Shown piece after piece: positions 1 through 43,925 of a DNA stretch of 43,925 nt. Position numbers and translations under genes: made by a program. Source of the DNA: Actinomycetota bacterium (GTDB taxonomy: Bacteria; Actinomycetota; Acidimicrobiia; Acidimicrobiales; MedAcidi-G1); assembly GCA_014381745.1 (NCBI GenBank), contig JACNLA010000029.1, positions 11,783 through 55,707 on the forward strand, written 5' to 3'. How positions within the stretch are numbered: the first letter of the stretch is position 1; every line of letters begins with the position of its first letter. Under the pieces are notes generated by a model. That model was not told where the DNA came from, did not search any database, and worked only from the letters and a program-made list of their open reading frames with translations.

Positions 1-1086
1 GATGTCCTGGTGGTGTGTCCACCCGGGCTGGAGGAGGTCGTTGCCGCCGAGTTGGCCACACTCGGAGTTCGACGTACCCGAACGGAAAAGGGTGGTGTCA
101 CGTGCCGGCTGACCACCCGCCAGCTGTACGCGGCGAACATGTTTCTGAGGTGCGCCACCAGAGTTCTAGTAAGGGCGGCAACGTTCACGGTAAGGACCTT
201 TGCCGACCTGCAACGACGGTTGGGAGAGGTCGACTGGTCCGAGTGGTTGGACGGGACCACCCGTCCCGCGTTCCGTGTAACCACCCGGAGGTCGATGCTC
301 TGGCATGATGCAGCCGTTGCTGAGAGGTTCGAGGCTGCGCTCCCAGGTCACGCCGTGGACGGACCCGAACAACTGATCGTCGTCAGGGCCGTGAAGGACA
401 GGTTCGTGGTGAGCATCGACTCGTCGGGGGCACCCCTCCATCAGAGGGGTTGGCGACTCGATCAGGCGAAGGCGCCGCTGCGTGAGTCGGTTGCTGCGGG
501 TCTTCTGGTGGCTTCCGGCTGGGATCCGACGACGTCGTTCGTGGATCCGATGTGTGGGTCCGGAACGATCGCAATCGAGGCGGCCATGATGGCCGCCGGG
601 CGTGCGCCCGGGGCGGGGCGTTCGTTCCGCTTCCAGGACTGGTCGGGGTTTCAGCCCGGCACCTGGGCCAGCGTCACAACCGAGGCCTCCACCTCCGTGA
701 CCGGCGCCCCGGCCATCGTTGCCGCCGACCGCGACGCCGGGGCTGTCGAGTCCGCCCAGTCCAACGCCGAACGGGCAGGCGTAGCCGAGATGATCCAGTT
801 CAGGCAGGCTCCGATCTCGGCTCTCGAGCCGTTTCCATCCGATGACGCGCCGGGCCACATGGTCACCAACCCGCCCTGGGGAGGACGTGTGTCTCCAGGG
901 GGTGACCTCAGGAACCTGTACGCCACCCTCGGCCGTGTCGGGAATGAGAAACTCCCAGGGTGGGGCCTGGGTCTGCTCGTGGCCGACAGGGATCTTGCCC
1001 GTCAGGTGCGCCCTGGTCTCACAGAGTCGCTGCACCTGGAGTTGGGAGGGCGACGAGCCTGGCTATTGACCGGAAGGTTCGCCTAA
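1..1086 (+). CDS. THUMP-domain class I SAM-dependent RNA methyltransferase (partial at 5' end)
   Basis: Probable RNA guanine-N2 or related base methyltransferase of the RlmL/Trm14-like group, acting on rRNA or tRNA in the cytoplasm. The visible 361 codons begin with the typical PPGLEEV N-terminus, followed by a THUMP-like RNA-binding region (about residues 50-155) and a Rossmann methyltransferase with DPMCGSGT as SAM-binding motif I and the NPPWGG catalytic motif. The frame is open to base 1, so the true start lies outside the window; a GTG at 10 is the first possible internal start but would cut into the conserved N-terminus. It ends 3 nt from the convergent LLM gene. Exact substrate cannot be read from sequence. 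Confidence 0.85.
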   Translation, partial: DVLVVCPPGLEEVVAAELATLGVRRTRTEKGGVTCRLTTRQLYAANMFLRCATRVLVRAATFTVRTFADLQRRLGEVDWSEWLDGTTRPAFRVTTRRSMLWHDAAVAERFEAALPGHAVDGPEQLIVVRAVKDRFVVSIDSSGAPLHQRGWRLDQAKAPLRESVAAGLLVASGWDPTTSFVDPMCGSGTIAIEAAMMAAGRAPGAGRSFRFQDWSGFQPGTWASVTTEASTSVTGAPAIVAADRDAGAVESAQSNAERAGVAEMIQFRQAPISALEPFPSDDAPGHMVTNPPWGGRVSPGGDLRNLYATLGRVGNEKLPGWGLGLLVADRDLARQVRPGLTESLHLELGGRRAWLLTGRFA

Positions 1087-1089
1087 CCG

Positions 1090-2361
1090 TCAGAGGGCTG
1101 CGGCCGGAGGAGGAATCAGGTAGTCGGGGTCCACGGTCCTTGGTCCGTCACGTCTGGCCAGAGCTGCCTCAAAAGCCGGTGCCAACCGTTCCTCCTTGGA
1201 GCGGGCGAGATCCGGATCCCTCTCTGCAAACTCAGGCATCACCTCCGCGGCGAACAACTCCATCGACTCACAGATGTGTTCGTGCCTGTTGCGACCCGCC
1301 TGGCTGACGAAGATCACCTCGTCGATCCCGGCCGCCTCGTACTGGCGCAGCAGGTTCCGGAGTTGTTCCGGGGTGCCGATTGCCCCGCGCAGAGACAGGA
1401 GGCCGTCGCCGATCGAGGCGGCAGATCCGGCCAGGCGTGCGCGGAGTTCGACGTCGGTCTGGGCAGCCGTCTCACGGTCGAAACCGAAGGCACTGCGGTT
1501 TTCCTCGAACTCGGCCCAGATGTCTGTGACACCGGGCCTGTGCTGTCCGAAGCCGTAGAAGTGACCGAGCGAGTAGCCAAAGAAGTGGGCACCGTCGATA
1601 CCCCGGTCGATGGCGGTCGCCTCGTCCTCGTGACACATCATCGGCAGCACGCTGGAGATGTTTGCGTTGACAGCGAAGCCGGCGGGGACACACTCCTCAG
1701 ATGCGATGGTTGCGTAGTACTCGGCGACCCAGTGTCGAACCTCTTCGGCCTCGACGAAGGCGAACGTGAGGGCACCGATCCCCTTCTGTGCAGCCAACTT
1801 GATCGTCTCCCGTTGGCTGCACGCCACCCAGAGGGGCGGGTGGGGCTTCTGATGGGGCTTGGGCACGATGTTTCGTGGAGGCATCTTGAGCCACGGTCCG
1901 TCCCAACCGGCGAAGGGCTCCTCGACCATCATCCTGGCTGCGGCCTCGATGTGGTCCAGCCACTGGTCTCTTTTTGTCTCCCTGTCTGTGCCGAACCCCT
2001 CCAGCTCGGCGTTGGAGGATGATTCGCCGGAACCGAAGTCGACCCGACCGTCAGACAACAGGTCAAGGGTGTTGATCCGCTCCACCACCCTCGCCGTGTG
2101 GTTGTACTCGCCGGGGAGCAGCACGATTCCGTGTCCGAGCCTTATCCGGGTGGTGCGCTGGCTGGCCGCGGCAAGAAAGACCTCGGGTGCCGAGCTGTGG
2201 CTGTACTCCTCGAGGAAGTGGTGCTCAACCTCCCAGACGCGGTCGAAACCCAACTTGTCGGCCAACTCCACCTGGTCGAGGGCGTCCTTGAAGAGCTGGT
2301 GTTCTTCGCCGTCGTCCCACGGGCGTGGCAGCTGGTGTTCATAGAAGATCCCGAATTTCAT
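1090..2361 (-). CDS. LLM class flavin-dependent oxidoreductase (bacterial luciferase-like)
   Basis: A 423-residue TIM-barrel flavin oxidoreductase or monooxygenase. The N-terminus MKFGIFYEHQLP, the LGHGIVLLP segment and the DFGSGESSS segment are typical of the luciferase-like monooxygenase family that uses reduced FMN (some relatives use F420). At 423 residues it is longer than the usual 330-380 because of a C-terminal tail. The substrate is unknown; neighbours give no pathway. The ATG at 2361 is preceded 6 nt upstream by a -10-like box and no Shine-Dalgarno, consistent with leaderless transcription. Confidence 0.85.
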   Translation of the reverse strand: MKFGIFYEHQLPRPWDDGEEHQLFKDALDQVELADKLGFDRVWEVEHHFLEEYSHSSAPEVFLAAASQRTTRIRLGHGIVLLPGEYNHTARVVERINTLDLLSDGRVDFGSGESSSNAELEGFGTDRETKRDQWLDHIEAAARMMVEEPFAGWDGPWLKMPPRNIVPKPHQKPHPPLWVACSQRETIKLAAQKGIGALTFAFVEAEEVRHWVAEYYATIASEECVPAGFAVNANISSVLPMMCHEDEATAIDRGIDGAHFFGYSLGHFYGFGQHRPGVTDIWAEFEENRSAFGFDRETAAQTDVELRARLAGSAASIGDGLLSLRGAIGTPEQLRNLLRQYEAAGIDEVIFVSQAGRNRHEHICESMELFAAEVMPEFAERDPDLARSKEERLAPAFEAALARRDGPRTVDPDYLIPPPAAAL

Positions 2362-2367
2362 GCTGGA

Positions 2368-2373
2368 ACCCTA
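2368..2373 (-). promoter_or_regulatory. Putative -10 box of leaderless promoter (LLM oxidoreductase)
   Basis: TAGGGT ends 6 nt before the ATG at 2361. One of 17 similarly placed boxes in this window. No convincing -35. Confidence 0.5.
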
Positions 2374-2470
2374 TGGGCAGGGTCCGCTCCGCTCCCTGTC
2401 GGGCTGTACCGGGATGTAGCCTCTCGTCCGGTTGGAAGGCCCGGCCTTGCAGCGCGGAGGAGTACCCATA

Positions 2471-3325
2471 ATGCGAAGGAACCTGATGGTCGCTGCCTTG
2501 GCGCTGTTGGCCGTTGGTGCATGGTGGTTCCTGATTCGCGACAGCGCTCCACCAGCACCTGATATCGGTTCGGCTGCCCAGGTGGCCGCAGCTTCCCAGG
2601 CCACGACCACGACAGCGGCACCAACAACCACAACGTTGGCACCAACAACCACGACAGCGGCACCCACCACCACAGCGGCTGCACCTGCAACGACGACCGT
2701 GGCACCCACCACCACAGCAACGTCAACCACAACGGCCGCACCCGTAACGACGACGGTGGCGCCCACCACGACGGCTTCAGCCGTCCCAACGGGAACATGG
2801 ACGGTCGACACGTCCATCGGCGACTACAGCGACTTCACGAGCAGCTACGTGGGCTTTCGGGTCAACGAGGAACTGGGGCGCGGAATCGGAAACACGACAG
2901 CGGTCGGCCGGACTCCGCTCGTAACCGGAGAGGTCCAGTTGGACGGAACGGTTCTCCTGAGTGCCGAGATACGAGCCGATCTGCGTGGCTTGCAGACGGA
3001 CCGTTCATTTCGCGACCCGAAGGTTCAAGAGGCCCTGAACACGTCAACCCATCCGGAGGCCGTGTTCGCCCTGGAGGGCCCAATTGACCTCGGCGATGTC
3101 GATACCTCGGCGGAGGTGTCGGTGCCGGGAACGCTCACGGTGAACGGTGTCAGTCAACCGGTGGACGTGGACCTCTACGCCGACCTGGTGGGGAACGTGT
3201 TGGCCGTGGTCGGAACATTCGACGTCGTGTTCGCCGACCACGGCGTTGAGGTTCCATCGGCGTCGATCGTGATTGCAGTAGAGGACCACGGGATCGTCGA
3301 GATCCAGCTCTTCCTTACCCGCTGA
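2471..3325 (+). CDS. YceI-like lipid-binding domain protein with Thr/Pro/Ala-rich linker, membrane-anchored
   Basis: 284 residues. Residues 5-22 form an N-terminal hydrophobic anchor or signal; residues 44-103 are a low-complexity TTT/AP linker; residues 110-284 are a YceI-like barrel (GTWTVDTSIGDYSDF start; DPKVQEALNTSTHPEAVF and LTVNGVSQPVDVDL motifs). YceI proteins are lipocalin-like carriers of polyisoprenoid or amide lipids; here the domain would sit outside the membrane on a flexible stalk. The start is ATG 2471, which follows a GGAGG about 10 nt upstream; an in-frame TTG 39 nt earlier is less likely. No operon partner: the next gene starts 110 nt later. Confidence 0.85.
   Translation: MRRNLMVAALALLAVGAWWFLIRDSAPPAPDIGSAAQVAAASQATTTTAAPTTTTLAPTTTTAAPTTTAAAPATTTVAPTTTATSTTTAAPVTTTVAPTTTASAVPTGTWTVDTSIGDYSDFTSSYVGFRVNEELGRGIGNTTAVGRTPLVTGEVQLDGTVLLSAEIRADLRGLQTDRSFRDPKVQEALNTSTHPEAVFALEGPIDLGDVDTSAEVSVPGTLTVNGVSQPVDVDLYADLVGNVLAVVGTFDVVFADHGVEVPSASIVIAVEDHGIVEIQLFLTR
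2600..2779 (+). repeat. Low-complexity Thr/Pro/Ala-coding repeat tract
   Basis: Imperfect repeats of ACC/ACA/ACG threonine codons separated by GCACCC or GCACCA (Ala-Pro) encode the linker of the YceI-like protein. It is coding low complexity, not a CRISPR or mobile repeat, and may vary in length between strains. Confidence 0.8.
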
Positions 3326-3331
3326 CCGGGT
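3317..3331 (+). terminator. Hairpin around the stop codon of the YceI-like gene
   Basis: ACCCG (3317-3321) pairs with CGGGT (3327-3331); the 5-nt loop contains the TGA stop (3323-3325). No U-tract. Short, so tentative. Confidence 0.35.
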
Positions 3332-3435
3332 CGGGTGCCGAAGGTCCGTTTGCCAGAGGCACCGGTTTCAGGGGAGACTGACTGTTCAGCTGGAATACGG
3401 GCTGCTCAGACAGGGTTCGACAGCAAGGGAGATGC

Positions 3436-3681
3436 ATGGCCGCCGATCCGTCGGAAAGACTTCTTGAGGCAATCGACGCACTTGAGGACTTGGCGCGCTC
3501 GAGCACCCCTGCCCAGGCCGCCGATGACTTCGATCCGCTCGTTCTACAGACCTTCTGGCGTGAGTGGCCACATGCCAGCGTCTGGGCGGGAACCCTGTGG
3601 CGCCACCTGAACCAGGACCTTGACCAGCCAGCACGGGAACGCAGCGACCCTGAGCTGGATGAGGTCGGAGGTGTTGGCTGA
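3436..3681 (+). CDS. Hypothetical 81-residue acidic protein coupled to CBS protein
   Basis: Not recognised. The product is 81 residues, acidic, with a Trp-rich middle (FWREWPHASVWAGTLWRHL, about residues 40-58) and no signal peptide or membrane segment. ATG 3436 has a GGGAG site 4 nt upstream. Its TGA overlaps the ATG of the CBS gene by one base (TGATG), so the two are probably translationally coupled and may work together. Codon use matches neighbours. Confidence 0.7.
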   Translation: MAADPSERLLEAIDALEDLARSSTPAQAADDFDPLVLQTFWREWPHASVWAGTLWRHLNQDLDQPARERSDPELDEVGGVG

Positions 3682-4058
3682 TGGTCGCCGTGTCAGAGGT
3701 GATGTCAACCGGGGTGGCGACGCTCCAGCCCGACGCCACCATGTCAGATGCCGCCAAGGTAATGGTCAAGGGCGGTTTCGGATCCGTCGTCGTGGTGCTC
3801 GGAAAGATGATCCTGGGCATTCTCACCGAGCGAGATGTTCTGAGGGCAGCGGCAGGCGAGCCTGACCTCTCCAGTTCATCGGTTGAGGCGTGGATGACGG
3901 CTGAACCGGACACGGCCGGTCCCGACTTCGACACCGAGGACGCTGCGACCCTCATGCTCAGCCGGGGGTTCCGACACCTGCCGATCGTCGACTCGACGGG
4001 CCTCGTCGGGATGGTAAGCCTGCGCGACGTCCTGAGCGCCCGGATCGGTCGACGCTGA
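3681..4058 (+). CDS. CBS-domain pair protein
   Basis: A 125-residue stand-alone Bateman module: two CBS motifs, residues 1-55 (VMSTGVATLQPDATMSDAA, then GILTERDVL) and 65-123 (WMTAEPDTA, then HLPIVDSTGLVGMVSLRDVL). CBS pairs bind adenine nucleotides or other ligands and regulate a partner. No catalytic domain is attached. Translationally coupled to the unknown 81-residue protein upstream, which is the obvious candidate partner. Confidence 0.9.
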   Translation: MVAVSEVMSTGVATLQPDATMSDAAKVMVKGGFGSVVVVLGKMILGILTERDVLRAAAGEPDLSSSSVEAWMTAEPDTAGPDFDTEDAATLMLSRGFRHLPIVDSTGLVGMVSLRDVLSARIGRR

Positions 4059-4123
4059 CCGAGGACATCGGGGCCCGCGCCCAGAGGGTCGCATCCGGTG
4101 CGTCGGCCACCATCGTCTACGGA

Positions 4124-4726
4124 GTGGTCCGGTCGCTGATCCGTCTCGTTCTCTGGCCGTATTTCCGGGTGAGGGCCGTTGGTCGTCAGAATATTCCGGT
4201 GTCGGGGCCAGTGATTCTGGCACCTGTCCACCGCTCCAACCTGGACTCACCGTTGCTGGCGCCCCTGACAAGGCGGCGGTTTCGGGCCCTAGCCAAGGAG
4301 AGTCTGTTCAAGGTGAGGCCGATGGCCTGGTTTCTGGCTGCCCTCGGTGCGTTCCCGGTTCGACGGGGGAGTGCCGACAGGGAGTCCATCCGGGCTGCCC
4401 GATCGCTTCTGGATGCGGGTGCCATGTTGCTGGTCTTCCCTGAAGGTGGTCGACAGACCGGAGACCAGATCGAAGACCTCTTTGACGGTACCGCCTACCT
4501 GGCCGCCAAGACCGGTGCCGTAGTGGTTCCCGTCGGCATCTCAGGTACCGAGACCTCCATGCCGATGGGAACCAGGATTCCCAGGCCGACGCGGGTCAGG
4601 GTGGCAGTTGGTCGACCGATTCAGCCGCCGGACCAGAGCGGCCCGCGTAGCGCCCTGAGCGAATGGACCACGGTCTTGACTGCAGGGTTGCAGGAGGCTC
4701 AGGACGCCGCTGTGTCCATGCGTTGA
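4124..4726 (+). CDS. 1-acyl-sn-glycerol-3-phosphate acyltransferase family (PlsC-like)
   Basis: A 200-residue membrane-associated acyltransferase of phospholipid synthesis. It carries the HX4D catalytic motif (HRSNLD), the second block FPVRRGSADRESIR and the third block FPEGGRQTG. The usual length is 200-250 residues. GTG 4124 is the first canonical start but has no usable Shine-Dalgarno; the frame stays open upstream into the CBS gene without ATG, GTG or TTG, so an N-terminal extension from a rare start is possible. It follows the CBS gene by 65 nt. Confidence 0.85.
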   Translation: MVRSLIRLVLWPYFRVRAVGRQNIPVSGPVILAPVHRSNLDSPLLAPLTRRRFRALAKESLFKVRPMAWFLAALGAFPVRRGSADRESIRAARSLLDAGAMLLVFPEGGRQTGDQIEDLFDGTAYLAAKTGAVVVPVGISGTETSMPMGTRIPRPTRVRVAVGRPIQPPDQSGPRSALSEWTTVLTAGLQEAQDAAVSMR

Positions 4727-4778
4727 CGTCCACAGCCCGGGTGGGGGGTTGATCGGGCGGGCGTGGGAGGGTTCCGCG

Positions 4779-5648
4779 GTGGATGGTCGAACCAAGGTCG
4801 GTAGGAGTGCCGCGCTCCTGGCCGTGGGCCTGATGGCGTTCGGTCCGAGCATCGTGAAGATGTCGGACCTTCCCGAGATGACCTTCGTGTTCTGGCGTCT
4901 CCTGTTCGGTGCGCTCGGCTACGCCGTAGTGCTGGTTGCCACAAGGAAGCACTTCGGCTGGTTGGAACTTCGCCGCTCGATGCTCGGTGGGCTCATCTTC
5001 GGTGTGAACCTTGTGTTCTTCATGGCCTCCATGCGCCGTACGAGCGCAGCCAATGCTGTCGTGATCGGAGCCCTCCAACCGGTCATTCTCATGGGTGTGG
5101 CTGGACGGCTCTTTGGGGAGAGACCCCCTCGCTCCCTCTACGGCTGGTCGCTTGTCTCGATCGGTGGGGTCGCTCTGGCCATGTATGCCTCTCAGGGTGG
5201 CGGTGTGGCCACCAGGTCGGGCGACCTTCTAGCCCTGGTCACCATGTTGCTGTTCTCCCTCTACTACGTGGTCAGCAAGAGGGCACGATCGGAACTTGAC
5301 TCGGTCCCATATCAGTTGGGCCTGACGATCGTGGCTGTTCTGACAATCCTTCCAGCCGCCCTGATCGTCGGCCACCCCATCTCACCTCCCGTGGGATCCG
5401 ACTGGTGGCCCGTTGTGCTCATGGCGGTGATTCCGGGAACGGGTCACCTCCTCACCAACTTCGCCCACGCCCACGTTTCGCTACCGGTTATGGGTCTTAT
5501 CGGCCTGTTGTTCACCGCCATCGCCCCGCTCTACGCATGGTGGCTGGTCGGCGAGGAGCTAGGTGGCCTTCAGGCAGTCGGAATGGCTGTTGTGGTGGCT
5601 GCTCTGGCAGTGGTCGTCACGAGGCCGCTGGCTCCGGTGGCCACCTGA
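4779..5648 (+). CDS. EamA/DMT family transporter
   Basis: A 289-residue inner-membrane transporter with about ten hydrophobic helices arranged as two EamA repeats (residues about 10-130 and 145-285), the drug/metabolite transporter fold. Substrate unknown. GTG 4779 is preferred because a GGGAGG lies 8 nt upstream (4765-4770); a TTG 30 nt earlier is possible. It ends 17 nt from the convergent amidotransferase gene. Confidence 0.85.
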   Translation: MDGRTKVGRSAALLAVGLMAFGPSIVKMSDLPEMTFVFWRLLFGALGYAVVLVATRKHFGWLELRRSMLGGLIFGVNLVFFMASMRRTSAANAVVIGALQPVILMGVAGRLFGERPPRSLYGWSLVSIGGVALAMYASQGGGVATRSGDLLALVTMLLFSLYYVVSKRARSELDSVPYQLGLTIVAVLTILPAALIVGHPISPPVGSDWWPVVLMAVIPGTGHLLTNFAHAHVSLPVMGLIGLLFTAIAPLYAWWLVGEELGGLQAVGMAVVVAALAVVVTRPLAPVAT

Positions 5649-5665
5649 CCTCAGGGGCGGGCGGG

Positions 5666-6370
5666 TCAGCTCCCCCGCAGGAACCCCAGCATCCATGCAG
5701 CCACGTCGGAACTGTCGATGACGCCCTCAAGGGAGCGCATGGCGTCGTCCAACACCTTGTCGGGAAAGAGCCCCGTACGGCTCTGGTAGACGTCCGCGGC
5801 GAACTCGGTGGTGAACTCCGGATGTCCCTGGATTCCCAGCACGTGGTCGCCGATGGTGAAGGCGGCGATGGGGCAGTGGTCGCTCGTGGCGATGACCGTC
5901 GCGCCGTCGGGTAGTGCCGTCACCTGGTCCTTGTGGCTGTAGGCGATGCCGAACTGCTCCCGCTCCGGAAGCATCCACTCAGAAGGGTCGTCAACCTGCG
6001 CCTGGTGGATTCCTATTCCCCAGCCGCCTTCAGCCATCGTCACCTCACCGCCCAGGGCCTGGGCGAGTGCCTGGTGGCCGAAGCAGATCCCGACTGTCGG
6101 GGCTCTTTCTGCATCCAGCCTCACGAGCAGGTCCAGGAGGTCCGCCAGCCATGGTTCGTCGTCGTAGACGGATGCCCTGGAACCGGAGATCAGCCAACCG
6201 TCCTGTTCGCCCGGGTCAGCCGGCAGTTCACCGTTGACAACGTCGTAGTCCGTGATGGCTACGTTCGGATCAACAGCCCTCAAGAGGTTGCTGTAGAGGT
6301 CCAGATAGCCGCCGAACCGTTCGGCCCGGTCGCCACCCACCTCGTCGCAGCGGAGCAGTCCAATGCGCAC
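5666..6370 (-). CDS. Class I glutamine amidotransferase (GMP synthase-like)
   Basis: A 234-residue stand-alone GATase-1 domain. The catalytic triad is visible: nucleophile Cys about residue 96 in GICFGHQ, and His183 and Glu185 in GIQGHPEF. It resembles YfeJ/GuaA-like amidotransferases that transfer ammonia from glutamine or cleave gamma-glutamyl bonds. The start is GTG 6370 (VRIGLLRCDEV); a longer reading to 6634 would overlap the divergent rarD gene and adds unconserved sequence. The acceptor is unknown. Confidence 0.85.
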   Translation of the reverse strand: MRIGLLRCDEVGGDRAERFGGYLDLYSNLLRAVDPNVAITDYDVVNGELPADPGEQDGWLISGSRASVYDDEPWLADLLDLLVRLDAERAPTVGICFGHQALAQALGGEVTMAEGGWGIGIHQAQVDDPSEWMLPEREQFGIAYSHKDQVTALPDGATVIATSDHCPIAAFTIGDHVLGIQGHPEFTTEFAADVYQSRTGLFPDKVLDDAMRSLEGVIDSSDVAAWMLGFLRGS

Positions 6371-6487
6371 CGTCAGGACCGGCCCTGTCCCAAGGTGGAA
6401 ACGGTCGATGTGTCCGGCCCACGTGGTTTCACCCGATTCTCCATACCGGGAGGAGGATAGGGCGGCGGGTCCGGCGAGACTGCACCG

Positions 6488-7384
6488 ATGCAGAGGGGCC
6501 TCGTCTACGCGATATGTGCGTACACGATCTGGGGGCTGTCCCCGGTGTTCTGGAAGAGCCTGTCGTCGGTACCGGCGGCTGATGTCCTGGGCCACAGGGC
6601 GCTCTGGATCTTCGTGTTTGTGATGGTGGTCCATCTGGTCCGCAGGTCGTGGCGTGATGTCATAGCGGCAGCCTCGTCGCCACGGATTCTGGTTCTGGAG
6701 ATCGTGGCTGCAGCGCTGCTGGGCACCAACTGGCTGACCTGGGTCTGGGCAATGAACACCGACCGGGTGCTTGAGGGAAGCCTCGGGTACTTCATCAACC
6801 CACTGGTGAGCGTGTTATTGGGTGTTGTGTTTCTGGGGGAGTCGTTGCGTAGGGGCCAGTGGGCCGCCATTGCGTTGGCGACAATCGGCGTGGTGTGGCT
6901 CACCGTCGGCGTTGGAAGCCTTCCCTGGGTCTCGCTGGTCCTGGGGTTTACCTTCGGCTTCTACGGCCTCCTCAAGAAGAAGATCGACAGCCCACCCCTC
7001 GTAAGCCTGGCAATCGAGGTCTCGGTGATGATCATGCCGGCTCTGGTGTTCCTTGCCTTTCGGACCACCGGTGGTTCCGGTGTCGTGGGTCCGTCCAACC
7101 CGGGGACCACCGCACTGCTGGTCGCCAGCGGGGCGTTCACGGGAGTTCCGCTGCTGCTCTTTGCCGGAGCGGCACGACGGATCCCGCTCAGCCTGATCGG
7201 GATGATCCAGTATCTGGCGCCGACGCTCAACTTCTTGCTGGGCGTGTTCGTCTACGGAGAGTTGTTCGACGGTGGCCGTCTGGTCGGGTTCACCTTCATC
7301 TGGGTCGCCGTGGCTGTATTCGCTGCTGACGGCTGGCGGTCGGCCCGCAGGTCGCACCACCGCGTGCTCCGAACCAGATCCTGA
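6488..7384 (+). CDS. rarD: RarD family EamA transporter
   Basis: A 298-residue, ten-helix DMT transporter. The start (GLVYAICAYTIWGLSPVFWK), the NWLTWVWAMN segment, the SLGYFINPLVSVLLG block and the MIQYLAPTLNFLLGVFVYGE block are strongly RarD-like. Physiological substrate not established in the family. ATG 6488 gives the canonical N-terminus. Divergent from the amidotransferase with 117 nt between starts. Confidence 0.9.
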   Translation: MQRGLVYAICAYTIWGLSPVFWKSLSSVPAADVLGHRALWIFVFVMVVHLVRRSWRDVIAAASSPRILVLEIVAAALLGTNWLTWVWAMNTDRVLEGSLGYFINPLVSVLLGVVFLGESLRRGQWAAIALATIGVVWLTVGVGSLPWVSLVLGFTFGFYGLLKKKIDSPPLVSLAIEVSVMIMPALVFLAFRTTGGSGVVGPSNPGTTALLVASGAFTGVPLLLFAGAARRIPLSLIGMIQYLAPTLNFLLGVFVYGELFDGGRLVGFTFIWVAVAVFAADGWRSARRSHHRVLRTRS

Positions 7385-7411
7385 CCTCGGCTGGGAAGCC
7401 TCAGCCTCAGG
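7380..7411. terminator. Convergent hairpin between rarD and the flavodoxin-like gene
   Basis: CCTGA (7380-7384) pairs with TCAGG (7407-7411); these arms carry the stop codons of the two convergent genes. Inside, GGCTG (7389-7393) pairs with CAGCC (7402-7406). A 4-nt bulge separates the stems. No U-tract. Possible bidirectional terminator. Confidence 0.4.
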
Positions 7412-7823
7412 TAGAGGAGAGCACCCTTGTCGCGAACTCGGCTGCCTCGGAATCGAGGCGTCTTCGGTTCAGCGAGCATGCCGCAACCACATCGGCCCCA
7501 TGAGCCTCGAGTAGCTCAGCAAACCTGTCGGCCGCACTACCGGGGTTCACGGCGTGCGTCATGAAGGCGGCGACTCGCTTGTTCCAGAGCTTTGGAATTC
7601 CGCGAACCTTCGTGGCGTCGCCCGGCCTATGCCCGAAGAGGATGAGGCCGTCCACCCAGGTGCCGACAAAGACGAGGTCGGCCTCGGCCAACTCGCCCAT
7701 GTCGATGTTGGTGACAGGGCGAACTGCGACGGTCGCACCGGTTGCCTCTGCGGCACCTCCGATCAACTCGGCGGCCCTCTTCGTGTTGCCTGTGCGGCTC
7801 TGGTGGATGACTACGACCTTCAA
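7407..7823 (-). CDS. Flavodoxin-like protein
   Basis: 138 residues with a flavodoxin N-terminus: VVVIHQSRTGNTKRAAELI forms the first strand and FMN-phosphate loop (SRTGNT). The FVGTWVDG and AAFMTHAVNPG segments follow the flavodoxin fold. Likely an FMN electron carrier or quinone-type reductase; partner unknown. The start is TTG 7823, with GGAG 11 nt upstream; a purine-rich leader of about 85 nt separates it from the gene upstream on the same strand. Confidence 0.8.
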   Translation of the reverse strand: MKVVVIHQSRTGNTKRAAELIGGAAEATGATVAVRPVTNIDMGELAEADLVFVGTWVDGLILFGHRPGDATKVRGIPKLWNKRVAAFMTHAVNPGSAADRFAELLEAHGADVVAACSLNRRRLDSEAAEFATRVLSST

Positions 7824-7909
7824 CTTGTCTGCTGCTCCGGTTCCGGCATCGGTTGACGGAGATAATGCCTACCACCGGGCACCGGACGATGCATGGTTCT
7901 GGTGTCGCG

Positions 7910-8497
7910 TCAGGAGCGGTCCAGGTCGGCTAGGTGGCTGTCAACGTCGGATGGGGTCATCCCCATCTCGGCCATGCCGCCGGCAAGGACGGTCCTGTAC
8001 CGGGGTGCCGGTGGCGCTATCGGTGGAGGGTCGGTCGATGCAAGGGTCACAGCCGAAATGCCGTCGATAGGTGGCATGGCCAACAGCCTGTCAATGAGGC
8101 CGTCTATCACGCGCGTGGAGTCACCTGGTTTGGGCAGCCGGTCAGGAATCTGCACCGAGTCGGCAGGGAGACGGTTCTCCTGAGTGACGATGTCGGCCAG
8201 TTGGGAACGGGTCACCAACCAGGCTCGACCTACCGGGGTGAGGCGATCCGTTGGCAGGGGTTCAACCGGACAGAAGCAACAACCACCACCCCATCTCTGA
8301 GAGTTGCCTCCGAACCTGACCGGATGGGGCACCTCCACCCGCCGGTCAGCCTTTGGCGGGCTGGGGTCAGCGGCGCCACGGTGTGGTCCCCATGGCTCGC
8401 CGTCACCACAGCCGGTCAGATAGGCGAGAAAGCGGGCCTCAAGCAGGTTGGAACCGTATGCCACGTACCAGATCGTTTCGGGTGCCTCGGAAGGCAT
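7910..8497 (-). CDS. Gamma-glutamylcyclotransferase-fold protein (conserved actinobacterial hypothetical)
   Basis: 195 residues. The N-terminal WYVAYGSNL is the signature of the GGCT/AIG2 fold, and the Trp/Gly/Cys-rich RWGGGCCFCP region is typical of an actinobacterial subgroup sometimes mislabelled histone deacetylase. Activity is not assigned; a glutamyl-type cyclase or binding role is possible. Its ATG overlaps the surE stop by one base (TGATG), so it is probably translated from the surE transcript. Confidence 0.75.
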   Translation of the reverse strand: MPSEAPETIWYVAYGSNLLEARFLAYLTGCGDGEPWGPHRGAADPSPPKADRRVEVPHPVRFGGNSQRWGGGCCFCPVEPLPTDRLTPVGRAWLVTRSQLADIVTQENRLPADSVQIPDRLPKPGDSTRVIDGLIDRLLAMPPIDGISAVTLASTDPPPIAPPAPRYRTVLAGGMAEMGMTPSDVDSHLADLDRS

Positions 8498-9318
8498 CAG
8501 CCCAGAAGGTCGGCGACAGCCGCCACAACGCGGTCATCATCGATTGCTGGTTCGGCTGCCATGCCACCAACCCAGGTAAGGCTGACGAAGCCGTCCATCA
8601 CGGCGCCACCATCTGTGTCTGGTGGCAGAACCGATGGTTCACCCCATGACATGACGATGTCGTAGCTGCCCTCATGGCCGGGCTTGGGTTCGAGACTTGC
8701 GGTGGACATCGTCCTGGGCGGAAGGTGACCGATCTGGGTCTGCTTCCAACCAGCCATTTCGCCCACGGCCAGGTTGGGGACGTTGATGTTGAGAACCGAT
8801 GGCGTGTCCGGCGGGTTTTCAATTATGGCGCCGACCGCCACCCGGGCCACCTCGGCAGCCGAGTCCCACACCTGCTGGTCGAGATCCTCGCCGGTGCCCT
8901 GACCCTCGACACCCCACTGGGCGACAGCCTGGCTGACCGCTACGCCGGTGATCCCACCGTTGCGTGCTGTCAGCGCCGCTCCGACGGTTCCCGAGTGGTA
9001 CACGGACCTGCCCACGTTCATTCCCGGGTTGATGCCTGCCACCACCAGATCGAATGGCTCGCCGAACAACCCCAGCCGGCTGTAGAGGACGCACAACCCC
9101 GGGGGGCCACTCACCGACCATGCGTCTGACACCCCTTCCACGTGGGCCTCGTGGACCTCGGGACGGATCAGGTGAACGGGCCCGAACGCCGCCCCGGCCC
9201 CCGAGTACTCGGTATCAGGTGCCACGATCGTGACATCTCCGTGTTCGAGCATCGCTCTCGCCAGAACGTGCAGCCCGACAGAGTCGATGCCGTCGTCGTT
9301 GGTAACCAGGATGCGCAT
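8497..9318 (-). CDS. surE: 5'/3'-nucleotidase SurE
   Basis: A 273-residue survival protein SurE, a metal-dependent nucleoside monophosphatase. The metal-binding LVTNDDG at residues 4-10 and the PGMNVG and SGTVGAA blocks are diagnostic. Start at ATG 9318, which gives the invariant MRILVTNDDG N-terminus; a longer frame adds only unconserved sequence. A -10-like box lies 8 nt before the ATG. First gene of surE-GGCT, possibly extending to the flavodoxin gene. Confidence 0.93.
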   Translation of the reverse strand: MRILVTNDDGIDSVGLHVLARAMLEHGDVTIVAPDTEYSGAGAAFGPVHLIRPEVHEAHVEGVSDAWSVSGPPGLCVLYSRLGLFGEPFDLVVAGINPGMNVGRSVYHSGTVGAALTARNGGITGVAVSQAVAQWGVEGQGTGEDLDQQVWDSAAEVARVAVGAIIENPPDTPSVLNINVPNLAVGEMAGWKQTQIGHLPPRTMSTASLEPKPGHEGSYDIVMSWGEPSVLPPDTDGGAVMDGFVSLTWVGGMAAEPAIDDDRVVAAVADLLG

Positions 9319-9326
9319 GGGATGCG

Positions 9327-9332
9327 ACCGTA
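9327..9332 (-). promoter_or_regulatory. Putative -10 box of leaderless promoter (surE)
   Basis: TACGGT ends 8 nt before the surE ATG; no Shine-Dalgarno between. Confidence 0.5.
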
Positions 9333-9359
9333 GCGGTGTCAGGTGGGTCTGGTGGCAGC

Positions 9360-9374
9360 GGCGGTTCAGCCGCC
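9360..9374 (-). terminator. Hairpin around the stop codon of the ABC-F gene
   Basis: GGCGG (9360-9364) pairs with CCGCC (9370-9374); the 5-nt loop holds the TGA stop of the ABC-F gene (9366-9368). No U-tract. Confidence 0.4.
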
Positions 9375-11285
9375 CAGCTGGGCGCTCAGCTTCTCCCACT
9401 CGGACATGAGGGTTGCCGCCCGGTCCTTGGCCCCCTCATGTTCTGCGACCACGGCAGCTGCCTCCTCCGGGTTCTTGTATAGGTCGGGGTCGGACAGACG
9501 TTCCTGCATCGCGACGACAACGGCCTCTGCCGCTTCCCAGTCGCGCTCGGCCCGGGCGAGGCGTTTCCTGAGACCGGAGGCAGGATCCTTGGAGCGCTGC
9601 TTCCGGGGGCCCTGGTTCTGCTTCGGCTGTGTTGAGCTGCCCGACTCCGCTTGTGCCTTCGGAGGGGAGGAGACCTGAGCCGGGTAGAGGACCTTGTCGG
9701 GTACCCCCGTGTGCCACACCGCGCGTCCGGACCTGACCTCCACAAGGTTGTCCGCAACCGAGCGGATCAGGTGTCGGTCGTGGGTGATCAGCACGACCGT
9801 TCCCGGATAGGCGCTGAGGGCGTCCTCCAGCACGTCGCAGCTGGGGAGGTCAAGGTGGTTCGTGGGCTCATCCAGGATCAGCAGGTTGACCGGCACGGCC
9901 AGGGTTTTGGCGAGCGCCAAGCGTGTCTGTTCCCCACCGGAGAGGTCTCCCACCAGCCGGTCCACCGCATCGCCCCTGAATCCGAACGATGCGAGGTAGG
10001 TGCGGGGATTGCGACCGTCCGTTCCTACCCCTGGAACGGTCCTGAACTCGTCGATCACGGTCCTCTGTTCGTCAAGCACCTCGGCCTGGAGTTGGTCGAA
10101 GTACGAGAGGTCCACGTTGGTTCCCCTTGACACCCTGCCGCTGAGGGGCTCCAGTTCTCCGGTTAGGAGCTTTACGAGGGTGGTCTTGCCGGCTCCGTTG
10201 GGGCCGACCAGGGCCAGCACCCCTCCCCGTTCGACGGTGAACGTGACGTCTGTCAGCACGATCTCGTCTCCGGTGTCTCCGTCGTAGCCAGCGGTCACGT
10301 CCTCCAACTCGGCAACGATCCGAGATGACCTGCGCGGTTTGGGGAACCCGAACCTGGATGCCGGGCTCTCGTGCTCATCAACGACGATCCGGTCCAGCTT
10401 CTGGAGCGCCTTCACCCGGCTCTGCACCTGACGTGCCTTGGTGGCCTTGTAGCGGAAGCGCTCGATGAACTGCTCGACATGTGCGACCTGACGGGACTGC
10501 TGGGCGGCGGCAGCCCGCTGGGCCTCGAGGCGTTCCTCGCGGGCGACCACGAAGTCGGCGAAGCCTCCGATGTACTCGGTGACCCGCGCTCCAGACAGTT
10601 CGAGGATGCGGTTGGCCACGGCGTCGATGAAGTCCCGGTCGTGGCTGACGAACAGGAGACCACCCGACCACCCGGCCAACTGCTGTTCCAGCCATGCGAC
10701 GCTGTCGACGTCGAGGTGGTTGGTGGGCTCGTCCATGACCAGCAGGTCGGGCGCAGACAGGATAAGCCTCGCCAGGGCCACCCTCATTCGCCAGCCGCCC
10801 GACATCTCGTCCATGGGCCGATCGTGGGCCTCCGGGTCGAAGCCAAGACCTGCCAATATCCGATGGGCCTCTGCCTCGACGGCGTAGCCCCCGATCTGTT
10901 CGAATCTGGACTGGGCCTCCCCGAACTCGGCCAGCACGCGTTCCTGTTCTGGCCCTACCGCTGTTCCCAGCTGCTGTCCGAGGTCGTGGATCCTGTGCGC
11001 CAGGAGGGTCACCTGCTCAGCTCCCAACATGACCTGTTCGAACACACTGCGGCCCGTCTCTGTCGGCAACTCCTGCGGCAGGTAGCCGATACGTAGATCC
11101 TTTGGCCTGTGAACCTCGCCGGTGTCGGCCTCGTGGATTCCGACCAGGATCTCCAGGAGAGTGGTCTTTCCGGTTCCGTTTCCGCCTATGAGCGCGACCC
11201 TGCGACCAGCTCCCAACTGGAGCGAGACCTCGCGGAAAAGGGTCCGGGAACCAAATGACCGGGACAGGCCCGAGGCGGTAAGCAC
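9366..11285 (-). CDS. ABC-F family ATPase
   Basis: 639 residues and no membrane domain: two ABC cassettes in one chain. Cassette 1 has Walker A GGNGTGKTT (about 34-42), signature MSGGW and Walker B LLVMDEPTNHLD; cassette 2 has Walker A GPNGAGKTT, signature LSGGEQ and LLILDEPTNHLD. The basic Ala/Gln/Arg-rich linker between them is the P-site tRNA-interaction motif region. A C-terminal coiled coil (about 570-639) resembles Uup. ABC-F proteins act on the ribosome as translation factors; some protect against antibiotics, but nothing here specifies that. The GTG start has a -10-like box 7 nt upstream, between fabH and this gene. Confidence 0.9.
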   Translation of the reverse strand: MLTASGLSRSFGSRTLFREVSLQLGAGRRVALIGGNGTGKTTLLEILVGIHEADTGEVHRPKDLRIGYLPQELPTETGRSVFEQVMLGAEQVTLLAHRIHDLGQQLGTAVGPEQERVLAEFGEAQSRFEQIGGYAVEAEAHRILAGLGFDPEAHDRPMDEMSGGWRMRVALARLILSAPDLLVMDEPTNHLDVDSVAWLEQQLAGWSGGLLFVSHDRDFIDAVANRILELSGARVTEYIGGFADFVVAREERLEAQRAAAAQQSRQVAHVEQFIERFRYKATKARQVQSRVKALQKLDRIVVDEHESPASRFGFPKPRRSSRIVAELEDVTAGYDGDTGDEIVLTDVTFTVERGGVLALVGPNGAGKTTLVKLLTGELEPLSGRVSRGTNVDLSYFDQLQAEVLDEQRTVIDEFRTVPGVGTDGRNPRTYLASFGFRGDAVDRLVGDLSGGEQTRLALAKTLAVPVNLLILDEPTNHLDLPSCDVLEDALSAYPGTVVLITHDRHLIRSVADNLVEVRSGRAVWHTGVPDKVLYPAQVSSPPKAQAESGSSTQPKQNQGPRKQRSKDPASGLRKRLARAERDWEAAEAVVVAMQERLSDPDLYKNPEEAAAVVAEHEGAKDRAATLMSEWEKLSAQLGG

Positions 11286-11292
11286 GGCGGCG

Positions 11293-11298
11293 AGGGTA
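11293..11298 (-). promoter_or_regulatory. Putative -10 box of leaderless promoter (ABC-F)
   Basis: TACCCT ends 7 nt before GTG 11285, in the 27-nt gap after fabH. Confidence 0.5.
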
Positions 11299-11312
11299 CC
11301 GCCGGTGGCGGG

Positions 11313-12248
11313 TCAGCCGGTTGGAGGGTCCCAGCGGAGCACGGCGGCGGCCGACGACATGCCCGCTCCGAAGCCGACCATGAGCACCAGGTCACCCGGG
11401 GCGATCCTGTCGTTGTCGATGGCATCCACGAGGGCGAGGGGTATGGAGGCCGCAGACGTGTTGCCGGTGTGGGCCAGGACCAGTGCCGTCCTGTCCATCG
11501 GAATGCCGAGGCGTTTCAGGGAGGCCTCGATGATCCTCACGTTGGCCTGGTGGGGGACCACGATTGAGATATCGCCGGCGGATACCCGGGCGCGATCGAT
11601 CGCGTTCTGGGCGGAGTTGGTCATGGCCATCACAGCCCTCCTGAAGACCTCCTTGCCGTTCATCACGATTGTTCCGCCGTGGTCGCAGTAGAGGATGCCG
11701 GCAGCCGAGCCGTCAGACATGAGGTCCCATCCCAGCAGTGAGGGCTCATCGCCGGTGCGTTCCAGCACGACCGCGCCGGCACCGTCGCCGAAAAGGACGC
11801 ATGTGCCCCGGTCGGTCCAGTCCACGATTCCGCTGAGGGCGTCGCTGCCGATAAGGAGGATGCGTTCAACCCCGCTGTTCATGAACTGCATTGCCGTGAC
11901 GAGCCCGTAGACGAAGCCCGAACACGCTGCGTTCATGTCGACGGCTCCACAGGTGAGGCCCAGCTCGTGCTGTACGACAGACGCGCTGGCCGGGAACTGC
12001 TGGTCGGCGGTGGTGGTCGCCAGCAGCAGCAGGTCGATCTGTTCCGGTGTCAGACCAGCCATGTCCATTGCGGCCCGACCGGCAGCCGTCGACATCTCCG
12101 TAACCGTGCCGTCGATGTGGCGGCTCCTGATTCCACTTCTGGCGGTAATCCATTCATCGGATGTGTCCACCATCTTCGACAGGTCGTCATTGGTGAGAAC
12201 CCTCTCGGGAAGGTTCGTCGCCCATCCCGTGATACGTCCGTGGGGCAT
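11313..12248 (-). CDS. fabH: Beta-ketoacyl-ACP synthase III (FabH)
   Basis: 311 residues. The Cys-His-Asn triad of the initiating condensing enzyme is present: Cys109 in NAACSGF, His233 in PHQAN and Asn263 in AHTGNTSAAS. FabH joins an acyl-CoA starter with malonyl-ACP to begin fatty acid synthesis in the cytoplasm. The ATG 12248 has a GGAG 7 nt upstream, so unlike many first genes here it seems to have a leader. No other fab genes are adjacent. Divergent from the cysQ-like gene. Confidence 0.93.
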   Translation of the reverse strand: MPHGRITGWATNLPERVLTNDDLSKMVDTSDEWITARSGIRSRHIDGTVTEMSTAAGRAAMDMAGLTPEQIDLLLLATTTADQQFPASASVVQHELGLTCGAVDMNAACSGFVYGLVTAMQFMNSGVERILLIGSDALSGIVDWTDRGTCVLFGDGAGAVVLERTGDEPSLLGWDLMSDGSAAGILYCDHGGTIVMNGKEVFRRAVMAMTNSAQNAIDRARVSAGDISIVVPHQANVRIIEASLKRLGIPMDRTALVLAHTGNTSAASIPLALVDAIDNDRIAPGDLVLMVGFGAGMSSAAAVLRWDPPTG

Positions 12249-12329
12249 GTGGGTACTCCGTGTGATGACGCGGTGAGAGGCCGGCCGGCCCAGGCCAACG
12301 GTAGTGGCCCCGAGGTGCCGTTACGTGCG

Positions 12330-12357
12330 GATCCACCCGGTCCGGACCGGGTGGATC
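12330..12357. promoter_or_regulatory. Perfect 28-bp palindrome, probable operator
   Basis: The half site GATCCACCCGGTCC is followed directly by its exact reverse complement. It lies between divergent fabH and the cysQ-like gene and covers the -35 position of the cysQ -10 box at 12366-12371. Because transcription diverges here, a terminator role is unlikely; a dimeric regulator site is the better guess. Confidence 0.6.
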
Positions 12358-12365
12358 GTTGCCGA

Positions 12366-12371
12366 TAGGGT
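12366..12371 (+). promoter_or_regulatory. Putative -10 box of leaderless promoter (cysQ-like)
   Basis: TAGGGT ends 8 nt before ATG 12380. The -35 position (12343-12348, CGGACC) falls inside the palindrome. Confidence 0.5.
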
Positions 12372-12379
12372 CGCCGCCC

Positions 12380-13159
12380 ATGTCGAAGCTGGTCTCCGGG
12401 GCCGATCCGGACCACACCTGTGACCATCGCCTGGCTGGCATGCTTGCCCGGAAGGCCGGGAACCTTCTGGTTGATGTGAGAAGGAAGGCCTTGTCTGATG
12501 GGCTTCCCGCGCATCGGGTGAGGGCCGTCGGCGACAGGGTTGCCCATGACCATCTGGTGGAAGCGCTGGCCAGGTTCCGGCCCGATGATGCAGTGCTCTC
12601 AGAAGAGGGGACCGACGACGGGTCGAGGCTCACGGAAAGGCGTGTGTGGATCCTCGACCCACTGGACGGAACCCGGGACTACGGAATGCCCGGTAGCGCT
12701 GAGTGGGCGGTGCATGTGGCGCTGGTCGTGGGCGGTGCTCCCGTTGCGGCAGCCGTGGACCTTCCAGCCGTCGGGAGGCTCTACGGAACCCTCCAGGAAC
12801 CCGTGCCCGACGGCTGTGACACTCCACGTGACAGGCCGGTGGTCATAACGAGCCGGTCTCAGTGGGGAGAGGCCGAGCACGTGGCTGCTGCAATAGGTGG
12901 CGTGGTGCGTACCTGCGGGTCGGCCGGGGTGAAGGCCATGGCCGTCGTAGAGGGGACTGCAGACGTGTACGTGCACCCGTCTGGGCTCTACGAGTGGGAC
13001 GTCTGCGCACCGGCGGCGGTTGCGGCAGCGGCCGGTCTCGACGTCTGCGGCATGGACGGATCGGACCTCTCCTACAACAAGGCCCGGCCGGTGGTGCCGG
13101 GCTTCCTGGTCACCAGGCCGGAGTTCACCGAAGCGGTCCGCTCCTGTCTGGTCTGGTAG
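12380..13159 (+). CDS. Inositol monophosphatase superfamily / CysQ-like 3'(2'),5'-bisphosphate nucleotidase
   Basis: A 259-residue Mg2+-dependent, Li+-sensitive-type phosphatase. Metal-binding motifs are visible: SEEG (about residues 74-77), DPLDGT (93-98) and YEWDVCAPAA near the C-terminus. The length and the DYG after DPLDGT fit CysQ-like enzymes that recycle PAP in sulfur metabolism; inositol phosphate as substrate cannot be excluded. ATG 12380 is chosen over TTG 12359 because the -10-like box lies just upstream and the extra residues are unconserved. Confidence 0.85.
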   Translation: MSKLVSGADPDHTCDHRLAGMLARKAGNLLVDVRRKALSDGLPAHRVRAVGDRVAHDHLVEALARFRPDDAVLSEEGTDDGSRLTERRVWILDPLDGTRDYGMPGSAEWAVHVALVVGGAPVAAAVDLPAVGRLYGTLQEPVPDGCDTPRDRPVVITSRSQWGEAEHVAAAIGGVVRTCGSAGVKAMAVVEGTADVYVHPSGLYEWDVCAPAAVAAAAGLDVCGMDGSDLSYNKARPVVPGFLVTRPEFTEAVRSCLVW

Positions 13160-13165
13160 CAGACC
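13150..13165 (+). terminator. Hairpin with the cysQ stop codon in its loop
   Basis: GGTCTG (13150-13155) pairs with CAGACC (13160-13165); the loop GTAG includes the TAG stop. Flanking CTCC (13141-13144) and GGAG (13167-13170) can extend the structure. No U-tract. Confidence 0.45.
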
Positions 13166-13207
13166 GGGAGCGACCCAAAGGGTGGCGCGGCACCCCGGGT
13201 GGACCTG

Positions 13208-13213
13208 TAGTGT
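13208..13213 (+). promoter_or_regulatory. Possible -10 box for the riboswitch transcript
   Basis: TAGTGT matches the window's TA-N3-T pattern and would start the RNA near 13220, just at the aptamer's 5' side. No clear -35. Confidence 0.35.
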
Positions 13214-13215
13214 GA

Positions 13216-13403
13216 CGGCGCCCCGTGGCGAGGCGAAGCCGGTGCGATTCCGGCGCTGTCCCGCAACTGTGTGCCCGCACCCGTGAGGGGGTGGGCGAGC
13301 CAGGCCGACCGGCCATGGGGCTCGACAACGGCTCTCGAGGAAGAGCGGTCGTCGGGCAGGGCTTCCTGTCTGCGCCCGTCTACTCGGCAGACAGGAGAAA
13401 CAA
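13216..13403 (+). ncRNA. Cobalamin (B12) riboswitch
   Basis: The core GAAGCCGGTGCGATTCCGG (13235-13253) followed by GCTGTCCCGCAACTGT (13255-13270) is the conserved cobalamin aptamer core, and GAGCCAGGCCGACC (13297-13310) corresponds to the B12 box. A further hairpin lies at about 13323-13352. It sits directly upstream of a BtuFCD-type importer, so B12 would repress its own uptake. Outer boundaries are approximate. Confidence 0.92.
13364..13396 (+). promoter_or_regulatory. Shine-Dalgarno-sequestering hairpin of the riboswitch
   Basis: TCCTGTCTGC (13364-13373) pairs perfectly with GCAGACAGGA (13387-13396). The right arm includes most of the AGGAG ribosome site (13393-13397) of the downstream gene, so this is probably the OFF-state expression platform acting on translation. 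AGGAAG (13338-13343) can alternatively pair with CTTCCT (13362-13367), a possible anti-sequestor. Confidence 0.65.
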
Positions 13404-14312
13404 ATGACCAGCCCACCCGTCCGAACCCTCTTTCGCTTGCGCGTCCTGGCACTGCTTGGCGCGCTCGCAATCGCCCTGACCGCCTGTGGATCCGATGGAG
13501 GAGGGGGTCAACCAGCCGTCTCGGGGGTCGCAACGACCGTGGCACCTGACGGCCCTACAGCGATCATCTCCCTGTCGCCCACAGCGACCGAGATCCTCTT
13601 CGCCATTGGTGCCGGCCGCCAGGTTGTCGCCGTGGACAACATGTCCAACTATCCAGCTGAAGCACCTGTGACCGAGCTGTCGGGCTTCACGCCCAACGTC
13701 GAGTCGATTGCCGGTTATGACCCCGACCTGGTGGTCATCTCCTACGACCCGGGCGATCTGGTCGATGGTCTCGAGGCTCTGGGGATTCCGACCGTCATGC
13801 AGTGGGCTGCCAACTCAATCGAGGACACCTATTCGCAGATCGCCGAGTTGGGAGACCTGACCGGCCAAGTGGAAGAGGCGACGGCCGTAAACGAGTCGAT
13901 CCGGGCCGGACTGGCTGAACTGTCCGACGATCCGGTCGGTGCCGGGATGACCTACTTCCACGAGATCGACAACACGCTCTACTCGGCCACCTCGACCACC
14001 TTCGTAGGTCAGCTGTACGCCCTCCTTGGCCTTGAGAACATCGCCGACCCGGCAGACGAGGCCGGCTTCGGTTGGCCGCAACTCTCAGCAGAGTTCATCC
14101 TGGAGGCAGACCCCGACATCATCTTCCTGTCTGATGCCGCATGGGGTGAGTCGGCCGAGACCGTTGCTGCCCGACCTGGTTGGGATGTCCTGACAGCGGT
14201 AGTGGACGGGCACGTTGTCCCGCTGGACCAGGACACGTCTGGCCGGTGGGGGCCACGGGTGGTCGACTTCATCGAGTCGGTGAAGGTGGCCATCGAGGGG
14301 TTCGAAGGCTGA
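13404..14312 (+). CDS. btuF: BtuF-like ABC transporter substrate-binding lipoprotein
   Basis: 302 residues. The signal peptide ends in the lipobox LTAC with Cys28, followed by a Gly/Ser-rich linker. The mature part is a helical-backbone (class III) binding protein: LSPTATEILFAIGAG, then YDPDLVVI, and GRWGPRVVDFIES near the end. Position under a cobalamin riboswitch and before FecCD-type permease and ATPase genes makes corrinoid binding outside the membrane the likely role. ATG 13404 has GGAG 6 nt upstream. Confidence 0.88.
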   Translation: MTSPPVRTLFRLRVLALLGALAIALTACGSDGGGGQPAVSGVATTVAPDGPTAIISLSPTATEILFAIGAGRQVVAVDNMSNYPAEAPVTELSGFTPNVESIAGYDPDLVVISYDPGDLVDGLEALGIPTVMQWAANSIEDTYSQIAELGDLTGQVEEATAVNESIRAGLAELSDDPVGAGMTYFHEIDNTLYSATSTTFVGQLYALLGLENIADPADEAGFGWPQLSAEFILEADPDIIFLSDAAWGESAETVAARPGWDVLTAVVDGHVVPLDQDTSGRWGPRVVDFIESVKVAIEGFEG

Positions 14313-14351
14313 TGAGGTCCTGATGCACATCACCCACCATTCGGGTGCGTC

Positions 14352-15401
14352 ATGAGGTCAAGAGCGGTTCGACCGGCGCGGCTCAGCGGGTGGTGGGTGG
14401 CATCCGGCTGCATTGCGGTTCTTGTCGCAGGGGTTGCCGGCCTGACCCTCGGGCCGGCTGAGATCGGTTTCGGCGACGTGCTCCGCGAGCTTGCTGATGG
14501 GCTGCCTCTTGTGGACCTGGAATCGGGTCTGGCCGCAAGGCAGCAGGCCATTATCTGGGAGATTCGTCTTCCGCGGGTCGTGCTGGGGCTTCTCGTGGGG
14601 GCAATGCTCGCTACTGCCGGTGGCGCCTACCAAGGGGTGTTTCGCAACCCTCTGGCCGACCCCTACCTGTTGGGAGTGGCCGCTGGTGCAGGCTTCGGCG
14701 CGACCATGGCCATCGTCTCCGGTGCCGGAGATGGCATCGGCATCCTCGACCCCGTGCCGCTGTCGGCATTCGCCGGGGCACTGGCAGCGGTCTCCCTCAC
14801 CTACCTGGTTGGGGCAGCCGGAGGCCGTCTGGACCCCGTGACCAGCCTGGTGCTCTCGGGTGTGGCTGTGGCCAGCTTCTTCACAGCAGTGCAGACCTTC
14901 GTCCAGCAACGCGAGTCCGAGACGATCAGGCAGGTGTACTTCTTCGTTCTAGGCCAACTCCGAACGGCCGGGTGGAACGACGTGGTTCTGCTGGCCCCCT
15001 ACACCGGGGTCTGTCTCGGCCTGATCCTGCTGGTGAGGCGACGCTTGGATGCGCTTGGCGTTGGTGACGAGGAGGCGGGTGCCCTTGGTCTGGATGTCCG
15101 CCGCATGCGCCTCATCACGGTCGTGGCTGCCTCGCTCGGAACAGCGGCAGCGGTTTCGGTGAGCGGCCTTATCGGGTTCGTCGGGATCATCGTCCCGCAC
15201 ACGGTGCGGCTCCTGTTCGGTACCAGTTACCGGGTGATCCTGCCGTTGACGATCCTGTTCGGTGGGGCATTTCTGGTGCTGGCTGACATCGTGGCCCGTC
15301 TGGCGGTGCAACCGGCGGAGATTCCGATTGGCGTTGTTACCGCCTTTCTTGGGGCACCGTTCTTCGTCCTGGTTCTGCGCAGTGCAAGGAGAACCGGATG
15401 A
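14352..15401 (+). CDS. btuC: BtuC/FecCD-type ABC transporter permease
   Basis: A 349-residue permease with about ten membrane helices. The RLPRVVLGLLVGAMLATAGGAYQGVFRNPLA block and the GLIGFVGIIVPHTVRLL block are the FecCD family's landmarks. It forms the membrane channel with the downstream ATPase. Substrate assignment (corrinoid) rests on the riboswitch. The gene ends with ATGA, overlapping the ATPase start by 4 nt. Confidence 0.88.
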   Translation: MRSRAVRPARLSGWWVASGCIAVLVAGVAGLTLGPAEIGFGDVLRELADGLPLVDLESGLAARQQAIIWEIRLPRVVLGLLVGAMLATAGGAYQGVFRNPLADPYLLGVAAGAGFGATMAIVSGAGDGIGILDPVPLSAFAGALAAVSLTYLVGAAGGRLDPVTSLVLSGVAVASFFTAVQTFVQQRESETIRQVYFFVLGQLRTAGWNDVVLLAPYTGVCLGLILLVRRRLDALGVGDEEAGALGLDVRRMRLITVVAASLGTAAAVSVSGLIGFVGIIVPHTVRLLFGTSYRVILPLTILFGGAFLVLADIVARLAVQPAEIPIGVVTAFLGAPFFVLVLRSARRTG

Positions 15402-16174
15402 CGGGTATCGCCTGTCGATCGGTCGTTGTCACCTTTGACGGCGTCGACGTGCTGCGCGGAGTTGACCTTGATGTCGAACCGGGTGGATGGGTCACAATTG
15501 TCGGTCCCAATGGTGCCGGGAAAAGCACCCTCCTGCGGGCGATCGCCGGTGGGTTGAAGGCTGGCGGAGAGATCCTCCTCGAGGACAGGCAGGTTGGTTC
15601 CCTGTCCCGCAGGGAGCTGGCCAGGCGTGTTGCACTGGTGCCTCAGGAACCGGTGATACCGGCGGGCATGCGTGTCCTCGACTACGTGCTGCTGGGACGC
15701 ACTGCCCATCTCGGTTTTTTTCAGGCCGAGGGGCCGGCCGACAACGCCGTGGCCATGGCGGCGCTGACTGATCTGGACGCCGGCCATCTTGGCGGGCGGA
15801 CTGTGGACACCCTGTCTGGAGGCGAGAGACAGCGCGTCGTGATAGCGCGGGCCCTGACCCAGGAGTCGCCGGTTCTCCTGCTGGATGAACCCACCACCGC
15901 CCTCGACATCGGCCACCAACAGGAGGTTCTTGACCTGGTTGACGGGCTCAGGTCAGAGCGGAACCTGACCGTCCTGGCCACCATGCACGACCTGACCCTG
16001 GCCGGCCAGTACGCGAGTCGCCTCGTGATGCTCGACGGCGGCCTGGTCGCCGCATCCGGTCCGGCGGCCGAGGTGCTGACGGGCGAGGCTGTCTCCCGCC
16101 ACTATGGGGTGAGGGTCAGGGTCATCGACGACGAGGCCGGCCCGATAGTTGTTCCGGTTCGGCGGCCGGGCTGA
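15398..16174 (+). CDS. btuD: BtuD-like ABC transporter ATP-binding protein
   Basis: A 258-residue ATPase with Walker A GPNGAGKST (about 33-41), signature LSGGERQR, Walker B LLLDEPTTALD and H-loop TMHDL. The GLKAGGEILLEDRQVGSLSRRELARRVALVPQ segment is typical of the siderophore/B12 importer subfamily. Overlaps btuC by 4 nt, so stoichiometric translation is likely. Confidence 0.88.
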   Translation: MTGIACRSVVVTFDGVDVLRGVDLDVEPGGWVTIVGPNGAGKSTLLRAIAGGLKAGGEILLEDRQVGSLSRRELARRVALVPQEPVIPAGMRVLDYVLLGRTAHLGFFQAEGPADNAVAMAALTDLDAGHLGGRTVDTLSGGERQRVVIARALTQESPVLLLDEPTTALDIGHQQEVLDLVDGLRSERNLTVLATMHDLTLAGQYASRLVMLDGGLVAASGPAAEVLTGEAVSRHYGVRVRVIDDEAGPIVVPVRRPG

Positions 16175-16184
16175 CCCACCGGCC
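16164..16184. terminator. Hairpin around the btuD stop codon, convergent with hpf
   Basis: GGCCGG (16164-16169) pairs with CCGGCC (16179-16184); the 9-nt loop includes TGA (16172-16174). It lies in the short convergent gap and may stop transcription from both sides. No U-tract. Confidence 0.45.
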
Positions 16185-16193
16185 CTGGAAGTC

Positions 16194-16961
16194 TCAGTCG
16201 GCGGGCATGATCAGGCCGTAGTGGCCGTCATATCGCCGGTACACGACCTGACCGCGGTCGGAGCCGGGGACGGCGAAGAAGACGAACGGTTCGTCTCCCT
16301 CGTCGAGCAGGGCCTCGGCCTCGGCAAGTGGCAGGTGGTTCAACACGAGCGGCCCTGAGTGGATTGGCGGCCTGGTGTCGCCCGGCAGGTCCTCTCCGGG
16401 GATCTCGGGTGACACACAGATGATGCTGGAGCCGTTGCGGTAGATGACGCGGTCCACCTCGTGGTCCACGTCGAGGAAGAGGAAGAAGCTGTGGTCCAAT
16501 TGGTCCATCTCGTCGGCCGCCTCCTCGAGGGACATCGGATGGAGAGCCAGCGTCTTGTGTCTCACCACCTGCCGTTCGTCCGGGGGGATGGACATGTACC
16601 CGGGTGAGCTGTGGGTCGAGTCGGGTTCGGGGTCTCGTCGCCTGTCCTCGAGGCGCTTGCGTCGCCGTCGCAACCTGCGGCTTAGCCTCTCGTCGAGATG
16701 GTCGACGGCCTCTGTGACGGTCTTGCCGGCCGCGTGGGCACGGATCGCCACGCCGTTCAGGTCGATGCTGACCTCGGCAATTGCCGGAAGGTCAAGGGCG
16801 GTGTTGTCCCGCAACCTCAACTTCACCACAGCCGAGAGCACTGGCTCGTGGCCCAACTCACACTGTGCCCGGATCTTGCGGATCGCGTAGTCCCGTTCGT
16901 CGGATCCCACCTCTCCCTTCGCTAGCAGTTCGACATCACAGATGGCATTTGGATTTACCAA
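16194..16961 (-). CDS. Ribosome hibernation factor, long form with two C-terminal domains (RafH-like)
   Basis: 255 residues. Residues about 8-98 are an S30AE/HPF domain, followed by a very basic stretch (95-110) and a linker. Residues about 128-190 (QVVRHKTLALHPMSLEEAADEM, then FFLFLDVDHEVDRVIYRNG) are one S30AE C-terminal domain; residues about 200-255 (PLVLNHLPLAEAEALL, then PFVFFAVPGSDRGQVVYRRYDGHYGL) are a second, diverged copy. Ordinary long HPF has one such domain; mycobacterial RafH has two. It would bind and silence ribosomes under stress. Start TTG 16961 has GGGGAG 3 nt upstream; a promoter lies about 100 nt upstream. Confidence 0.85.
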   Translation of the reverse strand: MVNPNAICDVELLAKGEVGSDERDYAIRKIRAQCELGHEPVLSAVVKLRLRDNTALDLPAIAEVSIDLNGVAIRAHAAGKTVTEAVDHLDERLSRRLRRRRKRLEDRRRDPEPDSTHSSPGYMSIPPDERQVVRHKTLALHPMSLEEAADEMDQLDHSFFLFLDVDHEVDRVIYRNGSSIICVSPEIPGEDLPGDTRPPIHSGPLVLNHLPLAEAEALLDEGDEPFVFFAVPGSDRGQVVYRRYDGHYGLIMPAD

Positions 16962-17062
16962 GGTCTCCCCTTCGGGTCGGGTGGTGTATCTGGGCTGTGC
17001 AGTGCGCTCGGTTGTCAGGCCTCCTGTTGGCTCTCGTGGCGGGTACTTGTTCCCACATGTTC

Positions 17063-17091
17063 ATAATGACGCGAAAAGCCGGCTGTGTCAG
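17063..17091 (-). promoter_or_regulatory. Sigma-70-type promoter for the hibernation factor
   Basis: On the minus strand, CTGACA (17091-17086) is followed after exactly 17 nt by CATTAT (17068-17063). This is the best -35/-10 pair seen in the window and would give a leader of about 95 nt before TTG 16961. Confidence 0.5.
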
Positions 17092-17107
17092 GTCACATAT
17101 GTCACAT
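17092..17107. repeat. Direct repeat GTCACAT beside the hpf promoter
   Basis: GTCACAT occurs at 17092-17098 and 17101-17107, spaced 9 nt start to start, immediately upstream of the minus-strand -35 box. The centre ACATATGT is also palindromic. Possible activator or repressor site; function unknown. Confidence 0.35.
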
Positions 17108-17185
17108 CTTCCCAACTTCCATCTGGGCTGGTAACAACGGTGGTCTGAGTTGCAATCATCCGATGTCACGCCAGACTCCGTCCCC

Positions 17186-18049
17186 ATGAGCTACAGGCTT
17201 TCCAGTCTCGAGAGCGGCAGGGCGGTCCTCGTGGATGACGGCCATCTGACGGGTGGCAGCGCCAGGTGGTGGGATCTGGGTGGAATGACCGGAGAACTCC
17301 TGGCCGACCCGATGGTGGCGGTTGCAGAGCCTGAGCGACTGCACGACCTCTGCGGGGCCGGCGGAGTCCCCTACGGCGACCCTGACGGCACCGTCTCACT
17401 CTCTGAGCTGGGGCCTCCCGTCCCGCAACCCCGCCAGATCTTCGCGGTTGGCCTGAACTACAGGGACCATGTCGATGAGATGGACCGAGAATCGGTCGGT
17501 GAGCCGGTTGTCTTCACCAAGTTCCCCTCCTGTCTCGTCGGTCCAACTGCCGACGTGGAGGTAGTGGGAGAGCGGACGGACTACGAGGTCGAGCTGGTGG
17601 TCGTGGTTGGAATGCGGTGCACCAACCTGCTACCCGGCGAGGTGTGGGAGGCGATGGCGGGAGTCATGGTGGGCCAGGACATTTCCGATCGGCGACTTCA
17701 GACAGCCGCCCAGCCTCCGCAGTTCAGCCTCGGCAAGAGCCACGCCACCTTCGGCCCTACGGGCCCAGCGGTGGTTTCAGTTGACCTGCTCGATGATCCC
17801 GACGATCTGTTGCTCACCTGCACCGTGGATGGTGAGGTTCGCCAGGACAGCCGAACATCCCGGATGATTGCAGGCGTACCTGAGTTGGTCTCCTACCTGT
17901 CGGGGATATGCACCCTTTTCCCCGGGGATCTGGTGTTCACCGGTACACCCGCTGGTGTCGGCGATGCACAGGGCAGGTGCCTCAGGGCCGGCCAGGTCGT
18001 CGAGTCTCAGATCGGCGGAGTCGGCCGTCTCGTTAACCACTGCGTCTGA
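17186..18049 (+). CDS. Fumarylacetoacetate hydrolase family protein
   Basis: 287 residues of the FAH superfamily, metal-dependent hydrolases or decarboxylases of 2-oxo acids in aromatic degradation. The IFAVGLNYRDHVDEM start of the catalytic domain, the DYEVELVVVVG metal-ligand segment, the GQDISDRRLQ block and the PGDLVFTGTPAGVG block are diagnostic. ATG 17186 is chosen; TTG 17150 is possible but adds unconserved residues and neither has a clear ribosome site. No catabolic neighbours, so the substrate is open (oxaloacetate or acylpyruvate hydrolysis is common in this family). Confidence 0.87.
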   Translation: MSYRLSSLESGRAVLVDDGHLTGGSARWWDLGGMTGELLADPMVAVAEPERLHDLCGAGGVPYGDPDGTVSLSELGPPVPQPRQIFAVGLNYRDHVDEMDRESVGEPVVFTKFPSCLVGPTADVEVVGERTDYEVELVVVVGMRCTNLLPGEVWEAMAGVMVGQDISDRRLQTAAQPPQFSLGKSHATFGPTGPAVVSVDLLDDPDDLLLTCTVDGEVRQDSRTSRMIAGVPELVSYLSGICTLFPGDLVFTGTPAGVGDAQGRCLRAGQVVESQIGGVGRLVNHCV

Positions 18050-18077
18050 GGCCTGCGGCGACTGTCGTACCGCCGGG

Positions 18078-19730
18078 TCAGCGCAGCAGAACCGGAGTGG
18101 TCACCTCGGCGAAGAAGTCGCCGCCCTTGTCGTCGACCACGATGAACGCCGGGAAGTTCTCGACCTGGATGCGCCAGACGGCCTCCATCCCGAGCTCCGG
18201 GTAGTCGAGAACCTCGACGTGGCGGATCGAGTCCTTGGCCAGACGTGCCGCCGGTCCGCCGATGGACCCCAGGTAGAAGCCGCCATGGCGGGCACAGGCC
18301 TCGGTGACCTGTTGTGAACGGTTCCCCTTGGCGAGCATGATGAGGCTTCCACCTGCCGCCTGGAAGGTGTTGACGTAGGCGTCCATACGCCCGGCTGTTG
18401 TGGGTCCGAACGACCCTGATGCGTACCCCTCAGGGGTCTTGGCTGGTCCGGCGTAGTAGACGGGATGGTTGCGCATGTATTCGGGCATCGGTTCACCCGA
18501 ATCCAGCAACTCCTGGATACGGGCGTGTGCAATGTCACGTGCCACGACGAGGGTTCCGGTGAGGGAGAGCCGCGTCTTGACGGGGTGTCTTCCCAACTCT
18601 TCCAGGAGGGACCGCATGGGCTGGTCCAGGTTCACGGCGACCACGTCGCCGGGAAGTTCGTCGTCGGCAACGTCTGGCAGGAAGCGGGCCGGGTCCTCCT
18701 CGAGTTGTTCGAGGAACACGCCGTCTGGTGTGATGCGTCCAAGAGCCTGTCGATCGGCGGAACAGGAGACAGCGATTCCCACCGGGTTGGAGGCTCCGTG
18801 GCGTGGCAGCCTGACCACCCTCACGTCGTGGCAGAAGTACTTTCCTCCGAACTGGGCTCCGATGCCGAATCCGCGGGTGAGTTCCAGGATCTGGTCCTCC
18901 CATCCGATGTCACGGAAGGCGTGGCCGGTTTCGCTGCCAGAGGTCGGCAGGTGGTCCAGGTAGTGGGCCGAGGCGTACTTGGCGACCTTCAGGTTCTGTT
19001 CGGCCGAGGTTCCGCCGATCACCACGGCCAGGTGGTACGGGGGGCAGGCTGAGGTGCCGAGAGCGCGCAGCTTCTCATCAAGGAATGCGGTGAGGCTGGT
19101 TGGATTCAAGAGGGCCTTGGTCTCCTGGAACAGGAAGCTCTTGTTTGCCGAGCCGCCTCCCTTGGCCATGAACAAGAACCGGTACTCGTTGCCGGGTACG
19201 GCCTCGATGTCAATCTGGGCGGGCAGGTTCGTCCCTGTGTTCGCCTCGCTGAACATGTCGATTGGTGCCAGCTGTGAGTACCTCAGGTTGGAGGTCTGGA
19301 AGGTGTCGTAGACCCCACGTGAGATGGCTTCACGGTCGGTGTCGTCGGTGAGGACAAGCTGCCCCTTCTTGGCCGAGATCACGGCGGTTCCGGTGTCCTG
19401 ACAGGAGGGGAGCACGCCACCAGCAGCGATGTTGGCGTTCCGGAGTAGTTCCAGGGCCACGAAGCGGTCGTTGTCGGATGCCCCCGGGTCGTCGAGGATC
19501 GCCGCCACCTGTGCCAGGTGGGTCGGGCGCAGCAGGTGGGAGATGTCGCGCATGGCCGTAGCGGTCAACAGCCTTATCGCCTCGGGATCGACCTCTAGGA
19601 AGGTGCGGCCACCAGGCCCGTCGACGGTGGACACGCCATCTGTGGTGAGCTTCCGGTATGCGGTGGTGGCGTACGGGTCCTCAAGCAGGGGAAACAGGTC
19701 CGTGTAGTTGAACTCAGGTGCGTCTGCCAT
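18078..19730 (-). CDS. fum: Class I (Fe-S) fumarate hydratase
   Basis: A 550-residue two-domain FumA/FumB-like hydratase, oxygen-sensitive [4Fe-4S] enzyme interconverting fumarate and malate in the TCA cycle. The alpha part has [11 protein letters not shown] with a cluster Cys; further Cys occur in AVSCSADRQ and downstream. The beta part has [12 protein letters not shown] and the [11 protein letters not shown] block. ATG 19730 follows a -10-like box by 7 nt; an AGGAG directly before the ATG is too close to be a normal ribosome site. Monocistronic. Confidence 0.92.
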
Positions 19731-19737
19731 GCTCCTA

Positions 19738-19743
19738 AACCTA
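19738..19743 (-). promoter_or_regulatory. Putative -10 box of leaderless promoter (fumarase)
   Basis: TAGGTT ends 7 nt before ATG 19730. Confidence 0.5.
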
Positions 19744-19764
19744 CCGGCGGGCAAAGGTCAGTCG

Positions 19765-19779
19765 CCGGGGCGGCCCCGG
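19765..19779 (-). terminator. Strong GC hairpin directly after the LLM oxidoreductase stop codon
   Basis: CCGGGG (19765-19770) pairs with CCCCGG (19774-19779), loop of 3. It starts at the base next to the TGA stop (19780-19782) and precedes the fumarase promoter. No U-tract. Confidence 0.55.
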
Positions 19780-20823
19780 TCAGGCGGCCAACTCAGCGAC
19801 TATGGGTGCCCAGAGTTCGTCGCTGTCGCCGCTGCCCGGTGTGTAGAGGGTGAGGCGGTCCACGCAGTCTCCGTACCTGGCCAGATATCCCGGGGCGATT
19901 GTCTCCGGTTCGCCGACGACGGCGAAGGCAGAGAGAATGTCGTCGTCGATGAGGTCTGCCATCTCCCTCCACTCGCCACGCTTGGACATCCTGTTCAGGT
20001 CGGCCTGGAGATCACCCCAACCGTGAAGTTCCAGCACCGGCAGGTAGGCGGGGGTGGATCCGTAGAAGGCGATCTGCTGCCTGGTTGCCGCTGCCGCCCT
20101 GGCCATCGATTCCTCGCTGTCACCGGTCACGACAAAGCCGGGGCCAACGATCTCGAAGTCGTCCATGCTGCGCCCCGAGGCATCAAGGCCGCGTTGTACT
20201 GCCGGGAGCGTGACCTCACGTAGGAACCTTTCGGTGCTGAACCCGTGGCAGATGATCCCGTCGCAGACCTCGCCGGCCACCTCGGACATCTTCGGTCCGA
20301 CGGCGGCCAGAAAGACCTTCGGGGTTCCGTAGGGGTTTGGGCCCGGGTTGAAGAACGGTGTCATCAGGGTGTGCCGGTAGAACTCGCCGCGGAACGCCAT
20401 GGGGGCGTCCTGGTTCCAGCAGTCCCAGATGGCCCTGACTGCCTGGATCATCTCGCGCATCCGGGCTGCGGGCCTTGACCACTCCATCGAGAACCGCTTG
20501 GTGATGTGTGGTCGTATCTGGGTTCCGAGACCGAGGATGAACCGGCCCTGGCTGTGGAACTGGAGGTCGTTGCCGAGGTTCGCCAGAAGCATCGGGTTGC
20601 GGGCGAACCCGACGGCGATCGAGGTTCCCAGCTCAATTCTCTCGGTGTGTTCGGCGGCGATCATGTGGGGAAGGAAGGGGTCGCGGCTTGTTTCGGCGGT
20701 CCATGCGCCCGAGTAGCCGGCCTCCTCGAGGCGTCGTGCCGTGTCGGCGATAACCCCGATCCCGTCTCCCCCGGAATCGCCGGAACCCGGGCTGCCGATT
20801 ACGAGGCCACCATCTATCTTCAT
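19780..20823 (-). CDS. F420-dependent LLM class oxidoreductase
   Basis: A 347-residue TIM-barrel oxidoreductase resembling the MSMEG_2256-type F420 family: YSGAWTAETSRDPFLPH near the N-terminus, ELGTSIAVGFARNPM, FILGLGTQIRPHI and FLAAVGPKM. These enzymes transfer hydride with reduced coenzyme F420; the substrate is unknown. The start is ATG 20823, which gives the family's MKIDGG-type N-terminus and has a -10-like box 7 nt upstream; the frame extends 285 nt further but only over the divergent gene. Ends in a strong hairpin. Confidence 0.87.
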   Translation of the reverse strand: MKIDGGLVIGSPGSGDSGGDGIGVIADTARRLEEAGYSGAWTAETSRDPFLPHMIAAEHTERIELGTSIAVGFARNPMLLANLGNDLQFHSQGRFILGLGTQIRPHITKRFSMEWSRPAARMREMIQAVRAIWDCWNQDAPMAFRGEFYRHTLMTPFFNPGPNPYGTPKVFLAAVGPKMSEVAGEVCDGIICHGFSTERFLREVTLPAVQRGLDASGRSMDDFEIVGPGFVVTGDSEESMARAAAATRQQIAFYGSTPAYLPVLELHGWGDLQADLNRMSKRGEWREMADLIDDDILSAFAVVGEPETIAPGYLARYGDCVDRLTLYTPGSGDSDELWAPIVAELAA

Positions 20824-20830
20824 GCTGCGG

Positions 20831-20836
20831 ACCGTA
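20831..20836 (-). promoter_or_regulatory. Putative -10 box of leaderless promoter (F420 LLM gene)
   Basis: TACGGT ends 7 nt before ATG 20823. Confidence 0.5.
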
Positions 20837-20856
20837 GTGCCAGACCGTGGTACCGC

Positions 20857-20862
20857 TAGCGT
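20857..20862 (+). promoter_or_regulatory. Putative -10 box of leaderless promoter (histidine phosphatase)
   Basis: TAGCGT ends 9 nt before ATG 20872. It is 21 bp from the divergent box of the LLM gene. Confidence 0.45.
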
Positions 20863-20871
20863 CCGGCTTCC

Positions 20872-21507
20872 ATGGAACTCCTGATCATCCGTCACGCCCT
20901 CCCTGTCCGCGTGGACAACAGGCATACGGGCGAGGAGGCCGATCCGACTCTCTCTGATCTGGGGCGTCGTCAGGCCGATGCCCTGGCGCACTGGCTGGCA
21001 GTTCACCCGGCCGGAACAACCGACGGGGTGCACAACGAGAAGATCGATGCCGTCTACAGCGGACCCAAGCGGCGTGCCCGCGAGACCGCTGCACCGCTTG
21101 CAGGCCATCTGGGCCTGGAGGTGAGCGTGGAACCGGACCTCGACGAGTTCGACTTCGGTGAGCCCGAGTACATCCCGATCGAGGAGCTGAAGGCCTCTGG
21201 CGACCCCAGGTGGCTGGAGTTCATGTCCGAGGACAGCATTCCCGAACCTGAGGCCTTCCAGGCAAGGGTTGTGGCCGCCATGGAGCGGATCATCTCCGAC
21301 AACCCGGGCCGTCGGGTGGCCGTGTCATGTCACGGCGGCGTGATCGGCGCCTACCTGTCGCACCTTCTCGGCATCGACAGGATCTTCTTCTTCGAGGCTT
21401 CCTACACATCGGTGAGCCGTGTCATGGCCGCCTCGACGGGCGAGCGGAGCGTGGGTTCGATGAACGAGCTGGCTCACCTCCGCCTGGCGGGCGTGGCTCT
21501 CTACTGA
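20872..21507 (+). CDS. Histidine phosphatase family protein
   Basis: 211 residues of the phosphoglycerate-mutase-like superfamily. The catalytic His is in LLIIRHALPV, followed by SGPKRRARET, the acid-bearing DEFDFGE and the second His in SCHGGVIG. Substrate could be a sugar phosphate or other phosphomonoester. ATG 20872 with a -10-like box 9 nt upstream. Monocistronic, closed by a hairpin with a T-rich tail. Confidence 0.88.
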   Translation: MELLIIRHALPVRVDNRHTGEEADPTLSDLGRRQADALAHWLAVHPAGTTDGVHNEKIDAVYSGPKRRARETAAPLAGHLGLEVSVEPDLDEFDFGEPEYIPIEELKASGDPRWLEFMSEDSIPEPEAFQARVVAAMERIISDNPGRRVAVSCHGGVIGAYLSHLLGIDRIFFFEASYTSVSRVMAASTGERSVGSMNELAHLRLAGVALY

Positions 21508-21532
21508 GCCGGTTCACCGGCGCCTTTGTTCT
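21508..21532 (+). terminator. Intrinsic terminator after the histidine phosphatase gene
   Basis: GCCGG (21508-21512), loop TTCA, CCGGC (21517-21521), followed by a T-rich stretch (GCCTTTGTTCT). It starts at the base after the TGA. Confidence 0.6.
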
Positions 21533-21562
21533 CGCTGATTCCCGACAACGCCCCGGGTGGCC

Positions 21563-21568
21563 TAGGCT
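21563..21568 (+). promoter_or_regulatory. Putative -10 box of leaderless promoter (Fur family gene)
   Basis: TAGGCT ends 8 nt before ATG 21577. Confidence 0.5.
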
Positions 21569-21576
21569 CGACCGCT

Positions 21577-22080
21577 ATGTCTGAGGGAACGGTGGACACG
21601 ATGGTCGGGGAGGCCGCCCATGCCGACCCTGTTGACCTTGAGGACCTGCATGTGACCGTTGGTCGGAGGCTGCGGGCTGCCTCGATGCGCTACAGCCGCT
21701 CCCGCTACTCGGTGGTCGAGGTTCTGGCTGCAGGTGGCAGGCCGCTTACCCTTCCCGAGATCCTCGCTGCGGGGCACGAACAGGGTCTCGCACAGAGCTC
21801 CGCCTACCGCAACCTTGGCGAGCTCGTCGAGGTGGGTGTGGTTCGTCGAGTCGAGTCCGGTTACGACCACTCGCGTTTCGAACTGCACGAGTCCCTGACC
21901 GGCCACCACCACCACCTGGTCTGCATCGACTGTGGCCGGGTCGATGACTTTGAGGTGCCAGACGAGTTCGAGGCCGGCATCGAGGGCCTCGCCGGTGTGG
22001 CCAGAGCCCAGGGTTTTCGTGTCGAGTCGCACCGCTTCGACATGTTGGGCCGCTGCCCGGCATGCCATGGTTCCGCGTAG
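21577..22080 (+). CDS. Fur family metal-responsive transcriptional regulator
   Basis: 167 residues. A winged-helix DNA-binding domain (RYSVVEVLAAGGRPLTLPEI, SSAYRNLGELVEVGVVRRV) is followed by a metal-binding dimerisation domain with a His cluster (GHHHHLVCIDC) and a final CPACH, giving the two CXXC pairs of the structural zinc site. The family senses Fe, Zn or Mn; zinc (Zur) or iron cannot be separated by eye. ATG 21577 is preferred over ATG 21601 because of the -10 spacing. A Nudix gene follows 15 nt later. Confidence 0.88.
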   Translation: MSEGTVDTMVGEAAHADPVDLEDLHVTVGRRLRAASMRYSRSRYSVVEVLAAGGRPLTLPEILAAGHEQGLAQSSAYRNLGELVEVGVVRRVESGYDHSRFELHESLTGHHHHLVCIDCGRVDDFEVPDEFEAGIEGLAGVARAQGFRVESHRFDMLGRCPACHGSA

Positions 22081-22095
22081 CGGAGGACCCGGACT

Positions 22096-22587
22096 GTGCT
22101 GCTCAAGCGCCCCGCTGCCAGGGTTGTGCTGCTCGATCGGGACGACCGGATCTTCCTCGTCAACGCCGAGGACCCACTTGATCCTTTCAAACCAGACTGG
22201 TGGGAGATCCCCGGTGGTGGCATCGGCTGGGGAGAGGACAGCTCCACGGCTGCCGCACGGGAGCTCTACGAGGAGACCGGAATTGAAGACGTCGAAATGG
22301 GTCCTGTCATATGGACCCAGCATGTCCAGTTCACCTTCGGAGGGTTCCATTTCGACAGCCGCGAGAAGATCCACGTTGCACGGTGCGACGGCGGCGAGTA
22401 CAGGCCGACGCATCTCGAGGCCCTGGAGGCGGCGGCCTTCATGGGTGCCCAGTGGTGGGTCGTTGACGAGCTGATTGAGTCGGACGTGATGGTCCTGCCC
22501 GAACTCCTCAGAGAACACCTGCCATCGATCGTCGCAGGCCACCTGCCTGAGATACCCGTGGACATCTCGCCCCGGCCAATCGTCTGA
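22096..22587 (+). CDS. Nudix hydrolase
   Basis: A 163-residue pyrophosphohydrolase acting on nucleoside diphosphate-linked substrates. A perfect Nudix box is visible from about residue 42: G, five residues, E, seven residues, REL, Y, EETGI. GTG 22096 has GGAGG (22082-22086) 9 nt upstream, inside the transcript of the Fur gene. Substrate unknown. Converges with the TetR gene with 3 nt between stops. Confidence 0.88.
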   Translation: MLLKRPAARVVLLDRDDRIFLVNAEDPLDPFKPDWWEIPGGGIGWGEDSSTAAARELYEETGIEDVEMGPVIWTQHVQFTFGGFHFDSREKIHVARCDGGEYRPTHLEALEAAAFMGAQWWVVDELIESDVMVLPELLREHLPSIVAGHLPEIPVDISPRPIV

Positions 22588-22590
22588 GGG

Positions 22591-23184
22591 TCAGGCGAGG
22601 CGTTCCAGGCCACCCCATGCCAGCCGGGCGGTGAGGGTCGCCATCTCGTCGGCGGACCTGCACCGGCCCTCGTGCATCCAGTGACGGATCATTCCCTCTG
22701 AGATGCCGTTCACCCCGGAGGCCATCGCCAGGGCGTCGTCGTGGTCGGCTGCCCTGATGAGGCTCGCCACCATCTCGGCGAACGAGTCCCTTACACGCCG
22801 CAGGTCATGTCGGAACTCAGGGTCGTTGCCGAGGCTGGCCCCGTAGAGGACGGCGTAGGCATCGGGGCTGTCGTCAAAGAAGTGGTAGTAGGCGCGGAAT
22901 CCGGCCTCGACTGCCAGCCGGGGGGTGTCCTGTTCCTGTGCTCGTTCGCTGATTGCACTGAGGAGGCGGTCGCCTGTCTGGGCCAGCACCTCCTTGAACA
23001 GGTCGTGCTTGGAGGCGAAGTGCTGGTAGAGGACCGGCTTGGTGATTCCAGCCTCAGATGCCAGGGCGCTCATCGAGGTTTCGTGGTAGCCGAGGCGTGC
23101 GAAGACCTGCAGGGCCACACACAGAAGCTGTTGTCGACGCTCCGGGGCAGGGAGTCGCACGGGCGAAGCGACGGTAGCGGTCAT
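22591..23184 (-). CDS. TetR/AcrR family transcriptional regulator
   Basis: A 197-residue one-component repressor. Residues about 14-60 form the TetR helix-turn-helix (RRQQLLCVALQVFARLGYHETSMSALASEAGITKPVLYQHFASKHDLF). The C-terminal half is helical and would bind an unknown ligand. Target genes are not evident; the upstream small membrane protein gene is on the same strand. ATG 23184 has a -10-like box 6 nt upstream. Confidence 0.9.
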   Translation of the reverse strand: MTATVASPVRLPAPERRQQLLCVALQVFARLGYHETSMSALASEAGITKPVLYQHFASKHDLFKEVLAQTGDRLLSAISERAQEQDTPRLAVEAGFRAYYHFFDDSPDAYAVLYGASLGNDPEFRHDLRRVRDSFAEMVASLIRAADHDDALAMASGVNGISEGMIRHWMHEGRCRSADEMATLTARLAWGGLERLA

Positions 23185-23190
23185 GTACGG

Positions 23191-23196
23191 ACGGTA
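23191..23196 (-). promoter_or_regulatory. Putative -10 box of leaderless promoter (TetR gene)
   Basis: TACCGT ends 6 nt before ATG 23184. Confidence 0.5.
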
Positions 23197-23236
23197 GCCA
23201 CCGTGCGATGTGCGGACCCAACCGGGGACACGTGCG

Positions 23237-23503
23237 TTACCGGGGTGAGGTCGCGTCCTCGTGCTCGGCGGCCTTCACCGCGTGGTGGAGAACAATCGCC
23301 GGGGCCAACACGATCGACCCTGCTACGAGCAGAACGATCAGGGTGGTTGCCACCCGTTCGGTAAAGGTGGTCGCAAACCCCACGGCGAACACCACGATCG
23401 CTGTCAGGAACGCCAGGTAGCCGATCCGCTGGCCGGTCCGGGCCAGAAATGATGCCCTCGCACGCCTCGCCAGCACATCGTCGTCTCCCGGTGAAGTGTT
23501 CAC
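23237..23503 (-). CDS. Small two-helix membrane protein, unknown function
   Basis: 88 residues with two hydrophobic helices (about 28-48 and 53-72) flanked by a basic N-terminal part (RRARASFLARTGQR) and an acidic tail. No family recognised. GTG 23503 overlaps the glycosyltransferase stop by 4 nt (GTGA), so it belongs to that operon. Confidence 0.65.
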   Translation of the reverse strand: MNTSPGDDDVLARRARASFLARTGQRIGYLAFLTAIVVFAVGFATTFTERVATTLIVLLVAGSIVLAPAIVLHHAVKAAEHEDATSPR

Positions 23504-24570
23504 GGCAGCCAGCCTGCCCCGTCGAGCAGCACTTTCAGACCATCGGCAACCATCTCGAGGGAGAAGTTGTCGATGGCCAGCCTGCGGTTTGTCTCAAGCA
23601 TCTTTCGACTGGCCTCTGCGTTGTTTCCATGCAACCAGGCCAGGATTTCGTCTGGCTTGTCGGCGGTAAACCAGGAGAACCCCATGTCCCGTAACTCACC
23701 GGACACCGGGTAGTCGCCGACAACAACAGGCCGCCTGTGGAGTGCAGCTTCGACCGGAGGGTTGCCGAAGCCCTCCCATGTGGATGGGAAGACCACCAGA
23801 TCTGATGCCGCATAGACGTCTTCCACCGGTTGGACACCGGCGTGGATCACCGGGCACCGGGCGGTGGCCATGAGCCTCGCCAGGTCCGGGCCGAACCCGT
23901 CCTCGGCAGGTCCCGTCAGCCAGTAGGTGCCACCGATTGCCTCGGTCACTCCAATGGCCCTGTCCACGGCCTTGCGGGGAATGGCGCGGACAGGATGTGC
24001 CACGAGAATGGTGTCATCGGCGACGCCCAGCCTGGAGCGGGTGGCCTCCCGGTTGCCTGGCGGAGGGGTACTGGTGAAGCCGTTGTAGATGGTCGTGGCG
24101 GTGATTCCACGCTCGGCCATCTGATTGCGGGTCAGGTCGTTGATGGTGACGTGGCGCCATGTCGGATCGTCAGGGGGCAACTCGGTCACCTCAGCAAATT
24201 GCGGGCGCTGCCACGGCGGATCATGGTGGTGGAGGATCGTGGGCAGGCCACTACGCAGGTCCGCCACCAGTCGTGATGCCGGAAGGTTCAGTGGAAGGGA
24301 GCAGAGGTTCTCCACGATCACCAGATCAGCGTCGTCGAGAGCGTCAGACAGTGCTCCAGCATCGGGTGGGCCTGTGCCGGCGATTCCCATGCCCGGCACG
24401 GTCCGGGTCTGACCCTCACCTTCCCAGCCGGGTTCGAACGAACCGGCGACCCAGGCAACCTCAAAGCCCATCCCGGTGAGCGCATCGCCCCATGTGCGGG
24501 CCACGACCGACACCCCATCGGTCGGGCCGAACCTGAATGAGACGATTGTGGCGAGCGGCATCGCACCCAT
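23500..24570 (-). CDS. Glycosyltransferase family 4-like protein
   Basis: About 356 residues with a GT-B layout. The C-terminal donor-binding half has VVFPSTWEGFGNPPVEAALHRRPVVV, the EX7E signature of GT4 retaining glycosyltransferases, and an earlier basic segment AIPRKAVDRAI. The N-terminal half contains a HHHDPPWQRP segment. The sugar and acceptor are unknown. ATG 24570 or ATG 24561 could be the start; neither has a clear ribosome site. Between the septum-formation-like lipoprotein and the small membrane protein. Confidence 0.82.
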   Translation of the reverse strand: MGAMPLATIVSFRFGPTDGVSVVARTWGDALTGMGFEVAWVAGSFEPGWEGEGQTRTVPGMGIAGTGPPDAGALSDALDDADLVIVENLCSLPLNLPASRLVADLRSGLPTILHHHDPPWQRPQFAEVTELPPDDPTWRHVTINDLTRNQMAERGITATTIYNGFTSTPPPGNREATRSRLGVADDTILVAHPVRAIPRKAVDRAIGVTEAIGGTYWLTGPAEDGFGPDLARLMATARCPVIHAGVQPVEDVYAASDLVVFPSTWEGFGNPPVEAALHRRPVVVGDYPVSGELRDMGFSWFTADKPDEILAWLHGNNAEASRKMLETNRRLAIDNFSLEMVADGLKVLLDGAGWLP

Positions 24571-24611
24571 GCTTACCGACCGCACGGCTGGATCACCTGC
24601 CGGGGCACTGC

Positions 24612-25211
24612 TCAGCGAAGGGATCCCCTGGCTGATCCGACCATTTCGGATCCGTCTCCTTCGGACACGAAACAGTGAACTCCCCTGAACTGGGCCTTCT
24701 CGTGTTCAAAGTCGGTCCGGCGGGGAACGAGGAAGCCGAGCTCCAGTTCTGACAGCTCATAGATGGTTCCGACGAAGTCGCTGAAGGCGTTGTAGCACTC
24801 GGCTGTAGCGAAGGCGTCCATCTCACGGTCGCCCGGCCAGGGCGCACCACGGCGGGCCGGATGGAGTGCGAGGTGGTAGATCTCGAACTGATGGGGCCCC
24901 TCGCAGGGCACCAGGGTGTCGATCTCAACGAGGCGATCTCCCTGGACCCACGAGTACTGGTTGAAGCAGGCGTCGCCGGCCAGGTCGTGGAGGTTCACCA
25001 CCTCACCAATCCAGTCAGGGGCATCCTCTTCGGCGAGCGTGGGCCTGACCTGGACCATCGTGGTGGTCGGGGTTGTCGACGATGTGGGCTCGGCCACAGG
25101 GCCGTCCGTGTCGGCACATGCGGCTGCCGTCAAGGTCATGACAACCAGCAGGGCAAGCGCCGATGCGGGTCGACGGCAGGTGAGGGGCATGCGGGAACCG
25201 TGGATATGCAC
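24612..25211 (-). CDS. Septum-formation-like lipoprotein
   Basis: 199 residues. A signal peptide ends in LTAAAC (lipid-attachable Cys), then a Thr/Pro linker. The mature domain with DACFNQYS, LVPCEGPHQFEIYHLA, ECYNAFSDFVGT and VHCFV matches the septum-formation domain family of actinobacteria, with paired Cys likely forming disulfides outside the membrane. GTG 25211 is preferred because TACCCT lies 6 nt upstream; ATG 25190 is an alternative. Molecular role unknown. Divergent from ccmA, first of a three-gene unit. Confidence 0.72.
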   Translation of the reverse strand: MHIHGSRMPLTCRRPASALALLVVMTLTAAACADTDGPVAEPTSSTTPTTTMVQVRPTLAEEDAPDWIGEVVNLHDLAGDACFNQYSWVQGDRLVEIDTLVPCEGPHQFEIYHLALHPARRGAPWPGDREMDAFATAECYNAFSDFVGTIYELSELELGFLVPRRTDFEHEKAQFRGVHCFVSEGDGSEMVGSARGSLR

Positions 25212-25217
25212 GGGTTC

Positions 25218-25223
25218 AGGGTA
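25218..25223 (-). promoter_or_regulatory. Putative -10 box of leaderless promoter (lipoprotein operon)
   Basis: TACCCT ends 6 nt before GTG 25211. It is 18 bp from the divergent ccmA box. Confidence 0.45.
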
Positions 25224-25241
25224 GGGGAGTCGGTCCACCGG

Positions 25242-25247
25242 TACCGT
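25242..25247 (+). promoter_or_regulatory. Putative -10 box of leaderless promoter (ccm operon)
   Basis: TACCGT ends 6 nt before GTG 25254, the first codon of ccmA. Confidence 0.5.
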
Positions 25248-25253
25248 GGCGGC

Positions 25254-25964
25254 GTGTCGGTGGTCGAACTACGGGGAGCCGTGGCGCTCCTGGGGCGCTT
25301 TCCTGCCCTCTCAGGGATCGACCTGTCCGTTGACGCCGGAGAGACAGTGCTCATCCAGGGCCCCAACGGTGCTGGAAAGACGACCCTCCTTCAGTTATGT
25401 GCCGGCCTCCTACGGCCCGCCGATGGCGCAGCGGTGGTGCTCGGCCATGATCTGAACGTCGAACGCCGGGCTGTGCGCCGCAGGGTGGGCCTGCTAGGCC
25501 ACGCCACGGGCCTCTACGGCGATCTCACCGTCGCCGAGAACATCGCCTTCTGGGCTAGGGCGGCAGGCCTGACCGGGTCCGAAGCCAAGTCACGGGCGGC
25601 AACTGCCGCAGGGCTGATGGGGATCGACGACCGCCTTCTTTCCCGCAGCGTGAACGTCCTCTCGGCGGGCCAGCGCCGCAGGACCTCGATTGCCGCCCTT
25701 GCCGTCCGTCGTCCCGAGCTGTGGCTGCTCGACGAGCCACACGCAGGCCTGGACCAGGCCGGGCGGGATGCCGTCGACTCGCTCATTCGGGATGCTGCAG
25801 CTGCCGGTGCAACCGTCCTGGTTTCTTCCCACGAGTTGGAGCGGGTCAGGTCCCTCTCGCCCCGCATTGTGACGGTTGCCGCCGGCATGGTGGTCGGCGA
25901 CACCTCGGCTGGCGAACACGGTGCCGCCGGTAAGGACACGACCGGTGGTGGAATCGATGCGTGA
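25254..25964 (+). CDS. ccmA: CcmA, ATPase of the heme-handling ABC complex
   Basis: 236 residues: Walker A QGPNGAGKTT (about 36-45), Q-loop region, signature LSAGQRRR and Walker B LWLLDEPHAGLD. LSAGQ instead of LSGGQ is usual in CcmA. With CcmB and CcmC it drives release of heme-loaded CcmE in System I cytochrome c maturation. GTG 25254 is chosen because the domain starts directly (VVELRGAVALLG) and a -10-like box lies 6 nt upstream; upstream frame is antisense to the lipoprotein gene. Confidence 0.88.
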   Translation: MSVVELRGAVALLGRFPALSGIDLSVDAGETVLIQGPNGAGKTTLLQLCAGLLRPADGAAVVLGHDLNVERRAVRRRVGLLGHATGLYGDLTVAENIAFWARAAGLTGSEAKSRAATAAGLMGIDDRLLSRSVNVLSAGQRRRTSIAALAVRRPELWLLDEPHAGLDQAGRDAVDSLIRDAAAAGATVLVSSHELERVRSLSPRIVTVAAGMVVGDTSAGEHGAAGKDTTGGGIDA

Positions 25965-26631
25965 GATGTTCTCCGATGCACGCCTGGTCGCCACCAAGGA
26001 CCTTCGAATCGAGGCGCGGTCCCGGGTGCTGGTCAACCAGGTGGCACCGTTCGCCCTCCTCGTGCTGGTGCTGTTCGGATTTGCCCTGGACGCCGACCAG
26101 CGCACCCTGCGGACCTTCGCACCAGGGCTCTTCTGGGTGACGGTGCTGCTCGCAGCACTGCTGGCCGTTGCCCGCTCTGCTTCGGTGGAACACTCCGACG
26201 ACGCTCACTCAGGACTGCGCCTATCGGGAATGTCGCCATCCTCGATCTTCCTCGGCAAGGCAGCAGCCGTGTTCGTCCAGTTGATGGTGCTTGAGGTCCT
26301 GTTGACCCTCGGGATAGTGGTGCTCTACGGCTCAGAGATCGACGATCCGGTGCTGATGTCTCTGACGGCTGTTGCCGCTGCCGTGGCGGTTGCCACCATG
26401 GGTACCCTCTACGCAGCGCTGGCCTCGGGGCTCGGGGCCCGGGAGACCCTCCTCCCGATCCTGTTGCTTCCGGTGCTTGCGCCGGTGCTAATCGGTGCCA
26501 CCCGGGCGTTTGACGACGCGCTTGGTGCTGCGGCCGTCGACGGCTGGGCCTGGCTGGGCCTGTTGGCCGTGTTCGGTCTGGTTGCCACCGTGCTGGGCGC
26601 CCTTGCGCACGGCGCAATGATCGAGGACTGA
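25957..26631 (+). CDS. ccmB: CcmB, heme exporter permease
   Basis: 224 residues with six hydrophobic helices; the DLRIEARSRVLVNQVAPFALLVLVLFGFA start and the FWVTVLLAALLAVARS block are typical of CcmB. It is the membrane partner of CcmA. ATG 25957 overlaps the ccmA stop by 8 nt. Confidence 0.9.
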   Translation: MREMFSDARLVATKDLRIEARSRVLVNQVAPFALLVLVLFGFALDADQRTLRTFAPGLFWVTVLLAALLAVARSASVEHSDDAHSGLRLSGMSPSSIFLGKAAAVFVQLMVLEVLLTLGIVVLYGSEIDDPVLMSLTAVAAAVAVATMGTLYAALASGLGARETLLPILLLPVLAPVLIGATRAFDDALGAAAVDGWAWLGLLAVFGLVATVLGALAHGAMIED

Positions 26632-26664
26632 CGTAGGGCCGAGGGACAGGAGACAGAGATCCAG

Positions 26665-27465
26665 ATGGCCGATCGGAACACATCGACTTCGTCGTCAGGT
26701 TCGCGACTGCTGGGCGTCACCACCTTGGTCGGGCTGGTGGGTCTGCTCCTGTTCGCCTTTGTACTAACAGAACCTGACGTGAGGTTGCACCCCACGACCG
26801 GCGAGGAGTTTGGCCAGTTCGACGCGGTGAGGCTTCTCTACCTTCACGTGCCGATGGCGGTTCTCACCTACGTCGCATTTCTGACCTGTGCCGTCGCCAG
26901 CGCCACCTATCTGGTGAAACGCGGTCCCTGGTGGGATGTCACCGCCCATGCATCAGCCGAGGTGGGCACGGTGTTTTGCGGCCTTGTTCTTGTCACCGGT
27001 TCGATCTGGGGTCGTCCGGTGTGGAACACCTGGTGGGAGTGGGGTGACGTCCGGTTGATGACCACGCTCGTGTTGTTCCTGCTGTTCACCGGGTATCTGG
27101 CCCTGCGCAGAACGGCGGCCGACCCACAGCGACAGGCCCGGAGGGCGGCCATTGTCGCTCTTGTGGCGGTGCTCGACATTCCCCTCATCAACCGGTCGGT
27201 CGAATGGTGGGAGAACCGAACGCTCCACCAGCAGTCCACCCTCGCCGAGCTGAAGATCGAGGACCTCACCCTGTTCACCCTGATGCTGGGCTTTGTGGTG
27301 TTTGGCATGGTGTTCGCCTGGCTGATGCTGCACCGCTTCCGGGTGGGTTGGCTGGAACAGGCGCTTGCCCGCTATGAGGTTGAAACCGCCATTGCCGAGA
27401 GGCACGCCGAGATCGAGACCCTCGACCTCGACGCCGCTGTAGGTGAGACCGGAGGCGGAACATGA
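26665..27465 (+). CDS. ccmC: CcmC, heme-delivery membrane protein
   Basis: 266 residues with six membrane helices. The two heme-ligand histidines are visible: His61 in LYLHVPMAV and His188 in the WWENRTLHQQ segment. Between them lies the tryptophan-rich heme-handling loop WGRPVWNTWWEWGDVRL (115-131), which has one extra residue compared with the WWVWDARL form I know from proteobacterial CcmC. CcmC attaches heme to CcmE outside the membrane. Ends in ATGA, overlapping ccmD. Confidence 0.92.
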   Translation: MADRNTSTSSSGSRLLGVTTLVGLVGLLLFAFVLTEPDVRLHPTTGEEFGQFDAVRLLYLHVPMAVLTYVAFLTCAVASATYLVKRGPWWDVTAHASAEVGTVFCGLVLVTGSIWGRPVWNTWWEWGDVRLMTTLVLFLLFTGYLALRRTAADPQRQARRAAIVALVAVLDIPLINRSVEWWENRTLHQQSTLAELKIEDLTLFTLMLGFVVFGMVFAWLMLHRFRVGWLEQALARYEVETAIAERHAEIETLDLDAAVGETGGGT

Positions 27466-27623
27466 CCCACCTCGGATACCTGGTGGCCGGCTGGGGGATC
27501 GCCCTGTTTGTCCTGGGAATGTACGGGTACCGCATCGTGCGACGGGGGCGCCTGTTGGCAGCCTCGGTGCCAGAGGACCAGCAGCGCTGGTTGACCTCGT
27601 CAGGAGATGACGGCAGTGGTTGA
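27462..27623 (+). CDS. ccmD: CcmD-like small membrane protein
   Basis: 53 residues. One N-terminal membrane helix (LGYLVAGWGIALFVLGMYGYRIV) followed by a basic RRGRLL and a polar tail matches the architecture of CcmD, which holds CcmE in the CcmABCD complex. Sequence alone is too short for certainty, but position between ccmC (4-nt ATGA overlap) and ccmE is exactly as expected. Overlaps ccmE by 17 nt if ccmE starts at 27607. Confidence 0.8.
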   Translation: MTHLGYLVAGWGIALFVLGMYGYRIVRRGRLLAASVPEDQQRWLTSSGDDGSG

Positions 27624-28161
27624 GGACATGGACGAGGAATCAGGCGAGGCCGGCCCGCTGGACCTGACCCCGTCGGCTTCACGACCGCAGCAACGTCCCA
27701 GGCGGCCGATGTCGATCGTGGTTCTCCTGGTGGTTGTGGCCGCCGTGGTGTTCGTGCTGCTCCGCACCCTCGGTGACGCCTCGCTGTTCTTCTACGAGGT
27801 TGACGAGGCCGTGGCCGCCAGGTCCGAGCTCGGAGCCGAACGCTTCCGGGTGGTGGGCACCCCACAGCCCGGGCTGGTAGAGACCCGGCTCGACGGTCAG
27901 GCAGCAGTGGTGTTCACGCTCTGTGTGGCCGACGTGCTTGCCGATGTGGCCCATCTTGGCGACCCGGCAGAACTGTTCCAACCCGGTGTGCCCGTGGTCC
28001 TCCAGGGTTCCTGGGTGGCTGGCGACCCTCCCGGGCTGCACGGCCTTCCGTTCGCTGCGGGCGATGGCTGGTACCTGCGTACCGACCACATGGTCGTCAA
28101 GCACGACAACGACTACCGGGGAGATGAGGCCGAGTTGGAGTCATGCGGGGCTGGCTCGTGA
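27607..28161 (+). CDS. ccmE: CcmE, periplasmic-side heme chaperone
   Basis: 184 residues: an unusually long polar N-terminus (1-33), one membrane anchor (about 35-53) and a beta-barrel domain. The covalent heme site is present as His166 with Tyr170 (VKHDNDY), the classical HXXXY form and not the CXXXY variant. Start is uncertain: ATG 27607 sits directly after GGAG, GTG 27616 has that GGAG at a normal 9-nt spacing, and ATG 27628 is also possible. Confidence 0.88.
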   Translation: MTAVVEDMDEESGEAGPLDLTPSASRPQQRPRRPMSIVVLLVVVAAVVFVLLRTLGDASLFFYEVDEAVAARSELGAERFRVVGTPQPGLVETRLDGQAAVVFTLCVADVLADVAHLGDPAELFQPGVPVVLQGSWVAGDPPGLHGLPFAAGDGWYLRTDHMVVKHDNDYRGDEAELESCGAGS

Positions 28162-28189
28162 CCGACCGGTCCGGGACTTCGGCGATCCG

Positions 28190-30154
28190 TTGAACGCCAC
28201 GCTCGGAACGGGGTTCGTTGCCCTAGGTCTGGCTGCCTCCGTCATGGGGGTGTCGAGCATCTCCTACGGTCTGCTGACGCGGAACCGGCGCCTCGTGGAG
28301 CTGTCCCGCAACCTCGTGATCCTGGTGGGTGTAGCCGCCGTCGGCCAGTTCGCCGTGATGGAGCGAGCGCTCATTACCCGTGACTTCACGGTCGCGTTCG
28401 TCGCCGAGCACGGTAGCCATCGCACCCCTGCCCTGTTCAACGTGGCAACCCTCTGGTCGGCTCTTGAGGGCTCGATCCTGTTGTGGGTGCTGATCCTGGC
28501 CGGTTACGTGGTTGCGGTTGCCTGGCGCTTCAGGGGCCGTCTCGCTGACCCGATGGTGGCGTGGGCCCTCCTCGTCTTGTTCATGGTCTGCACCTTCTTC
28601 TTTCTTCTGTTGGCAGGACCGGCGTTTCCGTTCACCCGGTTCGAGCCATGGGCCGGTTACGACGGGCCAGGGCCCAACCCGCTGCTCCAGAACCACGTTC
28701 TCATGGCATTTCACCCGCCGGTCCTCTACCTGGGTTATGTCGGGTTCACGGTTCCGTTCGCCTTTGCCATCGGTGCCTTGGCTACCGGCCGGATGGGAGA
28801 GGGGTGGCTCGTCAGCACCCGCCGGTGGACGCTGCTGGCATGGGGATCCCTGACCGTCGGGATCGTGCTGGGGGCCTGGTGGTCCTATGAGGTGCTCGGC
28901 TGGGGCGGGTACTGGGCGTGGGATCCGGTCGAGAACGCCTCGTTCCTTCCGTGGCTGACCGGTACGGCATTTCTTCATTCGGTGATGGTCCAGGAGAGGA
29001 GGGGAATGCTGAGGGTCTGGAACCTCTCGCTCCTGAGTGCCACCTTTTCCCTCACCATCCTCGGAACGTTTATCACCAGGTCCGGTGTTCTCGACTCGGT
29101 TCACGCCTTCACAGAGTCTGGTATCGGGCCCATGTTCCTGGCCTTTTTTGCACTGGTCGTTGCCGCCACGGTGGGTCTCATCGCCTGGCGGGGCGACGAC
29201 CTCCGCAGGGGTGGCGAGATCGACGCCCCGCTGTCACGAACAGGGGCGTTCCTTGCCAACAACCTGCTGTTCGGGGCGTTCGCCTTCGTGGTTCTGTTGG
29301 GAACGGTGTTCCCTCTCCTGATCGAGGCTGCCAACGGAAGCCGTATTTCGGTGGGGAACCCCTACTTCGAGCGAATGACCATGCCCATTGGGTTCGCCCT
29401 GTTGTTCCTCATGGCCGTCGCACCTGCGCTGCCGTGGGGAAGGGCCGGGGTCGAGCTCTTGTCGAGGAGGCTCATGTGGCCGGCTCTGGTTGGGGTGGGT
29501 TCGATGGTGGTCGCCGTCCTGGCAGGCAGCCGCGGTTGGGCGCCAACCCTGGCGGTGGGTCTGGGGGGTTTCGCCGTGGCGGGAGCCGTCAGGCAGCTGC
29601 TCCTTGCAGTCCGGGCGCGCGGTCCGCGTGGCCTCTTGGGGCGTTCAAGTGGCGGCATGGTCGTACATGTTGGTGTGGCGATCGTGGCCGTCGCATTCGC
29701 CTGTTCCTCTTCGTTCCTACGACAGGCCGAGTTCAGCTTCGATGAGGTGGGCGACAGGGCCTCGATAGCCGGACACACGCTGGTGTTTGAAGGCCTCGAG
29801 TCGGTGGAGCTGTCTGAGAAGAACGAGGTCCGGGTGTCCGTGCTGGTCGACGGTGAACTCCACAAACCTGCAATAAGCACGTTCCCGTTCGGCGGGCAGA
29901 CCATCGGTACCCCTGCAACGCGTTCATCGATCTGGGACGACGTCCAGCTGGCGGTTCTGGCGGTGCCCGAGGGGTCGGGTTCCACGATCGTGAGGGTCAC
30001 GGTGCAACCGCTGGTGTGGTGGCTGTGGTTCGGCGGCGGGGTGATGGCACTCGGAACGCTCATGGCGGCGGTACCGGGCCGTGCTCGGAACGAAGATGTG
30101 GAGAACGACGGCACCGTCGCCGAAAGGTCTGGCATAACCGGGGTGGCGAGTTGA
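28190..30154 (+). CDS. ccmF: CcmF, cytochrome c heme lyase subunit
   Basis: A 654-residue membrane protein with about 14-15 helices. The WWD heme-handling loop is clear (GWGGYWAWDPVENASFLPWL), as are HPPVLYLGYVGFTVPFAFA and TRSGVLDSVHAF. CcmF transfers heme from CcmE to the apocytochrome with CcmH. TTG 28190 gives the family N-terminus (LNATLGTGFVALGL, like MNxxLG) at normal length; the frame upstream overlaps ccmE and is not coding. Ends in TTGA, overlapping the next gene. Confidence 0.92.
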   Translation: MNATLGTGFVALGLAASVMGVSSISYGLLTRNRRLVELSRNLVILVGVAAVGQFAVMERALITRDFTVAFVAEHGSHRTPALFNVATLWSALEGSILLWVLILAGYVVAVAWRFRGRLADPMVAWALLVLFMVCTFFFLLLAGPAFPFTRFEPWAGYDGPGPNPLLQNHVLMAFHPPVLYLGYVGFTVPFAFAIGALATGRMGEGWLVSTRRWTLLAWGSLTVGIVLGAWWSYEVLGWGGYWAWDPVENASFLPWLTGTAFLHSVMVQERRGMLRVWNLSLLSATFSLTILGTFITRSGVLDSVHAFTESGIGPMFLAFFALVVAATVGLIAWRGDDLRRGGEIDAPLSRTGAFLANNLLFGAFAFVVLLGTVFPLLIEAANGSRISVGNPYFERMTMPIGFALLFLMAVAPALPWGRAGVELLSRRLMWPALVGVGSMVVAVLAGSRGWAPTLAVGLGGFAVAGAVRQLLLAVRARGPRGLLGRSSGGMVVHVGVAIVAVAFACSSSFLRQAEFSFDEVGDRASIAGHTLVFEGLESVELSEKNEVRVSVLVDGELHKPAISTFPFGGQTIGTPATRSSIWDDVQLAVLAVPEGSGSTIVRVTVQPLVWWLWFGGGVMALGTLMAAVPGRARNEDVENDGTVAERSGITGVAS

Positions 30155-30684
30155 GCCCGGTGCGGGCGGCTGCCATCGGCGTGGGCCTGTTGGGAGCAGT
30201 GCTCGTGGGTGTGCTGGCAACCCGTGACGCTGGACCCACCCGCGTAAGCATGCACCTCGTCGGTCAGGTGGCGCCTCCGATCATCGGTACCACGGTCGAC
30301 GACGAGGCTTGGAGCCTGGACGACCAGCGGGGCCGCTTCGTTGTCGTCAACTTCTTCTCCACCACCTGTGTGCCATGTATCAGGGAGCATCCCGAGCTTG
30401 TGGCTTTCGCCGAGGCACACGCCGAGGCCGACGACGTACGGATCGTAAGTGTGGCGTTCGATGACCGGGCATCGGCGGTCGAGACGTTCTTCAGGGAGAA
30501 CGGTGGGGGCTGGCCGGTGCTGGCCGAAGAAACCGACCAGATTGCCGTCGACTGGGGCGTGGTGGCTGTACCAGAGTCGTATCTCGTCAGTCCTTCGGGC
30601 CACGTTGCCGCCAAGGTGGTGGGCGGTGTAGAGCGAGAGGACCTCGAGGAACTGCTTGCCGCCGCCAAGAGGTCCATCGAATGA
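30151..30684 (+). CDS. ccmG: TlpA/CcmG-type membrane-anchored thioredoxin
   Basis: 177 residues: N-terminal membrane anchor (about 5-23) and a TlpA-like redoxin domain with the active site Cys73-Val-Pro-Cys76 in FFSTTCVPCIREHPEL and a cis-Pro in AVPESYLV. It would keep the cytochrome CXXCH cysteines reduced, the CcmG/DsbE task. TTG 30151 overlaps the ccmF stop by 4 nt; GTG 30160 is an alternative. Overlaps the next gene by 4 nt. Confidence 0.88.
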   Translation: MSPVRAAAIGVGLLGAVLVGVLATRDAGPTRVSMHLVGQVAPPIIGTTVDDEAWSLDDQRGRFVVVNFFSTTCVPCIREHPELVAFAEAHAEADDVRIVSVAFDDRASAVETFFRENGGGWPVLAEETDQIAVDWGVVAVPESYLVSPSGHVAAKVVGGVEREDLEELLAAAKRSIE

Positions 30685-31901
30685 AGAGGCGTGCGGCCTG
30701 GCTCCTGATCATCCTGGCTGCGACAGGCGCCCTGATGGTTGCCGAGACGGCGGACCGGCCGGCGTTGACCAATGCCGACAGGGTGCACGATCTGGCCGAG
30801 GACTTCGCCTGCCCCGTCTGTCAGGGACAGTCCATCGCCGAGTCCGACGCACCTGTGGCTCGGACCATCCGGGCGACGATCGTGAGGATGGTCGATGACG
30901 GAGCCACCGATGCCGAGGTTCGCGATCTGCTGGTGGCCAGCTTCGGAGAGGACATCGACTACTCGCCGAGCGGACGTGGCCTGACGGGTCTGGTCTGGGT
31001 GCTTCCCGTACTGGTGGTCGCCGCAGCGGCTACGGGTCTCTGGCTGGCTGTCCAGCGGTGGCAGGGAGGCTCGACACGAGGTCGACCCGGTGGCGGCCGC
31101 CCACTGGTGCTGGCCGGGGTTGTGGTGGTCGTGATCCTGGCGGTGGTGCTCATGACGCGTTCTACAGCGGGTCGGGGAAGTAGTGGCTTGACGTCGGGAG
31201 ACATCAGGTTGTCTACCCGGACGCTGCTCATCGAGGCAGGTGTGGCACCGCCGGCCGAGGCCATCCAGCTCTACGGTGAGGTGCTCGAGATCCAGCCATC
31301 CAACGTTGAGGCACTCGCCTATCGGGGCTGGGCCCTATGGCGCAGCGGCCAGGCAGAACAGGCCCGGTCCGATCTGGACGCCGCAATCGACCTGGATCCT
31401 GCGTATCCCGATGCGCGTGTTTTTCGGGCCTCGCAGCGGTTCTCCGACGACGACACAGTCGGCGCCGCAGCCGATCTTGTGGTGCTCGACGGCTTAGATG
31501 CGGCACCCATCGTTGGTGACTTGGTCGCCCAGAGCCACCTGAGAGAGCGCGTGGCAGGGGGCCTCGCCAGAAGCGGGGAGATCCTGGCTGCGCTCGAGTT
31601 GCTCGACTCGGGCCTGGATGCAACCCCTGGATCTGCCTCACTGCTGGCGGAGAGAGGCTGGCTTCTGGCAGGAACCGGAGAGCTGCAGCTTGTCGAGTTG
31701 AGCCTCGTGTCCCTGGATGAGGCCGTCAGGATCGAGCCGGACAACCCCTGGGCACTCGGATACAGGGCTCTTGTGAACAGCGTGCTGTTGGACCGTCAGG
31801 AACTGGCCCTGGTAGATGCCGAAGCGTTCTTTGCCCTGTCCCAGAGGCCGACCGGCCTTGCTGACCTGCTGGTTGCCGAGGGGCTGGGCCCCGCCGGCTA
31901 G
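30681..31901 (+). CDS. ccmH: CcmH-CcmI fusion protein
   Basis: 406 residues. Residues 1-127 are a CcmH domain: signal/anchor, the redox pair Cys44-Pro-Val-Cys47 in FACPVCQGQSIAES, and a C-terminal membrane helix (about 100-127). Residues about 140-162 are another helix, and residues about 195-395 are TPR-like repeats as in CcmI (YGEVLEIQPSNVEALAYRGWAL, AIDLDPAYPDAR, AVRIEPDNPWALGYRAL). CcmI holds the apocytochrome and CcmH resolves its disulfide, so fusion joins substrate holding and reduction. Last gene of the operon. Confidence 0.88.
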   Translation: MKRRAAWLLIILAATGALMVAETADRPALTNADRVHDLAEDFACPVCQGQSIAESDAPVARTIRATIVRMVDDGATDAEVRDLLVASFGEDIDYSPSGRGLTGLVWVLPVLVVAAAATGLWLAVQRWQGGSTRGRPGGGRPLVLAGVVVVVILAVVLMTRSTAGRGSSGLTSGDIRLSTRTLLIEAGVAPPAEAIQLYGEVLEIQPSNVEALAYRGWALWRSGQAEQARSDLDAAIDLDPAYPDARVFRASQRFSDDDTVGAAADLVVLDGLDAAPIVGDLVAQSHLRERVAGGLARSGEILAALELLDSGLDATPGSASLLAERGWLLAGTGELQLVELSLVSLDEAVRIEPDNPWALGYRALVNSVLLDRQELALVDAEAFFALSQRPTGLADLLVAEGLGPAG

Positions 31902-31918
31902 ACGGCTAGCGAGGCCCG

Positions 31919-32638
31919 TCAGGTGGTGACGTCTGTAATGCAGACGGTGTCGCCCATGGGGAGCGATGAGCTCAGGTCGGTGGTGGCCTCGCCGTAGAGG
32001 GCAGCCAGCATCCCCCTCACGAGACCCCGGTCCACCGCGCAGATGACCGGGTATTCGATGGGTGCGCCGCCGAAGGGGCAGTGCTCGGAAACGATGCGAA
32101 GCTGGTCTCCGTCGGCCCTCACTGCCCGGGCTGCGAATCCGTGTGCCGTGAGGGCGTCGGCCACCACCTGCATCGCCGACCTGAACGACCGCTGGATGTC
32201 CTCGGGCCCGATGGATTCGGCCATGGAGCGTCCTACCTCTGCTCCGACCTCCTCGGCCATCTCTTCTGCCTGACCCGCAGGGAGCATCGCAAGGGCGCGG
32301 CCCAGCATGCTGATGAGCAGGTCATCACGGGGAATCGGCAACTCCAGAGGGGCTGACGGGTTGGTCGCCCTGTAGTGCTTGGATGGCCGGCCGGCAGATG
32401 CACCCTCGAGGTGCTCGACTGAGATCTCCAGATAGCCGCCGGCTGCCAGCTTGTCGAGATGGTGGCGGGCGACGTTGGGGTGCAGGTCGAATCGTTCGGC
32501 AGCCTCGGTGGCAGTAGCCCCACTGGCGCGCTCGCGGGCGAAGAGGAAAATGTCGCGCCTCGTCGGATCGCCGAAGGCACCGGTGATAGCGGTGACTGCC
32601 GAAGCGAACTCGGTTGGCGTGAGGGGTGCCCCATCCAC
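31919..32638 (-). CDS. SufR-like iron-sulfur-type transcriptional regulator
   Basis: 239 residues. An ArsR/DeoR-type winged helix at about 14-75 (FGDPTRRDIFLFARERASGATATEAAERFDLHPNVARHHLDKLAAGGYL) is followed by a C-terminal domain with Cys187 and Cys200 (CPFGGAPIEYPVIC, C-X12-C) and Cys233. This spacing resembles SufR, the Fe-S-cluster-binding repressor of suf genes. The divergent neighbour is an Mrp-type Fe-S carrier ATPase, which fits. GTG 32638 has a -10-like box 6 nt upstream. No suf operon is in the window. Confidence 0.78.
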   Translation of the reverse strand: MDGAPLTPTEFASAVTAITGAFGDPTRRDIFLFARERASGATATEAAERFDLHPNVARHHLDKLAAGGYLEISVEHLEGASAGRPSKHYRATNPSAPLELPIPRDDLLISMLGRALAMLPAGQAEEMAEEVGAEVGRSMAESIGPEDIQRSFRSAMQVVADALTAHGFAARAVRADGDQLRIVSEHCPFGGAPIEYPVICAVDRGLVRGMLAALYGEATTDLSSSLPMGDTVCITDVTT

Positions 32639-32644
32639 ATCGCT

Positions 32645-32650
32645 AGCCTA
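32645..32650 (-). promoter_or_regulatory. Putative -10 box of leaderless promoter (SufR-like gene)
   Basis: TAGGCT ends 6 nt before GTG 32638, in the 91-bp divergent gap to mrp. Confidence 0.5.
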
Positions 32651-32729
32651 CCGAACACGGCTCCCGGACCGCCGGGCCCACGTCCGGGCCAGCCGCAGAC
32701 AGAGCTACCTTCCAGCCTCAGGAGCACAC

Positions 32730-33572
32730 GTGGCAGGCAACAACCCCACCCACGACGACTCCGCAAATCGGGCAGTTCCGTTTGCGCAGGCCAATGCAGC
32801 GACGAGGGTAATGCTCATCGCTTCAGGCAAGGGCGGTGTCGGCAAGTCCTCGGTAACAACCAACCTGGCGGTGGCACTTGCCGCCCGCGGTAGGGACGTC
32901 GCGGTCATCGACGCCGACGTGTGGGGTTTCTCGATCCCCAGGATGCTCGGGGTGGACCAACCGCCGACCGTCATCGACGACATGCTCATACCTCCCGAGG
33001 CGCACGGGGTGAGGTGCATCTCCATGGGCTTCTTCGCCGACGAGGATCAGCCGGTCATCTGGCGCGGTCCGATGCTCCACAAGGCGCTCGAACAGTTTCT
33101 GACAGACGTCGCCTGGAACGAACCCGACTACCTGCTGGTGGACCTGCCTCCGGGAACCGGAGACGTAGCCATCTCCCTCGCCGGGTTTCTTCCGACCGCC
33201 GAGATGTATGTGGTGACGACCCCACAACCCGTCGCCCAAACCGTCGCACAGCGGGCGGCGTTCATGGCCGACAAGGTGAACCTGAAGGTTCACGGGGTGA
33301 TCGAGAACATGTCGTGGTTCACCGGCGACGACGGTACCCGCTACGAGTTGTTCGGATCAGGCGGAGGAGGCGAGCTGGCAGAGCGTATTGGCGCTCCGTT
33401 GATTGGCAGCGTCCCCCTGGTCCCTGCGCTACGCGAAGGTGGAGACACGGGGCGACCGGTTGCTGTCGACGCCGAGAGCGAGGCGGGAGCCGTGTTTGCC
33501 GAGATGGCCCGCGTCGTCGACGTTGACCTTCGACCCACGACGCGTCGGCACCGCGAGCTCAGAATCCTCTGA
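32730..33572 (+). CDS. mrp: Mrp/ApbC family P-loop ATPase (Fe-S cluster carrier type)
   Basis: 280 residues. Deviant Walker A SGKGGVGKSS (about 32-41), DADVWGFSIPRMLG, LVDLPPGTGD and ENMSWF are Mrp/Nbp35 signatures. Compared with the common ~350-residue form, the N-terminal MIP18/DUF59 domain is missing, and the ENMS segment is followed by TGDDGTRYELFG, without the CXXC pair that binds the cluster in many Mrp proteins. GTG 32730 has GGAG 5 nt upstream. DUF3107 follows after 68 nt. Confidence 0.88.
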   Translation: MAGNNPTHDDSANRAVPFAQANAATRVMLIASGKGGVGKSSVTTNLAVALAARGRDVAVIDADVWGFSIPRMLGVDQPPTVIDDMLIPPEAHGVRCISMGFFADEDQPVIWRGPMLHKALEQFLTDVAWNEPDYLLVDLPPGTGDVAISLAGFLPTAEMYVVTTPQPVAQTVAQRAAFMADKVNLKVHGVIENMSWFTGDDGTRYELFGSGGGGELAERIGAPLIGSVPLVPALREGGDTGRPVAVDAESEAGAVFAEMARVVDVDLRPTTRRHRELRIL

Positions 33573-33640
33573 CACACTGAGCTGACACGTGTACCCCAGC
33601 GTGGGCTGCACGAACACAACGAGCAGGGAGAGCCACAGCC

Positions 33641-33871
33641 ATGGATGTGAGGATCGGCGTTACCCACACGCCCAAGGAGATAACCGTCGAGTTGGACGAC
33701 TCCGCTGACACCGCTGCAATCCGTGCCGACGTCGAGGCCGCACTCGACGGCACGTCGAAGCTGCTGTGGCTGACCGATGTCCGTGGGCGTCAGGTTGGTG
33801 TACCGGCCGATCGGATCGCCTACGTCGACATAGGGTCTGACGGCTCGGGCAACCCAGTCGGCTTTAGCTGA
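33641..33871 (+). CDS. DUF3107 family protein
   Basis: 76 residues matching a short actinobacterial family of unknown function: start VRIGVTHTPKEITVEL, middle AALDGTSKLLWLTDVRGRQVGVPADRIAYVDIG. Predicted small beta-rich cytoplasmic protein. ATG 33641 with GGGAG about 10 nt upstream. Likely cotranscribed with mrp. Confidence 0.85.
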   Translation: MDVRIGVTHTPKEITVELDDSADTAAIRADVEAALDGTSKLLWLTDVRGRQVGVPADRIAYVDIGSDGSGNPVGFS

Positions 33872-33875
33872 GCCG
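33859..33875 (+). terminator. Hairpin over the DUF3107 stop codon
   Basis: CGGCT (33859-33863) pairs with AGCCG (33871-33875); most of the TGA stop lies in the 7-nt loop. No U-tract. Confidence 0.35.
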
Positions 33876-33935
33876 GTCCATCCTGAGCGACCTGACACAC
33901 ACTGGCTGCTGACCTGGACCTGTCAGCACTGAACA

Positions 33936-33941
33936 TAGGCT
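33936..33941 (+). promoter_or_regulatory. Putative -10 box of leaderless promoter (histidine kinase)
   Basis: TAGGCT ends 9 nt before ATG 33951. Confidence 0.45.
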
Positions 33942-33950
33942 GGTCGCCCC

Positions 33951-35468
33951 ATGGCCACCCTGGTTGACCTCACCCGCGATCACACCAATCTGGATGCGGA
34001 GCAGGTCGCGCACCTCAAGGACCTGGTCAGCTCGTGGGGCCTTCTCGCAGACCTCTCGTTTGCCGACCTGATTCTCTACGGCAGGTCCGGAGTTGACACC
34101 GCTTCGACCCTCGTCCTGCTCGGGCACGTGCGACCCACAACCGGGACCACGCTCTACAGGGCGGACCTCGTCGGCCAGGTGTTCGAACAGCAGCGCCGAG
34201 GTCTGATTGCCGACTGCTTCGAGAGGTCGGAGGTGGTACATGGAACGGTTGACGAGGGGGCCGACCGGGGCCTCAACATCATGGCTGTACCTGTTGTCCT
34301 CAACGGTGAGACCGTCGCCGTCCTGGCCAGAGAGAGGACCAACGTCTCAGAACGACCGTCCAGCGAACAGGAGCGGACCTACCTGAAGGTCTTCGAGCGG
34401 TTCGCCCGAATGCTTGAACAGGGACAGTTCCCCTACCGGGACGAGGCCCGGCTGAGACACCGAACCCCCCGGGTCGGTGACGGCCTGCTGCTCGTCGACG
34501 ACGAGGGGCGAATCGAGTTCTCCTCGCCCAACGCCGTCTCGGTGCTCCACAGGCTTGGAATGCAGAGGGGGATCATCGGTGCAAGGTTGGCCGACACTGG
34601 CCTGGGCGCCTCGATTCTGCGAACAGCGTTCGCGAGGCGAACAACGGTCATTGATGAGATGGAGGGCGAAAACGAGGTGGCTGTCGTCAGCCACTGCTTC
34701 CCGTTGCTGGACGGCGAGGACCCCACCGGAGCGATCGTCCTGGTTCGGGACGTAACCGAACTGCGTCGCCGGGACCGGCAACTTGTCTCAAAGGACACGA
34801 CCATCCGCGAGGTCCACCACCGGGTGAAGAACAACCTCCAGACAATCTCATCTCTGCTGCGCCTGCAGGGGAGACGCCTGCGGTCAGACGAGGCCAGGGC
34901 GGCACTGGACGAGTCGATCAGGCGCATCGGGGCCATCTCGGTGGTGCACGAGACGCTCGCCCAGAGCGCCGAGGACGACGTGGCGTTTGTGGACATTGTC
35001 AGACCGTTGGTGGGGGTGGTGGAGGAGAGCGTCTCATCTCCCCTTCGTCCGGTCTCATTCAGCGTCGAGGGCGATGCCGGCGTGCTCCCTGCACAGGTGA
35101 CGACGACCATGGCCGTGGTGCTCACCGAGTTGTTGCAAAACGCCGTGGACCATGCCTTTCGTTTCGAACCGGGAGAGGTTGGGCCCGATGGTCGTGGAGT
35201 GGCCACCGTCGACATCCAGATGGAGAGACGACCCGACGGCCTGAAGGTGACGGTGGTCGACAACGGCGTCGGCCTTCCCGAAGATTTCCGGTTGGAGGAA
35301 TCCACCGGGCTGGGCCTCACGATCGTCAAGACATTCGTAGAGGGAGAGTTGGGGGGCTCCATTCGGTTGGACCCGGTCACAAGGGGTTCAGGCACGGTGG
35401 CCGAGGTTCAGGTTCCGTCGGCTCGTCTCGTAGGGATAAGGGACGAGGCCCAGGAGCCGTTGGCATGA
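33951..35468 (+). CDS. PdtaS-like sensor histidine kinase (HisKA_2 type)
   Basis: A 505-residue cytoplasmic kinase without membrane helices. The N-terminal ~150 residues look like a GAF-type sensor, residues about 175-270 like a PAS domain (VGDGLLLVDDEGRIEFSSPNA, IVLVRDVTELRRRD), residues about 280-350 are HisKA_2 with the phosphoacceptor region VHHRVKNNLQ (His289/290), and the C-terminus is an ATPase domain (ELLQNAVDHAF, VVDNGVGLPEDF, STGLGLTIV). This order matches mycobacterial PdtaS, whose partner PdtaR is an ANTAR RNA-binding regulator; no such partner gene is in the window. Confidence 0.87.
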   Translation: MATLVDLTRDHTNLDAEQVAHLKDLVSSWGLLADLSFADLILYGRSGVDTASTLVLLGHVRPTTGTTLYRADLVGQVFEQQRRGLIADCFERSEVVHGTVDEGADRGLNIMAVPVVLNGETVAVLARERTNVSERPSSEQERTYLKVFERFARMLEQGQFPYRDEARLRHRTPRVGDGLLLVDDEGRIEFSSPNAVSVLHRLGMQRGIIGARLADTGLGASILRTAFARRTTVIDEMEGENEVAVVSHCFPLLDGEDPTGAIVLVRDVTELRRRDRQLVSKDTTIREVHHRVKNNLQTISSLLRLQGRRLRSDEARAALDESIRRIGAISVVHETLAQSAEDDVAFVDIVRPLVGVVEESVSSPLRPVSFSVEGDAGVLPAQVTTTMAVVLTELLQNAVDHAFRFEPGEVGPDGRGVATVDIQMERRPDGLKVTVVDNGVGLPEDFRLEESTGLGLTIVKTFVEGELGGSIRLDPVTRGSGTVAEVQVPSARLVGIRDEAQEPLA

Positions 35469-35508
35469 GGTCCGCGACATGTGTCAGGTTGTCGTGCATG
35501 GTGACCGT

Positions 35509-36210
35509 ATGAACAACCGGAGACCGTTGGTCGTCGCCCACAGGGGGGCCTCGATGGACCACCCCGAGAACACGCTGGTCGCATTCGAGGAGGCCCGGGC
35601 CCAGGGCGCCGACTGGGTCGAGCTGGACGTCCGCCTCTCGGCGGACGGGGTACTTGTGGTCCACCACGACGCCCACCTGACCGACGGGAGGCTCATACGT
35701 CAGGTCGACGCCAGCGACCTTCCAGGCGAGGTTCCCAGCCTCGCCGAGGCCTTCGAGGCCTGCGGCACCATGGGTGTCAACATCGAGATCAAGAACCTCC
35801 CCGGAGACCCCGACCACGGCGACGTCCACCTCGTGTGTGAGGCCGTTGTGGGCCTCGCCGGGGCGTACAGGCCGTTCGACCAACTGCTCGTGTCGTCGTT
35901 TGAGATGGAGTCCGTGGATCGCATACGGGCCTCCGAGCAGCGCCTTCCTACCGGCTGGCTGGTCATGGAGCGCTCGGGCCAGGTACTGGAGCGGACCGTG
36001 GCACACGGTCATGGAGCCGTGAACCCGTGGGACGACCTGATCGACGAGGCACTGGTCGCGGCAGCCCACAAACTGGGACTGAGGGTTAATGCCTGGACCG
36101 TGGACAACGCTGACCGGATCGCCGAGTTGGCGACATGGGGTGTGGACGCGATCATCACGAACCTTCCCGGAACCGCCCGTCAGGTTGTAGACGAGGTGGT
36201 TCCCGCCTGA
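35509..36210 (+). CDS. Glycerophosphodiester phosphodiesterase
   Basis: A 233-residue TIM-barrel GDPD that hydrolyses glycerophosphodiesters to glycerol-3-phosphate and an alcohol. AHRGASMDHPENTLVAF holds the catalytic His-Arg and a metal Glu; ELDVRLSADGVLVVHHD gives the Glu/Asp metal ligands and second His; NIEIK follows. No signal peptide. ATG 35509 is chosen with GGTGA just upstream; an earlier TG-type start adds a non-family extension. Confidence 0.9.
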   Translation: MNNRRPLVVAHRGASMDHPENTLVAFEEARAQGADWVELDVRLSADGVLVVHHDAHLTDGRLIRQVDASDLPGEVPSLAEAFEACGTMGVNIEIKNLPGDPDHGDVHLVCEAVVGLAGAYRPFDQLLVSSFEMESVDRIRASEQRLPTGWLVMERSGQVLERTVAHGHGAVNPWDDLIDEALVAAAHKLGLRVNAWTVDNADRIAELATWGVDAIITNLPGTARQVVDEVVPA

Positions 36211-36223
36211 CCGCCGGTAAGGG

Positions 36224-37189
36224 TCATGGTGCAGGTGGGTCAAGTGGCACGACCAGGTCAAGTGCAGCGGGCCGGTGTCTGAGGGTGAGCTCGGAGGCCT
36301 CGCCCAGGTAGTCGCCATCCACCTGATACGGGACAGGTCGGTAGCAGCTGATCTGGATCTCAGACAGGTTGCTGCGATGGTCGACGCCTCGGCACTCCGA
36401 AACCGGTGTATTGCCGAACCCCAGGGCCCCGACCAGGACCTGCACCACGTTGGCCAGCGATAGCGACCGCATCGTGACCATCGCCAACGGGCTGTCCAGG
36501 CTCGTGTCGGGTGAGAGTGACAGCGAGCGACTCCCAAGATATGTGTAGGGGTCTGTATTCAGGCAGACACCGAACATTCCGTCGACGCCCGAGGCCACGG
36601 GGTCTCCCAACTTCTCCTCGTCGACCCGTCGGACGGTCACACGAAAGGCGGGCTGTCGGCGGTCGTAGTGGTTGAGCCAGGTGTTGCAGGCAGCGGCCAC
36701 GAAGAGAGGGTGCCCGGCGAATCGCTTGAGAAGGCCGCCGCGCCGCTCGATCTGTTCCACAACGGCGGCGTCAAACCCGATACCGGCATTGAAGAGGAAG
36801 TACCGGTCGTCGACCTGGCCCAGGCCGACCCGACGAATGGATCCGGCTTCGATGGCATCAAGCACGGCGCCTGTGGCCTCCACCGGGTCGTCGGGCAGCC
36901 CGAGTGTGTGGGCGAAGACGTTCGTGGAACCACCGGGAACGACAGCCAGGGCCGTCTCGGATCCGGCGAGACCGTTGGCGGCCTCGTTCAGCGTGCCGTC
37001 TCCGCCCAGGACGACAACGACGTCCATGCCGTCTTCCGCGGCACCTAGTGCGAGGCGCGTGGCGTGTCCGCGCCGGCTGGTGGTGGCGACCTCGAGACGG
37101 TGGTCGGCGGACAGGGCCTTTTGGATGACGGTCCGCGTCCGGGCGGTGACAGAAGAGGCCGAGGGGTTGACAACCAACAGGACCTTCAT
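36224..37189 (-). CDS. Diacylglycerol kinase-family lipid kinase (DAGK catalytic domain)
   Basis: 321 residues. Start MKVLLVVNPSAS, nucleotide motif VVLGGDGTLNEAANGL and PGGSTNVFAHTLGLP are diagnostic of the DgkB/YegS/sphingosine-kinase superfamily; the C-terminal beta-sandwich ends in VDGDYLGEASELTLRHRPAALDLVVP. It would phosphorylate diacylglycerol or another lipid at the membrane. Converges with GDPD, divergent from etfB. Confidence 0.9.
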   Translation of the reverse strand: MKVLLVVNPSASSVTARTRTVIQKALSADHRLEVATTSRRGHATRLALGAAEDGMDVVVVLGGDGTLNEAANGLAGSETALAVVPGGSTNVFAHTLGLPDDPVEATGAVLDAIEAGSIRRVGLGQVDDRYFLFNAGIGFDAAVVEQIERRGGLLKRFAGHPLFVAAACNTWLNHYDRRQPAFRVTVRRVDEEKLGDPVASGVDGMFGVCLNTDPYTYLGSRSLSLSPDTSLDSPLAMVTMRSLSLANVVQVLVGALGFGNTPVSECRGVDHRSNLSEIQISCYRPVPYQVDGDYLGEASELTLRHRPAALDLVVPLDPPAP

Positions 37190-37331
37190 GACAGGACCCG
37201 GGACGCTTCAGCGAAACTCGCAGCCGTGGCCATCAGGCCACCCTATGCATGCTTTTGGCAATGGGGAAAATGCTTCAGAAATCCGTACCGGGTTTGCCGG
37301 TTGACCCTTCTCACCGGGCACACTGTCGCCC

Positions 37332-38111
37332 ATGATCGTCGTCGTCTGTGTGAAGCAAATCCCGGACCCGGCAGACCCCGGTGCCCTGGATCCTGATACG
37401 AAAACCCTCAAGAGGGATGTCAAGCTCATCTTGGATGAGTCAGATTCCTACGGGGTCGAGATGGGGCTGCAGCTGGTGGATGCCGCCGGCGAGGGCGAGG
37501 TCCGCCTCGTATCCATGGTTCCCAACAGCGAGGTGAGCGGCCTGCGTACCGCCCTCGCCATGGGTGCCGAGAGCGCCGTCCTGGTGAGCGACGAGGCTCT
37601 GGCCGGCTCCGATGCACTCTCCACAGCCAAGGTTCTGGCCGCAGCCATCCGACGCTGTGAGCCCGACCTGGTCCTCACCGGTACCGAGTCCAGCGACGGC
37701 TACACCGGCACCGTTCCGGCCCAGGTAGCCGAGTTGATGGACCTGCCCTCGGTGACCTTCGCCAAGGAGATCGCCGTCGCCGACGGTGTCGCAACCGTGA
37801 AGCGCCAGACCGAGGACGGCTACGACGAGATCGAGTGCAGCCTGCCCGCAGTGGTTTCGGTTACAGCCGGCGTAGTGGAGCCCCGCTACCCGTCGTTCAA
37901 GGGGATCATGGCTGCAAAGAACAAGCCGGTCGACGAGGTTGACCTGGCCGCCCTGGGAATCGACCCCGGAACCGTCGGTTGGGCCGGCGCCGGCCAGGAG
38001 ATCACCGACATCGCCGAGGCACCTGCTCGTGAAGCGGGCGAGGTGATCGTCGACGAGGGCGACGCCCATGAACGCATCCTGGCGTTTCTCGACGACCTGA
38101 AGATCCTCTAG
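37332..38111 (+). CDS. etfB: Electron transfer flavoprotein beta subunit
   Basis: 259 residues: VVVCVKQIPDP start, GTESSDGYTGTVPAQVAELMDLPSVTFA (the ETF-beta AMP/FAD interaction and signature region), and a C-terminal arm. With EtfA it carries electrons from acyl-CoA and other dehydrogenases to the quinone pool. No clear ribosome site before ATG 37332; TTGACC lies at 37301 without an obvious matching -10. Ten nt before etfA. Confidence 0.94.
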   Translation: MIVVVCVKQIPDPADPGALDPDTKTLKRDVKLILDESDSYGVEMGLQLVDAAGEGEVRLVSMVPNSEVSGLRTALAMGAESAVLVSDEALAGSDALSTAKVLAAAIRRCEPDLVLTGTESSDGYTGTVPAQVAELMDLPSVTFAKEIAVADGVATVKRQTEDGYDEIECSLPAVVSVTAGVVEPRYPSFKGIMAAKNKPVDEVDLAALGIDPGTVGWAGAGQEITDIAEAPAREAGEVIVDEGDAHERILAFLDDLKIL

Positions 38112-38121
38112 GAGGCGGTAG

Positions 38122-39087
38122 ATGGGACTCTCGAAGATCTGGATCTACGGTGAGGCCAGTGACGGGGTGGTGGCCACCACCACGCTGGAGCTGCTGGCCA
38201 AGGCCCGCACCCTCACCGACACCGTTGAGGTGGTCGTCCATGGTGACGCCTCAGCCCTCGCCGACGTGCTCGGCGAACACGGAGCCTCAGCGGTTCTCTC
38301 AGTCGGCGACCTCGGTGAGGGCCTCCCCGGACCACGCGTGGCCTCTGCGATCGCCGGAGCAATCTCTGCCGGAACCGGCCCTGATGTGTTGCTCTGTGGG
38401 ACCACCTACGACGGTCGGGACGTCGCCGGCCGCCTGTCGGCCAAGTTGGATGCGCCCGTGATCACCAACGTGGTGGACCTCGTTGTCGACGGTGACCGTC
38501 TCTTGGGTGTCGAGCCTGTGTTCGGTGGCAACACCGACGTTACGACCGGCTTCACCGGCGACGGAACCGCAATCTTCCTGGTGCGGCCAAAGTCCTTCAC
38601 CGCCGAGACGGCCAGTGGAGCATCAGCCACGGTTGGCAGCATCGAGGCCGGCGATCTCGGCAACACGGCCGGCGCTGTCGTGAAGAACCGCTTCGTAGAG
38701 GAGAGTTCCGGCCCCAAGTTGGACGAGGCCGCCATAGTCGTCTCCGGAGGCAGGGGCATCGGAGACGCCGACCGCTACGAGATGATCGAAACCCTGGCGT
38801 CCCTGCTCAAGGGTGCCCCCGGTGCCTCACGGGCCGTGGTTGACTCGGGCTGGGTTCCCTACTCCTACCAGGTGGGCCAGACTGGCAAGGTCGTCAAGCC
38901 CACCGTGTACCTCGCATGCGGCATCTCAGGTGCCACCCAGCATCTGGTCGGCATGAAGGGCTCCCAGAACATCATTGCCATCAACAAAGACGAGGAGGCA
39001 CCCATCTTCGGCGTGGCCGACCTCGGCATTGTTGGTGATGTACACAAGGTGCTGCCCAAGCTCATCGAGGCACTGCAGTCCCGCTGA
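38122..39087 (+). CDS. etfA: Electron transfer flavoprotein alpha subunit
   Basis: 321 residues. The C-terminal FAD domain is unmistakable: [64 protein letters not shown] and [26 protein letters not shown] (38110-38115) lies 6 nt before the ATG, one of the strongest ribosome sites in the window. No ETF-quinone oxidoreductase gene is adjacent. Confidence 0.95.
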
Positions 39088-39093
39088 GGGGCC

Positions 39094-40134
39094 TCAACTC
39101 CCCGGGGTCTCAACTGAGTAGTGGTCGCCCGAAGCCAGGGCCCAGGCGAGCCCGTCGGCGGGATCTTCAACAGCCAGGTTCAGGTGCCAACCGGTCTGCT
39201 CGCCATCCACCTCCCAGCGCCACCAGCCCATCTCTGCAACGGCTTCGCCAATGTGATCTGGGTCGGGTGGCCATGGGTCGTCCGGCTCATCGAGCAGCCC
39301 CGCCAGGCTGGATGCACACCACCAGGCCTCAAAGCGGCCCCGTGCTGCGCCACGGCGGCGCCCATGGGCCCCGCCCGACGCTCCAGCCCATGCCATGAGG
39401 CTGATGGCCTCGCCGGGCTCGAGCCTTCGCCACCGCACCTTCCGGCAAGCGCCATCGGACACGAGGGTGGCGATGGCCGTCGCCGCGCTGCCACCTACCA
39501 CCACCGACATGGAGTGCCCGTTCGACTCGTCGGTCCAGGTCCTGGCCAGATCACGAAGAGCCCCGAGCCCGGCGAGTGCACCGCCTCCAACTTCCTCGAC
39601 CGGTCGGGGCAGGCTCACCGCTTCGAGCGTTCCGGGATGTGGAACGGGGTCCTCGAGCCCGTAAGGCCCGATCTCGGGGACCAGGTAGACGGGCTCCCAG
39701 GCGACCAACCTGAGGGGTAGCCCCATGGGGTCGTCGCTGCCCAGGTCTGTCGAACCCGCCAGGTCGTCACCGCGGGCCACCCGTTCGTGTGCGACCGTGG
39801 CACGAAGTGGGCCCTGGGAGAGGTGGGGGTCGAGTTCGCTCCAGGCATGGGACGAAGCAGCCACCTCAGCTAGTGGAGCCGGTCCGAACCTGATGGCGTC
39901 CCTCATGACAGCGCGGGCAGCGTGGGGTCCCGGTGCCTCATGGGCCAACCGATGCTCGGCATGGTCGGCAGCGGGCCAGAGTTGGTGCCCGCGGTCAACG
40001 GCCAGGCGCCCACGCGAGGCGAGGGTCTCGAGGAGGTCCCACTCGGCGGCTTCGCAGAGGTCATCGACCAGCCGCAGAAGACCGTCAAGGTCACCCTGAT
40101 CCAGGAGACGGTCAAGGTCGGCACCGTGGGTCAA
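39094..40134 (-). CDS. Conserved-looking protein of unknown function, end of the SCO1664 cluster
   Basis: 346 residues, not recognised. No signal peptide or membrane helices. It begins with a helical region ([33 protein letters not shown]) and contains a Trp-rich C-terminal half ([41 protein letters not shown]), ending [22 protein letters not shown] 40134 is preferred: GAGGG lies 7 nt upstream and the gap to the SCO1664 stop becomes 10 nt; ATG 40200 would overlap that gene by 56 nt and lacks a ribosome site. Probably the last gene of the phosphatase-DUF3090-SCO1664 operon. Confidence 0.65.
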
Positions 40135-40144
40135 GATGGCACCC

Positions 40145-40921
40145 TCAGAGCAGTGGCCACGGAACCCGACGACCGCTGGTGTCCACGGGAAGTTCGCCAT
40201 CGGACAGCAGGGCCGTAGCCCGAGTCATGACGGCGTCGACCTCAAGGGAGTCCAGAAGGGAAGACAGGGAGGGTGGCAGCCCAGCGTCGACGAGGTGGGC
40301 GAGGTCGTCTTGTTCTGCGGCGGGGATCGGGTCACCGCCAAAGTCCCAGATGACGGTCCGGACCTTGAACTGGTGGTGGAAGCAGAGGGCGTTGTCGACA
40401 GCCCAGACACGGCCGTCGGTGCCTGCCAGAACATGTCCGGACTTGCGGTCGGTGTTGTTGGCCAGAAGGTCAAAGATGGCCAGACGTCTCAATTCGTTCT
40501 CTCTCCCAGGCTCTTCGCAGAGCGTGAAATAGTGCTTGCGGTAGTCACAGGGGATGTACAGCTGGACGGATCCCGCGCCGAGCGGGCCATCACGGACCAC
40601 GGTCGGTGGAATGAGGCCCCATCCGAGGTGGCTGGCCAACTCCCATGCGGCGGCCTCGCGCCTGTACAGGTTGGCAGGGAAGTCACGGAGGGGCCGCTCG
40701 CCCCGCCCGGGCTTGTACACGCCCTGGAGGATCTGGCCATCTTCGGTGGCCGGGGCGAGGTCCACAAGGAAGGTGCCGTTCGAGGACCACGGCATCTGGC
40801 CCAGGAGTTCCATGTCGCAGGTCTCCAACGTCTTCAGTGCCACCTCGTCGGAGACTGGACCACGGTTTCGGAAGGGGGATTCGGGTGCCGTCTCGCCAGC
40901 GGTCACGTGTTCAGTTGGCAC
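40145..40921 (-). CDS. SCO1664 family protein (PI3/PI4-kinase-like fold)
   Basis: About 258 residues of an actinobacterial family distantly related to lipid/HipA-type kinases. Visible kinase-like elements: GVYKPGRGERPL with a candidate ATP-binding Lys70, the loop LANNTDRKSGHVL (Asn156, Asp158) and WAVDNALCF (Asp176). Its target is unknown; in many actinobacteria it lies beside DUF3090 and the mycothiol ligase gene mshC, which is not in this window. GTG 40921 (GGTG 5 nt upstream, 11-nt overlap with DUF3090) or GTG 40906 may be the start. Confidence 0.83.
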   Translation of the reverse strand: MPTEHVTAGETAPESPFRNRGPVSDEVALKTLETCDMELLGQMPWSSNGTFLVDLAPATEDGQILQGVYKPGRGERPLRDFPANLYRREAAAWELASHLGWGLIPPTVVRDGPLGAGSVQLYIPCDYRKHYFTLCEEPGRENELRRLAIFDLLANNTDRKSGHVLAGTDGRVWAVDNALCFHHQFKVRTVIWDFGGDPIPAAEQDDLAHLVDAGLPPSLSSLLDSLEVDAVMTRATALLSDGELPVDTSGRRVPWPLL

Positions 40922-41423
40922 AGGGACACCAGCCGCCGGACTCCGGTTCAAGCGGTGCGCCACACCATTCGCACGGTGGGCGTCCGGCCGCAACCAGGGC
41001 GCGGGCTGACTCGACGAAGGACGCGATCTGCTCCCTGCGGAGGGGAAACCGTGCCTGGGCGGGCTTCAGGTCTTCGTCGCGTATCAGCTCCTCGGCGATC
41101 AGGACGAGGCGGTCGGTTGACTGTTGGTATGTGACCCCGAGGCTGCCGACCACCCAGTCGGCCTCCTCTGGAGCCTCGAAGGCGGGGGCATCGTGAGCGG
41201 GGTGGTCATCGGTATGGAGCGACGGATGGGAGACCGGTGGGAGGTCTGCCAGCATCTTGTCAAGGAACTCGGCCAGCCCCGCCATCTGCTGCTTTTCCAG
41301 CTTCAGGGACACGACCTCTCCCTTCCTGTGAGCCTGGATGAAGAAGACGCGTCGTCCGGCGGGGCCCACGGTGCCGTTGGTGAACCCATCGGTGTCATCC
41401 CAGTCGATGTCGGGTCGTTCCAT
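40911..41423 (-). CDS. DUF3090 family protein with C-terminal zinc-ribbon-like motif
   Basis: A 170-residue actinobacterial family of unknown function. GTVGPAGRRVFFIQAHRKGEVVSLKLEKQQMAGLAEFLDKML is the conserved N-terminal core. The end has Cys151, Cys154, Cys166 and Cys168 (CEWC and CPC), a probable small zinc site. ATG 41423 with a -10-like box 8 nt upstream and a GAGG in the same stretch, so it may have an internal promoter as well as read-through from the phosphatase gene 24 nt upstream. Confidence 0.88.
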   Translation of the reverse strand: MERPDIDWDDTDGFTNGTVGPAGRRVFFIQAHRKGEVVSLKLEKQQMAGLAEFLDKMLADLPPVSHPSLHTDDHPAHDAPAFEAPEEADWVVGSLGVTYQQSTDRLVLIAEELIRDEDLKPAQARFPLRREQIASFVESARALVAAGRPPCEWCGAPLEPESGGWCPCAN

Positions 41424-41431
41424 TGTCCTCG

Positions 41432-41437
41432 AACCTA
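41432..41437 (-). promoter_or_regulatory. Putative internal -10 box (DUF3090)
   Basis: TAGGTT ends 8 nt before ATG 41423, within the gap after the phosphatase stop. Confidence 0.4.
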
Positions 41438-41447
41438 GCGTTTCGGG

Positions 41448-42089
41448 TCAGGAGGCGGCCGGGCCGGCCACGGCCCCGTTGCCGTTCAGGCTCAACACCA
41501 CAGGGTGATCGTCGGAGTGGAGCACGGCGCTTACCGAGCAGGGTCCGATAACGAGGCGTTGGAACATGTCGAGGGGGCTGCCGAGGGAAGATGAGAGGGC
41601 CACCTTTATCGGATCGGCGTGGGACACGCACACGATCGTCTCTCCGGGATGGGCTGCGACGAGGTCGGCGACCTGGCTGGTGATCCGGGCCTGCATCTCT
41701 GCAAACGACTCGCCTCCGGGGAAGCGGAAGGTGGAAGGCTGCCGCTGCACGGACCTCCACGCCTTGAGCCGCGAGAGTTCCTTCAGGCGCCTCCCTGTCC
41801 AGTCGCCGAAATCGCACTCGATGAGGCCGGGGGCCGTTCGGACCCTCAGCCGAAGGGCCCGGGCGATCGGAGCAGCTGTCTCCCGGGTACGTTCCATCGG
41901 AGAGCTGTAGACAGCGGCAACTGCACCCCCCGGCATCGTGGACGCTGCTGCAGCCAGATTTGTTGCGACGGCCGCGGCCTGCCCGATTCCCTCATCTGAG
42001 AGGTGGAGGCCGGGGGCGCGGCCGGGCAGCGTTGTTCCCGTCGTGGGGGTGCGACCGTGGCGAACGAACAGCACAAGGGTGGAGGACAC
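41448..42089 (-). CDS. MSMEG_4193-type histidine phosphatase / phosphomutase-like protein
   Basis: 213 residues. LVLFVRHGRTPTTG carries the catalytic His; SSPMERTRETA, ECDFGDWTGR and VSHADPIKVAL complete the histidine phosphatase signature. This subfamily is conserved next to DUF3090 and SCO1664 genes in actinobacteria, so a shared pathway is likely; substrate unknown. GTG 42089 with a -10-like box 8 nt upstream, divergent from the uracil-DNA glycosylase gene. Confidence 0.88.
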   Translation of the reverse strand: MSSTLVLFVRHGRTPTTGTTLPGRAPGLHLSDEGIGQAAAVATNLAAAASTMPGGAVAAVYSSPMERTRETAAPIARALRLRVRTAPGLIECDFGDWTGRRLKELSRLKAWRSVQRQPSTFRFPGGESFAEMQARITSQVADLVAAHPGETIVCVSHADPIKVALSSSLGSPLDMFQRLVIGPCSVSAVLHSDDHPVVLSLNGNGAVAGPAAS

Positions 42090-42097
42090 GGCCGCTC

Positions 42098-42103
42098 AAC
42101 CTA
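42098..42103 (-). promoter_or_regulatory. Putative -10 box of leaderless promoter (histidine phosphatase operon)
   Basis: TAGGTT ends 8 nt before GTG 42089; it shares bases 42102-42103 with the opposite-strand box. Confidence 0.5.
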
Positions 42104-42107
42104 CTCT
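42102..42107 (+). promoter_or_regulatory. Putative -10 box of leaderless promoter (uracil-DNA glycosylase)
   Basis: TACTCT ends 6 nt before GTG 42114; overlaps the minus-strand box by two bases. Confidence 0.45.
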
Positions 42108-42113
42108 GCGGCC

Positions 42114-42788
42114 GTGGAGCAGTCGTCCGCCCTGGCCCTGATACATGAAGAGGTCGTCTCCTGTGGTGCGTGCCCCCGCCTGGTGTCATGGCGCGAGCAG
42201 GTGGCCCGGGAGAAGCGAGCCGCCTACCGGGATCAGGACTACTGGGGTCGTCCCGTGCCCGGGTTCGGCGACCACGGTGCCAGGATCCTGATAGTCGGCC
42301 TGGCGCCTGCCGCCCATGGAGCCAACCGGACGGGCCGGGTGTTCACCGGTGACCGCTCGGGGGACTTCTTGTTCGCTGCCCTTCATCGGGCCGGGCTGGC
42401 CAGCCAACCTGAGGCGACTGGCATCGACGACGGCATGGCGCTCACCGACGTGTTCATCACGGCGCCGGTCAAGTGTGCTCCACCGGCCAACAAGCCGACA
42501 CCCGGTGAGCGTTCAGCCTGCCGGCCGTTCTTCCAACGTGAGTTGGCGGCTCTGGAGGAGGTCAGGGTGGTGCTGGTCCTGGGGGCCATCGGTTACGCAG
42601 CCGCTGCGGTGGAACTCGACCTCACCCCTCGCCCACGCTTCGGTCACGGTCTGGAGGTTGACCTCCCCGACGGTCGCTCGCTCATCTGCTCATACCACGT
42701 GAGCCAGCAGAACACCTTTACGGGTCGCCTCACCGAGCCGATGTTTGACGCTGTGCTGGGTCGTGCCCGGGAACTGGCCGGAGCGTGA
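42114..42788 (+). CDS. Type-5 uracil-DNA glycosylase (UdgB family)
   Basis: A 224-residue DNA repair enzyme that removes uracil and some other deaminated bases. GLAPAAHGANRTGRVFTGDRSGDFL (62-86) is the family 5 active-site block, which lacks the usual catalytic Asp. Cys17, Cys20, Cys121 and Cys136 fit the [4Fe-4S] ligand set. The C-terminal SYHVSQQNTFTGRLTEPMFD is the DNA-intercalating motif region. GTG 42114 is chosen from the -10 spacing and because the CGACPRL motif then lies near the N-terminus. Confidence 0.9.
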   Translation: MEQSSALALIHEEVVSCGACPRLVSWREQVAREKRAAYRDQDYWGRPVPGFGDHGARILIVGLAPAAHGANRTGRVFTGDRSGDFLFAALHRAGLASQPEATGIDDGMALTDVFITAPVKCAPPANKPTPGERSACRPFFQRELAALEEVRVVLVLGAIGYAAAAVELDLTPRPRFGHGLEVDLPDGRSLICSYHVSQQNTFTGRLTEPMFDAVLGRARELAGA

Positions 42789-42810
42789 CCGCCGGTCGGG
42801 CGGCGGTCGC
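42785..42810 (+). terminator. Strong hairpin over the uracil-DNA glycosylase stop codon
   Basis: GACCGCCG (42787-42794) pairs with CGGCGGTC (42801-42808), loop of 6; T86-G109 and G85-C110 extend it to 10 pairs. The stem includes the TGA stop (42786-42788). No U-tract; the next gene has its own -10 box at 42818. Confidence 0.55.
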
Positions 42811-42817
42811 AGGGCGA

Positions 42818-42823
42818 TAGCCT
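42818..42823 (+). promoter_or_regulatory. Putative -10 box of leaderless promoter (small lipoprotein)
   Basis: TAGCCT ends 7 nt before GTG 42831, just after the upstream hairpin. Confidence 0.45.
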
Positions 42824-42830
42824 CGGCGCC

Positions 42831-43184
42831 GTGGTCAAGCCAGGTCGATTCCTACCAGCGGTGCTCGCTGTTGTGCTGCTCGCCTCCGCATGTGCGAACT
42901 CTGGCGAGCCTGAGGCATGGGGTGACCAGGCCGACGAGACCGGCAGGGGTCTGGCGGAGAGGAACTTCCTGGACTCGTGTGTCGAGGCCAACGGGGACCT
43001 CTCAGAACTGAAGGCCCGGTCGTACTGCACCTGCGTGCTGGCCAAGGTCAAGGCAGCTGTCTCCTTCGAGGAGTTCACCAAGTTCGATGACTTCATCGAC
43101 ACCCACCGGACCGATGTCACGGCCGAGATGCTCGGCGAGAACTTTGGATGGTTCGCCGAGGCCGTGGAGGCCTGCCCCGTCTGA
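42831..43184 (+). CDS. Small Cys-containing lipoprotein, unknown function
   Basis: 117 residues. The signal peptide ends in the lipobox LASAC. The mature part is mostly helical with four further cysteines (FLDSCVEANGD, ARSYCTCVLAKVK, EACPV), suggesting disulfides outside the membrane. It resembles small secreted C...CXC proteins seen in many bacteria, but I cannot name a family. GTG 42831 with a -10-like box 7 nt upstream; monocistronic. Confidence 0.75.
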   Translation: MVKPGRFLPAVLAVVLLASACANSGEPEAWGDQADETGRGLAERNFLDSCVEANGDLSELKARSYCTCVLAKVKAAVSFEEFTKFDDFIDTHRTDVTAEMLGENFGWFAEAVEACPV

Positions 43185-43196
43185 CCCGGGTGGCCT
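43168..43196. terminator. Hairpin at the end of the lipoprotein gene
   Basis: AGGCC (43168-43172) pairs with GGCCT (43192-43196), and CCC (43175-43177) with GGG (43188-43190); the loop contains the TGA stop. It lies in the convergent gap before the FrhB-like gene. Confidence 0.4.
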
Positions 43197-43214
43197 GGTG
43201 GGAGATCGAACCAC

Positions 43215-43925
43215 CTATGCCGGAAGGTCCACAGACACAGCCGGGTTGGCCCACTCCGGCCATCTGGATCTGCTCTTGGCGGCGAGCTTGTGCATCAGGG
43301 CGATGGCACCCGGGTCCGAGTCGCCGGGGCGGCCTTCGATCACGCCGTCCGCCAGCATCGCCATGATCACCTGACGACCCAGCTCGGTTCGCACGACGGT
43401 GAGGGTCCAGTCGCTGTTCTCACCGATTCCCCCGGTGGAAATGTCGGCATGTTCAGCGGCAAAGTCGGGGCAGTGGTTGCAGCCGTCCCGGGTCCATGCG
43501 TGGCATTCCTTCAGGTTCACCTCGTGGTAGTCGCCGTTCTTCATCCAGATCTGGAACACGCCCTTGATGTTCATCTTGACCATTTCCTCGCGGCGGAGGC
43601 GGTACTTGGCCCAGAAGAGGTCCTCGAATATGGCGTCGTCGAAGGACTTGGAGCAGAGCAGGCCGATGTTCAACTTGATGGGTTTGCCGGCCTTGCCGAC
43701 CCTGCGGTGCCACATGACGGGTCCCACCGAGGTCTGACAGCCCATTCCCACGAGCGCAAGGGAACCCAGCCCCTGCTGACGGGCCTCTTGGATGGCTATC
43801 GTGTTGGCGGAGTAGGTGTAGCGGCTTCCTGAGGCGGCAAGGACGGATTCCCTGTCGGTGGCGAGTGACGGTACGGCCTTCCAGCCGCCCTCGCCCTCGG
43901 TCCCTGACACGAGCGCACCGTCGAT
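43215..43925 (-). CDS. Coenzyme F420 hydrogenase/dehydrogenase beta subunit family (FrhB-like), partial
   Basis: 236 residues are visible; the frame is open to the window end, so the N-terminus is missing (a GTG at 43910 is inside the domain). WKAVPSLATDRESVLAASGSRYTYSAN, ALVGMGCQTSVGP and the cysteine group ECHAWTRDGCNHCPDFAAEHADISTGGIG are typical FrhB features: an FAD and [4Fe-4S] domain that passes electrons to or from F420. The redox partner is unknown. Confidence 0.87.
   Translation of the reverse strand: MDGALVSGTEGEGGWKAVPSLATDRESVLAASGSRYTYSANTIAIQEARQQGLGSLALVGMGCQTSVGPVMWHRRVGKAGKPIKLNIGLLCSKSFDDAIFEDLFWAKYRLRREEMVKMNIKGVFQIWMKNGDYHEVNLKECHAWTRDGCNHCPDFAAEHADISTGGIGENSDWTLTVVRTELGRQVIMAMLADGVIEGRPGDSDPGAIALMHKLAAKSRSRWPEWANPAVSVDLPA

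Follow-up and report, generated by a model that had tools for sequence, protein, structure and literature searches.

A perfect 28-bp palindrome between divergent fabH and cysQ-like genes, found in one of seven genomes of its genus and possibly formed by template switching

Genes and features at the locus

The window (the whole 43,925-nucleotide stretch of DNA analyzed) comes from a genome, labeled G000 here, that appears to be a marine member of the Acidimicrobiales because the closest named loci belong to MAGs with such labels (Actinomycetota, Candidatus Microthrix, Acidimicrobiaceae, and Acidimicrobiia). Its perfect palindrome sits between divergently transcribed fabH and cysQ-like genes, with the following features.

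11313..12248, minus strand: fabH, beta-ketoacyl-ACP synthase III (TIGR00747, 338.6 bits; cut-off 292.1)
12298..12303, minus strand: predicted -10 box of fabH, TACCGT (the same in 6/7 genus genomes; one base changed in G004)
12330..12357, no strand: perfect 28-bp palindrome, 14+14 without spacer (arms are exact reverse complements)
12330..12343, no strand: left arm (inner core CCCGGTCC, followed by GG, shared with relatives)
12344..12357, no strand: right arm (somewhat fewer identities to relatives)
12366..12371, plus strand: predicted -10 box of the cysQ-like gene, TAGGGT (TAGGGTCGCCGCCCATGTC identical in 7/7 genus genomes)
12380..13159, plus strand: cysQ-like gene, inositol monophosphatase family (PF00459; TIGR01331 CysQ, 100 bits)

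The name of the second gene goes no further than 'cysQ-like' because the best NCBIfam model, CysQ, scores under its cut-off of 228.8 bits. The gene pair is widespread in the family: among the 30 loci with orthologue matches, drawn from 48 family genomes searched, fabH lies upstream of the cysQ-like gene on the opposite strand in 29, and the one exception (L039) is truncated where its contig ends. A second, partly overlapping set of 48 loci yielded fabH in 19; the other 29 are mostly matches of at most 62% identity, some with little upstream sequence. Loci with fabH yield 32 distinct intergenic regions.

FabH and the CysQ-like enzyme are possibly tied through 3',5'-ADP, which is released upon loading of acyl carrier protein. 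Literature searches on CysQ with holo-ACP synthase or phosphoadenosine phosphate returned nothing, and a search on divergent fabH with a palindromic operator in Actinobacteria gave no such arrangement among the matches listed. The link to fatty acid or sulfur metabolism raised by the first-pass annotation of this DNA comes solely from the two neighboring genes.

Predicted promoters

Both promoters rest on conservation of their -10 boxes, since a sigma-70 consensus scan of positions 12100-12600, which demands both hexamers, found neither. The cysQ-like ATG is at 12380, with the TAGGGT box 8 bases before the start codon, and all 32 family regions have a TA[AG][GT]GTC box placed 8-10 bases ahead of an ATG or GTG. 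A -10 box just ahead of the start codon is a signature of leaderless starts in actinobacteria, and the cysQ-like gene is apparently leaderless. A 17-base spacer from the TAGGGT box places the -35 hexamer at 12343-12348, on the center of the palindrome, which extends from -50 to -23 relative to the cysQ-like start.

On the fabH side, the predicted -10 box suggests a transcript start site near 12291, relative to which the palindrome occupies approximately -39 to -66. The gap from the fabH start (12248) to the palindrome is 81 bases. The positions first described for the palindrome, over the -35 position of the predicted cysQ promoter and about 80 bp upstream of fabH, therefore both hold. So does the view that it is not a terminator: an intrinsic terminator (a GC stem with a trailing T run, past the end of a gene) is ruled out, with none found at 12100-12600 and the two genes divergent.

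In two family loci, L044 and L045, the predicted -10 boxes of fabH and the cysQ-like gene are only 13 bases apart, so the divergent promoters there must overlap.

Rarity of the palindrome

The 28-bp palindrome is real and exceeds chance expectation, and its rare property is spacerless perfection. Other spacerless palindromes in the window have arms of at most 8. With independent bases of the window's composition, 0.0005 palindromes of 14+14 are expected per window and 0.026 per 2.19-Mb genome. Within the 818,528 of 2,187,117 bases (37%) of G000 that were scanned, it is the longest spacerless perfect palindrome, and the next arms measure 11, 10, and 10. The full census by arm length is 204 of 6, 60 of 7, 19 of 8, 5 of 9, 2 of 10, 1 of 11, and 1 of 14. 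The maximum arm in 20 order-3 Markov simulations of the same size was 12, and none reached 14. The first-pass annotation, which considered a palindrome of this length very unlikely by chance, is borne out. When a spacer of up to 6 bases or mismatches are allowed, seven other inverted repeats in the sampled 37% score 12-13 against 14; some of these may be terminators.

Conservation in congeners and the two arms

The palindrome was sought upstream of the fabH and cysQ orthologs in six congeners (G001-G006, one genome per species, with coding identity to G000 of 75-82% over fabH and cysQ) and is present in none, so the conservation that the first-pass annotation had proposed to check did not materialize, which is one of the two outcomes that it had named as counting against its reading. 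About the same center, the six congeners show symmetry at 5, 5, 6, 7, 7, and 8 of 14 pairs. Both -10 boxes are kept in the genus, and the spacer between them is variable. The ungapped distance from the palindrome to the -10 box is the same in G000, G001, and G004, indicating no net length change.

The arms differ somewhat in their resemblance to relatives. Identities of the left arm to G000, out of 14 positions, are 10 in G001, 10 in G004, 9 in G005, 7 in G006, 7 in G002, and 6 in G003; those of the right arm, in the same order, are 8, 8, 4, 5, 5, and 6. The left arm is thus closer to relatives in five of the six and tied in G003, with margins of 0-5 positions, in a comparison that is ungapped, anchored on the -10 box, and rougher for G002, G003, G005, and G006 because their spacers have 52-57 bases rather than 60. 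G001 and G004 share the inner left arm plus the central GG (CCCGGTCCGG) exactly, and G005 differs from it by one base. In a tree of fabH and cysQ, G005 is outermost and G000 comes next, followed by the remaining five. Because the left core is shared with G001 and G004 and nearly identical in G005, the outermost branch of the tree, it probably predates the separation of G000 from the other five. The right arm is the likelier newcomer in the G000 lineage.

Inverted repeats in the spacers of relatives

The spacer of G000 has 60 bases and 72% G+C, and none of its 300 dinucleotide shuffles reached the palindrome (p<1/300). The same test of the best inverted repeat gave p values of 0.007 for G005, 0.013 for G001, 0.117 for G004, 0.123 for G006, 0.217 for G002, and 0.913 for G003; these values are approximate and come from related genomes. 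A higher-scoring repeat in G006 overlaps the -10 box and lies partly outside the tested spacer. Across 21 family regions outside the genus, p was 0.37-1.0, with two regions that have a 13-base spacer and two without a recognized fabH box left out.

Half sites differ among the repeats of G000, G005, and G001, as do the spacers (0, 4, and 3 bases, respectively), and for these reasons the repeats misfit a single dimeric protein. They fit a core sequence that would seed new inverted repeats.

Template switching as the most probable origin

Taken together, the comparisons suggest that the palindrome is a species-specific state within a fast-evolving spacer between conserved -10 boxes, most probably a template-switch copy, a reading to which we give a probability of about one half. 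The core of the left arm is GC-rich, with the self-complementary CCGG at its end. On reaching CCGG, a nascent strand could anneal to the opposite strand or to itself. Switched synthesis would then copy the left arm outwards and replace the older right arm, and such copying would write exactly the right arm that is present. The event would be placed in the G000 lineage. We infer the template switch itself, and likewise that no dedicated binding protein is involved.

A templated copy on the G000 branch is suggested because relatives are somewhat more similar to the left arm than to the right. The palindrome also occurs in G000 only, with no net change of length relative to G001 and G004. Two points speak against template switching: the difference between the arms is small (0-5 of 14 positions), and G005 and G001 have inverted repeats of their own near the same place (p of about 0.007 and 0.013), which could reflect selection for symmetry. 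In addition, a single left-to-right copy is incomplete as an explanation because it is the outer right arm, GGATC, rather than the outer left arm, that is closer to G001 (GGACC) and G004 (GGAAC).

In Escherichia coli, template switching reportedly converts imperfect inverted repeats into perfect ones (PMC7202029), and in yeast it reportedly homogenizes repeat arms (PMC8604942). The proposed event would resemble such quasipalindrome-associated mutations in making a perfect repeat from an imperfect or short seed, with changes clustered on one arm. Unlike in those cases, ancestral and derived forms were not seen side by side in one species, and the event is reconstructed across approximately 20% coding divergence.

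A striking and statistically real promoter palindrome need not be a conserved operator. If it was made by template switching, it would provide a natural case of long symmetric sites appearing in a bacterial promoter in one step, and such one-step symmetric sites, if true, would be raw material for new operators.

A recently gained operator

The leading alternative, possible but tentative, is that the palindrome serves a dimeric repressor as an operator acquired by the species of G000 alone, where it would block RNA polymerase at the cysQ-like promoter and could also affect fabH. Its perfect 28-bp symmetry is centered on the predicted -35 position, and its length in the 37% sample lies beyond the simulations. 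A long symmetric site over the -35 region between divergent genes is likewise typical of operators of TetR-type dimeric repressors. The palindrome differs from these operators in having no adjoining regulator gene, in being missing from six congeners, and in the lack of a related second site in the searches made.

Among the regulator genes seen, the closest to the palindrome are 9-10 kb distant.

21526-22080: Fur-family gene (PF01475, 59.5 bits)
22591-23184, minus strand: TetR-family gene (PF00440, 57.9 bits)

The latter is one of five TetR_N matches in G000, TetR_N being the only regulator family searched genome-wide. The presence of these five matches and of the Fur-family gene favors an operator, but nothing ties either gene of the window to the palindrome, and no similar palindrome was seen by eye upstream of the TetR-family gene. 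Five congeners, all of which lack the palindrome, likewise have a TetR_N match at about 10 kb from cysQ.

Searches for further sites, one of the checks that the first-pass annotation had proposed, gave limited returns. At up to 2 mismatches, the half site has 40 forward and 40 reverse matches in G000, slightly more than the 30 and 31 of the reversed control, which leans towards an operator; its exact matches in the genome are the two arms only. The core 22-mer has no second copy in G000 at up to 3 mismatches. Across 298 genomes of the order, with up to 2 mismatches allowed, it occurs only in G000 and G216, where it falls inside a 384-codon open frame, and the control matches in 7 genomes. An 18-mer is absent in exact form from viral contigs. 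At up to 2 mismatches, it occurs at 8 places in 4/7 genus genomes, compared with 1 for the control. One of the 8 is the palindrome itself, 4 fall within a high-GC3 open frame, and the remaining 3 (L133, L136, and L139) are in no frame that passes the filter. A spaced motif has 4 places in 2/7 genomes against 3 control places. No regulon emerged from the half site, the 22-mer (in the 298 genomes of the order), the 18-mer, or the spaced motif. A dispersed palindromic repeat, the other outcome that the first-pass annotation had set against an operator, is ruled out by the single copy of the 22-mer at up to 3 mismatches.

Neither a second site in the genome nor an adjoining regulator gene was seen, but single-target regulators exist, and neither of the two is strictly required of an operator. 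Uniqueness is also not contrary to this explanation, as the conserved palindrome near ctaC described below is itself unique at 22 bases with up to 3 mismatches. The operator proposed by the first-pass annotation is therefore favored by symmetry, promoter position, and rarity, but not by conservation in close relatives, and the repeats in G005 and G001, with their other half sites and spacers of 4 and 3 bases, argue against one shared operator.

Structural, combined, and chance explanations

A structural element is improbable. As a cruciform or an RNA hairpin, the palindrome would insulate the divergent promoters or stop antisense transcripts. The two promoters are indeed close together, the palindrome forms a 12-pair stem when the strand towards fabH is folded, and the repeats at about this position differ in their letters among G000, G005, and G001, as a structural role permits. 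However, the palindrome lies upstream of both predicted start sites and would therefore be in neither main transcript, the T run of a terminator is missing, and the 172-nt region folds no better than its shuffles (z of -0.82). The best repeat of the spacer also has p>0.1 in 4/7 genus genomes and 0.37-1.0 in the 21 family regions.

Equally doubtful is a combined scenario in which the spacer is a region that rebuilds symmetric sites by template switching at a CCGG-rich core, in G000 and independently in G005 and G001, with some of these sites then used by a local regulator that would couple fatty acid initiation to 3',5'-ADP removal. Least plausible of all is that independent point substitutions made the perfect palindrome: the GC-rich and fast-changing spacer favors this, but the expectation of 0.026 per genome, the failure of all 20 simulations to reach an arm of 14, and the same result in 300 shuffles of the 60-base spacer leave it very little room.

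Other palindromes of the same genome

Three other perfect palindromes in the sampled part of G000 have arms of at least 10; one lies inside a coding frame, and the other two are non-coding. These two are listed here with an inverted repeat that has a spacer.

G000:C22:318057-318078 (L123:18057-18078): 22-bp perfect palindrome GACAGGGACCTAGGTCCCTGTC, between acyl-CoA dehydrogenase and ctaC-like (cytochrome oxidase subunit II) genes
G000:C42:59404-59423 (L154:19404-19423): 20-bp perfect palindrome, outside coding frames
G000:C7:94982-95012 (L168:14982-15012): inverted repeat with 13-base arms and a 5-base spacer, CTATCCACAG on both arms

These palindromes of similar rank bear on the operator explanation, because both of the non-coding perfect ones with arms of at least 10 resemble operators, one supported by conservation and the other by its motif only, and the base rate accordingly favors it. 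The ctaC palindrome is the next longest perfect one in the sampled 37%. Its arms are nearly invariant in all five genus genomes aligned, and its flanks differ; the alignment leaves out G001 and G005, which have no full-length ctaC-like match. That it is kept shows that conservation is visible at such divergence where it is present. The core GGGACCWWGGTCCC occurs at 12 places in 6/7 genus genomes, and the reversed control at 0.

The ctaC palindrome is probably a real regulon site in uncultured marine Acidimicrobiales, and its regulon is perhaps oxygen- or redox-linked. Its layout resembles that of DevR/OsdR-type boxes in Streptomyces, for which PMC5069765 gives the consensus AGGGCCGATCGGCCCT. 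Compared with the boxes as presented there, the fabH/cysQ palindrome is similar in being GC-rich and located in an actinobacterial promoter region, but it has other letters, measures 28 rather than 16 bases, is single-copy, and is not conserved.

The 20-bp palindrome has what we take to be a resemblance to the actinobacterial LexA box. The adjacent ORF was named ImuA by eye, which is only a guess; it has no Pfam match at E 0.001. The spaced repeat on contig C7 is presumably reminiscent of paired DnaA boxes.

Neighboring features

A GC-rich inverted repeat, GGCCGGCCGGCC in G000, lies at the predicted fabH start site (window positions 12279-12290). Orthologous fabH leaders from other genera carry GGCCGGTGGGGACCGGCC or GCCGATCGGGGGATCGGC as the repeat at this site, and in several family members the arms are altered yet still pair. 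In 11 of the 30 regions tested, p<0.1 was obtained for the best repeat in the leader of fabH; G000 itself, at 0.167, is not among them. This repeat could be a 5' hairpin or an operator.

Downstream in the window, a cobalamin riboswitch (RF00174, 38.8 bits) is located at 13238-13304. It lies upstream of a periplasmic binding protein (PF01497) and of ORFs that look like its transporter.
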